Assembly: GCF_023721795.1 (NCBI RefSeq)
Contig: NZ_JAMQYE010000001.1
Location: 1,922,001-1,986,000 of the forward strand
DNA from: Zeimonas sediminis
GTDB lineage: Bacteria > Pseudomonadota > Gammaproteobacteria > Burkholderiales > Burkholderiaceae_E
DNA length: 64,000 nucleotides
Direction of reading: 5' to 3'
In this document: piece by piece, positions 1 to 64,000 of the stretch
How the letters are laid out: the number at the start of each line of letters is the position of its first letter
Numbering within the stretch: position 1 is the stretch's first letter
Translations under genes and position numbers: made by a program
Notes under the pieces: model-generated
The model's input: only the letters and a program-made list of their open reading frames with translations
The model's database searches: none
Told to the model about the DNA's origin: nothing

Positions 1-896
1 TGCTCCCTGACCGAGGACTCGGTGCCGTGGAACTCGAAGAACAGCGTGGGCGCCTCGCGCAGCGCGGTCTTGCTGTGCGCGTTGATCGCGCGGATCGTGT
101 GCTCGCACAGGAACTCGCTGCGCGCGACCGGCACGCCGAGCTGGATCGTCTGGATCACCGTGTTGACCGCGTCGGCCATCGTCGGGAAGTTGACGACCGC
201 CGCCGAGACCGCCTCGGGCACCGGATACAGCTTGACCGTGACCTCGGTGATCACGCCCAGCGTGCCCTCGGAACCGATGAACAGCCGGGTGAGGTCGTAG
301 CCGGCCGAGGACTTCTTCGCGCGGGTCGCGGTGCGGATCACCTTGCCTTCGGCGGTGACCACGGTGAGCCCCAGCACGTTCTCGCGCATCGTGCCGTAGC
401 GGACCGCGTTCGTGCCCGAGGCCCGCGTGGCGCTCATGCCGCCGATGCTGGCATCGGCGCCCGGGTCGATCGGGAAGAACAGGCCGGTGCTCTTGAGCTC
501 CTCGTTGAGCTGCTTGCGGGTGACCCCGGCCTGCACGGTGACGGTCAGGTCCTCGGGGTTGACCGCCAGCACCTTGTTCATCTGCGACAGGTCGATCGTG
601 AGGCCGCCCTGAACCGCCAGCAGGTGGCCCTCCAGCGAGGAGCCCACGCCGAACGGGATCAGCGGAACCTTGTGCGCGGCGCACAGCCTGACCACCTCGG
701 CGACCTCGTCGGTGCCGTGCGCGTAGACGACCGCGTCGGGCGGAATGGCCGGGAACGGGGACTCGTCGCGGCCGTGGTGGTCGCGCACCGCCTGGGCGGT
801 GCTGAAGCGATCGCCAAATCGCGCGCGCAGCGCGGCGACCATGGCGTCGGGCAGCGGGCGACGCAGCGCGTCGGTGAAGGCGTAGGGGTGGTTCAT
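1..896 (-). CDS. FAD-linked oxidase, D-lactate/glycolate dehydrogenase type (3' end cut by window edge)
   Basis: The first 298 residues of a flavoprotein that oxidises a 2-hydroxy acid such as D-lactate or glycolate and passes electrons to the respiratory chain. The visible part is a PCMH-type FAD-binding domain: PFGVGSSLEGH at about 81-91 and GADASIGGMSATRASG at about 146-161 are the flavin-contacting loops, followed by the KKSSAGYDLTRLFIGSEGT segment. The C-terminal substrate domain lies outside the window, so D-lactate dehydrogenase (cytochrome) and GlcD cannot be separated. The start is the ATG at 896. Confidence 0.85.
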   Translation of the reverse strand, partial: MNHPYAFTDALRRPLPDAMVAALRARFGDRFSTAQAVRDHHGRDESPFPAIPPDAVVYAHGTDEVAEVVRLCAAHKVPLIPFGVGSSLEGHLLAVQGGLTIDLSQMNKVLAVNPEDLTVTVQAGVTRKQLNEELKSTGLFFPIDPGADASIGGMSATRASGTNAVRYGTMRENVLGLTVVTAEGKVIRTATRAKKSSAGYDLTRLFIGSEGTLGVITEVTVKLYPVPEAVSAAVVNFPTMADAVNTVIQTIQLGVPVARSEFLCEHTIRAINAHSKTALREAPTLFFEFHGTESSVRE

Positions 897-938
897 CGCG
901 GGTCTCCTGCGTTCCCGCGATTGTAGCCCCGCCGGCTC

Positions 939-2003
939 TCAGAACCGGTGCCGCATCCCCACCGCGACCACCCGCTCCTTCTGCCCGGCCGGCGCCTTCA
1001 GCGCGTCGCGGTAGAGCATCGCGTACAGGTCGGTGCGCTTGGACAGCCGATAGTCGTAGCCGACGGTCCAGGTGTCGCGATCGTCCGGCGTCAGCGGGTC
1101 GGCGTCGTCGAGGCTGGAGCTCGCCCAGGAGGCGAGCACGTTGCCCGCACCGAGCGGCACCGCGGCCCCGAGCTGCCAGGTGCGCACGTCCAGCGCGCTG
1201 GCCGGCCCCGCGCCGCTGTCGGCGATGTCCTGGTACTGGCCGAACAGCTTCGCCGCCTTCAGGTCGTAACTGGCGCCCAGCAGCCAGGCTTTCTGGTCGC
1301 GGCCGTCGGCCGGCGCGATCGTGCCCGACAGGTCGATCGAGCGGTAGGCGAGCGAGGCCTCGAAGGGGCCGGACGCATAGTGGATCGCCGCGTCGAAGGC
1401 GCGGCCGCGATGGCCGTCGGGCTCGGTGCCGCGCTCTTCGCCGGCCGACCAGAGCAGGTCGGCGCGCCAGGCGCCGCGGCCGGCCGCCTGCAGGCGGACC
1501 GAGTTGTCCATCGCGGTGTCGCCGGCCAGCGGCCCGCGGAAGGTGTGCGCGATCATCGGCCCGACGACGAATGAATCGGCGAGCGGATTGAACTTCAGCG
1601 TGGCCGCGAAGTACGGCGTCGTGTTCCGGCCGAAGGTGCTGCGCCCGAACTCGCCCTCGAAGCCGACGGCCGCGCTGCGCGCCCAGAAGGCGTCGCCGTC
1701 GAAACGGCCGGCCGCGCCGGCGTCGACGCGCAGGAAGGCCTCGAGCTGGAAGACCGCCTTCAGGCCGCCGCCGAGGTCCTCGGAGCCGGCGATGCCGACG
1801 AACGAGGTCTGCATCCCGCCCGAGTCGACGGCGGTGCGCGACGCGGCCGGGGCGCCGGGCGCCTCGGTCCGGATCGAGCCGGCGAAGGCGTCGAGCACGC
1901 CGTAGACGACGGCCTGTTGCGCGGCCGCGGACGTGGCCGCCAGCGCCAGGGTCGTCCCAAGCGCGAGGACCGCCACGCGGGGAGCGAATCGGTTCTTCTT
2001 CAT
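939..2003 (-). CDS. Gram-negative outer-membrane porin
   Basis: A 354-residue general diffusion porin of the betaproteobacterial type, expected as a trimeric 16-stranded beta-barrel. The N-terminus MKKNRFAPRVAVLALGTTLA through ATSAAAQQ is a classical signal peptide with a cleavage site around AAA-QQ. The mature part begins VVYGVLDAFAG, has alternating beta-strand patterning, and ends MRHRF; a terminal Phe is the recognition signal for barrel assembly. The reading frame stays open upstream but the signal peptide fixes the start at the ATG at 2003. It diverges from the adenosyltransferase gene across 135 bp. Substrate specificity cannot be read from sequence. Confidence 0.9.
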   Translation of the reverse strand: MKKNRFAPRVAVLALGTTLALAATSAAAQQAVVYGVLDAFAGSIRTEAPGAPAASRTAVDSGGMQTSFVGIAGSEDLGGGLKAVFQLEAFLRVDAGAAGRFDGDAFWARSAAVGFEGEFGRSTFGRNTTPYFAATLKFNPLADSFVVGPMIAHTFRGPLAGDTAMDNSVRLQAAGRGAWRADLLWSAGEERGTEPDGHRGRAFDAAIHYASGPFEASLAYRSIDLSGTIAPADGRDQKAWLLGASYDLKAAKLFGQYQDIADSGAGPASALDVRTWQLGAAVPLGAGNVLASWASSSLDDADPLTPDDRDTWTVGYDYRLSKRTDLYAMLYRDALKAPAGQKERVVAVGMRHRF

Positions 2004-2138
2004 GTCGGTGCCGTGCACGGATCGGTCCGGAGGCGGAATTCCCGCGCGCCGGGAAGTGGTGTTCGTGCCGGCGATCTTAGCCGACCCGCCGCCGCGGCTA
2101 AACTCGAAGGCTTTTCCTCCCCCTTCAGGACCACCGAG

Positions 2139-2696
2139 ATGGGACACCGACTCTCGCGCATCGCCACCCGCACCGGCGACGACGGCACCACCGGACTGGG
2201 CGACGGCAGCCGCACCGGCAAGGACAGCCTCAGGATCGCGGCGATCGGCGACGTCGACGAGCTGAATTCGACGATCGGCCTGCTGCTGGCCGAGCCGTTG
2301 CCCGACGCGATCCGCGACGAGCTTGTGGCCATCCAGCATGACCTGTTCGACCTGGGCGGCGAGCTCTGCATTCCCGGCTTCGAGAACGTCCACGAAGCGC
2401 AGGTCGCCCGGCTGGACGCCCTGCTCGAACGCCACAACGCCGAGTTGCCCAGGCTCCAGGAATTCATCCTGCCCGGCGGCGCCCGCACCGCGGCGCTCGC
2501 TCACGTGGCGCGCACCGTGTGCCGGCGCGCGGAAAGGGCGGTGGTGTCGCTGGGCCGGGAAGACGGCGTGCGACCGGTCTGCAGGCAATACCTGAACCGG
2601 CTGTCGGACCTGCTGTTCGTGCTCGCCCGGGTGCTGAACCGGGAGGCCGGCCGCGGCGACGTTCTCTGGCAGAAGGACCGGGTGAAGGACGCCTGA
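2139..2696 (+). CDS. Cob(I)alamin adenosyltransferase, PduO type
   Basis: A 185-residue enzyme that transfers the adenosyl group of ATP to cob(I)alamin, making coenzyme B12. The N-terminal ATP loop is TRTGDDGTTGLGDGSR (about 8-23), followed by the family motifs GDVDELNSTIG and LPGGARTAALAHVARTVCRRAER, which form the trimer interface and active site; length matches the PduO family. The start ATG at 2139 follows a short purine-rich stretch. It runs convergently into the cyclic-nucleotide-binding gene; both stop codons sit in one hairpin. No B12-dependent enzyme is visible nearby. Confidence 0.93.
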   Translation: MGHRLSRIATRTGDDGTTGLGDGSRTGKDSLRIAAIGDVDELNSTIGLLLAEPLPDAIRDELVAIQHDLFDLGGELCIPGFENVHEAQVARLDALLERHNAELPRLQEFILPGGARTAALAHVARTVCRRAERAVVSLGREDGVRPVCRQYLNRLSDLLFVLARVLNREAGRGDVLWQKDRVKDA

Positions 2697-2711
2697 GGCG
2701 GCTCAGGCGTC
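2688..2711. terminator. Perfect 10-bp hairpin shared by two convergent genes
   Basis: GACGCCTGAG (2688-2697), loop GCGG, CTCAGGCGTC (2702-2711). The stop codon of the adenosyltransferase lies in one arm and that of the cyclic-nucleotide-binding gene in the other. There is no clear U tract on either side, so a bidirectional terminator or 3'-end protecting stem is an inference from position. Confidence 0.5.
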
Positions 2712-3290
2712 GCGCGCCGCCTCGAGGTAGGAAACCAGCTTGGCGCTGGTCTGTCGCAGCCGGTCGGAGAGCAGCTGGACCAGCTTGAGCAGGATCTTGT
2801 TGCCCAGCGCAGGCTCCTCGCTCAGCACCAGCATCAGCGCGTCGCGCGACAGCACCGCAACCCGGCAGTTCTCGAGCGTGACGCAGGAGGCGAAGCGCGG
2901 TTCGCCGTCGAACATCGACATCTCGCCGAGCGCGTGCCCGACGTGCGCGACGGCGATCCGCGACGGATAGTTGTAGCGGTTGCGCCGCAGGACGTCGATC
3001 ATGCCGTCCATCAGCAGCATCATGAAATCGCCGGGCTCGCCCTCGTTGATGATCGTGACCCCGGGCGGCGCCTCGTAGACGTACATGAAGCCGCCCAGCT
3101 TGCGGGTCTCGTCGATTTCGAGCCCCGAGAACAGCGGCGTGCGCGCCATCAGGCGATGGATCTCCTCGGCGTACTCGTTCGCCCGGCCGACCGGCACCAG
3201 CCCCAGCGCGGTCAGCCGCTCGTGGGGCGTGCGCGCCTGGCCGCCCGCCGGCGCGGTCTTGTCGGGGGCCGCCGCTTTCGTCGTCTGCAT
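2703..3290 (-). CDS. Cyclic nucleotide-binding domain protein (no DNA-binding domain)
   Basis: A 195-residue protein with one CRP-type cNMP-binding beta-roll at about 45-165. The phosphate-binding-cassette region reads HALGEMSMFDGEPRFASCVTLE, which resembles the FGE-(I/L)-A-x-x-x-x-x-x-R-x-A family motif. The C-terminal 30 residues (LVQLLSDRLRQTSAKLVSYL) form the C-helix; there is no helix-turn-helix, so it is not a complete CRP/FNR regulator. The ATG at 3290 is preferred over the GTG at 3296 because GGAGG sits at the right distance and would include that GTG. The ligand is unknown. Confidence 0.75.
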   Translation of the reverse strand: MQTTKAAAPDKTAPAGGQARTPHERLTALGLVPVGRANEYAEEIHRLMARTPLFSGLEIDETRKLGGFMYVYEAPPGVTIINEGEPGDFMMLLMDGMIDVLRRNRYNYPSRIAVAHVGHALGEMSMFDGEPRFASCVTLENCRVAVLSRDALMLVLSEEPALGNKILLKLVQLLSDRLRQTSAKLVSYLEAARDA

Positions 3291-3340
3291 TTCCACCTCC
3301 GGAAGCAGGCCCGAAGTCTAAAGCACCAATGGGAACCCGG

Positions 3341-4405
3341 TCACTCCTCGAGCGCAAGCCTGCGCTGACGAACGGCATCGGCGAGGTGCTCGAGGATGGA
3401 CGTGGTTTCGTCCCAGCCGATGCAGCCGTCGGTGATGCTCTGGCCGTAGGCGAGCGGCTTGCCCGGCACCAGGTCCTGGCGGCCCGGGTTCAGGTGGCTC
3501 TCGACCATCACGCCGAAGATCCGCATGTCGCCGGCGGCAAGCTGTCCGGCGACGTCCTTCAGCACCGGGATCTGGTTCTCGGGCTTCTTCTGGCTGTTGC
3601 CGTGGCTCGCGTCGATCATCAGCCGGCAGGCCAGCGCGGCCCCCGCGGCCTCCTTGCAGGCCGCGTCGACGCTGGCCGCGTCGTAGTTGGGCGCCTTGCC
3701 GCCGCGCAGGATCACGTGGCAGTCCTCGTTGCCGTTGGTCGACACGATCGCCGAGTGGCCGCCCTTGGTCACCGACAGGAAGTGATGGGGCTGCGAGGCG
3801 GCCTTGATCGCGTCGAGCGCGATCTTCAGGTTGCCGTCGGTGCCGTTCTTGAAACCGACCGGGCAGGACAGCCCCGAGGCCAGCTCGCGGTGCACCTGCG
3901 ACTCGGTGGTGCGCGCGCCGATCGCGCCCCAGGCGATCAGGTCGGCGATGTACTGCGGCGTGATCATGTCGAGGAACTCGGTGCCGCAGGGCAGCCCCAT
4001 CTCGTTGATGTCGAGCAGCAGCGAGCGGGCGGTGCGCAGGCCCTTGTTGATGTTGAAGGTGTCGTCGAGGTCGGGGTCGTTGATCAGCCCCTTCCAGCCC
4101 ACAGTGGTGCGCGGCTTCTCGAAGTAGACCCGCATGACGATCTCGAGATCGTCCTTCAGCCGTTCGCGGAGCCCGGCCAGGCGCTGCGCATACTCGAGCG
4201 CGGCCTTCGTGTCGTGGATCGAGCAGGGCCCCACCACGACGAGCAGCCGGTCGTCCATCGAGTGCAGGATGCGGTGGATCGCCTGGCGGGATGCGAAGGT
4301 CGTGGCCGCCGCCCGATCGCCGATCGGGTATTCGCGAAGCAGGTGGGAGGGCGGCGCGAGCTCCTTGATCTCGCGGATCCGGACATCATCGGTGGTGACG
4401 GTCAT
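3341..4405 (-). CDS. aroG: 3-deoxy-7-phosphoheptulonate (DAHP) synthase, class I
   Basis: A 354-residue cytosolic enzyme condensing phosphoenolpyruvate and erythrose-4-phosphate, the first step of aromatic amino-acid synthesis. Family signatures seen are VVGPCSIHD, EKPRTTVGWKG, SVTKGGHSAIV and IDASHGNSQKKP, which carry the metal and PEP ligands of the type I (AroG/AroF/AroH) family; the length is typical. The N-terminal extension IREIKELAPPSHLLREYP is the allosteric helix region of feedback-regulated forms. Which amino acid inhibits it cannot be read. Expression is probably controlled by the leader-peptide attenuator that ends 45 bp before the ATG. Confidence 0.96.
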   Translation of the reverse strand: MTVTTDDVRIREIKELAPPSHLLREYPIGDRAAATTFASRQAIHRILHSMDDRLLVVVGPCSIHDTKAALEYAQRLAGLRERLKDDLEIVMRVYFEKPRTTVGWKGLINDPDLDDTFNINKGLRTARSLLLDINEMGLPCGTEFLDMITPQYIADLIAWGAIGARTTESQVHRELASGLSCPVGFKNGTDGNLKIALDAIKAASQPHHFLSVTKGGHSAIVSTNGNEDCHVILRGGKAPNYDAASVDAACKEAAGAALACRLMIDASHGNSQKKPENQIPVLKDVAGQLAAGDMRIFGVMVESHLNPGRQDLVPGKPLAYGQSITDGCIGWDETTSILEHLADAVRQRRLALEE

Positions 4406-4450
4406 GACGGGCCTTTGTTGACTGTGCTCTTCGGGATCGGCGCGGCGGCG

Positions 4451-4480
4451 CAAAAAAAAACCGCCGGGTTCGCCGGCGGT
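4451..4480 (-). terminator. Attenuator terminator in the aroG leader
   Basis: On the minus strand ACCGCCGG, loop CGAAC, CCGGCGGT (stem 4460-4480), followed directly by T9 (4452-4460). This is a textbook intrinsic terminator, and a rare U-run in a very GC-rich region. It sits 29 bp after the stop of the leader ORF and 45 bp before the aroG ATG, so readthrough is required for aroG expression. Confidence 0.85.
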
Positions 4481-4509
4481 CTTCATCGGATTCGGTTCAG
4501 TCCTGCTTG

Positions 4510-4593
4510 TTACGAACGCGCTCCCGACTCGTCCCGCCGCTGGCGGAAAAAGCCGAAAAAATAAAAGAAGTAGAACGCGGTGCGATGCAGCAT
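4510..4593 (-). CDS. Phe/Tyr-rich leader peptide of aroG (attenuation sensor)
   Basis: A 27-codon ORF (ATG 4593, TAA 4510). Residues 6-16 read AFYFFYFFGFF: seven Phe and two Tyr. The composition and placement match regulatory leader peptides such as E. coli pheL. After the last Phe codons the RNA carries CCGCC (4546-4542) and GGCGG (4538-4534), which can pair with each other; GGCGG can instead pair with the CCGCC of the terminator arm. Ribosome stalling at Phe/Tyr codons would mask the first segment, free the second to block the terminator, and so switch aroG on when charged tRNA-Phe or tRNA-Tyr is scarce. No good ribosome-binding site precedes the ATG. Function is inferred from layout. Confidence 0.8.
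   Translation of the reverse strand: MLHRTAFYFFYFFGFFRQRRDESGARS
4534..4546 (-). promoter_or_regulatory. Pause hairpin / antiterminator segments 1 and 2 of the aroG attenuator
   Basis: CCGCC, loop AGC, GGCGG on the minus strand, inside the leader ORF immediately after the TTT TTC codons. With one flanking base the second arm becomes CGGCGG, complementary to CCGCCG of the terminator 5' arm, giving mutually exclusive 1:2 + 3:4 versus 2:3 foldings. Confidence 0.65.
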
Positions 4594-4602
4594 GACGGAT
4601 CG

Positions 4603-4631
4603 AGTGTATGCGTTCGAAGCCCGGCGCGCAA
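4603..4631 (-). promoter_or_regulatory. Candidate sigma-70 promoter of the aroG leader
   Basis: TTGCGC (4631-4626), 17-bp spacer, TACACT (4608-4603) on the minus strand. The projected transcription start lies only about three bases before the leader ATG at 4593, so the leader mRNA could be almost leaderless. The -35 match is partial. Confidence 0.4.
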
Positions 4632-4695
4632 GTCGGCCCGCGCGGTCGCGCCCGCAGCAAGCCGGCCCGCCGCGGGTCGGCGCGCGCCGGCCGCG

Positions 4696-7600
4696 CTACT
4701 TCAGGCTGAGCTCGACACCGGCAGCCTGCTCCGGGTCCGCGGCGCCGCCCTCCTTCGGGGCGGTCAGGAACAGCCGGCCGGGCTCGATGCCGCCGTCGGC
4801 AGCCAGCCAGTCCTTGACCGCCTGCGCCCGCCGGTTCGCGAGCTCGCGCAAGGCCCCGTCGGGCAGCGCGGTCGCCTCGACCAGTTCCTTCTGCATCGCC
4901 TCGGCGGAAGGCAGATCCTTCGGGGCCGGCGCCGGGACCCTGCCCATCAGCCAGGCCTGCGACAGCAAGGCCGGGCGCTGCTCGGCGGTGATCGGCAGCT
5001 TCTCGTCGGTGCCGGCCATCGCATGCCGGATCCGCTTGAGCCGCGCCTCGAGCTGGGCCAGCTGCATCGCCTGCCGATCGGCGGCGGTCCAGCGTCCCGC
5101 GACGTCGAGCTTCAGGCCCGGCCGCTCGGTCAGCGCCTTGGCGAGCGCGGCGAGCCGCTCGCGCGCCTTGTCGTCGAGCGCGGCCCCGGCTGGCGCGAAA
5201 TCGAGCCGGGACAGTTCCTCGGCCGAACCGCCGACCAGCCCGGCGATCAGCGAGAACGGCGCGGCGACCGCCTTCACGATCAGGTTGCCGATGATCCGCA
5301 ACACGATGCCGCCGATGCTGAACTGCGGATCGTCCAGGGAGCCGCTGATCGGCAGGCGCACGTCGATGACACCGTTGCGGTCCTTCAGCAGCGAGACCGC
5401 GAACAGCACCGGCAGCTTCAGCGCGTCGGGGCTCTCCACCGGCTCCCCGAAGGTGAGCTGGTCCAGCACGATCTGGTTCTGCGCGCTGAGCTGGCCGCTC
5501 TCGACCCGGTACTCGACGCTGGCCGACAGCTTGCCCTTCTTGATGCCGTAGCCGACGTACTTGCCCGAGTACGGCGACAGCGCCGGCAAGTCGATGTCGC
5601 GCGCATCGGCGCGCAGGTCCAGGAACAGCGGCTCGCCGATCGGGTCGATGCGCCCGGCGATCGTCACCGAGCCGGTATTGTCGATGCGGCCGTCGAGCTT
5701 CAGATCGGCCACCTTCCCGCCGCCCATCTCGCCGACCGAGCCGGCCAGCCCGGTCAGGTTGGCCGAATAGTTCGGCTGGATAAAGTAGTCGCTGAAGTCG
5801 ACGTTGCCGTCGGCCAGCTCGATGCGCCCGATCCGCAGCGGCGGCGGGTCGGTCTTCGGCGGCGGCTCGCTGCGCGCGGCGGGCGCCTCGGCGGCCGGCA
5901 TCGGCGGCCCGTCGTCGGCGAGCGGCGGGCGGCCGTCGGGCGAGCCGTCGGCAATGCCGGCGCCGCCGGCGGACGCCGCCGCCGAGGCTGCGCCACCCGC
6001 CGGGGCAGGCTTGCCGTTCGCGCCCCCGGCGTTCGGGCCCTCGATCACCTCCTGCAGGTTGAAGCGCCCGTTGGGCTGGATGACCAGGCGCGATCGAAGG
6101 CCGGCGAGCTCTATGTCGCCGAGATCCACGAACAGCGGCGAGAACGTGACCCGCGTGGCCGATAGCCGCAGCGATTTCCAGCTCAGCAGGTCGGCCGGAT
6201 CCGCGCCCTCGCGGACCATGGCGGCCGGGATCGCCGCCGCGGCTTCCCGTTTCAGGCGCGCGTTCAGGTCCGTCACCGCCAGCGCGCCTTGCCAGTCGCC
6301 GCGCGGCTCGCGACCGGCAGCGACGGACAACCGGAGCCGGCCGTCGGCGGACAGCGCGCCGGAGGCGAGCGACGCGTTGACCTGGGGAGGCAGCCAGGGC
6401 TGGGCCGCAGGCAGTGGCAGCGACCGCGCCGCCAGGGTCAGCGAGACGGCGCCGGTGGCCGGCATGACGGTACCGCGCGCCGACAGCCTGCCGCCCTGCC
6501 CGACCGTGGCGGAAGCCGTCAACTGCACAGGCCGCTTCGAGTCGGTCGCGAAGTCGCGAGCCTCGACCGCGATCGCGCCGACGCGCAGCGGAGGGAAGCG
6601 CTCGCCCCGCACCGCCGCGTACTCGAGCACGACCTCGGAGCCGTCGATCTCGACCCGATCGACCGCGACCCGCCAAGCCTCGTCGTCGCCCGTCGGCGTC
6701 GCGCCGCCTTGCGAGCCGGAGCCGCCCGGGTCACTGGAGCCGCCCTTGCCCGCGCCTTCGCCCGGCGCGCCGGCTGCCCGCCACCAACCGGCGGCATCGA
6801 ACGCAGCCGTCGCGTCGCGCCGAAGCGCGATCCGGGCATCGCCGAGCGCGACCGAGCCGACCGAAACGCTGCGCGAGGCCGGATCGACCGCGACCCGCTC
6901 GACCGAGAAGCCCCCCGCGCGCACGACTTCCCGCTTGCCGTCGGCGAGCGCGAGCGAGCGCACGCCCAGCTTGCCGTCGGTGAGCTTCCAGCCGACCGCC
7001 TGGCCGCCCGAGCCATCGGCGGCGCGAACCTGGAAGCGGGTCGACGCGGCGAGCTCGCCTGCCCGCACGTCGAGCGCGAGCGACGGGCCGACCAGCCAGG
7101 CCCACGGGACCGCTGGCACCTCGGCGAGCGACGCCTCGCCGTCGACCGCGAGCGGCGCAAGCGCGAGCTGCGCGCTGCCGGCCAGCATCTCGCCGTTGCC
7201 GCCGCGGGCCGAGAGCTTCAGCGCCGCCGGCTGCGCCTGCGGCTGGCCGAGGCCGCTGGCCTCGAACTGCAACGCGCTCAACTCGAAGCGCAGGGGCTTC
7301 GGCGAGAAGGCCCGGTCGTCGAACAGAAGCCGCCCTTCGTCGACCGCGATCGTTCCGATGAACCAGGACAGCCTACCCGCCGGAGAGTCGGCCTGCGCGG
7401 CAGGCGGGGCGCCCGCGCCAGAGACCGGCCGTGTCTCCAGCGCGCGCATCACCGGCTCGAGGAATCTCGCCTCGCCGGCGCGCCGCTCGATCGCGATCTC
7501 GGGCCGGCCGATCGCCAGCCTGCCGACCGAGAGCCGCGAGCCCAGCAGGTCGAACTCGACATCCGCGAGCTCGAGCGCGGGCAGCTTCAGCAGCGCGCGA

Positions 7601-8610
7601 TCGTCGGGCTGGCGCAACTCCACGCCGCCGAGCCCCGCCTTGCCCCGCACGGTCACCTGGGCCGGCTCGCCCTCGGGCGCGGCGAAGGCCACGGTGAGCT
7701 CGCTCGCCAGCGCGGCCGAGACCAGCTTGACCGGCAACTCGGGCAGGTGCGGCAGCCAGCGGGTCAGGTCGAAGGACTCGAGCTTGACGGCGAGCTCGCC
7801 GGTGCGCGTGTCGGCGAAGGGCAGCAGCTGGCCGTTCGCCTGGATCGGCGCCCCGTCGAGCGTGAGCTCGAGGCCGGGCTCGACCCGGATCTCCTGGTCG
7901 ACCGGCAGGCTCGACACGAAGGGAATTCGCAGCCCGATCGCCGTCGCCTCGTGCCTGACGTCGAGCTTGCGATCGTCCAGGCCCGCGCTGCCGTCGCGCA
8001 ACTCGATGTTGGCCACCGAGAAGCGGGCGGGCCCCGTCTCCGGCGGCGCTTCCGGCCCGGGCGCGGCCAGCCGCTCGACGATGTCGGTGCCGTCGTAGAC
8101 GCCGTCGGCGTCGCGCGCGACGAACACGGCCGGCTCCACCAGCACGAGCCGCTCGAGCACCGGCGCCAGGTGCCGCAGCGAGCGCCACGACAGGTCGGCC
8201 TCGAGCAGCGCGAGCCGCGCGTGGCTGCGGGCCGGCGCGCCCGCGCTGCCGTCGCTCTGCTCGCCGACCTTCAGGCCGTGCAGCCTGAAGACCAGCGCAT
8301 AGGGCTCGATCTCGATCCGCTCGACGCTCGCCGGCCGGCCGGTCAGCTCGGCGAGCTGGGTCCCGATCGCGTCACGCAACAGCCCGGGCGCGACGAAGCG
8401 CAGCAGCAGCCCCCACAGCGCGACGAGCGCGACGGCCACCGCGAGCGCCCGGAACCAGCGGCTGCGAAGCCAGGATCGCGGCGCCGGCGGGCGTGCAATG
8501 GCCGGCGCATCGGCCGGCGCCTCGCCTGCCGGGGCGGACGCTGCAGCCCCGGGCGCCGCCGGCCCTGCGGCGGGCTCGGGCTGCCGCGCGCTGTCAGGCG
8601 GTCCCGCCAA
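4696..8610 (-). CDS. Giant DUF748/AsmA-like envelope protein with OmpA-like tail
   Basis: A 1304-residue inner-membrane-anchored protein. A Pro/Ala-rich cytosolic tail (1-50) is followed by one membrane helix (about 53-72, FRALAVAVALVALWGLLL) and a very long periplasmic part of repeated beta-rich segments typical of AsmA/DUF748 proteins (for example FDDRAFSPKPLRFELSALQ, DFSDYFIQPNYSANLTGLAG). Near the C-terminus FAPAGAALDDKARERLAALA resembles an OmpA-type peptidoglycan-binding region. By analogy with AsmA/YhdP proteins it may form a hydrophobic groove for phospholipids; that is inference. The start is TTG at 8610, overlapping the tldD stop by 17 bp with a weak GAGG; no ATG occurs before the membrane helix. 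Confidence 0.8.
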   Translation of the reverse strand: MAGPPDSARQPEPAAGPAAPGAAASAPAGEAPADAPAIARPPAPRSWLRSRWFRALAVAVALVALWGLLLRFVAPGLLRDAIGTQLAELTGRPASVERIEIEPYALVFRLHGLKVGEQSDGSAGAPARSHARLALLEADLSWRSLRHLAPVLERLVLVEPAVFVARDADGVYDGTDIVERLAAPGPEAPPETGPARFSVANIELRDGSAGLDDRKLDVRHEATAIGLRIPFVSSLPVDQEIRVEPGLELTLDGAPIQANGQLLPFADTRTGELAVKLESFDLTRWLPHLPELPVKLVSAALASELTVAFAAPEGEPAQVTVRGKAGLGGVELRQPDDRALLKLPALELADVEFDLLGSRLSVGRLAIGRPEIAIERRAGEARFLEPVMRALETRPVSGAGAPPAAQADSPAGRLSWFIGTIAVDEGRLLFDDRAFSPKPLRFELSALQFEASGLGQPQAQPAALKLSARGGNGEMLAGSAQLALAPLAVDGEASLAEVPAVPWAWLVGPSLALDVRAGELAASTRFQVRAADGSGGQAVGWKLTDGKLGVRSLALADGKREVVRAGGFSVERVAVDPASRSVSVGSVALGDARIALRRDATAAFDAAGWWRAAGAPGEGAGKGGSSDPGGSGSQGGATPTGDDEAWRVAVDRVEIDGSEVVLEYAAVRGERFPPLRVGAIAVEARDFATDSKRPVQLTASATVGQGGRLSARGTVMPATGAVSLTLAARSLPLPAAQPWLPPQVNASLASGALSADGRLRLSVAAGREPRGDWQGALAVTDLNARLKREAAAAIPAAMVREGADPADLLSWKSLRLSATRVTFSPLFVDLGDIELAGLRSRLVIQPNGRFNLQEVIEGPNAGGANGKPAPAGGAASAAASAGGAGIADGSPDGRPPLADDGPPMPAAEAPAARSEPPPKTDPPPLRIGRIELADGNVDFSDYFIQPNYSANLTGLAGSVGEMGGGKVADLKLDGRIDNTGSVTIAGRIDPIGEPLFLDLRADARDIDLPALSPYSGKYVGYGIKKGKLSASVEYRVESGQLSAQNQIVLDQLTFGEPVESPDALKLPVLFAVSLLKDRNGVIDVRLPISGSLDDPQFSIGGIVLRIIGNLIVKAVAAPFSLIAGLVGGSAEELSRLDFAPAGAALDDKARERLAALAKALTERPGLKLDVAGRWTAADRQAMQLAQLEARLKRIRHAMAGTDEKLPITAEQRPALLSQAWLMGRVPAPAPKDLPSAEAMQKELVEATALPDGALRELANRRAQAVKDWLAADGGIEPGRLFLTAPKEGGAADPEQAAGVELSLK

Positions 8611-10054
8611 CGGTGAGGCCCTCGATCCGCAGCGTGGGCTGGCCGACGCCGACCGGCACGCTCTGGCCGTCTTTCCCGCAGACTCCGACGCCCGGATCCA
8701 TGCTCATGTCATTGCCGATCATGGTGACGCGGGTCAGCGCGTCGGGGCCGTTGCCGATGATCGTGGCACCCTTGACCGGGTACTGGAGCTTGCCCTTCTC
8801 GACCCACCAGGCTTCGGAGGCGGAGAACACGAACTTGCCGTTCGTGATGTCGACCTGGCCGCCGCCGAAGTTGACCGCATAGAGCCCCCGGTCGATCGAC
8901 GCGAGGATCTCGGCCGGATCGCGGTCGCCGTTCAGCATCAGCGTATTGGTCATGCGCGGCATCGGCAGGTGCGCGAAGGACTCGCGCCGCCCGTTGCCGG
9001 TGGCCGGCACCTTCATCAGCCGGGCGTTCAGCGAGTCCTGCATGTAGCCGCGCAGGATGCCGTCCTCGATCAGCACGTTGCGCTGGGTGGGGTTGCCCTC
9101 GTCGTCGATGTTCAGCGAGCCGCGCCGGTCGGGGATCGTTCCGTCGTCGACCACGGTGACGCCCTTCGCCGCGACCCGCTCTCCGATGCGCCCCGAGAAC
9201 ACCGACGAGCCCTTGCGGTTGAAGTCGCCCTCGAGCCCGTGGCCCACCGCTTCGTGCAGGAGAATCCCGGGCCAGCCGGGCCCGAGCACGACGGTCATCG
9301 TGCCGGCCGGGGCGGGCCGCGACTCGAGGTTGGTCAGCGCGGCGTGGACCGCGTCGTCGACGTAGCGGGTGATGACCGCGTCGTCGAAGTAGGAGAGGTC
9401 GAAGCGACCGCCGCCGCCGCCGTGGCCCTGCTCGCGCCGGCCGGCCTGCTCGGCGATCACGGTGACCGACAGTCGCACCAGCGGCCGCACGTCGGCGGCG
9501 ATCAGGCCGTCGGAGCGCGCGACGAGCACCACGTCGTACTCGGCAGCCAGCCCGGCCATCACCTGCGTGATGCGCGGATCGCGCGAGCGGGCCAGCGTCT
9601 CGACGCGGCCCAGCATCTCGACCTTGGCCGCCGCCTCGTGGCGGGCGATCGGGTCGTCGGCCGGGTAAAGGAAGCGGCCGCGGTACGGGTTCATGCCGGT
9701 GGCCACCTTGACCCTGCCCGCGCCGTTGCGCGCGATCGTGCGGGTGGCGCGAGCCGCCGACAGCAGCGCCTGCTCGCCGATCTCGTCGGAGTAGGCGAAT
9801 GCGGTCTTGTCGCCCGCCACGGCCCGCACGCCGACGCCGCGGTCGATCGAGTAGCTGCCCGACTTGACGATGCCTTCCTCGAGGCTCCAGCCCTCGCTGC
9901 GGGTGAACTGGAAGTACAGGTCGGCGTAGTCGACGCGGTGGCGGAAGATCTCGGCCAGCGCGGCCGACAGGTGGCTTTCGTCGAGCCCCGCGGGCTCGAG
10001 GAGGAGGCGGCGGGCCACCGCCAAGTGTTCGATGGAGGTGTCGATCGGTTTCAT
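8594..10054 (-). CDS. tldD: Metalloprotease TldD
   Basis: A 486-residue subunit of the TldD/TldE (PmbA) metalloprotease, which degrades unfolded peptides and matures ribosomally made peptides. The catalytic zinc motif HEAVGHGLEGDF begins at about 267; GVGVRAVAG, the N-terminal signature, and the C-terminal GNGPDALTRVTMIGND are also present. The ATG at 10054 has AGGA eight bases upstream; the ATG at 10063 lies too close to it. pmbA, its usual partner, is not in the window. It lies in the yhdP-nit-tldD-DUF748 operon. Confidence 0.95.
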   Translation of the reverse strand: MKPIDTSIEHLAVARRLLLEPAGLDESHLSAALAEIFRHRVDYADLYFQFTRSEGWSLEEGIVKSGSYSIDRGVGVRAVAGDKTAFAYSDEIGEQALLSAARATRTIARNGAGRVKVATGMNPYRGRFLYPADDPIARHEAAAKVEMLGRVETLARSRDPRITQVMAGLAAEYDVVLVARSDGLIAADVRPLVRLSVTVIAEQAGRREQGHGGGGGRFDLSYFDDAVITRYVDDAVHAALTNLESRPAPAGTMTVVLGPGWPGILLHEAVGHGLEGDFNRKGSSVFSGRIGERVAAKGVTVVDDGTIPDRRGSLNIDDEGNPTQRNVLIEDGILRGYMQDSLNARLMKVPATGNGRRESFAHLPMPRMTNTLMLNGDRDPAEILASIDRGLYAVNFGGGQVDITNGKFVFSASEAWWVEKGKLQYPVKGATIIGNGPDALTRVTMIGNDMSMDPGVGVCGKDGQSVPVGVGQPTLRIEGLTVGGTA

Positions 10055-10097
10055 GGGGTTCATCCTACCCGAGCCGGCCGGCGAGCGCGCCGAGGCT

Positions 10098-10940
<843 letters not shown>

Positions 10941-11005
10941 CGCTGTGTTCCTCTGTCCGGGTGCGGGCGGGCCGGCGCGCCTCCGGGCGCGACGCCCTCC
11001 CGAAC

Positions 11006-14000
11006 TCAACCGCCGGGCGGCGGGGTTTCGATCGTGGGCCGGGACTTCGTGCTGACCACCGGATCGTCCCAGGAGCCGGAAACCTCGTACTCCCAGGCAA
11101 AGATGTCCTTCAGCGGCTCGCGCAGCAACAGCTGCGCGAGGAAGGTGCCGAGCCCGATCGCCGGGTTGGCCAGCGCCGCGTAGGCGAGCGACGCGAGGCC
11201 GGCGTTCAGCTCCGGGCGCACCTCGACCACCAGGTTCTGCTTCTCGGCGGCGAGATTCGCTTCGCCGGCGATCCGGACCTGCGCGGTGACGCCCCGCATC
11301 GAGAAGTCGTCGGTGCGCAGGATGCCTTTCGAGACCTTCGCGCTGGCGGAGATCTCGTCGAACGCGAACCCCTCGGCGAACAGGTCGCGGAAATCGAAGG
11401 CCAGCCTGCGCCTGAGCGACTGCAGGTTCAGCACGCCGATCAGCTTCGCGATGCCCGGGTCGGTCTTCAGGAAGTCTCCCTTGCCGAGCTTCAGCGCAAG
11501 GTCGCCACCCAGCGACGGATAGTCGATCGAGAAGGGCGAGCCGGCCCAGGCGATGCGCCCGGTCAGGCTGCCCGCTCCGGCCTTCATCGTGCCGGGAAAG
11601 CCGTAGATCTCGAGCAGTTTGCCGGCATCGCGGATCGCGAGGTCGAAGTCGAGCGACATGCTGCGGCGCTGCTCGCCGCGCGGCGCGCGCCAGTCGCCGC
11701 TGGCCCGCAGCGTCGCGCCCGCGTTCTCGACGCTCAGCGACTCGAGCCGCCACACCGGCGCCGCCTCGGCCCCCGCATTCACCGCCCTGAGCGCGAGACG
11801 GCCGAGCCGGCGGTCGTTCAGCACGAAGTCGTCGGCCGCGACGTCCAGCGCCGGCATCTGCTTCGGCGCCCGGTCGAGCAGCGACGCGACCTCGTCGCCG
11901 CTGCCGCGCGGGATCTCGAGCTTGCGGAACCGGGCGGTCAGCGTGCCGATCGGCTGCCCGGGCAACGCGGCCAGCCAGCTGAAGAAGCCGTCGACCTCGC
12001 GCGAGTGCACGTTGGCGCGCCAGAAGCCGCCACTGCGGGTCGCGCCGACCACGACCTCGTTCAGGTCCTTGCCCGCCAGCCGCAGCTCGCGGGCGACCAG
12101 CGAGACCTCGCTCGGCAGCAGCGAGAACGCCTGCCCCGCGTCGCCGGACTCGGCCTCGAGCGCCGGGCCGAGCACCGCCGCCCACGCATCGATGTCGACC
12201 CGGGGCGCGACCAGCCGGGCCGCGAAGCCCGCGGCCGGCATCAGCGGCTCGGCCGCCAGCGCGAACACGCCCCGCCTGACCCGCATCGCCCGCGCCCCGG
12301 AGTCGCGCTCTCGCTCGAACACCAGCCGGACGTCGTCGCGCATGGCGATGGTCAGCGTGTCGCGGCGAGCGCCCGGATCGCCGCGGGGCGCCGCGGCCGG
12401 CACGGTCTCGATGCGCAGCGGCCAGCGCTCGCCGGCCTGCTTGGCGAAGGGCGCCGGCAGGCTGCTCGACAAGCCGGAGAGGTCGGACTCGAGGCTCATC
12501 GCCACGCTCTGCCCGCGCACGTCGAGCGTGCCGCGCCAGGTCGTGGCGCCGTCGAGGGCACGCGTCAGCGCATTGTCGGCCAGCAGGCGGATGCCGCCGG
12601 CGCTCGCGCTGCCGCTCGCCCTGAGCGCGAAGCGGCCTGCCTCCGGCGTCTCGCCGTCGACCCGGACCGTGCCGCCCAGGAAGCCGCCGGACATGCCGCG
12701 CAGCGCAAGCGCCCGCTCGCTGAACTCCAGCGTGCCGGCGACCCGGGAGAACGGTGGCACCGCCGGGTCGACGACGACGTCGTTGCCTTCGAACCGCACC
12801 GCGCCGGCGACCCGGGTCGCGTCGACGTCGTCGAGCGGAATGTCGAGCTTCAGCGCGAGCTTCGCGGCGCCGGACACCGCGATGCCGCGGGTGAAGTCGT
12901 CGATGCGGTTGCGCAGCGGGCTCTCGTCGATGAAGCGCATCATGTCCTGCGCCGGCCCCTCGCCGCCGCCCTCGATCCGCAGCAGCTCCTCGCGAAAGTC
13001 GGCGATCGTCGCGCGGGTGCGGCCGAGCGCCACGCCCCACAGCCGCCCCGACTGCGCGTCGATGTCCATGCCAGCGCCCTCGAATACCAGGCGCCCGCCG
13101 ATCTTCTCGATCGCCGGCCAGCCCGGCGCGTAGGCGAGCGTTGCATCGCGCAGCGCGGCCTCGACCCGGAACAGGCCGGTGCCGGGCTCGCGATACGGGA
13201 AATCGGCGAGGTCGCCGCGCAGCACGAACTTCACGTCGTCGGAGCGCCCCGCCCGGATCGCGCGCGCCACCCAGCCGCGCACGCCCTCGGGGATCTTGAG
13301 CGGCAGGTAGCGTGCGACCCGGGTCGCGTCGGCCCGGCTCAGCGTTCCGCTCAGGTCGACGATGCCGGGCCCCTTGCCGCCGCTGGTGTACCGACCCGAG
13401 ACCTCGCCGGCGGCATCGGCGGCGGCGAAGCGGACCCGCTCGACGTCGACCTCGACGCGGGCAGGCGCCTGCGCGTCGGCAGGCAAGCGGCGCCACGACA
13501 CCCGCGCGTCGAGCGCCTCGAGCGGTACGGCCGGGTCGGCGAACATTCCCGGGAAGCGCAGCACCGCCTTGCGGCCGGCCACCGCGAGCGTTCCGCCCGC
13601 CTCGTTCAGCGAGACGGTCCCGGAAAGGTTCCGGAAAGAAGGCAAGCCGAGCTCGCCGCGCGCCGGGGGCGGGGCGTCGAGCCCGAAGGACAGGCCGTCG
13701 AGACGCGCATCGGCCCGGTAGCGCAAGGCCGGCGTCGCGGCCGGATCGGCCGGGTCCGCTTCCCAGCCGATCGCGAGTCGTTCCACGTTTCCGTCGAGCC
13801 GCACCGCCGCGAGCCGCGCGCGCGCGGCCTCGGGCCAGGGCAACCGCCCGGCCAGCCCGAGCAGGCGGCCCGCGTCGAAGCGCCCGAGCACCAGCTCGCC
13901 GCCGAGCAGCCGACCGTCGCGGTCGAAGCGCAGCGCCTGCATCTCGCCGGGCACCGTTTCCAGGCGCAGGCCCTCGCCGCCATCGACCGACAGCCGCCGC

Positions 14001-15013
14001 AGGCGCAGCGTCGATTCGCCGTCGCCGCCGCGGCGCAGCTCCGCGTCGGCGTTTACGCTGGCGAGCGCGAGCGGGCCGTCGTCCAGCTCGAGCTCGGCGT
14101 CGACGGCGGCGAGCCTGACCAGTGCGTCGACCGGCGCGCCGCCTTCGAAGCGCGCCCACAGCTGTGCGGCCGCCCGGCCCCGGGAGAACGACGGACCCGA
14201 CGGCGAGTCCTCGCCGAGCAGCGCCGCGTGCGACTCCCGCGCGAATCTCGCCAGCACGGGAAGCTCGGCCTGCGCCACCGACAGGTGAAGCTCGCCGCCC
14301 CAGCTTCGCCAGTCCCGGAGCTGCGAGAAGGCCGGGCGGCGGATCTCGATCGCAGCGTCGACGCCCGCGCCGATCCCCGGAGCCTGCGCCACCTTGATCG
14401 ACAGCCGGTGCCGTCTTCCGACGGCCCCCAGCGCGAGGTCCGCGCCCTGCAGCCGCAGGGTGCGATCCGCGACCCGGTCGATCAACTCGAGGTCGATGCC
14501 GCGCAGCACGATGCGGCGCTGCGCGAAGAGCCAGTCGGCGGCGCCCGCGTCCTTCGCGCCGGCGCCGCCGCCGAGGTCCACCTCAACGCCGCCGATGCTC
14601 AGGCGGTCGGCGGCGTGCCGTTCGATGCGCAGCGAGGGGGCGTCGATGTCCAGCCGCGCGAAGCGCAACTGGCCGGTGGCGAGGCTGGAGAGCGACAGCG
14701 TGGCCCGGATGCGGTCGACCGAGAAGCCCGGCGTTCCGTCGGCAGCGAGCACCTCGACGCCCTCTACCTCGAGCGACGGCCTCAGGCCTTCGAACCCGGC
14801 GCGCACCGGCCCGATCCGCAAGGGCCTCCCGACCGACTCGACCAGCACGCGCTCGACGTACGGCACCCACAGGCCGGTGTTCGGCCACAGCAGGTAGCGC
14901 AAACCGAGGTAGCCGAGGCCGGCGACGAAATAGCCGACGACCAGGAGCCAGGCCAGCGCGCGGAGCACGCGAGTGCCGGCCGGGTGGCGGGCGGGCGGAT
15001 CGAAGGCACTCAC
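11006..15013 (-). CDS. yhdP: YhdP family AsmA-like protein
   Basis: About 1335 residues. One N-terminal membrane helix (about 16-40, VLRALAWLLVVGYFVAGLG) precedes a long periplasmic region ending in a DUF3971/AsmA-2-like C-terminal domain (LNLQSLRRRLAFDFRDLFAEGFAFDEI, then FSMRGVTAQVRIAGEANLAAE). E. coli YhdP helps carry phospholipids across the periplasm to the outer membrane; the same role is inferred. The GTG at 15013 gives the usual short N-terminus; an in-frame ATG at 15091 would add 26 residues. It is the first gene of the operon with nit, tldD and DUF748, divergent from glnE. Confidence 0.88.
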   Translation of the reverse strand: MSAFDPPARHPAGTRVLRALAWLLVVGYFVAGLGYLGLRYLLWPNTGLWVPYVERVLVESVGRPLRIGPVRAGFEGLRPSLEVEGVEVLAADGTPGFSVDRIRATLSLSSLATGQLRFARLDIDAPSLRIERHAADRLSIGGVEVDLGGGAGAKDAGAADWLFAQRRIVLRGIDLELIDRVADRTLRLQGADLALGAVGRRHRLSIKVAQAPGIGAGVDAAIEIRRPAFSQLRDWRSWGGELHLSVAQAELPVLARFARESHAALLGEDSPSGPSFSRGRAAAQLWARFEGGAPVDALVRLAAVDAELELDDGPLALASVNADAELRRGGDGESTLRLRRLSVDGGEGLRLETVPGEMQALRFDRDGRLLGGELVLGRFDAGRLLGLAGRLPWPEAARARLAAVRLDGNVERLAIGWEADPADPAATPALRYRADARLDGLSFGLDAPPPARGELGLPSFRNLSGTVSLNEAGGTLAVAGRKAVLRFPGMFADPAVPLEALDARVSWRRLPADAQAPARVEVDVERVRFAAADAAGEVSGRYTSGGKGPGIVDLSGTLSRADATRVARYLPLKIPEGVRGWVARAIRAGRSDDVKFVLRGDLADFPYREPGTGLFRVEAALRDATLAYAPGWPAIEKIGGRLVFEGAGMDIDAQSGRLWGVALGRTRATIADFREELLRIEGGGEGPAQDMMRFIDESPLRNRIDDFTRGIAVSGAAKLALKLDIPLDDVDATRVAGAVRFEGNDVVVDPAVPPFSRVAGTLEFSERALALRGMSGGFLGGTVRVDGETPEAGRFALRASGSASAGGIRLLADNALTRALDGATTWRGTLDVRGQSVAMSLESDLSGLSSSLPAPFAKQAGERWPLRIETVPAAAPRGDPGARRDTLTIAMRDDVRLVFERERDSGARAMRVRRGVFALAAEPLMPAAGFAARLVAPRVDIDAWAAVLGPALEAESGDAGQAFSLLPSEVSLVARELRLAGKDLNEVVVGATRSGGFWRANVHSREVDGFFSWLAALPGQPIGTLTARFRKLEIPRGSGDEVASLLDRAPKQMPALDVAADDFVLNDRRLGRLALRAVNAGAEAAPVWRLESLSVENAGATLRASGDWRAPRGEQRRSMSLDFDLAIRDAGKLLEIYGFPGTMKAGAGSLTGRIAWAGSPFSIDYPSLGGDLALKLGKGDFLKTDPGIAKLIGVLNLQSLRRRLAFDFRDLFAEGFAFDEISASAKVSKGILRTDDFSMRGVTAQVRIAGEANLAAEKQNLVVEVRPELNAGLASLAYAALANPAIGLGTFLAQLLLREPLKDIFAWEYEVSGSWDDPVVSTKSRPTIETPPPGG

Positions 15014-15065
15014 GTGGAAGGGGGCGAAAGCGACGGCGTCCGGTTTTGCGACAATGGCTCGTGGC

Positions 15066-15081
15066 GAGGGGCAAGCCCCTC
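15066..15081. promoter_or_regulatory. Inverted repeat in the yhdP/glnE divergent region
   Basis: GAGGGG, loop CAAG, CCCCTC. A perfect 6-bp inverted repeat between the two divergent start codons; no regulator is assigned. Confidence 0.3.
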
Positions 15082-15146
15082 TCGTTAGCATAACCGGCGC
15101 CTGCCCGCCCCGTGGCACGGCCGACGAATGGAGATTGCGGTCGATC

Positions 15147-17840
15147 ATGCGGTTCGAAGCGGAACGGCTTTCCGGATTCTTCAGGCGCTCGCTGGTCGCC
15201 CTCGGCGCCAGGCTGGGCGAACAGGCGACAGGCGACCGGCTCGAGGCGCTCGTCGGCGCCCCGGTCGACGCGGCGGCGATCGAGCGGCTCCAGGACGAGG
15301 AGCTCGCCGACGGCGGGGTGTCGATCGAGACCGGCCTGCGGCGGGCGCGGCAGTGGCTGATGCTCGCGCTGATCGAGCGCGACGTCCGCGGCGCCGCCAG
15401 CCTCGACGAAGTCTGCCGGGCGATGACCAGCTTCGCCGGGCAGGCCACCGGCCGCGCGATGCGCGACGCCGCCGCCACGCTGGCCGAGCGGCACGGCCGG
15501 CCGCTCGACCGCGAGGGCCGCCCGCAGGACCTGCTGGCCGTCGGCATGGGCAAGGCCGGCGGCGACGAGCTCAACGTGTCGTCCGACCTCGACCTGGTCT
15601 TCGTCTTTCGCGACGAGGGCGAGACCGAGGGCGTCGACGGCGTGGGCCGGATCCCCTCGAGCGACTGGATGCACCGGCTCGCGCGGCGCACGATCTCGGT
15701 GCTGTCCGAGATCACCGCCGACGGCTTCGTCTTTCGCGTCGACACCCGCCTTCGGCCGAACGGCGACTCGGGACCGCTGGTCGTGCCGCTCGGCATGCTC
15801 GAGACCTACTTCTACGCGCAGGGACGCGAGTGGGAGCGCTTCGCCTGGCTCAAGGGCCGGGTCATCGCCGACTCCGGCGCGGCGGGCGCCGAGGCGCGCC
15901 GCGCCGACGAGCTGTCGCTGCAGAGGATCGTCGAGCCCTTCGTGTTCCGGCGCTACATGGACTACGAGGCCTTCGCCGCGCTGCGCGACCTGCACCGCCT
16001 GATCCGCCAGGAAGTCGCGAAGCGCGGCGCCCGCGACCCCGAGGCGATCGACGTCAAGCTCGGGCGCGGCGGCATCCGCGAGATCGAGTTCACCGCCCAG
16101 CTGTTCCAGGTGGTGCGCGGCGGACGCGACCCCGGGCTGCGCGACCGGCGAACGCTGGTCACGCTTGCCGCGCTGGCCGAGCGGGGCCTGCTGCCGGCCG
16201 ACGACGCCGCGCGGCTCGACCGCGCCTACCGGCTGCTCAGGCGCACCGAGCACGCGATCCAGTACCGCGAGGACGCGCAGACCCACCGCCTGCCCAACGA
16301 CCCGGCGGTGCGCGCCGAGGTCGCCGCGATGCTGCGCCTGGCGCCCGCCGACTTCGACGCGGCGATCGCCGAGGCGACCGATGCGGTCGAGGCGATCTTC
16401 GATCGCCTGCTCACGCCGACCACTGCCCCCGCCAAGGAATCCGCGCCGGCGGCCGGCGCGACCGGCGAGCTGGATCCGGAGGTGGCCCGCCGCTTCGAGG
16501 GCCTGCGTGCCGGCCCGCGCTACGCGGCCGCCAAGGCCACGACCCGCGAGGCGATCGAACGGCTGCTCGCCGACGCGGTGCGGCTGCGGACCGGCAGTGC
16601 CGGCCTGGTCAGGCTGGTCGACCTGCTCGAGACCGTGTGCCGGCGCCCAGCCTACGTGGCCTTGCTCGCGCAGTTCCCCGAGGCGTTCCAGCGCGTGCTG
16701 CGCATCCTCGACTGGTCGAAGTGGCCGGCCGAATACCTGATGCGGCATCCGGTGGTCCTCGACGAGTTGCTCGACGGCGAGCTGCTCGAGCCGACCGACT
16801 ACGACGAGTGGGCGGCCGAGCTGGCCCGCCGGGTCGACGCGGCCCTGATCGACGGCCAGCCCGACGTCGAGCGGCAGATGGACATCGTCCGCGAGGCCCA
16901 CCACGCGCAGGTGTTCCGGCTGATGGTCCAGGACCTCGAGGGGCGGCTCACCGTCGAGACGGTTTCCGATCACCTGAGCGACCTGGCCGACCGGGTGCTC
17001 GACCTGGCGATCCGCATCGTCTGGTCGCAGCTTCGGCACCGCTTCCGGGACACCCCCCGCTTCGCCGCGATCGCCTACGGCCGGCTGGGCGGCAAGGAGC
17101 TCGGCTACGCGTCGGACCTCGACCTGGTGTTCCTGTTCGACGACGACGACGAGCGGGCACCCGAGGCCTACGCGGTGCTGGCCCAGCGGCTCGCCGGCTG
17201 GCTGTCGACCCGCACCGCCGCCGGCCTGCTGTTCGAGATCGACCTGCGGCTGAGGCCCAACGGCGCCGCCGGGCTGCTGGTCTCGACGCTGTCGGCCTTC
17301 GAGGCCTATCAGCGCGAGTCGGCCTGGCCCTGGGAGCACCAGGCGCTGACCCGGGCGCGGTTCTGCGCCGGCGACCGCGCGATCGGCGAGCGCTTCGAGG
17401 CGATCCGTCGCGAAGTGCTGGCGCGGCGGCGCGACCTCGCCAGGCTCGGAGAGGAAGTCGTCGCGATGCGCCGCAAGATGCACGACGGGCATCCGAACCG
17501 CAGCGAGCTGTTCGACATCAAGCACGACCGCGGCGGCATGGTCGACATCGAGTTCATCGTGCAGTTCCTGGTGCTGGCCCATTCGGCCGACCACCCCGAG
17601 CTGCAGGCCAACCGCGGCAACATCGCGCTGCTGGGCATGGCGGCCGACGCCGGCCTGATCGAACCCGCTCTCGCCGGCAAGGTGGCCGACGCCTACCGCC
17701 GATATCGGCGGCTGCAGCACAAGCTGCGACTCGACGACGCCGAGTACGCGCGGATCCCGCCCGAAGAGGCGAAGGACGAACGCGAGGCGGTCACGCGCCT
17801 GTGGCAGACCGTGCTGGGCGCCGACCAGCGGCCGGCTTGA
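15147..17840 (+). CDS. glnE: Bifunctional glutamine synthetase adenylyltransferase / deadenylase
   Basis: An 897-residue cytosolic enzyme that attaches AMP to glutamine synthetase (inactivating it) and removes it, in response to PII. Two nucleotidyltransferase domains are visible: the N-terminal deadenylase with GMGKAGGDELNVSSDLDLVF (about 133-152) and the C-terminal adenylyltransferase with YGRLGGKELGYASDLDLVFL (about 645-664); both keep the G-G and D-x-D residues. The helical GlnD-PII binding segment KLGRGGIREIEFTAQ (and DRGGMVDIEFIVQFL in the C-terminal half) is present. The ATG at 15147 gives an N-terminus (MRFEAERLSGFFRRSL) in line with homologues. A palindrome overlaps its stop. Confidence 0.96.
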   Translation: MRFEAERLSGFFRRSLVALGARLGEQATGDRLEALVGAPVDAAAIERLQDEELADGGVSIETGLRRARQWLMLALIERDVRGAASLDEVCRAMTSFAGQATGRAMRDAAATLAERHGRPLDREGRPQDLLAVGMGKAGGDELNVSSDLDLVFVFRDEGETEGVDGVGRIPSSDWMHRLARRTISVLSEITADGFVFRVDTRLRPNGDSGPLVVPLGMLETYFYAQGREWERFAWLKGRVIADSGAAGAEARRADELSLQRIVEPFVFRRYMDYEAFAALRDLHRLIRQEVAKRGARDPEAIDVKLGRGGIREIEFTAQLFQVVRGGRDPGLRDRRTLVTLAALAERGLLPADDAARLDRAYRLLRRTEHAIQYREDAQTHRLPNDPAVRAEVAAMLRLAPADFDAAIAEATDAVEAIFDRLLTPTTAPAKESAPAAGATGELDPEVARRFEGLRAGPRYAAAKATTREAIERLLADAVRLRTGSAGLVRLVDLLETVCRRPAYVALLAQFPEAFQRVLRILDWSKWPAEYLMRHPVVLDELLDGELLEPTDYDEWAAELARRVDAALIDGQPDVERQMDIVREAHHAQVFRLMVQDLEGRLTVETVSDHLSDLADRVLDLAIRIVWSQLRHRFRDTPRFAAIAYGRLGGKELGYASDLDLVFLFDDDDERAPEAYAVLAQRLAGWLSTRTAAGLLFEIDLRLRPNGAAGLLVSTLSAFEAYQRESAWPWEHQALTRARFCAGDRAIGERFEAIRREVLARRRDLARLGEEVVAMRRKMHDGHPNRSELFDIKHDRGGMVDIEFIVQFLVLAHSADHPELQANRGNIALLGMAADAGLIEPALAGKVADAYRRYRRLQHKLRLDDAEYARIPPEEAKDEREAVTRLWQTVLGADQRPA

Positions 17841-17867
17841 GCCGGCCGGGCCGCGAGGCAGGCCCGG
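17830..17867. terminator. Pair of stem-loops between convergent glnE and azlD
   Basis: GGCCGGCT/AGCCGGCC (17830-17847) contains the glnE stop, and CCGGGCC/GGCCCGG (17846-17867, 8-nt loop) follows. They could act as terminators in either direction, but no U tract is present. Confidence 0.35.
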
Positions 17868-17876
17868 GGCGTTCGC

Positions 17877-18221
17877 TCAGCCGAGCGCGAAGAAGGCCGC
17901 GACCCCGGCGGCCAGCGCGGCCAGCGCGTTGCGGGTGACGCGGCTGACGACGATCACCACGACTGCCGACAGCACGCGCGGATCGACGAAGCCCGCCCAC
18001 GAGAAACCGGGGGCACGCAGGATCGGCTGGGCCAGCTCGGGTGCCAGCAGCGCGACCAGCGCGGCCAGCGGCGCGTAGCGCAGCGCGCGCTCCAGCGTGC
18101 CGCGCGGCAGCCAGTCGCGCGGCAGCACCAGGAAGGCGTTGCGCAGGCCGACGATGACCAGCGCGAGCATCAGGATCGTGGTCCAGATCTCGAAGGCCGG
18201 AAGCGAGATCGGCGCGCTCAT
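17877..18221 (-). CDS. azlD: AzlD-type branched-chain amino-acid exporter subunit
   Basis: A 114-residue membrane protein with about four hydrophobic helices (WTTILMLALVIVGLRNAFLV, YAPLAALVALLAPELAQ, VLSAVVVIVVSRVTRNALAALAAGVAAFF). This is the small partner of AzlC; the pair exports branched-chain and related amino acids. The VTRN-x-LAAL segment near the end is typical. It follows azlC by 28 bp. Confidence 0.88.
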   Translation of the reverse strand: MSAPISLPAFEIWTTILMLALVIVGLRNAFLVLPRDWLPRGTLERALRYAPLAALVALLAPELAQPILRAPGFSWAGFVDPRVLSAVVVIVVSRVTRNALAALAAGVAAFFALG

Positions 18222-18249
18222 GCCGCGCCCCCGCGGTCGTCGGCGCGGC

Positions 18250-18999
18250 TCATCGCGGCTGCACCCCGGGGTCGGGCCGGCCGACGAAGCGCTCGATCGC
18301 CAGCGCCGCCGCGACGCCGGCCAGGATCGCGAGGAACATGCCGAGCCGCCACGGCCAGTGCCAGCCGACGATCGCCACGAAGGCGCTCGCGGCGGCCGCG
18401 CCGATTGCCGCGCGCGACGCGACCATCGGCACCGTGATCACCAGAACCGCCAGGATCCCCAGCCAGGCGTAGCGCGGATCGGCCGGCAGGGCGGCCGCCA
18501 GGCCGATGCCCGCCAGCGAGCCGAGGTGCCAGGCGACCCACACCGGCGCGTTGTAGCTCATGTACAGGAAGATCCGCTGCGGCGGCGTCTCCCGCGCCCG
18601 CCGCATCTGGTAGACGGCCATGCCGGAGTCGCTCATCAGGTAGCCCCACATCAGCCGCTTCGGCAAGGGCAACCGGCCGATGTCGCGCGACACCGAGGCG
18701 CTGTAGACGATGAAGCGCAGGCCGGTGAGGATCGCGGTCAGCGCGATCATCGCCTGCGAGGCGCCGGCCGCCATCAGCGGCAGCGCCGCGAGCTGGGTGG
18801 TGCCCGAGTAGACGAGCAGCGACATCCCGATCGCCTGCGGCAGTGTGAGCCCGGACTGGACCATCGCGATGCCCGCGATCAGCCCCCAGCTGCCGGTGCC
18901 GAAGGCCGAGGGCAGGATCGCGCGCAGGGCCTGCCGCCGGTGCTGCCGCCTGATCCGCGCCACGCCGGGCGCAGGCGCCCGCCGTTGCCGGCGGCTCAC
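18250..18999 (-). CDS. azlC: AzlC-type branched-chain amino-acid exporter subunit
   Basis: A 249-residue polytopic membrane protein with the AzlC/YgaZ signatures FGTGSWGLIAGIAM, SLLVYSGTTQLAALPL and LTGLRFIVYSASVSRDIG. The start is a GTG at 18999 that overlaps the TGA of the upstream MFS gene in a GTGA junction, indicating translational coupling; no other start fits before the first helix. With AzlD it likely exports branched-chain amino acids, and ilvE (branched-chain aminotransferase) is close by on the opposite strand. Confidence 0.92.
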   Translation of the reverse strand: MSRRQRRAPAPGVARIRRQHRRQALRAILPSAFGTGSWGLIAGIAMVQSGLTLPQAIGMSLLVYSGTTQLAALPLMAAGASQAMIALTAILTGLRFIVYSASVSRDIGRLPLPKRLMWGYLMSDSGMAVYQMRRARETPPQRIFLYMSYNAPVWVAWHLGSLAGIGLAAALPADPRYAWLGILAVLVITVPMVASRAAIGAAAASAFVAIVGWHWPWRLGMFLAILAGVAAALAIERFVGRPDPGVQPR

Positions 19000-20216
19000 G
19001 CCGCCACGGCCTTGGGCAGGGTGCGGCCCAGCCTCCAGCCCTCGCGCGTTCCGAGCCACAGCACGGCGGCCAGCACGAACAGGACCGCAGGCAAGGAAAG
19101 CAGGTTCAGGATCGACCAGCCGTTCACGAAGAGCAAGGCCCCGGAGCTGGCCGACGACGTGACCATCACGCCGAACACGCAGAGATCCATGAAGCCCTGG
19201 ACCCGGTTCTTCTCGGAGGGACGGTAGGCCGACGTGAGCAGCGCGGTGCCGCCGGTGTACATGAAGTTCCAGCCGATGCCGAGCAGGATCAGCGCCGAGG
19301 TGAAGTGCATCAGCTCGACGCCCGACAACGCGATCCCCACGCAGGCCAGCATCAGCAGGCAACCGGTCACCACGATCTGCAGCGTACCGAAGCGCGCGAT
19401 CAGCGCGCCGGTGAACAGGCCCGGCGCGAACATGCCGACCACGTGCCACGAGATCACGAAGGCGGCCGCCTCGTAGGGCAGGCTGCAGACCTCCATGGCC
19501 AGCGGCGTGGCGACCATCAGCAGGTTCATCACGCCGTAGCCGAGCGCCGCGCAGACGATCGCGACCCAGCAGGCCGGCTGGCGAAGGATCTCGGCCAGCG
19601 GCCGCGCCGCCTCGGCGCCGGCGGCTGCCGCCTGCTTCGAGACCGGCAGCCTGAGCAACTGGGCCAGCAGCATCGACAGGATCGCGAAGCCGACCAGCGT
19701 GAGGTAGGTGCCCGCGAACTGGGCGGGCAGCCAGCCGCGCGACCAGGTCGACAGCGTGGGGCCGATGATTCCGCCGGCGATGCCGCCGGTGATGACCAGC
19801 GAGATCGCCCGCGCCTTGAAGTCGGGCCGGTAGGCGTCGGCGACGTCGGCGGCGGCGAAGCGCAGGCTTGCGCCGAAGGCGTTGTACAGCCCGCACACGA
19901 AGGTGGCCAGGCAGAGCAGCCACAGGCTGCCCACGGTCAGCGCGAACCAGCCCAGCGCGGCGCCGCCGATCGCGACCATCGAGCCCAGGGTGTAGCCGGC
20001 GCGGCGGCCGAAGCGGCGCATGAACGCGGCCGCCGGCATCGCCCAGAAGGCGCCGCCCAGCACGTAACCGGTGACCGGCAGCGTGGCCAGCAGCTTGTTG
20101 TCGGCGAGGCTGAGCCCGGCCAGGCCGTTGACCGCGACCAGCGTCACGTTGTTGGTGAACAGCAGCGCCTGCATCAGGGCAAGCAGGCCGACCTGGAATC
20201 TGAGATTGGCGAACAT
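18996..20216 (-). CDS. Major facilitator superfamily transporter
   Basis: A 406-residue MFS permease with about twelve predicted helices. The loop 2-3 motif is FMRRFGRRAGYTLGSMVAIGG, a variant of the G-x-x-x-D-R/K-x-G-R-R/K signature. It starts at the ATG at 20216, diverges from ilvE across 120 bp, and its TGA overlaps the azlC GTG. The substrate is not recognisable; coupling to azlCD suggests an amino acid or related metabolite. Confidence 0.85.
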   Translation of the reverse strand: MFANLRFQVGLLALMQALLFTNNVTLVAVNGLAGLSLADNKLLATLPVTGYVLGGAFWAMPAAAFMRRFGRRAGYTLGSMVAIGGAALGWFALTVGSLWLLCLATFVCGLYNAFGASLRFAAADVADAYRPDFKARAISLVITGGIAGGIIGPTLSTWSRGWLPAQFAGTYLTLVGFAILSMLLAQLLRLPVSKQAAAAGAEAARPLAEILRQPACWVAIVCAALGYGVMNLLMVATPLAMEVCSLPYEAAAFVISWHVVGMFAPGLFTGALIARFGTLQIVVTGCLLMLACVGIALSGVELMHFTSALILLGIGWNFMYTGGTALLTSAYRPSEKNRVQGFMDLCVFGVMVTSSASSGALLFVNGWSILNLLSLPAVLFVLAAVLWLGTREGWRLGRTLPKAVAA

Positions 20217-20336
20217 CCGGCAAGTTTAGCCCTGCGCCGATCAGGGGCTAAAATAATCAGTTGCTTGAAAATTCCGGAAGCCGGCGGATCGGGCCGGCGC
20301 CCACGTAATCCGAAAGTTCCCTCTGGAGAGACTTCC

Positions 20337-21260
20337 ATGTCGATGGCCGACCGCGACGGTCTGATCTGGTACGACGGCAAGATGGTCGATTGGCGCGACG
20401 CCAAGCTTCACGTGCTGACCCACTCGCTGCACTACGGGATGGGAGTCTTCGAGGGCGTGCGCGCCTACAAGACCGACGCCGGCAGCACCGCGGTCTTCCG
20501 GCTGGCCGAGCACACGCGCCGGCTGTTCAACTCGGCCAAGATCTTCCAGATGAAGCTGCCCTTCTCGTTCGACGAGATCGTGCAGGCGCAGAAGGACGTG
20601 GTGAAGGCCAACAAGCTCGAGTCCTGCTACATCCGCCCGATCGCCTGGATCGGCTCGGAGAAGCTGGGCGTTTCGCCGCGGGGCAACACGATCCACGTGG
20701 CGATCGCGGCCTGGGCCTGGGGCGCCTACCTCGGCGAGGAAGGCCTGGCCAAGGGCATCCGCGTCAAGACCTCGTCGTTCACCCGGCACCACGTCAACGT
20801 GTCGCTGGTGCGCGCCAAGGCGAGCGGCTACTACATCAACTCGATCCTGGCCAACCAGGAGGTCACCGCCCACGGTTACGACGAGGCCCTGCTGCTCGAC
20901 ACCGAGGGCTACGTGTCCGAGGGCGCCGGCGAGAACGTCTTCATCGTGAAGGACGGCGTGCTGTACACGCCCGACCTGGCCTCCTGCCTCGACGGCATCA
21001 CCCGCAACTCGGTGATCCAGATCGCGAAGGACCAGGGCATCGAGGTGCGCGAGAAGCGGATCACCCGCGACGAGATGTACTGCGCCGACGAGGCCTTCTT
21101 CACCGGCACCGCCGCCGAGGTCACGCCGATCCGCGAGCTCGACGACCGCCCGATCGGCGAAGGCCGTCGCGGCCCGGTCACCGAGAAGCTGCAGTCCACC
21201 TTCTTCGACATCGTGGCCGGGCGCAACCCGAAGTACGCCGGCTGGCTGTCGCCGGTCTGA
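20337..21260 (+). CDS. ilvE: Branched-chain-amino-acid aminotransferase
   Basis: A 307-residue fold-type IV PLP enzyme that performs the last transamination in valine, leucine and isoleucine synthesis. Signatures are GMGVFEGVRAYKT, SLVRAKASGYYINSILA (the Lys of RAKASG binds PLP in this family), EGAGENVFIVKDG and FFTGTAAEVTPIRELD. The ATG at 20337 is preceded by a GGAGAG ribosome-binding site; a second ATG two codons on is less well placed. It is followed 14 bp later by the zinc-finger gene. Confidence 0.97.
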   Translation: MSMADRDGLIWYDGKMVDWRDAKLHVLTHSLHYGMGVFEGVRAYKTDAGSTAVFRLAEHTRRLFNSAKIFQMKLPFSFDEIVQAQKDVVKANKLESCYIRPIAWIGSEKLGVSPRGNTIHVAIAAWAWGAYLGEEGLAKGIRVKTSSFTRHHVNVSLVRAKASGYYINSILANQEVTAHGYDEALLLDTEGYVSEGAGENVFIVKDGVLYTPDLASCLDGITRNSVIQIAKDQGIEVREKRITRDEMYCADEAFFTGTAAEVTPIRELDDRPIGEGRRGPVTEKLQSTFFDIVAGRNPKYAGWLSPV

Positions 21261-21274
21261 CGGAGGGCGCAGCG

Positions 21275-21478
21275 ATGTCCGCCGCCACCGAAAGCCCCGC
21301 CGTCGTCGAGGTCGAGGGCAAGGACCTTCCGGTCCACTGCCCGAACCCGAAGATGCCGGTCTGGTCGTCGCACCCGCGCGTGTTCCTCGACATCGTCCAC
21401 ACCGGCGAGGCCAAGTGCCCGTACTGCGGCACGCTGTACCGGCTGCGCCCGGGCACGGTGATCAAGGGCCATCACTGA
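21275..21478 (+). CDS. CHCC-type zinc-finger protein
   Basis: A 67-residue protein with the zf-CHCC pattern: C and H ligands in LPVHCPNPKMPVWSSHPRVFL and a CPYCGTLYRL knuckle. The family is related to the zinc-binding subunit NDUFS6 of complex I and is common in proteobacteria, often between ilvE and LPS genes. Zinc binding is likely; the cellular role is not established. Confidence 0.85.
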   Translation: MSAATESPAVVEVEGKDLPVHCPNPKMPVWSSHPRVFLDIVHTGEAKCPYCGTLYRLRPGTVIKGHH

Positions 21479-21542
21479 ACGGGCGGGCCGCCGCCGGAGT
21501 CCCGGCGCCCGCGGCCTGCCCGTCCGCCTTCGCGGCCCCGTC

Positions 21543-22646
21543 ATGCTCACGCTGATCGTCGCCCCGAACTGGATCGGCGACGCGGTGATGGCCCAGCCGC
21601 TGCTGGCGACACTGCGGCGGCAGCAGCCCGAGCAGCGCATCCATGCGCTGTGCCCGCCGCACATCGCCCCGGTCTTCGCCGCGATGCCCGAGGTCGACTC
21701 GGTCGTCGAATCGCCCAACGTCCACGGAAAGCTCGACCTGGCCGCCCGCTGGCGGCTGGGCCGCGCGCTGCGGGCGAGCGGCTACGACCGCGCGATCGTG
21801 CTGCCCAACTCGGCCAAGTCGGCGCTGGTGCCCTGGTTCGCCGGAATCCCCGAACGGATCGGCTATCGGGGCGAGGCGCGCAGCCTGCTGCTGAACCGGG
21901 TCCACGAGGACCGGCCGGGCCGGCGCGGCCAAGCCTCGGGCAGCGGGCGCGGCCCAGGGGCGGGCAGCGGGCGCGGCCCGCGGGCGAGCGGCGCGCGCGG
22001 CGCCCCGGAGCGGCCGCCGATGGTCGAGCACTACGCCGCGCTGGCCTGGGCGCCCGGCCAGGCCCCCGAAGGCCCCGCGCCGGACCCTCGCCTGGCGATC
22101 GACCCGGCGCTCGCGCGCGCCGCCCGGGAGCGCCTGGGCCTTCCGATCGACGCGCCGCTGTACGCGCTCTGCCCGGGCGCCGAATACGGCCCGGCCAAGC
22201 GCTGGCCGGCCCGGCACTACGCGGCACTGGCCGGGCTGATCCGGGCCGACGAACCGGCCGCGGCGGTCGTCGTGCTCGGCGGCCCGAAGGACCGGCCGGT
22301 CGGCGACGAGATCGCGGCGCTCGCTCGAACGCCGGTGCGCAACCTGTGCGGAGAGACCACGCTGGCCGAGGCGATGGCGCTGCTCTCGCAGGCAGCCGGC
22401 GTGGCGTCGAACGACTCCGGCCTGATGCACGTGGCGGCCGCCTTCGACCGGCCGATGGTCGCGCTGTTCGGGTCCTCGGACCCTCGGCACACGCCGCCGC
22501 GGTCCCGGCACGCCCGGGTCGAGTGGCTGCATCTCGACTGCAGCCCCTGCTTCGAACGAGAATGCCCGTTCGGGCATCTCGACTGCCTCGAGCGGATCGA
22601 GCCCGCGCGGGCGATGCGCTCGCTCAAAGATGCAATGGAAGGCTGA
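21543..22646 (+). CDS. waaF: ADP-heptose:LPS heptosyltransferase II
   Basis: A 367-residue GT-B glycosyltransferase of family GT9 that adds the second heptose to the LPS inner core at the inner face of the cytoplasmic membrane. Signatures are APNWIGDAVMAQPLL at the N-terminus, LCPGAEYGPAKRWPARHYA, and GVASNDSGLMHVAAAFDRPMVALFGSSDP, the donor-binding region. An unusual Gly/Arg/Ser-rich segment at about 125-157 interrupts the interdomain region and comes from a tandem DNA duplication at 21937-21979. Confidence 0.95.
   Translation: MLTLIVAPNWIGDAVMAQPLLATLRRQQPEQRIHALCPPHIAPVFAAMPEVDSVVESPNVHGKLDLAARWRLGRALRASGYDRAIVLPNSAKSALVPWFAGIPERIGYRGEARSLLLNRVHEDRPGRRGQASGSGRGPGAGSGRGPRASGARGAPERPPMVEHYAALAWAPGQAPEGPAPDPRLAIDPALARAARERLGLPIDAPLYALCPGAEYGPAKRWPARHYAALAGLIRADEPAAAVVVLGGPKDRPVGDEIAALARTPVRNLCGETTLAEAMALLSQAAGVASNDSGLMHVAAAFDRPMVALFGSSDPRHTPPRSRHARVEWLHLDCSPCFERECPFGHLDCLERIEPARAMRSLKDAMEG
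21937..21979 (+). repeat. In-frame direct repeat within waaF
   Basis: CGGGCAGCGGGCGCGGCCC occurs at 21937-21955 and 21961-21979, 24 bp apart start to start, so the duplication keeps the frame and adds eight residues (GSGRGPGA / GSGRGPRA). Confidence 0.85.
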
Positions 22647-22650
22647 CCCG

Positions 22651-23079
22651 ATGCGCCGCACCCCCTTGTTCGACACCGCAGAATCGGTCGAAGAGGCTTT
22701 CTACGACGCGATGCGACGCGGCGACCTGCCGGCGATGATGAGCCTCTGGTCGAGCGACGACGAGGTCGTCTGCATCCATCCGGGCAGCGCACGGCTGACC
22801 GGACTCGACGCGATCCGCGCCTCGTGGGAATCGATCTTCTCGGGCGGAGGCGTGGCCGTGCGCACGCGCGACGCGGTCGTGCAGAGCAGCGGCGTCGTCT
22901 CGGTGCACAACCTGGTCGAGCAGGTCACGATCACCGGCCGGATGGGCAGCCAGGTCGTCGAGTGCGTGGTCACCAACGTCTACGCGAAGACCGCGGCCGG
23001 CTGGCGGATCGTGCTGCACCACGGCTCGCCCGCCGCCGAGGTCGAGCCCTCCGCGCCGGCCGGCGCCGTGCTGCACTGA
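22651..23079 (+). CDS. NTF2-like/SnoaL-type domain protein
   Basis: A 142-residue single-domain protein. EEAFYDAMRRGDLPAMMSLW followed by VVCIHPGSARLTGLDAIRASW and the final VYAKTAAGWRIVLHHGSPA matches the cone-shaped NTF2-like fold (DUF4440/SnoaL_3). Such domains bind small molecules or act as minor enzymes; no ligand can be read. The ATG at 22651 follows GGAAGG; the in-frame ATG at 22630 lies inside waaF. Its TGA shares a base with the ATG of the next gene (TGATG). Confidence 0.8.
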   Translation: MRRTPLFDTAESVEEAFYDAMRRGDLPAMMSLWSSDDEVVCIHPGSARLTGLDAIRASWESIFSGGGVAVRTRDAVVQSSGVVSVHNLVEQVTITGRMGSQVVECVVTNVYAKTAAGWRIVLHHGSPAAEVEPSAPAGAVLH

Positions 23080-24104
23080 TGGCCGCGCGCGCCCCGCGGG
23101 CGCAGGGTCCGGGACCGGGCGCGGGCGCCGCAGGCATGCCGGGGAGCGAGGGCTACCGGCCGCCTGGCTGGCTGCGCGGCGCCCATCTGCAGACGATCTG
23201 GCCGGCAAAGCTCGCGCCCAGGCCGCGCGTGCGCTACCGGCGCGAGCGCTGGGACACGCCCGACGGCGACTTCATCGACGTCGACTGGCTGGCCGACGAC
23301 CGGGCCGACGACGCGCGGCCGCTGGTCGTCCTGTTCCACGGACTCGAAGGCGATTCGGACAGTCACTACGCCCGCGCGCTGATGGCCGCCGCTCGCCGCC
23401 GGGGCTGGCGCGGCGCGGTCGCGCACTTTCGCGGCTGCAGCGGGGAGCCGAACCGCCTGCCGCGCGCCTACCACTCGGGCGACTCCGACGAGATCGACTG
23501 GGTCCTGCGGCGTTTCTCGGCGCTGCACGCGCGGGGCGCGCCGCTGCACGCGGTGGGCATCTCGCTGGGCGGCAACGCGCTGCTCAAGTGGCTCGGCGAG
23601 CGCGGCGAGTCGGCCGGATTCGTCCGCTCGGCCGTCGCCGTGTCGCCGCCGCAGGACCTGGCGGCCGGCGCGCAGGCGCTGGCGCGAGGCTTCAACCGCG
23701 TGTACACCGCCAACTTCCTGGCGACCCTGAAACGCAAGAGCCTGCTGCAGCTGGAGCGCCATCCGGGCCTGTTCGACCGCGCGCGGGTGATTGCGGCGCG
23801 CGACTTCTTCGACTTCGACGACGCGGTGACCGCGCCGCTGCACGGCTTCGCCGGCGCGCGCGACTACTGGCGGCGTTCGTCCTGCAGGCCGCTGCTCGGC
23901 GGCATCCGGGTGCCGACCGCGATCGTCCACGCGCTGAACGACCCCTTCCTGCCCGCGCGGGCGCTTGCCGGGCCGACGGATGTCTCTCGCGAGGTCAGGC
24001 TCGACTACTCGCCCGAGGGCGGGCACGTCGGCTTCGTGACCGGCGCGCCGCCCGGCCGGCTCGACTGGCTGCCGGCGCGCATCCTGGAGCACCTCGATGG
24101 ATGA
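23079..24104 (+). CDS. yheT: YheT-family alpha/beta hydrolase
   Basis: A 341-residue hydrolase of the YheT/ABHD1 family. RPPGWLRGAHLQTIWPAKL is the family N-terminal signature; VVLFHGLEGDSDSHYARAL carries the oxyanion region; the nucleophile elbow is GISLGGNALLKWLG; LNDPFLP and PEGGHVGF contribute the acid and base. Substrate unknown; relatives are carboxylesterases. The start overlaps the previous stop (TGATG) and the end overlaps the next gene by 8 bp, so three genes are translationally coupled. Confidence 0.92.
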   Translation: MAARAPRAQGPGPGAGAAGMPGSEGYRPPGWLRGAHLQTIWPAKLAPRPRVRYRRERWDTPDGDFIDVDWLADDRADDARPLVVLFHGLEGDSDSHYARALMAAARRRGWRGAVAHFRGCSGEPNRLPRAYHSGDSDEIDWVLRRFSALHARGAPLHAVGISLGGNALLKWLGERGESAGFVRSAVAVSPPQDLAAGAQALARGFNRVYTANFLATLKRKSLLQLERHPGLFDRARVIAARDFFDFDDAVTAPLHGFAGARDYWRRSSCRPLLGGIRVPTAIVHALNDPFLPARALAGPTDVSREVRLDYSPEGGHVGFVTGAPPGRLDWLPARILEHLDG

Positions 24105-24645
24105 GCAGGTCCTGAAGGCGATGGCCCGTTGGCCGAACGTGCCGGCGGTCCACGGCTGGCTGCGGCTCGACCGCCGCGGCGGCTGGCATCTGGTCGACCG
24201 CGGCCGGCCCGGCTTCGACGAGTCGCGCGATCGCGCCGGCAGCCCGATCACCAGTCCGCCGATCGTCGACTTCATCCACCGCAACTACACGCACGACGAG
24301 AGCGGCCGGTGGTACTGGCAGAACGGGCCGCAGCGCGTGTACGTCGACCTCGACTGCGCGCCACTGGTCTTCCGGGTGTTCGGCGAAGGCCGCGACGCGC
24401 GGCTGGTCGCGCACACCGGCGAGCCGGTGTCGCGCGTGGATGCCGCCTGGACCGGACCGGCCGGGGAGATCCTGCTGGCCACCGACATCGGGCCGGGGGT
24501 GGTGCACGACCTGGACCTCGGGGCGCTGGAGATTCACGAGGGCGCAGGCGGGCTCGAGCTGGCGCTCGGCGAGCGGCGCCTCGCTCTCGGGGAGACCGAA
24601 GATCCGCCGCGCGCGCTGGGCTTCGCGGCGCGTCCGCGTCCGTAG
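24097..24645 (+). CDS. Conserved betaproteobacterial protein of unknown function
   Basis: A 182-residue soluble protein beginning MDEQVLKAMARWPNVPAVHG, with conserved-looking blocks FIHRNYTHDESGRWYWQNGPQ and VYVDLDCAPLVFRV. I recognise this as a DUF family that follows YheT-type hydrolases in Burkholderiales but am not certain of the number. It has no signal peptide or membrane segment. The ATG at 24097 has GGAG nearby and lies inside the end of the hydrolase gene. Confidence 0.75.
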   Translation: MDEQVLKAMARWPNVPAVHGWLRLDRRGGWHLVDRGRPGFDESRDRAGSPITSPPIVDFIHRNYTHDESGRWYWQNGPQRVYVDLDCAPLVFRVFGEGRDARLVAHTGEPVSRVDAAWTGPAGEILLATDIGPGVVHDLDLGALEIHEGAGGLELALGERRLALGETEDPPRALGFAARPRP

Positions 24646-24686
24646 GCCCGCCCGCGGACCCGCGCGCGAGCCCCAGGCCCGCGCCG

Positions 24687-26198
24687 CTACTGCCGCTCGC
24701 GCTCTTCCCGCTCGCGCAGGTATTCCTGCTGCAGCTCGCGAAGGCGCGCATCGACCTGCGAGCCGGTGTAGAAGTCGAGCGTGCCCGCCTGCCGTGCGCG
24801 CCTGAGCTGCTCGATCGCGGCCGGCAGGCCGCCGAGCAGCGCGAAGTGCTCGGCCGACGCCCTGTGCGCGCGCGCCGGATCGCCGGCGCCGCTCCAGGCC
24901 TCGGCCAGCAGCCGCCACAGCGTCGCGTCGCCGCGATGGATCTCGACCGCCTTGCCGAGCGCGTCGGCCGCGTCGCGGTGGCGGCCGGCCGCGAGCAGCG
25001 CCTGCGCCCTGACCCGGATCAGCGCCCGGTTGGACGGCTGCTGGGCGAGCGCGGCCTCGGCGATCGCGCGGGCCCTGCCCGGCAGGCCTGCGTCGAGCTC
25101 GATCTGGGCGGCTAGCCGCTCGACGAAGGGATGCGGCCCGATGCGGCTGCGCACCTCGGCCAGCGCCGCGCGCGCGCCATCGGGGTCGCGCTGCGCGTTG
25201 CGCACGGTGGCCAGGCCGAACCAGCCCGCCGCCTCGTTCACGGTGCGATTGCGCAGCTGCCGCTCGAAGGTGGCGGCCGCGCGGGCCAGCGCGTCGACGC
25301 TGCCGTCGGCCAGCGCGCGCAGCCTGGCCTGCACCAGCAGGAACTCGGTGCTGTCGGGCCGCTGCCGGTAGCGGGTGTCGCGCAGGCGGTTCTGGATGTC
25401 GGCCATCCGCTCGGAAGTGACCGGATGGGTGCGCAGGTAATCCGGCGCGCCGTTCTCGTACAGCCGGCCTGCCTGCTGCAGTCTGCCCAGGAAGCCGACC
25501 ATGCCGTTGGCGTCGTAGCCTCCCTCGATCAGCATGTCGAGGCCGATCCGGTCGGCCTCGCGCTCGGCGTCGCGCGAGAATCCGAGCATCTGCTGGCGCG
25601 CGATCGTGCTGCCCAGCGAGGCCACGCCCATCGCGGCCTGCGGGTTCGAGCTCGCCGCCAGCGCGGCGAGCACCAGCGAGGCGAGCATGACCACCGAGGT
25701 CTGGCGGTCGCGGGCGAGCATTCGCGCGATGTGGCGCTGGGTCACGTGGCCGATCTCGTGCGCGACCACCGACGCGAGCTCCGACTCGCTCTGCGCGGCC
25801 ACGATCAGCCCGCTGTGCACGCCGATGAAGCCGCCGGGCAGCGCGAAGGCGTTCAGCGTGCCGTCGCGCACCAGGAACAGCTCCAGGCTGTGGCCGGCGG
25901 CCGTCGTCGTCGAGGCCAGCCGCTCGGCGAAGTCGTTAAGCCAGTCGGTGATCTCGGGATCGTCGGCGATCACGCGCTCGCGGTGCATGTCGCGGACGAT
26001 CTGTTCCCCGATGCGACGCTCCATGGCCGGCGACAGCTCGTCGGCGGCGGCGTCGCCGAGCCGCGGCAGGTTGGCCGCCGACGGCGCCGGCTGCGCGAGC
26101 CCGAGCGGAGGCGCGAGCGCGAGCGCGGCCGCGACCAGCGCGGCCATCGTGCGGCGGGCCGCCGGGGCGGAAATGACGGGGTGACTGCCGACTGCCAA
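24687..26198 (-). CDS. M48-family periplasmic metalloprotease with TPR tail (BepA-like)
   Basis: About 503 residues. A signal peptide ([22 protein letters not shown]) directs it to the periplasm. The zinc site is HEIGH (about 147-151, in [17 protein letters not shown]) with the third ligand in [14 protein letters not shown]. The C-terminal half consists of TPR-like helices ([40 protein letters not shown]). E. coli BepA, with the same design, degrades misassembled outer-membrane proteins such as LptD and BamA; the same role is inferred. TTG at 26198 with AGGG upstream keeps the positive n-region; ATG at 26147 is the alternative. Divergent from moaC. Confidence 0.87.
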
Positions 26199-26269
26199 AG
26201 AGGAAACCCTGGAGCGCGCCGACCGTGGCGCAGCGCATTGATATGATAGTTCCCGAACGAAGTCGACCG

Positions 26270-26752
26270 ATGAAACAGACACTTACCCATTTCGATGCGG
26301 CCGGCCACGCGCACATGGTCGACATCGCCGACAAGGCGGTCACCCACAGGGTGGCCGTGGCCCGCGGCACCATACTGATGAAGCCCGAGACGCTGGCGCT
26401 GGTCAGGAGCGGCACCGCCAAGAAGGGCGACGTGATCGGCATCGCCCGGATCGCCGCGATCCAGGGCGCCAAGCGCACCGCCGACCTGATCCCGCTGTGC
26501 CACCCGATCCCGATCACCCGGGTCGCGGTGGACTTCGAGATCGACGAAGCCGCCAGCGCGGTCCACTGCACCGCCACCGTCGAGTGCGACGGCAAGACCG
26601 GCGTCGAGATGGAGGCGCTGACCGCGGTGCAGGTCGGCCTGCTCACCGTCTACGACATGTGCAAGGCCGCCGACCGCGGCATGACGATGACCGACGTGCG
26701 GCTGATGGAGAAGCACGGCGGCAAGAGCGGGAGCTTCGTGGCGGGGGAGTGA
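26270..26752 (+). CDS. moaC: Cyclic pyranopterin monophosphate synthase
   Basis: A 160-residue enzyme of molybdopterin synthesis that turns the MoaA product into cyclic pyranopterin monophosphate. Signatures are [49 protein letters not shown] and [11 protein letters not shown]; length equals the E. coli protein. The ATG at 26270 starts the conserved region; an in-frame start near 26225 would add residues unlike the family. TATGAT at 26242-26247 resembles a -10 element. No other moa gene is in the window. Confidence 0.96.
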
Positions 26753-26927
26753 GCCCGGCGGACGTGTGAGCCGGTCCGTGGATCGAGCCCTGTCCGTCGG
26801 GCGCTCGGCGCCGGGCGTCGGGCGCCGCTCGGCAGGGCCCGCCCGCTCGTGTTCGGATCGCAGGCGTCCGTGCGGCGCGGGCGCCGTCCGCCCCCGTCGA
26901 TTACCGAACCGCTGAAGGATCCAAGAC

Positions 26928-27377
26928 ATGAAGCGTTTCCTCCTCGCCGCAGGCCTGGCGGCCTGCGCGCTGCCCGCGCTGGCGGCCGACGTCGGCGTGT
27001 CGGTCAGCATCGGCCAGCCCGGCTTCTACGGCCGGATCGACATCGGCGACTTCCACCGCCCGCCTCCGCTGCTCTACCCGCAGCCGGTGATCATCCAGCA
27101 GGCACCGGTGGTCGTGGGGCGCCCGCTGTACCTGCACGTGCCGCCCGGTCATGCCAAGAACTGGGGCAAGCACTGCCACAAGTACGGCGCCTGCGCCCAG
27201 CCGGTGTACTTCGTCGACGGGGGCTGGTACGAGCGCGAGTACGCGCCGCGCTATCGCGAGCATGCCCGCGCCCGTCAGGTGGAATACCGCGGCGACGAGC
27301 GCGGCAGGGGCCGCGGCCGCGACGACGACCACGGCCCCGGGAGGGGCAACGGCAAGGGACGCGGCCACGATCGCTGA
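26928..27377 (+). CDS. Secreted basic protein of unknown function
   Basis: A 149-residue exported protein: a clear signal peptide (MKRFLLAAGLAACALPALAA) with cleavage after ALA-A, then a Pro/Tyr/Val-rich body (PPPLLYPQPVIIQQAPVVVG) and HAKNWGKHCHKYGACAQPVYF with two Cys. The last 40 residues are Arg/Gly/Asp/His-rich (RGRGRDDDHGPGRGNGKGRG). Similar short proteins are seen in Burkholderiales with no known function. GAAGGA precedes the ATG by about ten bases. Confidence 0.75.
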   Translation: MKRFLLAAGLAACALPALAADVGVSVSIGQPGFYGRIDIGDFHRPPPLLYPQPVIIQQAPVVVGRPLYLHVPPGHAKNWGKHCHKYGACAQPVYFVDGGWYEREYAPRYREHARARQVEYRGDERGRGRGRDDDHGPGRGNGKGRGHDR

Positions 27378-27388
27378 GAATCGCCTGC

Positions 27389-27709
27389 ATGCAGCAAGCG
27401 GGCGACAACGACGGCATCGGGATCGACGCGACCGACGGGATCGTGTTGATCCGGAATGCCAACACGACGATCGGCTATTGCCGCTTCGACGACGCGGGCG
27501 ACATCGAGTACATCTTCGTCAACCCGATGTACCGGCGCCGGGGACACGGCACGCGGCTGGTCGACGAAGTCCGCCGCCTGACCGGCGGCGCATGCAGGCC
27601 CCTGGAGCCGATCTCGCCGCTGGGCCGGCGATTCTTCGGCCTGCCCCCTGAAGCCGGGCAGGCCGGCGACCGCCAGCAGCCGGCTCAGAATCCCTGTCCT
27701 GCCCCCTGA
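27389..27709 (+). CDS. Short GNAT-like protein
   Basis: 106 residues with a single recognisable acetyl-CoA binding block, FVNPMYRRRGHGTRLVDEVRRL, preceded by beta-strands (VLIRNANTTIGYCRFD, IEYIFV). This resembles motif A of GNAT acetyltransferases (R/Q-x-x-G-x-G/A), but the protein is shorter than usual and lacks a clear motif B, so it may be a minimal or degenerate member. It starts 11 bp after the previous gene and its end overlaps the 3' end of the CLC gene by 25 bp. Confidence 0.6.
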   Translation: MQQAGDNDGIGIDATDGIVLIRNANTTIGYCRFDDAGDIEYIFVNPMYRRRGHGTRLVDEVRRLTGGACRPLEPISPLGRRFFGLPPEAGQAGDRQQPAQNPCPAP

Positions 27710-29469
27710 TCGATCGTCGCGCGGCCGAGCAGCCCGTAGACCCGGTTCCTGCGGGGCTGCCTGCCGCCGCAGACGAGCACGACGTCGGCGCGCGACTTCT
27801 CCAGCGCGGCGCGCGCCTCGCGCAGGGTGGCGTTCAGGTCGACGGTGGCGAACGCGGGCAGCACGTCGGGCAGCGACCAGGGCGTTGCCTCGTCGACGTC
27901 CTGACCCGAGAGCGCGGGCAGGTCCGCCGCCCTGAGCGCGCCGACGACCTCATCGCCCTTGACCACCAGCAGCCAGTCGGGACGGCCCGAGAGCGCCCGC
28001 TGCAGCGCCGCCTCGTCCGCCCCCTGCTCCACCGCGACGAAGCGCCGGCTCATCACCGCGCCGACGCCGGTGCGCTCGAGCGCCTGCGCCACCGGATCGA
28101 AGCGGAAGTCCATGCCGCGCGAACGCAGGATCGACACGAACATCGGGTCCTGCCGGAAGACCACGCGCGCGACAAGGAAGGCGGTGATCACCGCCACCAT
28201 GCCCGGCAGCATCGTGTTCGGGTTCGCGGTCAGCTCCAGGATCGCCATCAGTGCGGCCAGCGGCGCCTGCAGGCTCGCGCCCATCATCGCCACCATGCCG
28301 AGCGCGGCGTAGAAGGCCGCCGACGCGCTCGCGTCGGGAACGATCGCATGGCCGACGACGCCCAGCGCGCCGCCGGCGGTGGCGCCCATCACGATCATCG
28401 GGCCGATCAGCCCGCCGGGCAGGCCCAGCCCGCCGCAGGCGATCGTGGCCACCAGCTTGGTCGCGGCGATGACGACCAGCGCCCCCAGGCCGATGCCGCC
28501 GATCAGCGTGAGCTGAACCGTGTCGTAGCCGAGCCCCATGATCTCCGGCGCGACCAGCGCGCACAGCCCGCAGATGGCGCCGGCGAGCGTGGTCCTCAAC
28601 ACCAGCGGCAGGTGGCGGAAGCGCTCGTCGACGCGACGCACGCCGGCCACGTACGCCGCCGCCATGCAGCCGATGACAACGCCGAGCAGCACGATCCAGG
28701 GAAGCTCGAGCAGCGAGACCAGGTGCAGCTCGGGCACCGCGAAGGCCGGGTCGGGGCCGTAGACGAGCCGGCTGAGCGAGGTCGCGGTGACCGCCGCCAG
28801 GATCACCGGCGCGAAGCCGAGCAGCGTGTACTCGAGCATCACGACCTCCATCGCGAACACCACGCCGGCGATCGGCGTGTTGAACGACGCGGCGATCGCG
28901 CCGGCCACGCCGCAGGCGACCAGCGTGCGGATGCTGTTGTTCGGCAGGCCCATCCACTGGCCCAGCAGGCTCGCGCTGGCCGCGCCCACGTGGATCACCG
29001 GTCCCTCGCGGCCGACCGAATGGCCGGACACGATCGACAGCGCGCCGCCCACGAACTGCAGCAGCGCGTTGCGCCAGGGCATGCGACCGCCGTGCGCCGC
29101 CAGTTGCGCCATCACGTGCACCGGGCCGACCTGGCGCGCGCCCACCGCGAACAGCCTGAACAGCAGCCCGATCGCGAGCCCGCCCGCGATCGGCAGGCCC
29201 AGCCGCCACTCCCAGGCGAGCAGCTCGAAGCGCTCGGCGTTCGGCAGCAGGCCGGCCAGCACCAGGCTCCACTCGGTGAGCATCCGGAAGGCGACGATGA
29301 CGACGCCGGTCACGAGCCCGGCCGCCACGCCGAGCAGCGACAGCCCGACCAGCGCGTCGGCTCGCGACAGGTAGAGACGAAAATCGTCGAGGGCCGAGCG
29401 CAGCGCCGCGGCGACGCGCGCCCGCCGCGGCCGCGCCGCGCGAGGGTCGGAAGGGTCGTCGGAACCCAA
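27685..29469 (-). CDS. CLC-family chloride channel/transporter with CBS domains
   Basis: A 594-residue integral membrane protein. The gating motif GREGP (153-157, E155) and a GGLIGP equivalent of the C-terminal filter loop are present in about ten membrane helices; residues 460-594 form a cytosolic CBS pair (VGAVMSRRFVAVEQGADEAA, DVLPAFATVDLNATLREA). The usual GSGIP filter motif is replaced by QVGPV at about 113-117, so the selectivity serine is absent. The start is TTG at 29469 with AAGGAG at ideal spacing. Chloride/proton exchange is the family default but is not assured here. Confidence 0.88.
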   Translation of the reverse strand: MGSDDPSDPRAARPRRARVAAALRSALDDFRLYLSRADALVGLSLLGVAAGLVTGVVIVAFRMLTEWSLVLAGLLPNAERFELLAWEWRLGLPIAGGLAIGLLFRLFAVGARQVGPVHVMAQLAAHGGRMPWRNALLQFVGGALSIVSGHSVGREGPVIHVGAASASLLGQWMGLPNNSIRTLVACGVAGAIAASFNTPIAGVVFAMEVVMLEYTLLGFAPVILAAVTATSLSRLVYGPDPAFAVPELHLVSLLELPWIVLLGVVIGCMAAAYVAGVRRVDERFRHLPLVLRTTLAGAICGLCALVAPEIMGLGYDTVQLTLIGGIGLGALVVIAATKLVATIACGGLGLPGGLIGPMIVMGATAGGALGVVGHAIVPDASASAAFYAALGMVAMMGASLQAPLAALMAILELTANPNTMLPGMVAVITAFLVARVVFRQDPMFVSILRSRGMDFRFDPVAQALERTGVGAVMSRRFVAVEQGADEAALQRALSGRPDWLLVVKGDEVVGALRAADLPALSGQDVDEATPWSLPDVLPAFATVDLNATLREARAALEKSRADVVLVCGGRQPRRNRVYGLLGRATIDQGAGQGF

Positions 29470-29528
29470 GGGTCACTCCTTCGTCGGCGGGCGCACGGCC
29501 CGGCTGCGAAGACCCAATCCTAACCGCC

Positions 29529-30023
29529 TCAGCCGCGCGCCCGCGCGTCGAGCCGTTCCATGTTGTCGAGCAGCTTCAGCAGGTAGTGGATCGCGTGGGT
29601 CATGTCGTCGGCCGAAAAACCCTCGAGCGCCTGCGCGTAGTAGGCGTGGATCTTCGGTTGCGCCAGTTGGTTCCAGACACGGCGCCCGGAGGGCGTCATC
29701 GTGATTCGCCGTGCTCGCCGGTCCTGTCCGTCGGTCGCGCTGGCGAGATGGCCGTCGCGCTCCATCCGGCCGATCACCCCGGAGAGGTTCTGGCGACTGA
29801 CCATCAGGTAGCGCGCGAGCTCGTTGACGGTCATGCCGGCGGCCGCCTGCGGACGCGACAGCGCGCCGAGCACCGCCCACTGCTGGGTGGTGAGCCCTTC
29901 CTGCTCGACCGCGCGCGACCCTGTTTTGTGCAACATGTTTGCGCATTGGTACAGCCGGAAGAAGAGCCTGTTCGCCAGGTCCATCCTGGCAGGGTCCTGA
30001 ATCGTCTGTTTTCGCCTGGTCAT
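29529..30023 (-). CDS. badR: MarR-family repressor, BadR-like
   Basis: A 164-residue winged-helix regulator. The DNA-binding part is MTVNELARYLMVSRQNLSGVIGRMERDGHL followed by the wing DGQDRRARRITMT; flanking helices dimerise. It is divergent from badHI-aliB, and in Rhodopseudomonas palustris BadR, also MarR-type, represses the alicyclic acid genes until a CoA intermediate appears. Assignment as BadR rests on family plus neighbourhood. A palindromic operator lies between it and badH. Confidence 0.78.
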   Translation of the reverse strand: MTRRKQTIQDPARMDLANRLFFRLYQCANMLHKTGSRAVEQEGLTTQQWAVLGALSRPQAAAGMTVNELARYLMVSRQNLSGVIGRMERDGHLASATDGQDRRARRITMTPSGRRVWNQLAQPKIHAYYAQALEGFSADDMTHAIHYLLKLLDNMERLDARARG

Positions 30024-30043
30024 ATCCGGTCGACTCCGGGGGC

Positions 30044-30072
30044 TTGAATCGCCCGTGCATCGCGGATACTAT
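30044..30072 (+). promoter_or_regulatory. Candidate promoter of badH-badI-aliB
   Basis: TTGAAT (30044-30049), 17-bp spacer, TACTAT (30067-30072). The projected start lies inside the palindrome at 30072-30091. On the opposite strand TATAGT (30073-30068) could serve badR. Confidence 0.5.
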
Positions 30073-30091
30073 ACGTCAACATATTGACGTA
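30072..30091. promoter_or_regulatory. Palindromic operator for the BadR-like repressor
   Basis: TACGTCAACATATTGACGTA: 8-bp perfect arms, 18 of 20 positions symmetrical. AT-rich in a GC-rich region, between the divergent badR and badH genes and overlapping the -10/+1 of the badH promoter. Its size and TTGAC-type half-sites fit MarR-family operators; binding by BadR is inferred. Confidence 0.75.
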
Positions 30092-30177
30092 CAACAGCCG
30101 GCCCGCGCCAGCTGATCCACACCCGCTCGTGCGCTCGCCCGGAGGCCGCGCACGGCAGCGCCGACAAGGAGGAAACC

Positions 30178-30945
30178 GTGAGCGCATTCGAAGGCAAGAC
30201 CGTGATCGTGACCGGCGGTGGCGGCGGCATCGGCGGGGCCACCTGCCGCCGCTTCGCCGCGGCGGGCGCCAGGGTCGCGGTCCTGGACCGCAACGCCGAG
30301 GCCGCCGCCAAGGTGGCCGGCGAGATCCGCGCGGCAGGCGGCGTTGCCGAGGCGATCGGCTGCGACATCACCGACCGCGCCAGCGTCGACGCCGCCGTCG
30401 CGGCCACGACCGAGCGCCTCGGGCCGGTCGACGTGCTGGTCAACAACGCCGGCTGGGACATCTTCAAGCCCTTCACGAAGACCGAGCCTTCCCAGTGGGA
30501 CCGGCTGATCGCGATCAACCTGGTCGGCGCGCTGCACATGCACCACGCGGTGCTGCCCGGCATGGTCGAGCGCCGGCGCGGCCGCATCGTGAACGTGTCG
30601 TCCGACGCCGCGCGAGTCGGCTCCTCGGGCGAGGCGGTCTACGCGGCCTGCAAGGGCGGGCTGGTCGCGTTCTCCAAGACGATCGCGCGGGAGCACGCGC
30701 GCCACGGCATCACGGTCAACGTGGTCTGCCCGGGGCCGACCGACACCGCGCTGTTCGCCGACTACAAGGAAGGCGCCGGCAACCCGGAGAAGCTGGTCGA
30801 GGCCTTCACCCGCTCGATCCCGCTGGGCCGCATCGGCCAGCCCGACGACCTGCCGGGCGCGATCCTCTTCTTCGCGGGCGACGACGCCGGCTACATCACC
30901 GGCCAGGTGCTGAGCGTTTCCGGCGGCCTGACGATGGCAGGCTGA
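30178..30945 (+). CDS. badH: 2-hydroxycyclohexanecarboxyl-CoA dehydrogenase (SDR)
   Basis: A 255-residue short-chain dehydrogenase. The cofactor motif is VTGGGGGIGG (11-20), NNAG at 89-92, catalytic S142, Y155 and K159 (YAACK). In the alicyclic route it oxidises 2-hydroxycyclohexane-1-carboxyl-CoA to the 2-keto compound with NAD. The specific assignment rests on direct linkage to an unmistakable badI; SDRs alone are hard to tell apart. The GTG start at 30178 has a strong AAGGAGG. Confidence 0.85.
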   Translation: MSAFEGKTVIVTGGGGGIGGATCRRFAAAGARVAVLDRNAEAAAKVAGEIRAAGGVAEAIGCDITDRASVDAAVAATTERLGPVDVLVNNAGWDIFKPFTKTEPSQWDRLIAINLVGALHMHHAVLPGMVERRRGRIVNVSSDAARVGSSGEAVYAACKGGLVAFSKTIAREHARHGITVNVVCPGPTDTALFADYKEGAGNPEKLVEAFTRSIPLGRIGQPDDLPGAILFFAGDDAGYITGQVLSVSGGLTMAG

Positions 30946-30998
30946 GGACGCACGGGGAAACCTGCAGCGCGTCCCGATCTCACGACAAGGAACCCGAC

Positions 30999-31781
30999 AT
31001 GAACTACGAAGACATCCTGTACGAAGTGCGCAACGGCGCGGCCTGGATCACGATCAACCGGCCGGAGAAGATGAACGCCTTCCGGGGCAAGACCTGCGAC
31101 GAGCTGATCCACGCGATCAACCGCGCCGGCTACGACCGGAACATCGGCGCGATCGTGCTGGCCGGCGCCGGCGAGCGCGCGTTCTGCACCGGCGGCGACC
31201 AGTCGGCCCACGAGGGCCAGTACGACGGCCGCGGCACGATCGGCCTGCCGATCGAGGAGCTGCACAACGCGATCCGCGACGTGCCCAAGCCGGTGATCGC
31301 CCGGGTGCAGGGCTATGCGATCGGCGGCGGCAACGTGCTGTGCACGATCTGCGACTTCACGATCGCCTCCGAGAAGGCCATCTTCGGCCAGGTGGGCCCG
31401 AAGATGGGCTCGGTGGACCCGGGCTTCGGCACCGCCTTCCTGGCGCGCGTGGTCGGCGAGAAGAAGGCGCGCGAGATCTGGTACCTGTGCCGCCGCTACC
31501 CGGCCGCCGAGGCGCTGGCCATGGGGCTGGTCAACGCGGTGGTGCCGCACGAGCAGCTCGACGCCGAGGTGCAGAAGTGGTGCGACGAGATCATGGAGAA
31601 GAGCCCGACCGCGATTGCGATCGCCAAGCGCTCGTTCAACATGGACACCGCGCACCAGGCCGGCATCGCCGGGATGGGCATGTACGCGCTGAAGCTGTAC
31701 TACGACACCGAGGAGTCGCGCGAGGGCGTCAAGTCCTTCCAGGAAAAGCGCAAGCCGGATTTCCGCAAGTACGCGAAGTGA
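30999..31781 (+). CDS. badI: 2-ketocyclohexanecarboxyl-CoA hydrolase
   Basis: A 260-residue crotonase-fold enzyme that opens the ring of 2-ketocyclohexane-1-carboxyl-CoA by adding water, giving pimelyl-CoA. The protein closely follows the R. palustris BadI sequence as I remember it, including NGAAWITINRPEKMNAFRGK, FCTGGDQSAHEGQYDGRGT, RVQGYAIGGGNVLCTICDF, FGQVGPKMGSVDPGFGTAFL and the C-terminal YYDTEESREGVKSFQEKRKP, and has the same length. AAGGA precedes the ATG. It is the diagnostic gene of the cluster. Confidence 0.93.
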   Translation: MNYEDILYEVRNGAAWITINRPEKMNAFRGKTCDELIHAINRAGYDRNIGAIVLAGAGERAFCTGGDQSAHEGQYDGRGTIGLPIEELHNAIRDVPKPVIARVQGYAIGGGNVLCTICDFTIASEKAIFGQVGPKMGSVDPGFGTAFLARVVGEKKAREIWYLCRRYPAAEALAMGLVNAVVPHEQLDAEVQKWCDEIMEKSPTAIAIAKRSFNMDTAHQAGIAGMGMYALKLYYDTEESREGVKSFQEKRKPDFRKYAK

Positions 31782-31803
31782 TCGACGCATGCGAGGGATG
31801 ACG

Positions 31804-32955
31804 ATGAACCCGTACATCGACGATGACCTCGCGGCGCTGAGCGAGCACGCCCGGCGCTTCGCGACGGACCGCATCGCACCGGGCTTCCTGGAGCGCGACC
31901 GCACGCGGGTGCTCGACCGCGAGCTGATGCGGCAGATGGGCGAGATGGGCTTCATCGCGCCCGAGCTGCCCGAGCAGTACGGCGGCCAGGGCCTCGGCTG
32001 CCTGGCCGCCGGCGTGATCCACGAGGAGATCGCGCGCGCCGACCTGAGCCTGTCCTACATCAACCTGCTCGCGTCGCTGACCGGCCAGATCCTGGCCGAG
32101 CACGCGCGGCCCGAAATCGCCGCGCACTGGCTGCCCAGGCTCACGCGCGGCGAGGCGCTGCTCGCGATCGCTCTGACCGAACCGCGCGGCGGCTCGGACG
32201 CCGCCAACCTGCGGCTGAAGATGACGCGCGACGGCGACCACTACGTGATCGACGGCGAGAAGACCTCGATTTCGGCGGCCGACCAGGCCGACGCGACCGT
32301 GGTGTTCGCGCGAACCGGCTCGGTCGATTCCGGCGCGCGCGGCGTGTCGGCGATCCTGGTGCCGATGGACACGCCGGGCGTCACCACCACCCGCTTCGAC
32401 TGTCACGGCCAGCGCGCGATCGGCCGCGGCTCGATCTTCTTCGAGAACGCGCGCGTGCCGGCCGACCACCTGCTCGGCCAGGAAGGCCAGGGCTTCGTGC
32501 AGGTGATGCAGGGCTTCGATTTCTCGCGCGCGCTGATCGGCCTGCAGGTGCTGGCGGTGGCGCGGGTCGCGCTCGAGGAGACCTGGGAATACGTCGCGCA
32601 GCGCGAGGCCTTCGGCAAGCCGCTGTCGGCCTTCCAGGGCGTGTCGCACCCGCTGGCCGATTACGAGACCCAGGTCGAAGCCGCGCGGCTGCTGTGCCTG
32701 CAGACCCTGTGGCTGAAGGACCGCGGCCTGCCGCACACCGCCGAGGCGGCGATGTGCAAGTGGTGGGGCCCGAAGCTCGCCTACGACGCGATCCACCAGT
32801 GCCTGCTGTCCTTCGGGCACGGGGGCTACGACCGCGGCCACATGGAGCAGCGACTGCGCGACGTGCTCGGCTTCCAGATCGGCGACGGCACCGCGCAGAT
32901 CATGAAGACGATCATCGCGCGCGGTCGCGCCGGGCGGGGGGCGGTGCCGGCCTGA
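31804..32955 (+). CDS. aliB: Cyclohexanecarboxyl-CoA dehydrogenase-like acyl-CoA dehydrogenase
   Basis: A 383-residue FAD acyl-CoA dehydrogenase. LLAIALTEPRGGSDAANLRL and YVIDGEKTSISAADQADATVVF are the FAD/substrate loops, and QREAFGKPLSAFQGV the helical core. At the position of the usual catalytic Glu (IYEGT in medium-chain enzymes) it has IGDGT, that is Asp361. Position behind badHI points to AliB (cyclohexanecarboxyl-CoA) or a cyclohexenecarboxyl-CoA enzyme. The ATG at 31804 has GAGGG six bases upstream; the in-frame ATG at 31789 would overlap that site. Confidence 0.8.
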   Translation: MNPYIDDDLAALSEHARRFATDRIAPGFLERDRTRVLDRELMRQMGEMGFIAPELPEQYGGQGLGCLAAGVIHEEIARADLSLSYINLLASLTGQILAEHARPEIAAHWLPRLTRGEALLAIALTEPRGGSDAANLRLKMTRDGDHYVIDGEKTSISAADQADATVVFARTGSVDSGARGVSAILVPMDTPGVTTTRFDCHGQRAIGRGSIFFENARVPADHLLGQEGQGFVQVMQGFDFSRALIGLQVLAVARVALEETWEYVAQREAFGKPLSAFQGVSHPLADYETQVEAARLLCLQTLWLKDRGLPHTAEAAMCKWWGPKLAYDAIHQCLLSFGHGGYDRGHMEQRLRDVLGFQIGDGTAQIMKTIIARGRAGRGAVPA

Positions 32956-33014
32956 GGCATCGCGCGAGCGGGAGAACCGCGGATCCGGTCATCGGCATCG
33001 CGGTCTCCCGGTCG

Positions 33015-34265
33015 TCACCGGGCGACGAATCGCTCCATCTCGTCGAACAGCTCCGGCCAGGCCGCCTCGCCCCGCAGCAGCACGTGGTTGGGGCTCTCGA
33101 GCAGCACGAACTCCGCGCCGGGAATGCCGGCGGCCAGCTCGCGTCCCTGGTCCACCGGCTGCACCGAGTCGCCGCTGGCGTGCAACACCAGCGTCGGCAC
33201 GGTCACCCGCTGCAGCAGCGCCGACACGTCGAAGTTATCGACGGCCGCCCGCAGGCGAGCGGCATTCTCCGGCGACGTCGTGTTCAGCTGCAGGTCCACC
33301 AGCGAGTCGAGCTGCTCGCGCGTCGCGCCCGGCACGAACATCGAGGCGAACGCGCGCACGAAGGCGCTGCCCGGGCGGCCCCAGCCATGCCGGATCAGCG
33401 TCAGCATCGCCTCGCCCTGCTCGCGCTCGGCCGGGGAGCCGCGCCGCAGGCGGCCGACCGCGAAGCCGCCGTGAAGGATCAGGTGGCTGACGCGCCCCGG
33501 GTGGCGAACCGCGTAGGCGATCGCGATCGCCGCGCCTTGCGAGGTGCCGTACAGCGCGAATCGGTCCAGCCCCACGGCGTCGACGACCGCCTCGAGGTCC
33601 TCGACGAAGCGGTCCAGCGAGAAGTCGGCGACGTCCCACTGCGACAGCCCGTTACCCCGCTGGTCGTAGCGCGTGACCCGGAAGCGCCGGCCGAACTCAT
33701 CGAGGATCGGCCGCCAGATCGGGCTGTGCCAGTCGTGTTCCAGATGCGTGAGCCAGTGCCCGGACTTGAGGAGCGGTGGCCCCTCGCCGGTGGCGCCCCA
33801 TGCGATCCGGGTGCCGTCGGCGGAGCGGCAGAAGCGGACGTGCTGGTGGCCGTCGGCCGGCGGCGCCTCGCCAGACGCCGCGGCTGAAGCGGCGCGCGGC
33901 GCATCGGCCGGCGCAACGCCGGGTGCCTGCTCGCCGATGAGCTCGACGACCTCGCCGACGAAGCGGAAGCCGCGGCGCGGCACGGTGCGGATCCAGCGCT
34001 GGGCATTCCCGTCGTCGCCGATCGCCGCCCGCGCGGCGCTGATCCGCGCGCTGATCGCGGAGTCGGACACGACCCTGCCCCGCCAGACTTCGGCGACCAG
34101 TTCGTCGCGCGACACGACCCGATCGCGCGCGCGCAGCAGGCACAGGATCAGGTCGAAGACTTGCGGCTCGACCGGGACCACACGGCCGGCCACGCGAAGT
34201 TCGCGGGTCGCGCACAGCATCTCGCCGGGCCCGAACCGGTAGCCGACGACCTCTCCTTCCGCCAT
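33015..34265 (-). CDS. OmpR/CadC-type winged-helix domain fused to an alpha/beta hydrolase
   Basis: 416 residues in two parts. Residues 1-105 are a transcriptional-regulator C-terminal winged helix (VPVEPQVFDLILCLLRARDR, SRDELVAEVWRGRVVSDSAI, RTVPRRGFRFVGEV). After an Ala/Pro linker (115-138), residues 140-416 are an alpha/beta hydrolase: nucleophile S242 in YGTSQGAAIAIA, acid in LHASGDSVQPVDQG, base in LESPNHVLL. There is no membrane helix. The design suggests a regulator whose sensor is a hydrolase fold, or an enzyme bound to DNA; neither is shown. A strong AGGAGG precedes the ATG at 34265. Confidence 0.85.
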   Translation of the reverse strand: MAEGEVVGYRFGPGEMLCATRELRVAGRVVPVEPQVFDLILCLLRARDRVVSRDELVAEVWRGRVVSDSAISARISAARAAIGDDGNAQRWIRTVPRRGFRFVGEVVELIGEQAPGVAPADAPRAASAAASGEAPPADGHQHVRFCRSADGTRIAWGATGEGPPLLKSGHWLTHLEHDWHSPIWRPILDEFGRRFRVTRYDQRGNGLSQWDVADFSLDRFVEDLEAVVDAVGLDRFALYGTSQGAAIAIAYAVRHPGRVSHLILHGGFAVGRLRRGSPAEREQGEAMLTLIRHGWGRPGSAFVRAFASMFVPGATREQLDSLVDLQLNTTSPENAARLRAAVDNFDVSALLQRVTVPTLVLHASGDSVQPVDQGRELAAGIPGAEFVLLESPNHVLLRGEAAWPELFDEMERFVAR

Positions 34266-34408
34266 CCGCGCCTCCTGGATCCTGGCCCCCGGCGGCCGCA
34301 GGGAAACCACAGGGAAAAGGCAGGGCTTTCCCGAGCGAAGCCCAGAGCACGCCCCGGCCCGCCGCGCGATCCTGTCCTCACCGTAGAACGGGACAAAGGA
34401 GCGAGGCG

Positions 34409-34645
34409 ATGAGAACCGGCACCGAGAAACGCGGCACAGCGACCGCGATCCGCAGGCGCGACGACGGTTCGATCGACATCCGCCACTACGTGGAGCGCGG
34501 GCTGGACGCGCGCGCTGCCACGATGAGGCGCGCGATCGACTCGGCGCTTCCGACCCTCCGCAGGATCCTAGCTCAGGGACCGCGCAAGGTGAACACGACC
34601 AGGCCGGCTCGTGCGGGCAGCTCCCGAAGCGATCCATTATCCTGA
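34409..34645 (+). CDS. Small hypothetical basic protein
   Basis: 78 residues, rich in Arg, with a predicted helix RHYVERGLDARAATMRRAID and no family I recognise. It is supported by an AAAGGAG ribosome-binding site about nine bases before the ATG and by its place directly divergent from the winged-helix hydrolase gene (143 bp apart), which makes it a possible target of that regulator. It could still be spurious. Confidence 0.5.
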   Translation: MRTGTEKRGTATAIRRRDDGSIDIRHYVERGLDARAATMRRAIDSALPTLRRILAQGPRKVNTTRPARAGSSRSDPLS

Positions 34646-34702
34646 GGGCTGGTCCACGATTCGCCGGCACGCTTCCGCGGGCCGGTCGACGCCAGCTCGA
34701 GA

Positions 34703-35329
34703 ATGCCCGAGATATCCGGCCTGATCCCCGTCGCCGCCGCGCTGCTCGCCCTGACCGGCGCGCTGCTGCTGATCGCCGCGCTGTTCGCGCTGCGCCGCGC
34801 GCGGCTGTGGCGCTTCGGCTGGCGGACGCTGGTCGGCGCGCTGCTGCTGTCGGCGGGCTTCGTGCTGGCCGGCCTGCACGGCTACTCGCGCCTCACGCAC
34901 GAGGCGCTGGCGGCGACGATCTCGGTGCGGCCCGCCGGCCCCCAGCGCTTCGACGCCACCTTCCGCTTCCCCGACGGCCGCGTCGCGGTCTACCGGCTGG
35001 CCGGCGACGAGATCTACGTGGACGCCCGTATCCTGAAGTGGAAGCCCGCCGCCAACCTGATCGGCGTGCACACGCTGTGGTCTCTCGATCGCGTGGCGGG
35101 CCGATACCGATCGCTCGAGCAGGAGCGCGCTGCGGCACGCACGATCCACACGCTCGCCGCCGAAACGCCGGTCGACCTGTTCGAGATCCGCCGTCGCTTC
35201 GCCTGGCTGGCGCCGCTCTACGATGCAGAATACGGATCGGCGAGCTTCGTGGCGGTGAACGGCCCGGCCGAGCTGGAGCTCAGGGTCTCGACAACAGGCT
35301 TGCTGATCCGGCCCGCGCCCGCCCGCTGA
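34703..35329 (+). CDS. Membrane-anchored protein of unknown function
   Basis: 208 residues with two N-terminal membrane helices (LIPVAAALLALTGALLLIAALF and LVGALLLSAGFVLAGLHGY) and a soluble C-terminal domain starting at about 70 (TISVRPAGPQRFDATFRFPDGRVA), containing DEIYVDARILKWKPAANLIG and RRRFAWLAPLYDAEYGSASF. Homologues in Burkholderiales are usually called multidrug transporter without evidence; the fold does not look like a transporter. It ends 10 bp before the next membrane protein. Confidence 0.75.
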   Translation: MPEISGLIPVAAALLALTGALLLIAALFALRRARLWRFGWRTLVGALLLSAGFVLAGLHGYSRLTHEALAATISVRPAGPQRFDATFRFPDGRVAVYRLAGDEIYVDARILKWKPAANLIGVHTLWSLDRVAGRYRSLEQERAAARTIHTLAAETPVDLFEIRRRFAWLAPLYDAEYGSASFVAVNGPAELELRVSTTGLLIRPAPAR

Positions 35330-35339
35330 GCCCCTTTCG

Positions 35340-36104
35340 ATGCTCCTGCTCAAGCTGGCGCTCGTTCCCGCCTCCATCCTGCTCGCCACGCTGGCGGCCC
35401 GGCGCTTCGGCCACGCGATCTCGGGGCTGCTGGCTGGTTTCCCGATCATCGGCGGGCCGATCGTCGCCGCGCTGCTGATCGACCTGCCCCCGGCAAGGGT
35501 GGCGGACATCGCGCAGGCCACGCTGTCGGCCTGTCCGGCGGCGATCGCGCACATCGTGTGCTTCGCGTGGCTGTCGCGCCGGCTGCCCTGGTGGGGCTGC
35601 CTGGCAGGCGCAGCGATCGCCTTCTTCACGGTGGGCAGCCTGATGACCGCGTCGTGGATGCCGGCCGCCCTTGCAGCGGCGATGGCGCTGGCCGGCCCCT
35701 TCGTCGCGTGGGCGATGATGCCGCGCGCCGCTGCGTCGGCCGGCGCGGTCCACGTGCCGAACGGCGAGGTCCTGATGCGGGTCGGCGCCGGCTTCGCGCT
35801 GGCGGCAGCGATCATCCTCGGTTCCGGACACCTGCCGGCCGCGGTCAGCGGGTTGATGCTCGCCTGGCCGATCAGCGGCAGCATCCTGCCCAGCTTCACG
35901 TTGCCGGTGCACGGCCACGCGGCCACCGTCACGCTGCTGCGCGGCTTCGCGATCGGCCTGGTCGGCTTCGTGGCCTTCTTCGCCGCGCTGGTCCTGCTGC
36001 TGCGCGCCTGGGACTCGGGTCCGCCGGCCTTCGCGGCAGCGACCGCGGTGTCGGCGCTGGCCGGCCTGACCGTGCACCGTATCCGGCAGCGCGTCCGCCG
36101 GTAG
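35340..36104 (+). CDS. Polytopic membrane protein of unknown function
   Basis: 254 residues, almost entirely hydrophobic, with about eight helices. Two similar segments, GHAISGLLAGFPIIGGPIVAAL (about 24-45) and AAVSGLMLAWPISGSILPSF (about 161-180), suggest an internally duplicated architecture: the pattern SGL-x-x-(G/A)-(F/W)-P-I-x-G occurs in both halves. That pattern resembles small permease families, but no substrate can be given. It follows the previous gene with a 10-bp gap. Confidence 0.75.
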   Translation: MLLLKLALVPASILLATLAARRFGHAISGLLAGFPIIGGPIVAALLIDLPPARVADIAQATLSACPAAIAHIVCFAWLSRRLPWWGCLAGAAIAFFTVGSLMTASWMPAALAAAMALAGPFVAWAMMPRAAASAGAVHVPNGEVLMRVGAGFALAAAIILGSGHLPAAVSGLMLAWPISGSILPSFTLPVHGHAATVTLLRGFAIGLVGFVAFFAALVLLLRAWDSGPPAFAAATAVSALAGLTVHRIRQRVRR

Positions 36105-36192
36105 CAGCTCGAGCTACCGGCGCGGCCACGCTTGCGGCCGGTCGCCGGGGCTGCCGATCATCGCTGCGCCAACCATTCGAGGAGCGCGAGCG

Positions 36193-36399
36193 ATGGCGGA
36201 AGGACCGAAGACCCGGCGACACGACCGCGAACGACGCTTGCAGGCGGCCTGCCTGGCCTGCCGCCTGCTCGCGCTGGCGGCCGCCGCGCTCGCGATCGGC
36301 GCGCTGGTGGCCGACGCGCGGCCCGCGGACGCCGGCCCGGCGCTGACGATCGCCACGCTGGCGGCGATCGTCGCGCTGCTGGCCGGGCGTCAGCGATAG
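36193..36399 (+). CDS. Small two-helix membrane protein
   Basis: 68 residues: a charged N-terminus (MAEGPKTRRHDRERR) and two hydrophobic stretches (LLALAAAALAIGALVADA, ALTIATLAAIVALLAG). GAGGAG lies about eight bases before the ATG. Its 3' end overlaps the convergent DUF411 gene by 10 bp. No family recognised. Confidence 0.5.
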   Translation: MAEGPKTRRHDRERRLQAACLACRLLALAAAALAIGALVADARPADAGPALTIATLAAIVALLAGRQR

Positions 36400-36929
36400 G
36401 CCTTCCAGACGCTGGTCGAGCCGTCGCGCGCGACCAGCAGCACATCGTACGGATCGCGCCGGTCGCCCTGCTCCATGCCCGGCGAGCCGATCGGCATGCC
36501 GGGCACGGCGAGACCGAGCGCCTGCGGACGCTCTGCGAGCAGCCGCTTCACGTCGGCGGCGGGTACGTGGCCCTCGACGACGTAGCCGTCGACGATCGCG
36601 GTGTGGCAGGAGCCGAGTTGCATCGGCAGCCCGGCCTTCGCGCGCGCCGCGGCGTTGCCCACGTCGTGAATCCGCACGTCGAAGCCGGCCGCCTGCATGT
36701 GCTCGACCCAGCCACCGCAGCAGCCGCAGGTAGGCGACTTCCACACTTCCACGAGCGGCCGGGCGCGCGCCGCGACGGCCGGCCGCACGCCCAGGCCCGG
36801 CGCGGCGACGGCCGCTGCCAGCGCGGCCAGCAACAGCCCGCGGCGACCGGGTCGCGCGGGCGCCCCCTTGCCAGCCCCGAGCGCCTCGCCGCGCGCCGCG
36901 GGCGCGGGTTCGATTCGTCGTTGCGTCAT
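36390..36929 (-). CDS. DUF411-type periplasmic metal-binding protein
   Basis: 179 residues. An N-terminal export signal (RRGLLLAALAAAVAAPGLGV, with RR immediately before) precedes a DUF411 domain: VEVWKSPTCGCCGGWVEHMQ, VGNAAARAKAGLPMQLGSCHTA, YVVEGHVPAADVKRLL, and VPGMPIGSPGM. The CGCC, the lone Cys-His (SCH) and the Met residues are likely Cu(I) ligands. It is the last gene of the copper operon, 4 bp after the cupredoxin gene. Confidence 0.9.
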   Translation of the reverse strand: MTQRRIEPAPAARGEALGAGKGAPARPGRRGLLLAALAAAVAAPGLGVRPAVAARARPLVEVWKSPTCGCCGGWVEHMQAAGFDVRIHDVGNAAARAKAGLPMQLGSCHTAIVDGYVVEGHVPAADVKRLLAERPQALGLAVPGMPIGSPGMEQGDRRDPYDVLLVARDGSTSVWKAYR

Positions 36930-36933
36930 CCTG

Positions 36934-37437
36934 TCACTCCTTTACCGTGATCCGGCCGAGCATGCCGGCCTCGAAATGCCCGGGCACCAGGCAGGCGAAG
37001 CGGAACTCGCCAGGCCGGGTGAACTGCCAGACGATCGCGCCGGTCTTGCCCGGGTCCACGTGGGCCATGTACGGCTCCTCGTGCTCCATGCCGGGGAACT
37101 TCTTCATCAGCTCGGCATGCTTGTTCAGCTCTTCCTCGGTGCCGATCACCATCTCGTGCAGCGCGGCGCCGGCATTGACGACCTCGAAGCGGATCGTCTC
37201 GCCTTTGCGTATCTCGATCGCCTCGGGCGAGAAGCGCATCGTGTCGCGCATCTCGACGCGGATCGTCCGCGAGACCTTCGCCGGGTCGCCGGTGCGACCG
37301 AAGGCGGTTTCGACGACCTCGACGGCCTTCTGGCCGTGAGATGCGCCGTGCGACGAGCCGTGCGCCGCCGCGCCGGGCGCGCCGACAAGCAGCGACGAGC
37401 CCAGCAGCGTCGAGAGAATCGTGGTGTGGAACTTCAT
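36934..37437 (-). CDS. Periplasmic cupredoxin
   Basis: 167 residues with a signal peptide (MKFHTTILSTLLGSSLLVGA through AAAHG). The plastocyanin-like domain carries a type-1 copper site: His in NAGAALHEMVIG, and CLVPGHFEAGM supplying Cys, His and Met. An insertion EEELNKHAELMKKFPGMEHEEP between the first His and the C-terminal loop adds further His/Met. Such proteins act as electron carriers or periplasmic copper chaperones. AAGGAAG precedes the ATG at 37437. It lies between the multicopper oxidase and DUF411 genes. Confidence 0.92.
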   Translation of the reverse strand: MKFHTTILSTLLGSSLLVGAPGAAAHGSSHGASHGQKAVEVVETAFGRTGDPAKVSRTIRVEMRDTMRFSPEAIEIRKGETIRFEVVNAGAALHEMVIGTEEELNKHAELMKKFPGMEHEEPYMAHVDPGKTGAIVWQFTRPGEFRFACLVPGHFEAGMLGRITVKE

Positions 37438-37471
37438 CGGTATCTTCCTTTCTCGGGAGATCGGTTTCGGA

Positions 37472-38899
37472 TCAGTGATGCCTGTGCGCGCCGGGCTTGC
37501 GGACCTGCAGTTCGAGCGGCGGCGACGCGCCTTGCCCGGACGCGGACGCGGGCGAAGGCGCGGCCGAGGCGCGCGGCGGCTCTGCCAGGGCGCCCTTGCC
37601 TGCATCGCCCTTCCACTCCCAGGCCACGGTCCCCGGCGGATGCGCGTACCAGCCTGGGTCGCGATAGTCGTCTGCAGCGAGCCCCTCGCGCACCTTGACC
37701 ACGGTGAACATGCCGCCCATCTCGATCGGCCCGAAGGGGCCGCGGCCGGTCATCATCGGCAGCGTGTTGGGCGGCAGTTCCATCTCCATCTCGCCCATGT
37801 CGGCCATGCCGCGGTCGCCCATCGCCATGTAGCCGGGCACCAGCCGCTCGATGCGCTTCGCGACCTCGCGGAAGTCGACGCCGATCGTGGTCGGCACGTC
37901 GTGACCCATCGCGTTCATCGTGTGGTGCGACTTGTGGCAGTGGAAGGCCCAGTCGCCCGGCGCGTCGGCCACGAACTCGATCGCGCGCATCTGGCCGACC
38001 GCCACGTCGGTCGTCACCTCGGGCCAGCGCGCGGTCTTCGGCACCCAGCCGCCGTCGGTGCCCGCCACCGTGAAGTCGTAGCCGTGCAGGTGGATCGGGT
38101 GGTTGGTCATCGTCAGGTTGCCGAAGCGGATCCGCACCCTGTCGCCCTTGCGAACGACCAGCGGGTCGATCCCCGGGAAGGCCCGGCTGTTCCAGGTCCA
38201 CAGGTTGAAGTCGAGCATCGTGTTGATCTTCGGCGTGGCCGAACCTGGCTCGATGTCGTAGGCGTTGATCAGGAACACGAAGTCGCGGTCGACCTCGGCG
38301 TAGCCGCGCACCGCCTTCGGGTTCTTCGGATGGACGACCAGGAAGCCCATCATCCCCATCGCCATCTGCACCATCTCGTCGGCATGCGGGTGGTACATGA
38401 AGGTGCCCGACTTCGTCATCTCGAACTCGTAGACGAAGGTCTTGCCGACCGGGATCTGCGGCTGCGTGAGCCCGCCCACGCCGTCCATGCCGCTGGGCAG
38501 CAGGATGCCGTGCCAGTGGATCGTCGTGTGCTCGGGCAGCCGGTTGGTGACGAAGATGCGCACCTTGTCGCCCTCGACGCACTCGATCGTCGGGCCCGGC
38601 GACTGGCCGTTGTAGCCCCACAGGTTCGCGACCATGCCCGGCGCGATCTCGCGGCGCACCGGTTCGGCGACCAGGTGGAACTCCTTCCAGCCGTCCTTCA
38701 TCCGCCACGGCAGGGTCCAGCCGTTGAGCGTGACCACCGGCCGGTAGGGCCGGCCGTTCGGGGGGACGAGCGGCGGCTGCATCGCCGCGCTGTCCATCTG
38801 CGGGGCCTCGGGCAGCGAGGCGGCGCCGGCCTTCGACACGAGCCCGGCGCCGAGCGCGAGCGCCGCGCCGCGGCCGAAGAACTGTCTGCGTGAAACCAT
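37472..38899 (-). CDS. Multicopper oxidase, Tat-exported
   Basis: 475 residues. A twin-arginine signal (SRRQFFGRGAALALGAGL) exports the folded enzyme. Copper ligands: HWHG (128-131), HPHADE (170-175), HPIHLHG (267-273) and HCHKSHHTMNAM (320-331), which together make the type 1 and trinuclear centres. The C-terminal portion is long and ends in a low-complexity Pro/Ala/His tail. Related proteins oxidise Cu(I) to Cu(II) in the periplasm. The final copper-binding block lies about 145 residues before the C-terminus, unlike CueO where it is near the end. Confidence 0.94.
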   Translation of the reverse strand: MVSRRQFFGRGAALALGAGLVSKAGAASLPEAPQMDSAAMQPPLVPPNGRPYRPVVTLNGWTLPWRMKDGWKEFHLVAEPVRREIAPGMVANLWGYNGQSPGPTIECVEGDKVRIFVTNRLPEHTTIHWHGILLPSGMDGVGGLTQPQIPVGKTFVYEFEMTKSGTFMYHPHADEMVQMAMGMMGFLVVHPKNPKAVRGYAEVDRDFVFLINAYDIEPGSATPKINTMLDFNLWTWNSRAFPGIDPLVVRKGDRVRIRFGNLTMTNHPIHLHGYDFTVAGTDGGWVPKTARWPEVTTDVAVGQMRAIEFVADAPGDWAFHCHKSHHTMNAMGHDVPTTIGVDFREVAKRIERLVPGYMAMGDRGMADMGEMEMELPPNTLPMMTGRGPFGPIEMGGMFTVVKVREGLAADDYRDPGWYAHPPGTVAWEWKGDAGKGALAEPPRASAAPSPASASGQGASPPLELQVRKPGAHRHH

Positions 38900-38922
38900 G
38901 GTGTTCGTTCTCCGTTCGGGGC

Positions 38923-40404
38923 TCAGTGCGGATCGGCGCCTGCGCCGGCCCGCATCGCGCCGGCCGGCGCGCCTGCGGGCGACGCGGCCGCGCCGGCCGG
39001 ACCGCCGGTGCCGAGCATCGCGGCCTGCATCCGCACGTCGGCGAGCCAGAAGTCGCGCTGCGCGGCGATCGCCGCATTGATCGTGGCGGCCTGCTGGCCG
39101 GCGTCGGCGAGCAGGTCGAACACGCCGATCAGCATCCCGTTGTACTTGCGCAGGCGCTCGTCGGAGATCCGCTTGCGAAGCGGGACGATCTCGTCGCGAT
39201 AGTGCCGCGCCAGTTCCCAGGCCGATTGCCAGGCCTGCCAGGACTCGCGGACCTCGGAGCGCGCATCGATCGCCACGCGCGCCGCGTCGGCGGCAGCCTG
39301 CATGTAGATCGCCTCGGCCTTCGCGACCTTCGCGCCGCCCCAGTCGAACAGCGGGATCGACAGCTCGAGCTCGTAGCCGCGCATCCAGTCGTGGTCGCCC
39401 TCGCGGACCTGCGCCGGGCCCAGCTCGAGCAGGCTGACGAAGCGGCTGGCCCGGGTGAGCCCGAGCGCCCGCGCGGTGCCTTCGAGGCCGGCGCGCGCCG
39501 CCGCGATGTCGTAGCGCTGGCGCATGGCCTCGGCCTCGACGTTGCCGGGCCCGGCCAGCCGGTCCGGCAGCGGCGGCAGGCGATCGGGCAGCTTCAGCTC
39601 GGCGCGCGGGCCCCACAGGCCCAGCGCGCGCACGAGCCGCTCGCGGGTCGCCACCGCGTGCTGGCGGGCGCGCTCGAGCTGCGCGACCGACTCGGCGTAC
39701 AGCAATTGCTCGCGCACCGCGCTGCCTTGCGGCCAGTTGCCGACGCGCGCCATCCGCACCGCCAGGTCGCGGCCGAGCTCGGCCGCCTCGACGACGTCCC
39801 TCTGGTAGCGCTCGGCCTGCCGGGCCGCCACCGCGTCGAACCAGGCGGCGCGCGCATCCAGCGCGACCCGCGCGACCGCCGCGGCGGCCGACAGCTGCGC
39901 CGCTTCGAAGCGGCGCCCCTCGACCTCGCGCGCCAGCGGCATCAGCAGCAGGTTCCCGACGTCGAACAGCAGCACCCCTTCCCGCTTGCTGTCGCCGCCG
40001 TCGTTGTCGACCTTCATCCACGAGAGCACCGGGTTGCGCAGCCGGCCCGCCTGCACCAGGTCGGCCTCGGCGATGCCGAGCCTGGCGAAGCTCGCCTGCA
40101 GCGTCGGCGAGCCGAGCAGGGCGATCCTGACTGCCGCATCGGCGTCGAGTTCGGACGCGAGCAGTTGGTCGATCTCGGCGTCGACCCCGGCGCGCGCCGC
40201 GTCGTCGCGCAGGGGCTGGACCTTCGTGCCGAAGCGCTCGGTCGCCAGCGTGCGCGCCGGATCGAGGCCGCCGTCGGCGGAGAACTGCGCGCAGCCCGCC
40301 AGCGCGAGCGCGGCGAGCGCCACGGCGACGGCCTGCGCCGGGCGCCGGCGGGCCGGCAGCCGGCGGGCCTGCCGCCCGTGGAGAGTCCCGGACGCCCCGC
40401 TCAT
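38923..40404 (-). CDS. TolC-family outer-membrane efflux lipoprotein
   Basis: 493 residues. The signal peptide ends in a lipobox LALAGC, so the mature N-terminal Cys is probably acylated. Two OEP repeats are visible as long Ala-rich helices (QLSAAAAVARVALDARAAWF, AAADAARVAIDARSEVRESW) with NPVLSWMKVDN and YELELSIPLFDWGG strands between. It is CusC-like in its copper context, but no RND pump or adaptor is encoded next to it. The ATG overlaps the TGA of the preceding gene (ATGA). A Gly/Pro/Ala-rich tail ends the protein. Confidence 0.9.
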   Translation of the reverse strand: MSGASGTLHGRQARRLPARRRPAQAVAVALAALALAGCAQFSADGGLDPARTLATERFGTKVQPLRDDAARAGVDAEIDQLLASELDADAAVRIALLGSPTLQASFARLGIAEADLVQAGRLRNPVLSWMKVDNDGGDSKREGVLLFDVGNLLLMPLAREVEGRRFEAAQLSAAAAVARVALDARAAWFDAVAARQAERYQRDVVEAAELGRDLAVRMARVGNWPQGSAVREQLLYAESVAQLERARQHAVATRERLVRALGLWGPRAELKLPDRLPPLPDRLAGPGNVEAEAMRQRYDIAAARAGLEGTARALGLTRASRFVSLLELGPAQVREGDHDWMRGYELELSIPLFDWGGAKVAKAEAIYMQAAADAARVAIDARSEVRESWQAWQSAWELARHYRDEIVPLRKRISDERLRKYNGMLIGVFDLLADAGQQAATINAAIAAQRDFWLADVRMQAAMLGTGGPAGAAASPAGAPAGAMRAGAGADPH

Positions 40405-41036
40405 TTCGCGCCCTCCCGGACCCATTCGGTGACGACGAAGGCCTGGCCCCGCTGCTCGACCTTGAAGCCGACGGTGTCGCCGACCGAGACCGCGTCGAGC
40501 AGCGCCGGGTCGGCGACCTGGAACAGCATCGTCATGCCGGGCATCTCGAGCTTGCGGATCGGGCCGTGCTTGAGACGCACGCGCTTCGCCTCGCGGTCGA
40601 TGCGCAGCACTGTGGCGACCGCGTCGGCTCCGGCCGGCGCGGTGTCGCCGCCGTCGGCCGACGCGAGGACACCGGCCCCGGCGGCCTGCCCTGGCGTCGC
40701 GGCATGCCCCGGCATCGGAGCGTGACCGGGCATCGACGCCTGCCGCGCCGCTGCGGGCGCCGGCGAGGCAGGCGCGCCGTGGTCGACGAAGGCGCCGCGC
40801 TCGTCGAATAGCTTGCGCCAGGGAAGCGGATCGAGCGAAGGCAGCGGGCGATAGGCGCCGGCCAGGCCCTCCCGGGCCGGCGCGGTGGACGTTGCCGCCG
40901 GATCGAGCGGCGAGGCGACGCCGGAATGGCCGGCCGACGGATCTGGCGGCGAGGCCTGCGCCGGGAACGCCGCGCCGGGCACGGCGAGGGCGGCAGCCAC
41001 GGCGAGCGCCGGGGCGCGTGAAACGAGTCTGTTCAT
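40401..41036 (-). CDS. Periplasmic CusF-domain copper-binding protein
   Basis: 211 residues: signal peptide (LAVAAALAVPGAAFPAQA), an extended Pro/Ala-rich middle with HGAP, PGHAPMPGHAA repeats, then a CusF-like beta-barrel at about 143-207 (VLRIDREAKRVRLKHGPIRK, LEMPGMTMLFQVADPALL). The M-x-G-M-T-M cluster matches the Cu(I) ligands of CusF. The middle contains PWRKLFDERGAFVDHG. It may hand copper to the downstream TolC-family protein or the oxidase. Confidence 0.85.
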   Translation of the reverse strand: MNRLVSRAPALAVAAALAVPGAAFPAQASPPDPSAGHSGVASPLDPAATSTAPAREGLAGAYRPLPSLDPLPWRKLFDERGAFVDHGAPASPAPAAARQASMPGHAPMPGHAATPGQAAGAGVLASADGGDTAPAGADAVATVLRIDREAKRVRLKHGPIRKLEMPGMTMLFQVADPALLDAVSVGDTVGFKVEQRGQAFVVTEWVREGAK

Positions 41037-41130
41037 GGTTCACCTGATGAGCGGATGCGTGGGAAACGCCGCATCGATGAGCGACGTCGTCACGAATGTC
41101 GCGGCCTGGGGGCCGCGCGGCGATCCGGTA

Positions 41131-41649
41131 TCAGGCGATCGGTGGACGATCCAGGGGCGTCGGCGCCCGGCTGTCGAAACGGTCTGCCGGCGAAGGCGAG
41201 AGCTCGCCGGCAACGGGCGCCTGCCAGCTGCTCACCTCGGGCGCGCCGAGCGCGACGAACGAGGCGAGGCAGAAGGCGCAATCCAGGCAGGCGAGCGAAT
41301 CGTGCTCGACGGCGGCTGCGCAGCCGGGGTCTGCCCCGCCCTGGTCGGGGGCCGCGGCATGCGCGAGTCCGTCCGTCGGCGCCTGGTGGCAGGGCGCGCC
41401 GCCGCGATGCGAGCTCGCGAGCTCGTGCCCGGCGACCGCATGCCCCCCGTGCACCGCTTGCGCGCTTGGCGCCTCGGCCGCCGCCCGAAAGTGGCCCGCA
41501 TGAGCGAGACCGGCGCCGCCCTGGAGCGACATCGGGAGGGAAACCGCCAGCGCCGTGCCGAGCTGCAGCGGCAGCAGGAACGCCAGCGCCACCGCGAGCA
41601 GGCGGCGGAGCAGCGAAACAGGCAGTGATCGCAGGAACGGCTTGGGCAA
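41131..41649 (-). CDS. Exported His/Cys-rich protein (DUF2946-like), first gene of copper operon
   Basis: 172 residues: a signal-type hydrophobic stretch (LLRRLLAVALAFLLPLQLG), a His-rich middle (AHAGHFR, VHGGHAVAGHELASSHRGG) and a CLDCAFC cluster at about 121-127. The arrangement resembles DUF2946 proteins that travel with copper genes; I am not sure of the family number. The start is TTG at 41649 with only a weak ribosome-binding site. It precedes the CusF-domain gene by 94 bp on the same strand. Confidence 0.65.
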   Translation of the reverse strand: MPKPFLRSLPVSLLRRLLAVALAFLLPLQLGTALAVSLPMSLQGGAGLAHAGHFRAAAEAPSAQAVHGGHAVAGHELASSHRGGAPCHQAPTDGLAHAAAPDQGGADPGCAAAVEHDSLACLDCAFCLASFVALGAPEVSSWQAPVAGELSPSPADRFDSRAPTPLDRPPIA

Positions 41650-41774
41650 ACCAGGCTCTCGAAACCGGGCGTTGGCAATCGGGCGCGTCGACCGAAATCT
41701 TGTCGCGCGATCGAGTCTAGCATTACCGATCCGCGCGATTCACCGCTTCCGGCGAGCGTCGCGAACCGGGATCG

Positions 41775-43307
41775 CTACGAGAAGAACAGCGTGGCCAGCC
41801 CGAGGAAGATCATGAAGCCCATGCTGTCCGTGCTGAAGGTGAGCAGCACCGACGAGCCGATCGCCGGGTCGCGGCCCAGCCGCTCGAGCGTGAACGGCAC
41901 GGCGAACGCGATCAGCGCGGCGACCAGCAGGTTCAGCACGATCGCCAGGCCCATCGTGAGGCCGATCAGCCAGCCCTGCGGCGACGACCGGTAGAGAAGC
42001 CAGGCCGCCATGCCGGCGATCGTGCCCCAGGCCGCGCCGTTCAGGCCGGCGATCGCGAATTCCTTGAGCAGCAGGCGGCGCGCGTTCGACGCGTTGACCT
42101 GCCCCAGCGCGATCGAGCGCACCAGCAGCGTCATCGTCTGGTTGCCGGTGTTGCCGGCCAGCCCGGCCACGATCGGCATCAGCGTGGCGAGCGCCACGAC
42201 CCGCTCGATCGTGCCCTCGAACAGCCCGATGACCCGCGAAGCGAAGAACGCGGTGCACAGGTTCACCGCCAGCCACGGCCAGCGGTTGCGGGCCGAATCC
42301 CAGATGCTCGAGAACAGGTCCTCTTCCTCGCGCAGGCCGGCCTTGGCGAGCGCCTCGGACTCGCCTTCCTCGCGAATCACGTCGAGCATCTCGGCGACCG
42401 TGACGCGGCCGATCACGCGGCCGTACGGGTCGACGACCGGCGCCGAGACCAGGTCGTAGCGCTCGAAGGCCTGGGCGGCCTCGCCGGCCTCCTCGAGCGG
42501 CTGCAGCGTCAGCACGTCGCGCTTCATCACGTCGGTGACCATCACGTCGGGCTGGTTGATCAGCAGCCTGTCGAGCGGCAGCGCGCCGAGCAGCGCGCCC
42601 TGCTCGTCGACGACGAATACCTGGTCGGTGTGGTCGGGCAGCTCCTCGAGCGTGCGCAGCTCTCGCAGCACCATGTCGAGCGTGTAGTCGTGGCGAACCG
42701 TGATCGCCTCGAAGTCCATCAGCTCGCCGACCGAGTCCTCCGGATAGGACATCGACGCGCGCAGCTGGGCCCGCTCCTCGATGCTCAGGCCCTGGCTGAC
42801 CTCCTCGACGACGTCGGTCGGCAGGTCGGGCGCGAGCTCGGCGATCTCGTCGGTGTCGAGCGCCTCGACCGCCTCGACCAGTTCCTCGCGATCCATGGAC
42901 TGGATCAGCGACTCGCGGACCGATTCGGAAACCTCGAGAAGGATCTCGCCGTCGCGCTCGGACTTGACCAGGTCCCAGACGATCATCCGGTCCGGGTAGG
43001 GCAGCGCCTCGAGCACGTAGGCGATGTCGGCCGAGTGCAGCCGGTCGAGCCGCGCCCGCAGCTCGTTCAGGTGCTGCTTCTCGACGAGCTGTTCGACCAG
43101 CTCGTGCCGCTCCTCGGGCTCGCCGTGGCGCTGGCGGTGCGCCAGCTCCAGCACGACCCGGTGCCGGCGAAGCAGCTCCTGCACCTCGCCGAGCGCGCGC
43201 GACGCAGCCTCCGGATCGCGCGACTGGGGCGCCTCCGGGCCGGGGTCGTAGTCGCGCGAGGAGGCGGCTTCGGCCTCCTCGGCGTTCAGGACGTCTTCGT
43301 CGGCCAT
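41775..43307 (-). CDS. mgtE: MgtE magnesium transporter
   Basis: 510 residues. An N-terminal superhelical MgtE_N domain (about 60-180, LHSADIAYVLEALPYPDRMI), two CBS domains (about 185-310, e.g. MSYPEDSVGELMDFEAITVR, VTDVMKRDVLTLQPLEEAGE) and five membrane helices from about 335. PIVAGLAGNTGNQTMTLLVR is the pore signature. The N and CBS domains sense cytosolic Mg2+ and close the channel. It lies 17 bp downstream of mtgA. Confidence 0.95.
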   Translation of the reverse strand: MADEDVLNAEEAEAASSRDYDPGPEAPQSRDPEAASRALGEVQELLRRHRVVLELAHRQRHGEPEERHELVEQLVEKQHLNELRARLDRLHSADIAYVLEALPYPDRMIVWDLVKSERDGEILLEVSESVRESLIQSMDREELVEAVEALDTDEIAELAPDLPTDVVEEVSQGLSIEERAQLRASMSYPEDSVGELMDFEAITVRHDYTLDMVLRELRTLEELPDHTDQVFVVDEQGALLGALPLDRLLINQPDVMVTDVMKRDVLTLQPLEEAGEAAQAFERYDLVSAPVVDPYGRVIGRVTVAEMLDVIREEGESEALAKAGLREEEDLFSSIWDSARNRWPWLAVNLCTAFFASRVIGLFEGTIERVVALATLMPIVAGLAGNTGNQTMTLLVRSIALGQVNASNARRLLLKEFAIAGLNGAAWGTIAGMAAWLLYRSSPQGWLIGLTMGLAIVLNLLVAALIAFAVPFTLERLGRDPAIGSSVLLTFSTDSMGFMIFLGLATLFFS

Positions 43308-43324
43308 GGCAGGCCGATTCTAGA

Positions 43325-44035
43325 TCAGGGCGGCTCGATCGACCCCATCCATCGCGCGACGAAGGCCGAGCGTCGCGCCAAAGCCGCAGAGCCCGGATTG
43401 GCGTCGTAGTAGCGCGGCCGGGGCAGCATGGCCGCCATCCGCGCCGCCTGCGCCGGCCCGAGCCGCGCCGCCGGCACGCCGTAGTGATGCCGCGCACCCG
43501 CCTCGGCGCCGAACACGCCGGTGCCCCATTCGGCGACGTTCAGGTAGATCTCGAGGATCCGCCGCTTGCTCATCACCGCCTCGATCATGTAGGTGATGAC
43601 CAGCTCCTGCCCCTTGCGCAGGTAGCTGCGCTCGCCCGACAGGAAGAGGTTCTTGGCGAGCTGCATCGTGATCGTCGAGCCGCCGTGGCTCACCCGGCCC
43701 CGCTCGAGGTTGCGCAGCCAGGCCTTCTCGATCGCGTCCCAGTCCACCCCCTCGTGCTCGGTGAATTTCGCGTCCTCGGCCGCGATGACCGCCCGCTTCA
43801 AGTGGACCGAGATCCGCTCGTAGGGCACCCAGTCGAAGCGAAGCTCGGCCTTCGGGTCGGCCTGCCTGAGGCGGGCGAGCTCGGTGCGCATGAACGCGGT
43901 CGAGCCCGGATCGATCTGGCTCCACCACAGCACGTGGCCGAAGTACCAGGCCTGCAAGGCCAGCCCCGCGGCGAACGCCAGCGCGGCCGCCCAGCCGACG
44001 CCCAGGCCGAGCAGGCGCAGCGCGCCGCGTCGCAC
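43325..44035 (-). CDS. mtgA: Monofunctional biosynthetic peptidoglycan transglycosylase
   Basis: 236 residues from GTG 44035. An N-terminal membrane helix (LLGLGVGWAAALAFAAGLAL) precedes a GT51 domain that polymerises lipid II: RAVIAAEDAKFTEHEGVDW carries the catalytic Glu, then GGSTITMQLAKNLFLSGERS, KGQELVITYMIEAVMSKRRI and LEIYLNVAEWGTGVFGAEAG. The GTG has AGGCGG at good spacing and gives the usual length; a TTG at 44146 would add a 37-residue Arg-rich tail. Neighbours aroE upstream and mgtE downstream share the strand. Confidence 0.93.
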   Translation of the reverse strand: MRRGALRLLGLGVGWAAALAFAAGLALQAWYFGHVLWWSQIDPGSTAFMRTELARLRQADPKAELRFDWVPYERISVHLKRAVIAAEDAKFTEHEGVDWDAIEKAWLRNLERGRVSHGGSTITMQLAKNLFLSGERSYLRKGQELVITYMIEAVMSKRRILEIYLNVAEWGTGVFGAEAGARHHYGVPAARLGPAQAARMAAMLPRPRYYDANPGSAALARRSAFVARWMGSIEPP

Positions 44036-44166
44036 CGCGCGCCGCCTAGCCCGGCGCGGCCGCCCGGCGAGCCGGCGGCGCGCCTGCGACCGGCCGGACG
44101 GCCCGCCCGCGCGAGGCCTGCCGCGATGTTCGCCCGATGCCGGCAAGCTCGACCCGCGCGCCGGGC

Positions 44167-45015
44167 TCAGCGCGCGGCCTCGGCCGCGAGCTCGGCGCGC
44201 AGCGCCGCGTACACCGGCGCCGTGTCGGGCCGCACGCCGCGCCAGACCAGGAAGGACTCCGCGGCCTGCTCGATCAGCATGCCGAGACCGTCGGACACGC
44301 GCGGGCAGCCGCCCGCCTCGGCCTGCGCCATGAACCGCGTGGGGGCTGCCGCGTAGACCATGTCGTAGGCCAGCAGCGCTGCGGCGAACAGCGCCCCGGG
44401 AACCGGCAGCGCCTCGCCGCCCAGGCCGGTGGACGTCGCGTTGACCAGCAGGTCGAAGGGCCCGCCGCCGTCGAGCATCGCACCGACCTCGTCGAAGCCG
44501 CAGCCGGCGACCCGCGCGTCGCCCAGGCCTGTCGCCAGCTCGCGCGCCCGCGCGGCGGTCCGGTTCGCGATCGCGACCCGCGTGGCCCCGGCATCGAGCA
44601 AGGGGCGGATCACGCCGCGCGCCGCGCCCCCGGCGCCCAGCAGCAGCACCGAGCGGCCGGCCAGCGGCACGCCGAGCCGCACCTCGACGTCGCGCACCAG
44701 GCCGGCGCCGTCGGTGTTGTCGCCGAAGATCCGCTCGCCGTCGAAGGCGAGCAGGTTGACCGCGCCCGCCGCCTCGGCCCGGGCGCTGCGCTCGGTGGCC
44801 AGCGCGAAGGCGTCGAGCTTGAAGGGCAGCGTCACGTTGAGGCCCCTGCCGCCTTCGGCGCGAAATCGCAGCGCCGCCTCGGCGAAGCCGCCGACCGGCG
44901 CCAGCAGCCGTTCGTAGACGATGTCCTGCCCGGTCGCCGCCGCGAAGCGGGCGTGGATCGCCGGCGAGCGGCTGTGGGCGATCGGGTTGCCGATCACGGC
45001 GTAGCGGTCTGCCAT
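44167..45015 (-). CDS. aroE: Shikimate dehydrogenase
   Basis: A 282-residue NADP enzyme reducing 3-dehydroshikimate. Signatures: IGNPIAHSRSPAIHA (shikimate binding), NVTLPFKLDAF with catalytic K66, GDNTDGAG with D102, and the nucleotide loop LLLGAGGAARG. ATG 45015 is preferred over 45030 because AGGA lies seven bases upstream. Third shikimate-pathway gene in the window after aroG and before aroQ, but each sits in a different transcription unit. Confidence 0.96.
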   Translation of the reverse strand: MADRYAVIGNPIAHSRSPAIHARFAAATGQDIVYERLLAPVGGFAEAALRFRAEGGRGLNVTLPFKLDAFALATERSARAEAAGAVNLLAFDGERIFGDNTDGAGLVRDVEVRLGVPLAGRSVLLLGAGGAARGVIRPLLDAGATRVAIANRTAARARELATGLGDARVAGCGFDEVGAMLDGGGPFDLLVNATSTGLGGEALPVPGALFAAALLAYDMVYAAAPTRFMAQAEAGGCPRVSDGLGMLIEQAAESFLVWRGVRPDTAPVYAALRAELAAEAAR

Positions 45016-45040
45016 CGGTCGTCCTGCCATCGGGAAGGGG

Positions 45041-45943
45041 TCAGCGGTCGACCGCCTGGGTCTCGAGGCCGCCCCGGGTGAAGTTCCAGGTGCGCACGAT
45101 CTGCAGGATGTCGCCCTCGCGGGCCATCTCGGCGCTGAAGCGGGGATAGGGCGCGCCGGCCAGCACGATCTGCCGGACCGCGCGGTTCAGCGGCGCGTAC
45201 TTCGAGGGCTTGTCGACGATCACGTCGACGACGTTGCCGTCGCGGTCGATCTCGACCGTGATGATCAGCGAGTCGTACATCTTGCCGCGCGCCTCGGGCG
45301 GATAGCGCTCGGTGCCGATCTTCTCGATCCGGGCGGCCCAGTCCTCGACGTAGCGGGCGTAGCTGACGCCGACCGCGTTGATCCCGTAGGTGAGCCGCTT
45401 GGGCCGCTTGTTGTAGTCGGAGATCTGCTTGTCGATCTGCGCCTGCAGCCGCGCGATGACCTGGTCCACGTTCTGCTCGTCGGCGCCGGTCGGCTGGGGC
45501 GTCTTCGCCGGCGCCGGACGCTCGACCGGCGCCGGCGCCGGCTTGCCGGCCGCCAGCGCCAGCAGCTCGCGCTGCCGGGCCTCGAGCTCGGCGACCCGCT
45601 GGCGCTGGCGGACCAGCGCGTCGCCGTCGCTCGCCTGCTTCTCGGCCGGCAGCGGGCTGCGCGCGCGGCCGGTGTCGCGGTCGCCGCCGCCGACCATGTC
45701 GACCTGCGCGAGCACCTCGGGCTTGACCGGTTTCGCCTCGGTGCGCGCGTTGAGCAGGATCACCTCGAGGCGAGGGTCTAGCGGCTCGAACTTGATCGGC
45801 GCGGGCGGTGCGAAACGCAGCATCAGCACGACAAGGTGCAGCAGGATCGAGACGCCGAAGGCGAACGCGAGCCGGTCGCGCGGCATCGCCAGCCGGCCCA
45901 GCCAGGCCTGCGCCGTGGAAACCATGGCCGCCGCGCTCGCCAT
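45041..45943 (-). CDS. TonB-family energy transducer
   Basis: 300 residues. A membrane helix at about 25-44 (LAFAFGVSILLHLVVLML), a charged/coiled region (VRQRQRVAELEARQRELLAL), a Pro/Ala linker, and a TonB C-terminal domain (YPPEARGKMYDSLIITVEID, VIVDKPSKYAPLNRAVRQIV). It couples the proton gradient to outer-membrane receptors, with ExbB/ExbD not seen here. The ATG at 45943 has GGGAGG upstream; it follows the RNB nuclease by 20 bp and precedes aroE by 25 bp. Confidence 0.88.
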   Translation of the reverse strand: MASAAAMVSTAQAWLGRLAMPRDRLAFAFGVSILLHLVVLMLRFAPPAPIKFEPLDPRLEVILLNARTEAKPVKPEVLAQVDMVGGGDRDTGRARSPLPAEKQASDGDALVRQRQRVAELEARQRELLALAAGKPAPAPVERPAPAKTPQPTGADEQNVDQVIARLQAQIDKQISDYNKRPKRLTYGINAVGVSYARYVEDWAARIEKIGTERYPPEARGKMYDSLIITVEIDRDGNVVDVIVDKPSKYAPLNRAVRQIVLAGAPYPRFSAEMAREGDILQIVRTWNFTRGGLETQAVDR

Positions 45944-45963
45944 CTTCGCCGCGCCTCCCGCCC

Positions 45964-47922
45964 TCAGAGCGAGCCGACGGCCGGCTCGTCGTCGGCCTCG
46001 TCGAACAGGCTGCCCGCCGCCTCGGCCTCGACGAAACGCGCCTCGACCGACAGGTCGAGATCGTCGGTCGCGAGGATGTCGGCCTTGAAGCGGCGGCCCG
46101 CCGGCAGCATCGGCATGCCCGGCAGGCGGAAGTAGAGCGGCGCGTCGACCAGCCGAACCAGGTCGTCGCGCACCACGACCGCGTCGACCCGCGTGAGCCC
46201 CTGCTGCGCCACCCAGCGCAGGCACCAGTAGCGCTCCATCCGCTGCTGGAAGTCGGCGTAGGCGGTGTACTTCGCGTCGAAGGCCGACATCACCGAGAAC
46301 AGGTCCGCGTCGTTCTGGCCGAACGGCGGCTTGTCGCCGGCGAGCACCGCGATCAGCTGGCGCTGGTTCACCAGGTCGACGTAGCGGCGCAGCGGCGAGC
46401 TGGACCACATGTACTGCGACACGCCGAGCCCCTGGTGCGGCAGTGGATGGCTGGTGACCCGCACCCGGCCGTTCTGCTGCGAGCGGTAGATGCCGGGCAC
46501 GTCGTGCTCGCCCAGCAGGCCGCCCCACTCGCTGTTGGCGAGGATCGCCATCTCGGCGACGATGCGGTCGAGCGGCGAGTCGCGGCGCCGCGGCACGATC
46601 CGCACCCGCGGCTCGTCGCCGTCGCCGTCGGGATCGAGGTAGAAGCTGAAGTCGGCCCGGAAGCGCGGCTCGGGCTTGCCGCGGAAGCGTTCGCGCTCGG
46701 CGCACAGCGCAAGCGACAGCTTCCACAGCACCCGCAGCTCCTCGGCGAAACGCAGCGGCTGGCCGTCGGCGTCGAAGGCCGGCGCGCGGCCGGCGTCGAG
46801 CGCGGCCTCGGTGTAGACGCCGTCGAGCAGGTCGTGACGCAGGTTGGCCGCCACCCGCACCCGGTCGGCCTGCGAGAAGCGGCCGACGATCGTCTCGCCG
46901 TCCTCGTCGAGGTCCAGGTAGAGCGACAGCGCCGGCATCTCGCGGCCCTCGTCGAGCGAGCAGGCCGCGATCAGCGGCTCGGGCAGCATCGTGATCTTGC
47001 CGCCCGGCATGTAGACGGTGGACATCCGCTCGCGCGCGACCAGGTCGAGCTCGCTGCCCGGCGCGATCGCGAGCGCCGGCGCGGCGATGTGGATGCCGAC
47101 CCGCCAGCCGCGCTCGGTGCGGCGCACCGACAGCGCGTCGTCGATCTCGGTGGTCGTCGAGTCGTCGACCGAGAAGGCCTCGACCTCGGCCAGAGGCAGC
47201 GCCGCCACCACCCCGGCGAAGCCGTCGAGCGGGTCGCGGCGCAGCGAGATTCCGAAGCCGTGCGGGAAGTGCTCGGCCGCGAAGCGCGCCATGTGCAGGT
47301 CGCGCGCCGAGGCGAAGGCGCCGAGCTCGAGCAGCAGCCGCTCCGGGCCCCTGCCGGTAGCGGCCAGCGCCCGCTCGAAGGCCTTCCAGGTGAGCGACAT
47401 CTTGTCAGGGCGCACCAGCAGCCAGGCGGCCTGCTCGGCGACCGCCTGCGGCAGCCGGCCCTCGATCATCTCGCGGGCGTCGTGCTCGATCTGCGCTTCC
47501 TGCTGGCGCTTGCGCTCGAGCGCGGCCAGCGCGGCCTTCAGCGTGTCGGCCGGCGCCGGGCGGTAGTGGCCGCGCCCCTTGCGGTGGAAATAGACCGGCG
47601 CGCCCTGCAGCCTGATCAGCAGCGCGGTGGCCTGGGCCGGCGTGGCGTGGCCGCCGAAGTACTCGTCGGCCAGGTCGGTGAACGCGAACTCCTCCTGCGG
47701 CGCGCATTCCCAGAGGAAATCGACGTCGATCTCCTCGGCGAGCTCGCGGGCGGCCGGCAGCAGCGCATCGGGCGCCGGGGCGTCGAATCGCAGCAGAACG
47801 TGCGAAGCCTTGACCTTGGCCCGTTTGCCGCTGGCCAGCTCGACCTGCAGGCTCGAGCCGGCCTCGGACATCAGGGTACCGGCCTTGAAGTCGCCGTTGT
47901 CCTCGAACAGCAGGTGCTTCAT
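45964..47922 (-). CDS. RNB-domain exoribonuclease (RNase II/R family)
   Basis: 652 residues. The catalytic block is AFSVDDSTTTEIDDALSVRR, with the Asp residues that hold Mg2+; the second signature is MWSSSPLRRYVDLVNQRQL, corresponding to the SPLRRY-x-D-L motif. The N-terminal part (MKHLLFEDNGDFKAGTLMSE) is an unusual beta domain, and there is no evident C-terminal S1 domain as in RNase R. It is a member of the shorter betaproteobacterial RNB group that sits next to tonB-aroE. The exact RNA target is unknown. Confidence 0.92.
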   Translation of the reverse strand: MKHLLFEDNGDFKAGTLMSEAGSSLQVELASGKRAKVKASHVLLRFDAPAPDALLPAARELAEEIDVDFLWECAPQEEFAFTDLADEYFGGHATPAQATALLIRLQGAPVYFHRKGRGHYRPAPADTLKAALAALERKRQQEAQIEHDAREMIEGRLPQAVAEQAAWLLVRPDKMSLTWKAFERALAATGRGPERLLLELGAFASARDLHMARFAAEHFPHGFGISLRRDPLDGFAGVVAALPLAEVEAFSVDDSTTTEIDDALSVRRTERGWRVGIHIAAPALAIAPGSELDLVARERMSTVYMPGGKITMLPEPLIAACSLDEGREMPALSLYLDLDEDGETIVGRFSQADRVRVAANLRHDLLDGVYTEAALDAGRAPAFDADGQPLRFAEELRVLWKLSLALCAERERFRGKPEPRFRADFSFYLDPDGDGDEPRVRIVPRRRDSPLDRIVAEMAILANSEWGGLLGEHDVPGIYRSQQNGRVRVTSHPLPHQGLGVSQYMWSSSPLRRYVDLVNQRQLIAVLAGDKPPFGQNDADLFSVMSAFDAKYTAYADFQQRMERYWCLRWVAQQGLTRVDAVVVRDDLVRLVDAPLYFRLPGMPMLPAGRRFKADILATDDLDLSVEARFVEAEAAGSLFDEADDEPAVGSL

Positions 47923-48010
47923 CGTCGGCCAAGATTACAGGAGTCGGGCGCCTCGAACGGACTGACGCCCGCCCGGACGGCGTCGGCCGTCGGCGGGGCG
48001 AAGCCGCCGG

Positions 48011-48751
48011 TCACAGCATGATCCCGCCGGAGACCTCGATCACCGCGCCGTTGATGTAGCTGGCGTCGTCGGACGCCAGGAACGCATAGACGCTGGCGAT
48101 CTCCTCGGGCTTGCCCAGCCGGCCCAGCGGCACCTTGTCGACCATCTTCTGCATCACCGCCTCGGGGATCGTGTCGAGGATCGGCGTGGCCACGAAGCCC
48201 GGGCAGACCGCGGCCACCCGGATGCCCTTGGGCCCCAGCTCGCGCGCCCAGGTCTTGGTGAAGCCGATCAGGCCGGCCTTGGTGGCGGCGTAGTTGGTCT
48301 GGCCGAAGTTGCCGTACAGGCCGACCACGGACGAGGCGTTCAGGATCACGCCCGATCCCTGCAGGATCATCGTGTCGGCCACCGCCTGCGTGCAGTGGAA
48401 CACGCCCTTCAGGTTGACGTCGATCACCCGGTCGAACTGCTCCGGCGTCATCTTGACCAGCCGGGCGTCGAGCGTGATGCCGGCGTTGTTGACCAGGCAG
48501 TCGACCCGGCCCCAGGCCTGCTTCGCGGCGGCCACCATCGCGTCGACGCTGGCGCGGTCGGTCACGTCGACCCGCACCCCGATCGCCTGCCCGGGCCCGG
48601 CGCCGAGCGCGGCCACCGCCGCGTCGATCCGCGCCGGGTCGATGTCGGCGACCACGACCCTCGCGCCTTCGCTCGCGAAACGCTTCGCGGTGGCCAGCCC
48701 GATGCCGCCCGCCGCGCCGGTGACGATCGCCACCCTGTCCTTCAGACGCAT
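48011..48751 (-). CDS. FabG-like short-chain dehydrogenase/reductase
   Basis: 246 residues: cofactor motif [11 protein letters not shown] (10-20), NNAGI (88-92), catalytic S141, Y154, K158 (NYAATKAG). Close in form to 3-oxoacyl-ACP reductases and acetoacetyl-CoA reductases; neither can be excluded, and it is not in a fatty-acid operon. GGAGAGG precedes the ATG at 48751. Confidence 0.88.
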
Positions 48752-48885
48752 GATCGATTCCTCTCCTTGTCGATGAATTTCGAACTTCAGTCGTCACCGC
48801 GGGGGCTCGCCGCCTCCGACGCGCCCCGGCAGCGGACTCGCATCGCCTGCCGCGGGCCGCCGCGGACCTTCGCTCGCGCCGGCCC

Positions 48886-48925
48886 GCCTCAACGCGCCTC
48901 AACCCGCCTCAACCCGCCTCAACCC
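48886..48925. repeat. Four 10-bp tandem repeats at the yqiA 3' end
   Basis: CGCCTCAACS-type units (CCTCAACGCG, then three CCTCAACCCG) run head to tail; the yqiA stop codon lies in the last unit. No known function. Confidence 0.7.
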
Positions 48926-49512
48926 GCCGGCAGCATCCCCGCGAAGCGAAGCACCTCGTCGACCAGCCCCGCGAAGTCGGACAGCCCGTGGTCGCCGCCC
49001 TCCAGCACGATCTGCCGCCCGGCAGGGTAGCTGGCGACCATCTCGCGCCAGTCGAGCAGCTCGTCGCCCTTCGCCGCGACCAGCAGGTAGCGCTCGGGAT
49101 AGGTGATGGCGCCGACCTCAAGCGCCTCGAGCTCGCCCAGGTAGCGAGGCTCGAACACGAAGGCCTCGTCGCTGTGATACATGCGCTGCGGGCCCACGTA
49201 GGCGCGCAGGTCGCGGGCCGGATGCGCCGCCGGGTTCAGCAGCACCGCCCGGCAGCCGCGGCGCTCGGCGAGCCAGGCCGCGTAGAAGCCGCCCAGCGAG
49301 CTGCCGACCAGCGTGTCCTGCGGCAGCGGCCGCAGCCCGTCGGCGACCAGGGCCACCGCCTCGGCCGGCGAGGCGGGCAGTTGCGGGCAGACGAAATCCG
49401 AGCCGCGGCCCAGGGCCAGCATCCGCTCCTCGAGGATCCGGGCCTTGAACGAGGCCGGCGACGAACGGAAGCCGTGCAGATAGATCAGCCGGGGACGTTC
49501 GGGGTGGCGCAT
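48919..49512 (-). CDS. yqiA: YqiA-type esterase
   Basis: 197 residues of the UPF0227/YqiA alpha/beta hydrolase family. LIYLHGFRSSPASFKAR is the N-terminal oxyanion segment; GSSLGGFYAAWLAER holds the nucleophile Ser; VAAKGDELLDW the acid; LEGGDHGLSDF the base. E. coli YqiA hydrolyses short acyl esters. It follows mpl by 6 bp on the same strand, so the two are probably co-transcribed. Confidence 0.92.
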   Translation of the reverse strand: MRHPERPRLIYLHGFRSSPASFKARILEERMLALGRGSDFVCPQLPASPAEAVALVADGLRPLPQDTLVGSSLGGFYAAWLAERRGCRAVLLNPAAHPARDLRAYVGPQRMYHSDEAFVFEPRYLGELEALEVGAITYPERYLLVAAKGDELLDWREMVASYPAGRQIVLEGGDHGLSDFAGLVDEVLRFAGMLPAG

Positions 49513-49518
49513 CCGGCT

Positions 49519-50874
49519 TCAGTCCAGCGCGGCGAGCAGCCGATCGTGGATGCCCCCGAACGCGCCGTTGCTCATCACCAGGATGCGGTCGCCCGGCCGT
49601 GCCTCGGCGACGACCGCGGCGACCAGCGCATCGATGTCGCCGATCGCGCGCGCCCGCTCGCCCATCGGCGCCAGCGCGGCGGCGGCGTCCCAGCCGAGGT
49701 CCGCCGTGTAGCAGAAGGCCAGGTCGGCCCCGGCCAGCGCGTCGGGAAGCTGTGAGGACATCGTCCCGAGCTTCATCGTGTTCGAGCGCGGCTCGAACAC
49801 CGCCAGGATGCGCCCGGCTCCGCCGATCCGCGCCCGCAGGCCGGCCACCGTGGTCGCGATCGCGGTCGGATGGTGGGCGAAGTCGTCGTAGACCTCGATG
49901 CCCCGCCGAGTGCCGCGCAACTCGAGCCGGCGCCGCACGCCGCCGAAGCGGCCCAGCGCCTCGATCGCGTCGGCCGGCGGCACGCCGACCCTTGCCGCCG
50001 CGGCGATCACCGCCAGCGCGTTGGCGCGGTTGTGGGCGCCGGCCAGCGGCAGGCTGCAGCGGCCGTGGCGAAGCTCGCCTTCGAGCACGTCGAATTCGGT
50101 CCGGCCGGGCAGCTCGGCCACGGCTGCCTCGTGCCAGCCCTCGGGCACGCCGAAGCTCACCAGACCGCTCCAGACGCCTCGCGCCAGCACGCGATCGAGC
50201 GCCGGCGAGTCGCCGTTGACGACGAGCGATCCGCTGCGCGGCACCGTGCGCACCAGATGATGGAACTGCGTCTCGATCGCGGCGAGATCGGGAAAGATGT
50301 CGGCGTGATCGAACTCCAGGTTGTTCAGCACCGCGACCTGCGGCCGGTAGTGGACGAACTTCGAGCGCTTGTCGAAGAAAGCGGTGTCGTACTCGTCGGC
50401 CTCGATGACGAACCAGTCGCCGTCGCCCAGCCGCGCCGACACCGGGAAATCGACAGGCACGCCGCCGATCAGGAAGCCCGGTCGCAGGCCTGCCGACTCG
50501 AGCACCCAGGCCAGCATCGACGCGGTCGTCGTCTTGCCGTGCGTGCCGGCCACCGCCGCCACCGGGCGGCCGCGCAGCACCTGTTCGGCCAGCCACTGCG
50601 GCCCGGAAACGTAGGGCAGGCGCGCATCGAGGATCGCCTCCATCAGCGGATTGCCGCGCGACACCACGTTGCCGACCACCCACAGGTCGGGTTCGAGCGC
50701 GAGTTGCGCCGGGTCGTAGCCCTGGATCAGCTCGATGCCCAGCTTGCGCAACTGGTCGCTCATCGGCGGATACACGTTGGCGTCGCAGCCGGTGACCCGG
50801 TGACCGGCCTCGCGGGCGATCGCGGCGATTCCGCCCATGAAGGTTCCGCAGATACCGAGAACGTGGATGTGCAT
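49519..50874 (-). CDS. mpl: UDP-MurNAc:L-Ala-gamma-D-Glu-meso-DAP ligase (peptidoglycan recycling)
   Basis: 451 residues. Mpl reattaches recycled murein tripeptide to UDP-MurNAc. Signatures: HVLGICGTFMGGIAAIAREAG at the N-terminus, GTHGKTTTASMLAWVL (ATP loop, 110-116), FFDKRSKFVHYRPQVAVLNN and NLEFDHADIFPDL, AGAHNRANALA, and YDDFAHHPTAI. The ATG at 50874 starts the conserved HVLGICG block but has no good ribosome-binding site. The frame stays open to an ATG at 50913 that overlaps the divergent gene's start. Confidence 0.95.
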   Translation of the reverse strand: MHIHVLGICGTFMGGIAAIAREAGHRVTGCDANVYPPMSDQLRKLGIELIQGYDPAQLALEPDLWVVGNVVSRGNPLMEAILDARLPYVSGPQWLAEQVLRGRPVAAVAGTHGKTTTASMLAWVLESAGLRPGFLIGGVPVDFPVSARLGDGDWFVIEADEYDTAFFDKRSKFVHYRPQVAVLNNLEFDHADIFPDLAAIETQFHHLVRTVPRSGSLVVNGDSPALDRVLARGVWSGLVSFGVPEGWHEAAVAELPGRTEFDVLEGELRHGRCSLPLAGAHNRANALAVIAAAARVGVPPADAIEALGRFGGVRRRLELRGTRRGIEVYDDFAHHPTAIATTVAGLRARIGGAGRILAVFEPRSNTMKLGTMSSQLPDALAGADLAFCYTADLGWDAAAALAPMGERARAIGDIDALVAAVVAEARPGDRILVMSNGAFGGIHDRLLAALD

Positions 50875-50880
50875 CGGGGC

Positions 50881-50906
50881 GATAATCGAGGGAGCTCCGG
50901 ATTCTA
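50881..50906. promoter_or_regulatory. Closely spaced divergent -10 elements between mpl and its neighbour
   Basis: GATAAT on the plus strand (50881-50886) and TAGAAT on the minus strand (50901-50906), each one mismatch from TATAAT, lie in the 37 bp between the two start codons. Projected transcription starts nearly coincide around 50893. No good -35 is seen for either. Confidence 0.4.
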
Positions 50907-50911
50907 CCGCC

Positions 50912-51529
50912 ATGACCGAAACCTCCTCCGACCCGCTGCGGCTCGAGATCGCGGCCGCTGCCGCCCGCCTGATCGCCGACGGCGGCCTCGACTACGCGAG
51001 CGCCAAGCGAAAGGCGGCCCGCCAGGTGCTCGGCGACGGCGCGCCGAAAGGATCGATGCCCGACAACGACGAGGTGGACGAAGCCCTGCGCGAGCACCTC
51101 GACCTGTTCGACGACGACCACGCCTCGCGCGTGACGCGGCGCCGCCAGGCGGCCGCCGCGCTGATGCGCCGGCTCGCGGCCTTCCACCCCTACCTGACCG
51201 GGGCGGTCTGGAAGGGCATCGTCGCCGAACACGCACCGATCCACCTGCAACTGTTTCACGACAACCCGAAAGACGTGGAGATCCACCTTCTGAACGACGG
51301 CGTCCGCTTCGACGTCGAGACCACCCCCCATTTCCGCGACCGCAGCCGCGACGAGGTCGAGGCGATCGTCTTCTGGTGGCGCGACGAGCCGGTCATGCTG
51401 TCGCTCTACGAGCAGGACGACCTGCGCGGCGCGCTGAAGGCCGGGGCGGCCGGCGCCGAGCGCGGCGACCTGCCGTCGCTGCTCGCGCGCATCGAGGCGG
51501 CGGCGCAAGCCTCCGGCGCGCGGCGATGA
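50912..51529 (+). CDS. Conserved protein of unknown function
   Basis: 205 residues, soluble. RLEIAAAAARLIADGGLDYASAKRKAARQ is an N-terminal helix pair; EVDEALREHLDLF follows, then a beta-rich part HLLNDGVRFDVETTPHFRDRS and AIVFWWRDEPVMLSLYEQDD. I know this protein only as a Burkholderiales neighbour of mpl without an assigned function. It is coupled to the tlpA-like gene (ATGA overlap). ATG at 50912 is inside the palindrome CATG that also contains an alternative mpl start. Confidence 0.8.
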   Translation: MTETSSDPLRLEIAAAAARLIADGGLDYASAKRKAARQVLGDGAPKGSMPDNDEVDEALREHLDLFDDDHASRVTRRRQAAAALMRRLAAFHPYLTGAVWKGIVAEHAPIHLQLFHDNPKDVEIHLLNDGVRFDVETTPHFRDRSRDEVEAIVFWWRDEPVMLSLYEQDDLRGALKAGAAGAERGDLPSLLARIEAAAQASGARR

Positions 51530-52059
51530 CCGCGCGCCGACGCTGGCTCGCGTTCGGCGCCTTGGCGGCGGTGGCCGGCGGCCTGGGCGCCTGGACCGCC
51601 TGGCGGCGCTACGCGCCGGGCGAGGCCGAGATCGATGCCACCGACCTGCTCTTCGCGCTCAATCTGCCCGACGCGGCAGGGTCCCCGGTCGACGTCGGCC
51701 GGTGGCGCGGCCGCCCGCTGGTCGTCAACTTCTGGGCCACCTGGTGCCCGCCCTGCGTCGAGGAAATGCCAGAACTGAGCGAGCTCCACACGAAGTACGA
51801 GAAGTCGGGGCTGCAGGTGCTCGGGCTCGGCGTCGATTCGCCGGACAACATCCGGAAATTCTCGGTCGAGCGCCCGGTCAGCTATCCGCTGCTGGTGGCG
51901 GGCGCTGGCGGCAGCGAACTGTCCCGGCGCTTCGGCAACCGCGCGGGCGGTCTGCCCTATACGGTGGTCGTCGATCGATCCGGGCGGGTGATCCGGCGCA
52001 TCATCGGCCGGTTCCGCTACCAGGAACTGCGCGACGCGATCGAAGCGGTGGTGGCCTGA
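51526..52059 (+). CDS. TlpA-like thiol:disulfide reductase
   Basis: 177 residues with one N-terminal membrane anchor (LAFGALAAVAGGLGAWTAW) and a periplasmic thioredoxin domain: VVNFWATWCPPCVEEMPELS holds the redox pair (WCPPC), then GLGVDSPDNIRKF and GLPYTVVVDRSGRVI with the cis-Pro. Likely reduces periplasmic disulfides, for example in cytochrome c maturation. Start overlaps the previous stop (ATGA). Confidence 0.92.
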   Translation: MTARRRWLAFGALAAVAGGLGAWTAWRRYAPGEAEIDATDLLFALNLPDAAGSPVDVGRWRGRPLVVNFWATWCPPCVEEMPELSELHTKYEKSGLQVLGLGVDSPDNIRKFSVERPVSYPLLVAGAGGSELSRRFGNRAGGLPYTVVVDRSGRVIRRIIGRFRYQELRDAIEAVVA

Positions 52060-52076
52060 GGCTGCCCGCCCCCACC

Positions 52077-52096
52077 CCGGCGCCCTTTGGCGCCGG
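52077..52096 (+). terminator. Perfect 8-bp hairpin after the tlpA-like gene
   Basis: CCGGCGCC, loop CTTT, GGCGCCGG, 17 bp after the stop. It is followed by TCAGGAAATCTCTT rather than a U tract, so termination is plausible but weakly supported. Confidence 0.4.
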
Positions 52097-52108
52097 TCAG
52101 GAAATCTC

Positions 52109-52138
52109 TTGACCCGCCCGGGCAAATCGGCGTTAAAC
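52109..52138 (+). promoter_or_regulatory. Candidate promoter of aroQ-accB-accC
   Basis: TTGACC (52109-52114), 18-bp spacer, TTAAAC (52133-52138). It lies 48 bp before the aroQ ATG and directly after the hairpin that ends the previous unit. Confidence 0.55.
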
Positions 52139-52185
52139 TCCGCCATCTTCGCTGAACGGGCGGCCAAGTCGCGCGCCCTCACTTG

Positions 52186-52638
52186 ATGTCGAAACTGATC
52201 TGGATCCTTCACGGCCCGAACCTGAACCTTCTCGGCACCCGTGAACCGGGCGTGTACGGATCGACGACCCTCGCGCAGATCGACGAAGATCTCGAAAGAT
52301 ACGGCCGCGATCGGAGCGTCAAGGTCGAGAGCTTCCAGTCGAACCACGAGGGCGCGCTGGTCGACCGGATCCAGTCGGCCCGCGCGGCCGGAGTCGATTT
52401 CGTCGTGATCAATCCGGCGGCCTTCACCCACACCAGCGTCGCGATCCGCGATGCGCTCGCCGCCGTGGCGGTGCCCTTCGTCGAGGTTCACCTGTCGAAC
52501 ATTCACCGACGGGAACCTTTCCGGCACCACTCCTACTTCTCCGACCTGGCGGTCGGGGTGATCGCGGGGCTCGGCCCGACCGGCTACCGGCTCGCGCTCG
52601 ACTACGCGATCGAATCGATGGCTCGCGACCGGGGCTGA
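52186..52638 (+). CDS. aroQ: 3-dehydroquinate dehydratase, type II
   Basis: A 150-residue dodecameric enzyme of the shikimate pathway. [19 protein letters not shown] holds the catalytic Tyr (Y24), followed by [32 protein letters not shown] and [22 protein letters not shown] 52186 gives the family length; a TTG directly before it is possible. First gene of the aroQ-accB-accC unit. Confidence 0.97.
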
Positions 52639-52729
52639 CCCGCCGCAGGGCGGCACGAGGCCCGGCGCCACCCACTTCAAAGATTCATACCACGAGGCGG
52701 CCGATGCGCCGCCCGGAAGGCAGGAAACG

Positions 52730-53185
<456 letters not shown>

Positions 53186-53186
53186 C

Positions 53187-54536
53187 ATGTTCGAGAAGAT
53201 CCTGATCGCCAACCGCGGCGAGATCGCGCTGCGGATCCAGCGGGCCTGCCGCGAGCTGGGCATCAAGACGGTGGTCGTCCACTCGCAGGCCGACACCGAG
53301 GCGAAGTACGTCAAGCTGGCCGACGAGTCGGTCTGCATCGGCCCGCCCGCCTCGCGCGACAGCTACCTGAACATCCCGGCGATCATCAGCGCGGCCGAGG
53401 TCACCGACGCCGAGGCGATCCACCCGGGCTACGGTTTCCTGTCCGAGAACGCGGACTTCGCCGAGCGGGTCGAGAAGAGCGGCTTCGTGTTCATCGGCCC
53501 CCGTCCGGACTCGATCCGGATGATGGGCGACAAGGTCTCGGCCAAGGACGCGATGAAGAAGGCGGGCGTGCCCTGCGTGCCCGGCTCCGAAGGCGCGCTG
53601 CCCGACGATCCGAAGGAGATCCTGAAGATCGCGCGCGCGGTCGGCTATCCGGTGATCATCAAGGCGGCCGGCGGCGGCGGCGGCCGCGGCATGCGGGTCG
53701 TGCACACCGAGGCGGCGCTGCTCAACGCGGTCACGATGACCCGCAGCGAGGCGCAGGCCGCATTCGGCAATCCGTCGGTCTACATGGAGAAGTTCCTCGA
53801 GAACCCGAGGCACGTCGAGATCCAGGTGCTGGCCGACAGCTTCCGCAACGCGGTGCACCTGGGCGAGCGCGACTGCTCGATGCAGCGCCGGCACCAGAAG
53901 ATCATCGAGGAAGCGCCCGCGCCGGGCATCAGCCGCCGGCTGCTCGACCGGATCGGCGCGCGCTGCGCCGAGGCCTGCCGCAAGATCGGCTACCGCGGCG
54001 CCGGAACCTTCGAGTTCCTGTACGAGAACAACGAGTTCTACTTCATCGAGATGAACACCCGGGTGCAGGTCGAGCATCCGGTCACCGAGCTGATCACCGG
54101 CATCGACATCGTCCAGGAGCAGATCCGGATCGCGGCCGGCGAGAAGCTGCGCTTCAAGCAGCGCGACATCGTGCTGACCGGCCACGCGATCGAGTGCCGG
54201 ATCAACGCCGAGGACCCCTACCGGTTCACGCCGTCGCCCGGCAAGATCACCGCCTGGCACCCGCCCGGCGGCCCGGGGATCCGGGTGGACTCGCACGCCT
54301 ACGCGAACTACTTCGTGCCGCCGCACTACGACTCGATGATCGCCAAGGTGCTGGCCCGCGGCGACACCCGCGAGCAGGCGATACGCCGGATGCGGATCGC
54401 GCTGTCCGAGATGGCGGTCGAGGGGATCCAGACCAACCTGGCGCTGCACCGCGAGTTGCTCGCCGACGCGAACTTCGTGGCGGGCGGCACCTCGATCCAC
54501 TACCTCGAGAACCGGCTGGCCCAGCGCAAGGGCTGA
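53187..54536 (+). CDS. accC: Biotin carboxylase subunit of acetyl-CoA carboxylase
   Basis: 449 residues, ATP-grasp enzyme that carboxylates biotin on AccB, the first committed step of fatty acid synthesis. Signatures: [48 protein letters not shown] (ATP loop), [36 protein letters not shown] with catalytic Arg/Glu, and [13 protein letters not shown]. One base separates it from accB; prmA follows 16 bp later. Confidence 0.98.
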
Positions 54537-54552
54537 CCCGGAGCGCGCCGAC

Positions 54553-55560
54553 ATGTGGACCGAGCTCATCTTCGTCGTCGGCCAGGACGAGGTCGAGGCC
54601 TGGTCCGACGCGCTGCTCGAGTGCGGCGCGGTCTCGGTGCAGGCCGAGGACGCCGACGACGGCTCGCCCGACGAGCAGGCGATCTTCGGCGAGCCGGGCG
54701 AGCCCGCGCCGGCGCCGGGCTGGACCCGCACCCGGCTCGCCGCGATGATCGGCCCCGACGTGGACCCGCGGCGGCTCATCGCCGAGGCCGCGGCGCTCTG
54801 CGGCAGGCCCGAGCCGACCCGCCACGCACTGCGGCCGGTACCGGAGCTCGACTGGGTCCGGCAGACGCAGTCGCAGTTCGAGCCGATCCCGGTCGGCAAC
54901 CGGCTCTGGATCACGCCCTCCTGGCATCTTCCCGACACGCTGCGTGCCGCCGGGAGCGAGTCGCCCGGCGAATCGTCCGCCACCGACTCGCCGGCGGCCA
55001 CCGCGACGCGCGGCGAGGCGGGCCAGCCGCTGGCCGCCGGCAGCATCGCCGCGGCCGGCGACCGGGTGCCGATCGTGCTCGATCCGGGCCTCGCCTTCGG
55101 CACCGGCAGCCATCCGACCACCCGGATGTGCCTGGAGTGGCTGGACGCGAACCTCGCGCCCGGCGCCACCGTCATCGACTACGGCTGCGGCTCGGGCATC
55201 CTGGCGATCGCCGCAGCCCGGCTCGGCGCCGGACGGGTGGTGGCGATCGACATCGATCCGCAGGCGGTCGAGAGCACCCGCGACAATGCCGCCAACAACC
55301 GGGTCGAAGTCGAGGCGCGCGAGCCGGGCGGCGCGCCGCCCGAGCCGGCCGACGTCGTCGTCGCGAACATCCTCGCCAACCCGCTGCGGATCCTGGCCCC
55401 GCTGCTGGCCTCGCTGGTCAGGCCCGGCGGCTGGCTGGTCCTGGCCGGCCTGCTCGACCGGCAGGCCGAAGAGATCGCCGCCTGCTACCCTTCGGTGGAC
55501 CTGCGGGCCTGGCGCTCGATCGACGGCTGGACCTGCCTGGCCGGCCGGGCGCGCGCATGA
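54553..55560 (+). CDS. prmA: Ribosomal protein L11 methyltransferase
   Basis: 335 residues. The SAM motif is VIDYGCGSGILAIAAARLGA (about 207-226), with DPGLAFGTGSHPTTRMCLEW before it and VVANILANPLRILAP (the N-P-x-x motif region) after it. It methylates L11 at several positions; the mark is usually dispensable. An insertion of about 40 residues, low-complexity and rich in Ser/Ala/Gly (about 131-170), makes it longer than the usual 290-300. Conserved position after accBC. Confidence 0.95.
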   Translation: MWTELIFVVGQDEVEAWSDALLECGAVSVQAEDADDGSPDEQAIFGEPGEPAPAPGWTRTRLAAMIGPDVDPRRLIAEAAALCGRPEPTRHALRPVPELDWVRQTQSQFEPIPVGNRLWITPSWHLPDTLRAAGSESPGESSATDSPAATATRGEAGQPLAAGSIAAAGDRVPIVLDPGLAFGTGSHPTTRMCLEWLDANLAPGATVIDYGCGSGILAIAAARLGAGRVVAIDIDPQAVESTRDNAANNRVEVEAREPGGAPPEPADVVVANILANPLRILAPLLASLVRPGGWLVLAGLLDRQAEEIAACYPSVDLRAWRSIDGWTCLAGRARA

Positions 55561-55627
55561 TCGGCGCGAACCGCGCCGCGGCGCCCGCGACGCGCGAGCA
55601 AGGCGGGCCGCGCAACGAGCCGATCCG

Positions 55628-57103
55628 ATGACCCTGGTCACCACCTGCCCGAACTGCAGCACCAGCTTCCGCGTCGTCGCGGACCAGCTGAAGCTGCGCC
55701 GCGGCCTGGTGCGCTGCGGGCGCTGCCGCAACGTGTTCTCCGGTCTCGACAACCTGCGCCGGCTCGAGCAGGAGCAGGCCTCTGCCGGCGGCGCCGGCCA
55801 GGCGACGGCCGCCGGGCCGCCTGCCGCCGTCGCGCCGCCCTCGCCTTCCTCCGGTTCGGCCGCCGTCCGCCTGCTGCCCGACTCCGGCCCGGCCGCCGGA
55901 ATGCGTCCGGACATGCCCGCTCCGCCGACGGGCGAGGACTTCCTTCCACCCGAAGCGGCCAGCGCCGAGTCCGAACCGCCGCCCTTCGGCATCGCCGAGG
56001 CGACGTCCCGGTCCCGCGACGACACGACGCAGCGCTTCGGCGATACCCCCCGTCCCTTCGAGGAGGCCACGCAGCGCCTCGGGGAGACGACGCAGCCCTT
56101 CGGGGAAACGCTGCCTCGCGTCGACGAGACGGCCCCGCACATCGAAGACACGGAAACTCGCGTCGCCGGGACGGATCGGCGCTTCGACGAAGCCGAAGGG
56201 CTCGCCGACGCAGGCGCGGAGGACTATGCACCCTGGCGCACCGACCACGGCGACGGTGCCGGCGACCACGGCGACGGCGCCGACGGCGCCGACGGCCACG
56301 GTGACAGCGCCGGCGACCTCGAAGCGACCCACGCCGCCGGATCCGGGCTGACGTCTGCGCAGGACACCGACACGCCGGGCGAGTCCCCGAACACGGTGTC
56401 GGACGAATGGCTGGGCACCGCGCCGGCCAACATCTTCCGCACGCCGCGCGCCCGGCAGGAACCGGACAAGCCGGCCGGGCCGGCCGCGCCGCCCGCATCG
56501 ACGCTGCTCGACGACGACCGGCGACTGGCAGAGGAGCTCGAGGCGGTCGCCCGGGAGATCGAGGCCTGGGAAGACGGCGAGTCGGCGATCGACTATTTCG
56601 CCGCCGAGCGCCAGCGCCGCGGCTTCATCGGCCGTAACGGCGGATGGAAGCTGCTGGCGGCGGGCACGCTGGTGGGCGCCCTGCTGCTGCAGGCCGTACT
56701 GGCCAACCGCGACTGGCTGGCGGCCCGCTTTCCGGTGTTCGAGCCGGCGATCGCGGCGATCGGCGCCCCGCTGGGGCTCGAGATCCGCCTGCCCCGCGCG
56801 CTCGACTCGCTGGCGATCGAGTCCTTCGAGCTGCAGGCCGCCGGCCGCGCGGGCGTGTTCTCGGTGTCGGCGCTGCTTCGCAACGACGCCTCGCATCCGG
56901 TGCGCTGGCCGTCGATGCTGCTGACGCTGACCGACCCGGCCAACCGCGTGCTCGTGCGCAAGGCGATCGACCCGGCCGACTACCTGAACGCCGCTTCGGT
57001 CGACGCCGGGCTGCGGCCGCGCTCCGAGCGACCGATCCGGCTGGCGCTCGAGGCCGACGACATCCAGCCGGCCGGCTACTCGGTGGTCCTCTTCTATCGA
57101 TGA
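55628..57103 (+). CDS. MJ0042 zinc-ribbon / DUF3426 membrane protein
   Basis: 491 residues. The N-terminal zinc ribbon has Cys at 7, 10, 30 and 33 (TCPNCSTSF, RCGRCRNVF). A long disordered, acidic and repetitive region (about 50-310) follows, with T-Q-R-F-G-(D/E)-T-like units at about 133-185 and an HGDGAGD-type run near 208-230. After it comes a membrane helix (WKLLAAGTLVGALLLQAVL) and a DUF3426 domain (SLAIESFELQAAGRAGVFSV). Function is unknown; found next to prmA in Burkholderiales. Confidence 0.87.
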   Translation: MTLVTTCPNCSTSFRVVADQLKLRRGLVRCGRCRNVFSGLDNLRRLEQEQASAGGAGQATAAGPPAAVAPPSPSSGSAAVRLLPDSGPAAGMRPDMPAPPTGEDFLPPEAASAESEPPPFGIAEATSRSRDDTTQRFGDTPRPFEEATQRLGETTQPFGETLPRVDETAPHIEDTETRVAGTDRRFDEAEGLADAGAEDYAPWRTDHGDGAGDHGDGADGADGHGDSAGDLEATHAAGSGLTSAQDTDTPGESPNTVSDEWLGTAPANIFRTPRARQEPDKPAGPAAPPASTLLDDDRRLAEELEAVAREIEAWEDGESAIDYFAAERQRRGFIGRNGGWKLLAAGTLVGALLLQAVLANRDWLAARFPVFEPAIAAIGAPLGLEIRLPRALDSLAIESFELQAAGRAGVFSVSALLRNDASHPVRWPSMLLTLTDPANRVLVRKAIDPADYLNAASVDAGLRPRSERPIRLALEADDIQPAGYSVVLFYR

Positions 57104-57137
57104 GCGCCACCTTCCCGACCAACGAACAGGAGTCCCG

Positions 57138-58085
57138 ATGTCCCGTCGCGTGCTGATCAGCGGCTCGGTCGCCTACGACACGATCATGGTCTTCGAAGGC
57201 CGCTTCGCCGACCACATCCTGCCCGACCGCGTCCACATGCTGAACGTGGCCTTCCTGACCCCGCGGCTCAAGCGCGAGTTCGGCGGCTGCGCGGCCAACA
57301 TCGCGTACAACCTGCAGGGCCTCGGCGGCGAGGCGGTCGTGCTGGCCGCGATCGGCCACGACGGAGGCCCGTGCGTCGAACGGCTCGCCGGGCTGGGCGC
57401 GGACACCGGCCCGATGCTCCGGTGCGACGACCTGTTCACCGCGCAGGCCTTCATCACCACCGACCTGTCCGACAACCAGATCACCGCCTTCCACCCGGGC
57501 GCGATGGGCGAGGCGCACCGGGTCTCGGCAAGCGAAGCCGCGGCAGCGGGGGCCGCCTGGGGCATCGTCGCCCCGAACGGTCGCGACGCGATGCTGTCGC
57601 ACGCGCGCGAATTCTCGAAGGCCGGGGTGCCCTGGCTGTTCGACCCGGGCCAGGGGCTGCCGATGTTCGACGGCGCCGAGCTGCGCGAGTTCGTCGAGGA
57701 GGCCTCGGCGGTCGCGGTCAACGACTACGAGGCCGGCTTGCTCACCGAGCGCACCGGGTGGTCGGAGGAGGAGATCGCGTCGCGGGTGCAGGCGCTGATC
57801 GTGACCCGGGGCGCCGAGGGATCGGTCCTCTACCAGGCCGGGCGCCGGCAACTGGTCGAGGCGGTCGCGGTGTCGGACCCGGTCGATCCGACCGGCTGCG
57901 GCGACGCCTATCGCGGCGGCCTGCTGTACGGCCTGTCGGCCGGCTGGTCGTGGCTGGACGCGGCGCGGCTGGGCTCGCTGATGGGCGCGCTGAAGATCGG
58001 GCACCAGGGCGCGCAGAACCACCCGGTGGATCGCGAGGCGATCGCGGCGCGCTACGAGTCGCTGTGGGGCAAGCGCCCCTGGTGA
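57138..58085 (+). CDS. PfkB-family sugar/nucleoside kinase
   Basis: 315 residues of the ribokinase/adenosine-kinase family. GGCAANIAYNLQGLGGEAVV is the N-terminal PfkB signature, and DPTGCGDAYRGGLLYGL is the C-terminal one with the catalytic Asp and anion hole. The pattern is close to bacterial adenosine kinases and related kinases; substrate not assignable. AGGAG precedes the ATG. Its TGA abuts the stop of the convergent yggT gene with no gap. Confidence 0.9.
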   Translation: MSRRVLISGSVAYDTIMVFEGRFADHILPDRVHMLNVAFLTPRLKREFGGCAANIAYNLQGLGGEAVVLAAIGHDGGPCVERLAGLGADTGPMLRCDDLFTAQAFITTDLSDNQITAFHPGAMGEAHRVSASEAAAAGAAWGIVAPNGRDAMLSHAREFSKAGVPWLFDPGQGLPMFDGAELREFVEEASAVAVNDYEAGLLTERTGWSEEEIASRVQALIVTRGAEGSVLYQAGRRQLVEAVAVSDPVDPTGCGDAYRGGLLYGLSAGWSWLDAARLGSLMGALKIGHQGAQNHPVDREAIAARYESLWGKRPW

Positions 58086-58646
58086 TCAGCGGGCGAAGGC
58101 CATCATCCCCGGCAGCAGCGACTGCAGCAGGGTGAGAAGGACCTGGACCAGCAGGATCAGCACCAGCGGCGACAGGTCGACGCCGCCGACCAGCGGCACG
58201 ATGCGGCGAATCGGTGCGAGAAAGGGCTGGGTCAGCGCGGCGATGGTCGGCGCGATCGGCGCGTAGGGGTTGACCCACGAGAGCACCGCCTGAAGCAGCA
58301 CCAGCGCGGTCAGCAGCCACAGCGACCACTTGACCAGCCAGAACAGCGCGAGCAGCAGCACCGCGCCGGGCGCCGGAAAGCGGCCGCCGCCGAAGATCGC
58401 CACGAAGACCAGCGCGAGGACCAGCGACACCAGGAAGCCCCCGACGATGCTGGCCCAGTCGGTCGTGCGACCCGAGGGCACGACGCGTCGCAGCGGCCGG
58501 ACCAGCCAGTCGGTGATCGCGACGACGAACTGGCCGACGGGATTGCGCGCGCCGAGACCGACGCGGTTCATGTAGGCGCGGAGCAGGCAGGCCGTTGCGA
58601 GCAGGCTGCCTAGCGTTTCGAGCAAGAGCCAGAGCGCTTGGTGCAT
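58086..58646 (-). CDS. yggT: YggT-family membrane protein
   Basis: 186 residues with two repeated YggT domains, each with a helix pair: LRAYMNRVGLGARNPVGQFVVAITDWLVRP and LSWVNPYAPIAPTIAALTQPFLAPIRRIVP. The R-x-(V/I)-P after a Pro-rich loop is the family mark. Chloroplast relatives (CCB3) assist in cytochrome assembly; bacterial function is not established. Confidence 0.92.
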   Translation of the reverse strand: MHQALWLLLETLGSLLATACLLRAYMNRVGLGARNPVGQFVVAITDWLVRPLRRVVPSGRTTDWASIVGGFLVSLVLALVFVAIFGGGRFPAPGAVLLLALFWLVKWSLWLLTALVLLQAVLSWVNPYAPIAPTIAALTQPFLAPIRRIVPLVGGVDLSPLVLILLVQVLLTLLQSLLPGMMAFAR

Positions 58647-58768
58647 GGGGAATCATCCGGGGGTTCGGACGATTCTCGCACAAAGCCCCGGGGCCCCGAC
58701 CCGCTCTCGCGGGCCGTGAGCGCCGGGGGAAGGGCACGCGGACCGGATGGCCCGGCCCGCTGATGCCG

Positions 58769-59332
58769 TCAGGGACGGTTGCCGGTCGGAAAAGGCCAGG
58801 CCGCAGCCGGATTCAGCGGCTTCGGCGCAGCCGCCTGCTGGGCCGCAGGCTTCTTGGCGGCAGGCTTCGCGGCGGCCTTCTTCGCCGCAGGCTTCTTGGC
58901 AGCAGGCTTCTTCGCAGCGGCCTTCTTGGCAGCAGGCTTCTTCGCAGCAGCCTTCTTCGCAGCCGGCGTCTTCGCAGCGGCCTTCTTGGCGGCCGGCTTC
59001 TTCGCAGCAGCCTTCTTCGCCGCAGGCTTCTTCGCCGCGACCTTCTTGGCGGCCGGCTTCTTCGCCGCGACCTTCTTCGCCGCAGGCTTCTTCACCGCGA
59101 CCTTCTTGGCGGCCGGCTTCTTGGCGGCAGCCTTCTTCGCCGCCGGCTTCTTCGCAGCGGCCTTCTTCACCGCCGGCTTCTTCGCCGCGGGCTTCTTGGC
59201 CGCCGGCTTCTTCGCGGCGGGTTTCTTCGCTGCGACCGCGGCCTTCTTCACGGCGGGCTTCTTGGCGGCGGCCTTCTTGGCCGCAGGCTTCTTCGCCGCG
59301 GCTTTCTTCGCGGGCTTCTTGGCGGTTGCCAT
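58769..59332 (-). CDS. Histone H1-like Lys/Ala/Pro-rich DNA-binding protein
   Basis: 187 residues made almost wholly of [10 protein letters not shown]-type repeats (about 14-20 units), then a short neutral tail [15 protein letters not shown]. Such proteins (Bordetella BpH1, AlgP-like) bind and condense DNA and can vary in repeat number among strains. AAGGAG precedes the ATG at 59332; the upstream frame (to 59398) has no repeat and is unlikely to be coding. No globular domain is present. Confidence 0.9.
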
Positions 59333-59659
59333 CACGGATCTCCTTGCGTGGATGTTGCGGTAACGGAGACCCCTATCGGGACGCCCGCAGGCGCCCATCG
59401 ATACGGGCCATTCATCGGCGCAAGATCGCGCGGCCTTCGCGCGATGGCTCCTACGCTAATGAATTCGGCGCAAAAAAGGCGCCGGCCACCAGGGCGCGAC
59501 GCCTTCGTCGAAGTCGATCCGCAGGGGGAAGCAGTCCCCGCGACCGCCGGGGGTCGCGACTTCTGTGCTGCTTCGCCTTGCCTCGTGCTGCGGTACGACC
59601 TCAATTCGGATCCTGTGCAAGCCGCGAAGCCCGCGTTGCCGCGGGCGAGGCCACGGTTT
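59333..59659. other. Non-coding stretch between nrdB and the H1-like gene
   Basis: 327 bp. Three inverted repeats are visible: ATCGCGCG-GCCTT-CGCGCGAT (59425-59445), CGGCGC-AAAAAAG-GCGCCG (59466-59484), CGCGACC-GCCGGG-GGTCGCG (59539-59558). They may serve nrdB termination or the H1-like gene's promoter region. No small ORF with a ribosome-binding site stands out. Confidence 0.5.
59539..59558 (-). terminator. Hairpin downstream of nrdB
   Basis: CGCGACC, 6-nt loop, GGTCGCG, about 100 bp past the nrdB stop on the minus strand. No U tract follows, so this is a weak terminator candidate. Confidence 0.3.
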
Positions 59660-60892
59660 TCAATCCCAGCTGAGCGCCCCGCCGGTCTGGTACTCGATGA
59701 CCCGGGTCTCGAAGAAGTTGCGTTCCTTCTTCAGGTCGATCATCTCGCTCATCCACGGGAAGGGGTTCTCTTCCTGGGGGAACAGCGGATCGAGTCCGAT
59801 CTGCTGCGCACGGCGGTTCGCGATGAACCGCAGGTAGCTCTTGAACATCGAGGCGTTCAGCCCGAGCACGCCGCGCGGCATCGTGTCTTCCGCGTATGCG
59901 TACTCGAGCTCTACCGCCCGCATGAACAGGCCGCGGACCTCGTCGCGGAACTGCGGCGTCCAGAGGTGCGGGTTCTCGAGCTTGATCTGGTTGATCAGGT
60001 CGATGCCGAAGTTGCAGTGCATCGACTCGTCGCGAAGGATGTACTGGTACTGCTCGGCAGCGCCGGTCATCTTGTTCTGCCGGCCCAGCGCGAGGATCTG
60101 CACGAAGCCGACGTAGAAGAACAGGCCTTCCATCAGGCAGGCGAACACGATCAGCGACTTCAGCAGCGCCTGGTCGTTCTCCGGCGTGCCGGTGGTGAAG
60201 TTCGGGTCGGTCAGCGTGTCGATGAACGGGATCAGGAACTCGTCCTTGTCGCGGATCGACTTGACCTCGTGGTACGCGTTGAAGATCTCGCCTTCGTCGA
60301 GACCGAGCGACTCCACGATGTACTGGTAGGCGTGCGTGTGGATCGCTTCCTCGAAGGCCTGGCGCAGCAGGAACTGCCGGCACTCGGGAGCCGTGATGTG
60401 GCGATAGGTGCCCAGCACGATGTTGTTCGCAGCCAGCGAATCGGCGGTCACGAAGAAGCCCAGGTTGCGCTTGACCAGGCGACGCTCGTCCTCGGTCAGG
60501 CCGTTCGGGTTCTTCCAGAGCGCGATGTCGCGGCTCATGTTGATTTCCTGCGGCATCCAGTGGTTCGCGCAGGTGGCCAGGTACTTCTCCCAGGCCCACT
60601 TGTACTTGAACGGAACCAGCTGATTGACGTCGGCGCCGCCGTTGATGATCCGCTTGTCCTCGACGCGCACGCGCCGGTCGCTCTGCGCGACCTGAGAGCC
60701 GCTGTGGGCGCGGCCCTCGACCTGCGGCGGGGCGGGCACGGCGAACTGGTCGGGGGTGGCGCGAGCCGCGGGCTGCGGCATCGCCGGCGCCGAAGCGGAG
60801 CCGGCGCCGACCGGCTGAAGCGCTGGCATCGGCGACTGGGCGGGCGCCGGCCGGGCCGGCGAGGCAGGAATCGGATCGTCCCAGGAAAGCAT
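59660..60892 (-). CDS. nrdB: Ribonucleotide reductase class Ia beta subunit
   Basis: 410 residues, the radical-bearing subunit that supports dNTP synthesis aerobically. Diiron ligands and radical site are in TADSLAANN (D151) and [21 protein letters not shown]182, H185 and Y189 align with E. coli E115, H118 and Y122, so a tyrosyl radical is expected. The first about 75 residues are Ala/Pro-rich and not part of the fold ([18 protein letters not shown]), unusually long. The C-terminus binds NrdA. It follows nrdA on the same strand, 232 bp apart, with a candidate promoter of its own. Confidence 0.95.
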
Positions 60893-60965
60893 CTGAGGTC
60901 TCGCTTCAATACTTCGATTTAACTTCTTGTACTGCCGCGAGATTCCACCGTTATTCACAAGCGGA

Positions 60966-60994
60966 ATCTTACGGCGCGCGTGTACTGCACGCAA
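60966..60994 (-). promoter_or_regulatory. Candidate nrdB promoter
   Basis: TTGCGT (60994-60989), 17-bp spacer, TAAGAT (60971-60966) on the minus strand. A small palindrome GCGTG-TACTG-CACGC (60978-60992) overlaps the -35 and spacer. It does not match the NrdR box, so its role is open. Confidence 0.45.
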
Positions 60995-61083
60995 CGCATT
61001 TGCACGATGGCACTTGACGAACGGGCGACCTGTGGTGATGGACGCAACAGATTCGCCACGCGACGCGGCCGCGCGTCGTTCGC

Positions 61084-61116
61084 CGCGGACGGGCGCAAGG
61101 CGTGCGCCCGTCCGCG
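61084..61116 (-). terminator. 14-bp perfect hairpin just after nrdA
   Basis: CGCGGACGGGCGCA (61084-61097), 5-nt loop, TGCGCCCGTCCGCG (61103-61116), starting 8 bp past the nrdA stop. Very stable and without a U tract; may terminate, pause or protect the nrdA 3' end and so set the NrdA:NrdB ratio. Confidence 0.5.
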
Positions 61117-61124
61117 CGAAAGCC

Positions 61125-64000
<2,876 letters not shown>

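Follow-up and report, generated by a model that had tools for sequence, protein, structure and literature searches.

A probable ribosome-mediated transcription attenuator ahead of the DAHP synthase gene aroG in Zeimonas sediminis and many of its relatives in Burkholderiales

Introduction

DAHP synthase catalyses the first step in the synthesis of aromatic amino acids, and in E. coli and other enterics its genes are under TyrR/TrpR repression. The locus considered here raises the question of how this step is controlled in Zeimonas sediminis (Burkholderiales). Its aroG gene is the sole type I DAHP synthase match in the genome, neither a type II DAHP synthase (PF01474) nor TrpR (PF01371) was found in that genome, and the TrpR profile exceeded its cut-off in one out of 60 genomes of the order. 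In the window, by which we mean the whole 64,000-nucleotide stretch of DNA that was analysed, a preliminary description had recognized the layout of ribosome-mediated attenuation ahead of aroG, and this reading is supported by the aromatic run, the alternative pairings and the U-run that we find in relatives. It is very probable that aroG is controlled by a ribosome-mediated transcription attenuator, whose parts and conservation are described below and whose stalling, termination and response to Phe and Tyr are what the arrangement would predict. This offers a testable answer to how DAHP synthase may be controlled outside the gamma-proteobacterial lineages for which passages of one study describe reconstructed TyrR and TrpR biosynthetic regulons (PMC5343134).

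Organization of the aroG locus

Direct reading of the minus strand gives the order of a probable promoter, a leader ORF, a GC-rich hairpin followed by nine T residues, and aroG (Table 1). The aroG product scores 587.1 bits against NF006723 (AroG; cut-off 568), and the closest named locus among the matches listed is that of Lautropia sp. SCN 70-15, the AroG of which is 95% identical. The terminator stem begins 27 nt past the leader stop and the aroG ATG lies 46 nt downstream of the T run, distances previously given as 29 bp and 45 bp; the T9 terminator with its 5-nt loop and the position of the aroG ATG downstream of it stand as described. A co-directional ORF of 1304 aa lies upstream and ends at 4696, about 100 nt before the leader ORF. 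A 197-aa protein is encoded after aroG in the same direction (2703-3296, minus strand), with weak matches to CRP-like regulators that stay under the cut-offs.

Table 1. Features of the aroG leader region in the window
Feature	Position	Strand	Evidence
Probable sigma-70 promoter TTGCGC-17-TACACT	4603..4631 (predicted start ~4596)	minus	sequence; similar arrangement in many relatives
Leader peptide ORF, 27 codons + stop	4510..4593 (4593-4510)	minus	sequence reading; similar ORF in 87/95 loci
1:2 protector hairpin CGGCUU.UUCCGCC-AGC-GGCGGGA.GAGUCG, holding the last two Phe codons	4525..4555	minus	-17.8 kcal/mol, z -3.38
Segment 2, CGGCGG, within the leader ORF	4534..4539	minus	pairing with segment 3
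Segment 3, CCGCCG, common to antiterminator and terminator	4474..4479	minus	pairing and covariation counts
Intrinsic terminator (3:4) CCGCCGG-CGAAC-CCGGCGG + T9	4452..4482 (T run 4460-4452)	minus	sequence, script, covariation
aroG, type I DAHP synthase, 354 aa	3341..4405 (ATG 4405)	minus	NF006723 and PF00793 profile matches

The leader peptide and its spread among relatives

The leader peptide of the window reads MLHRTAFYFFYFFGFFRQRRDESGARS, with Phe at positions 7, 9, 10, 12, 13, 15 and 16 and Tyr at positions 8 and 11. The preliminary description was right about the 27 codons and about the seven Phe and two Tyr, and direct reading moves the run from residues 6-16 to residues 7-16. Among the 818 start positions in the window that give ORFs of 8-45 aa, this is the single one with more than five aromatic residues in any 12, and it has nine.

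We collected 110 aroG loci, comprising the best 80 of at least 581 relatives in a named collection and 30 from genomes of the family, including the window's own. Discarding loci whose upstream region (last 150 nt) was identical to another left 95, of which 87 had a leader score of at least 5; leaving out L067 and L110 gave 85, and 54 were kept at less than 92% identity. With 36 later loci the set grew to 90, and 59 of these were used for alignment A4 and covariance model R2. A mini-ORF with at least five F/Y/W in 12 residues lies upstream of aroG in 87 of the 95 non-identical loci (86 strictly, with L067 excluded), as against 22/285 dinucleotide shuffles, 3/95 reverse complements and 6/93 stretches downstream of aroG searched with the same finder. 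At a threshold of seven, 65 of the 95 loci are retained and none in any control (0/285 shuffles). A terminator follows the mini-ORF in 87/87 loci by script. Record titles place the loci in genera that include Collimonas, Herbaspirillum, Duganella, Massilia, Undibacterium, Pigmentiphaga, Achromobacter, Bordetella, Paraburkholderia and Quisquiliibacterium. Eight loci scored under five; one of them, L005, has only 199 nt of upstream sequence and a weak F-rich ORF. At L067, from a Collimonas MAG, the aromatic run and the terminator are kept, the leader frame looks shifted, and the scoring ORF is not the one adjoining the terminator.

A covariance model built from the 54 leaders (R1) matched at E <=0.01 in 221 of 399 genomes of the order, many of these matches covering the terminator end only, and by our own count of the listing it matched at full length at <=1e-5 in 105. 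About half of these 105 genomes were inspected, and in two of them the match does not precede a DAHP synthase. The 30 best matches, which include the window and several of the initial loci, all lie before a DAHP synthase and carry an aromatic leader, recognized by script in 29 of them and by eye in L137. Seventy model matches were examined; the DAHP synthase motif is present at 57, of which 53 have the leader (52 by script and again L137 by eye). Because the leader model itself selected these loci, they show where matches lie and not what share of aroG genes has a leader. Of the four motif-bearing loci without a leader, three keep the terminator, their aromatic run being degenerate or absent, and at the fourth (L163) a terminator-end match is on the strand opposite to a DAHP synthase homologue.

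Much of the order has the element, but not all of it. From families that lack a listed full-length R1 match before a DAHP synthase at 1e-5, 30 genomes of the order were taken, one per family; 17 had an AroG homologue, and the script found leader plus terminator within 350 nt in 0/22 of their loci. In a sample of the class (369 genomes), model R2 matched at full length at <=1e-12 in seven genomes. Three of them, this genome included, are of the order, and in the other four, from families f63 and f68, the match precedes aroG in every case. Three weaker full-length R2 matches that were inspected, at about 1e-4, are not before aroG.

The copies in f63 and f68 are full-length elements before aroG outside the order, and leaders from f63 look like Achromobacter ones (KPLAEEG or KPPAEEG), a likeness that may reflect transfer. 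Another observation concerns a genome bin (89% complete, 5% contaminated) with an attenuated aroG on each of two contigs, which represents either a duplicate or a contaminant.

Codon differences between leaders bear on selection on the peptide. In 125 pairs of similar leaders, which are not independent of one another and in which codon differences of more than 1 nt were left out, the synonymous share of single-nucleotide codon differences is 0.45 (199/445), as against 0.22 expected. Phe is written TTT at a fraction of 0.68 in the leaders and 0.16 in the adjoining aroG, which uses TTC, and the leader fraction is the higher one in 117 of 122 distinct leaders; possible reasons for this excess are that TTT is decoded more slowly or that pairing with segment 2 is avoided.

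Alternative pairings and their conservation

Hairpins 1:2, 2:3 and 3:4 are all able to form in the window. The CCGCC/GGCGG pairing that had been noticed after the last Phe codons is present as part of a longer hairpin, and the same GGCGG can indeed pair instead with the CCGCC of the terminator, giving a 2:3 antiterminator that shares segment 3 with it. A generic promoter and terminator scanner did not report the terminator on the minus strand; our guess is that the extension of the stem into the T run is the reason.

The preliminary description had asked whether the aromatic run, the alternative pairings and the U-run co-vary in related Burkholderiales; all three do recur in relatives, with clear covariation for the terminator and only limited covariation for 2:3 and 1:2. 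For the terminator, cells changed on both sides number 31 versus 9.7 in shuffles, and 38 versus 17.2 in a wider set. The two stricter counts, of pairs changed on both sides and of further pair types, which according to the description of the tool are least inflated by relatedness, were reached by 84 and 26 of 500 shuffles, and by 27 and 136 in the other set, and are only suggestive. For the antiterminator the corresponding numbers of cells are 20 versus 10.2 and 21 versus 12.8, carried mainly by one pair at the position adjoining GGCGG. This weaker signal is due to the near invariance of the antiterminator core; the stricter counts for 2:3 are not significant, with 419 and 422 of 500 shuffles as high (209 and 163 in the second set), and RNAalifold applied to the antiterminator region returns only the 5-bp core of 2:3, with no compensatory change. 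Among the 54 representative loci, segment 2 is nearly fixed in place at 47-65 nt past the leader ATG, and segments 2 and 3 can form at least six pairs in 54/54, a count for which the site pattern GGYGG/GGCGC was imposed.

The 1:2 hairpin is more stable than shuffles in 49 of the 54 loci (mean z -1.80). Its fixed-register covariation count is weak, and a +1 slide outscores the stated register, because the register shifts between lineages; the proposition that 1:2 pairing is not conserved was rejected, as folding shows the pairing in shifted registers. Between segments 2 and 3 the RNA is slightly more stable than its shuffles (mean z -1.11, negative in 42/54). Two features by which attenuators of this class are recognized are thus found: a short leader ORF rich in codons for amino acids made by the downstream pathway, and a mutually exclusive terminator and antiterminator with a common segment, both able to form, the covariation of 2:3 being limited.

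Ribosome position and timing

We performed a calculation in which a ribosome footprint reaching 17 nt upstream and 12 nt downstream from the first nucleotide of the A site is masked and pairing is computed before segment 4 exists. In this model, P(2:3) in the window is 0.84-1.00 with the A-site at codons 9-15, at most 0.23 at earlier codons and at most 0.03 at later ones. In the modelled window the 1:2 hairpin forms in the absence of a ribosome and is broken by a ribosome on the control codons; F7, Y8 and F16 fall outside the effective zone and Y11 falls inside it.

According to the same model, aromatic codons sit where antitermination is allowed across the 90 leaders. Their frequency peaks at 0.84-0.94 between -30 and -21 nt from segment 2, an interval with P(2:3) of 0.82-0.91; from -9 on, aromatic codons are rare and P(2:3) is near zero or zero as far as +15. 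The average is blunter than the window, with P(2:3) of 0.67-0.82 for a ribosome upstream of the densest aromatic stretch. Before segment 4 exists, P(2:3) averages 0.47 on ribosome-free RNA and 0.43 when a ribosome sits at the stop; in many leaders, therefore, the modelled 1:2 hairpin, for which average P(1:2) without a ribosome is only 0.37, protects poorly. Where the stop lies at least 21 nt past segment 2, a ribosome there leaves segment 2 unmasked (P(2:3) 0.59 at +21 and 0.71 at +24). For the completed transcript of the window the terminator is favoured at equilibrium even with a stalled ribosome (P(3:4) >=0.86), and the switch must therefore be kinetic, with 2:3 formed before segment 4 is made.

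Proposed mechanism and alternative explanations

Transcription would start just a few nucleotides upstream of the leader ATG. In a shortage of charged tRNA-Phe or tRNA-Tyr, the ribosome would stall on the aromatic run and keep segment 1 off segment 2, which would then be free to capture the emerging segment 3, so that no terminator would form and aroG would be transcribed. With both charged tRNAs plentiful the ribosome would cover segment 2, 3:4 would form and transcription would end near 4452; in the window, an RNA that is not translated would form 1:2 and 3:4 and should be terminated as well.

That both Phe and Tyr are read by the leader is suggested by codon conservation, with Tyr kept in 120 of the 122 distinct leaders and Trp present in 43. 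A leader that senses Phe only, or any slow translation, with the Tyr and Trp codons as passengers, would fit the predominance of Phe over Tyr in these leaders (592 versus 250) and the behaviour of C. glutamicum AroR, which has a Phe-Tyr-Phe leader and is described in passages of a review as unresponsive to Tyr (PMC11802643). The near-universal retention of Tyr and the place of Y11 within the effective zone of the window model argue against it, and we hold such a narrower sensor to be rather unlikely, if a serious alternative to a response to both amino acids.

The start of transcription bears on a second alternative. The -10 hexamer of the window ends 9 nt before the leader ATG, so that the 5' UTR would be about 3 nt long. 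Its -35 hexamer (TTGCGC) is a weak match, and a stricter generic scanner did not report the promoter on the minus strand. In 54 of 114 distinct leaders the best -10-like hexamer ends 5-10 nt before the ATG, compared with 11.5% in mononucleotide shuffles, and the leader mRNA may therefore be leaderless; in many other leaders, e.g., those of Massilia and Duganella, the -10 ends about 22-29 nt from the ATG. Such a predicted arrangement resembles trpL of Sinorhizobium meliloti, where the leader ORF stands at the 5' end of an RNA that, in the passages of that work describing it, starts at its ATG (PMC7298713); that trpL is a Trp attenuator of trp genes, unlike the aroG element. The near-leaderless start predicted in about half of the leaders, as described for rnTrpL in the same source, would also suit a terminated short RNA or peptide that acts in trans besides attenuation, by analogy with rnTrpL/peTrpL of Sinorhizobium. 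The peptide outside the aromatic run, however, varies between lineages and looks dictated by RNA pairing, and we consider an additional action in trans improbable.

That the hairpin is only the terminator of the 1304-aa ORF and the mini-ORF accidental, a reading to which the direction and nearness of that ORF and the silence of the generic scanner on a promoter would lend themselves, is very hard to reconcile with the mini-ORF, the near-fixed segment 2 and the synonymous excess, which recur in many families.

Relation to known attenuators

The element ahead of aroG is real, widely conserved and very probably an attenuator, and leader attenuation of DAHP synthase is already known elsewhere. The work on the aroR-aroF attenuator of Corynebacterium glutamicum reportedly originates with Neshat 2014. 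According to passages of a review, AroR controls aroF by attenuation and responds to Phe (PMC11802643); as described there, a Phe-Tyr-Phe leader precedes a DAHP synthase gene and ribosome stalling raises its transcription, as proposed for aroG, but C. glutamicum is an actinobacterium with another leader and the likeness is one of description. In Acholeplasma, the uORF motif uORFC-13-1 has been predicted before aroF, and it too combines a predicted uORF containing Phe with a terminator ahead of DAHP synthase; it is compared here by description, the parts of the source that bear on it reporting it only from Acholeplasma and environmental sequences (PMC8632094). Attenuation of DAHP synthase had been regarded as a different solution and a sensor of both Phe and Tyr as unusual; C. 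glutamicum aroF, with its Phe-Tyr-Phe leader, and the predicted Acholeplasma aroF element are precedents for such attenuation. Since the C. glutamicum attenuator is known, the kind of system is known and a Phe/Tyr leader is not unique to the present locus.

The element also shares a Phe-rich leader, alternative hairpins and a terminator with pheL-pheA and the Rfam family Phe_leader (RF01859), although pheL-pheA controls pheA and not aroG. The window scores 20.3 bits against RF01859, for which the gathering score is 55, and no Rfam family matched at its gathering score the element in the window or in 12 loci, so identity with a known Rfam element was rejected. Putative attenuators before tyrA-containing operons have been tabulated for Bordetella parapertussis and others (PMC1173090, in part), and the word aroG does not occur in the passages at hand of a survey of premature terminators (PMC2965389). 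A literature search that covered mostly titles, abstract starts and passages found no account of this aroG element; Vitreschak 2004, on proteobacterial attenuators, and Neshat 2014 lay outside its scope and may already describe a beta-proteobacterial aroG attenuator.

A wider proposal, which we put forward tentatively and regard as somewhat less than an even bet, is that this unnamed attenuator family is what chiefly controls transcription for the entry step of the shikimate pathway in much of the former Betaproteobacteria, with the charging of Phe and Tyr tRNAs (and of Trp in some lineages) acting as an OR gate, the leader mRNA being leaderless in about half of the lineages, and that it replaces the TyrR/TrpR control of enterics. 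The approximately 120 distinct leaders would constitute a natural set for the study of codon choice, ribosome spacing and hairpin balance in attenuation, possibly in a leaderless version, and the features that most merit a test are the dual response to Phe and Tyr and the predicted leaderless start.

Leaders ahead of other genes

Two model matches in family f27 have F/Y/W-rich leaders (MVTFSVVYNVYFYWYRSSGG.. and MITFSAVFNAYFYWYRSSRR..) and a terminator before an ORF of about 220 aa, which at the first of them (L147) gave no Pfam match; they are perhaps attenuators of an unknown gene. In a further genome (G177), a leader reading MNQNRFAFYGFYWWRPA and a terminator precede a gene that resembles trpS on sequence reading, an arrangement that is likely a Trp attenuator of a tRNA synthetase.
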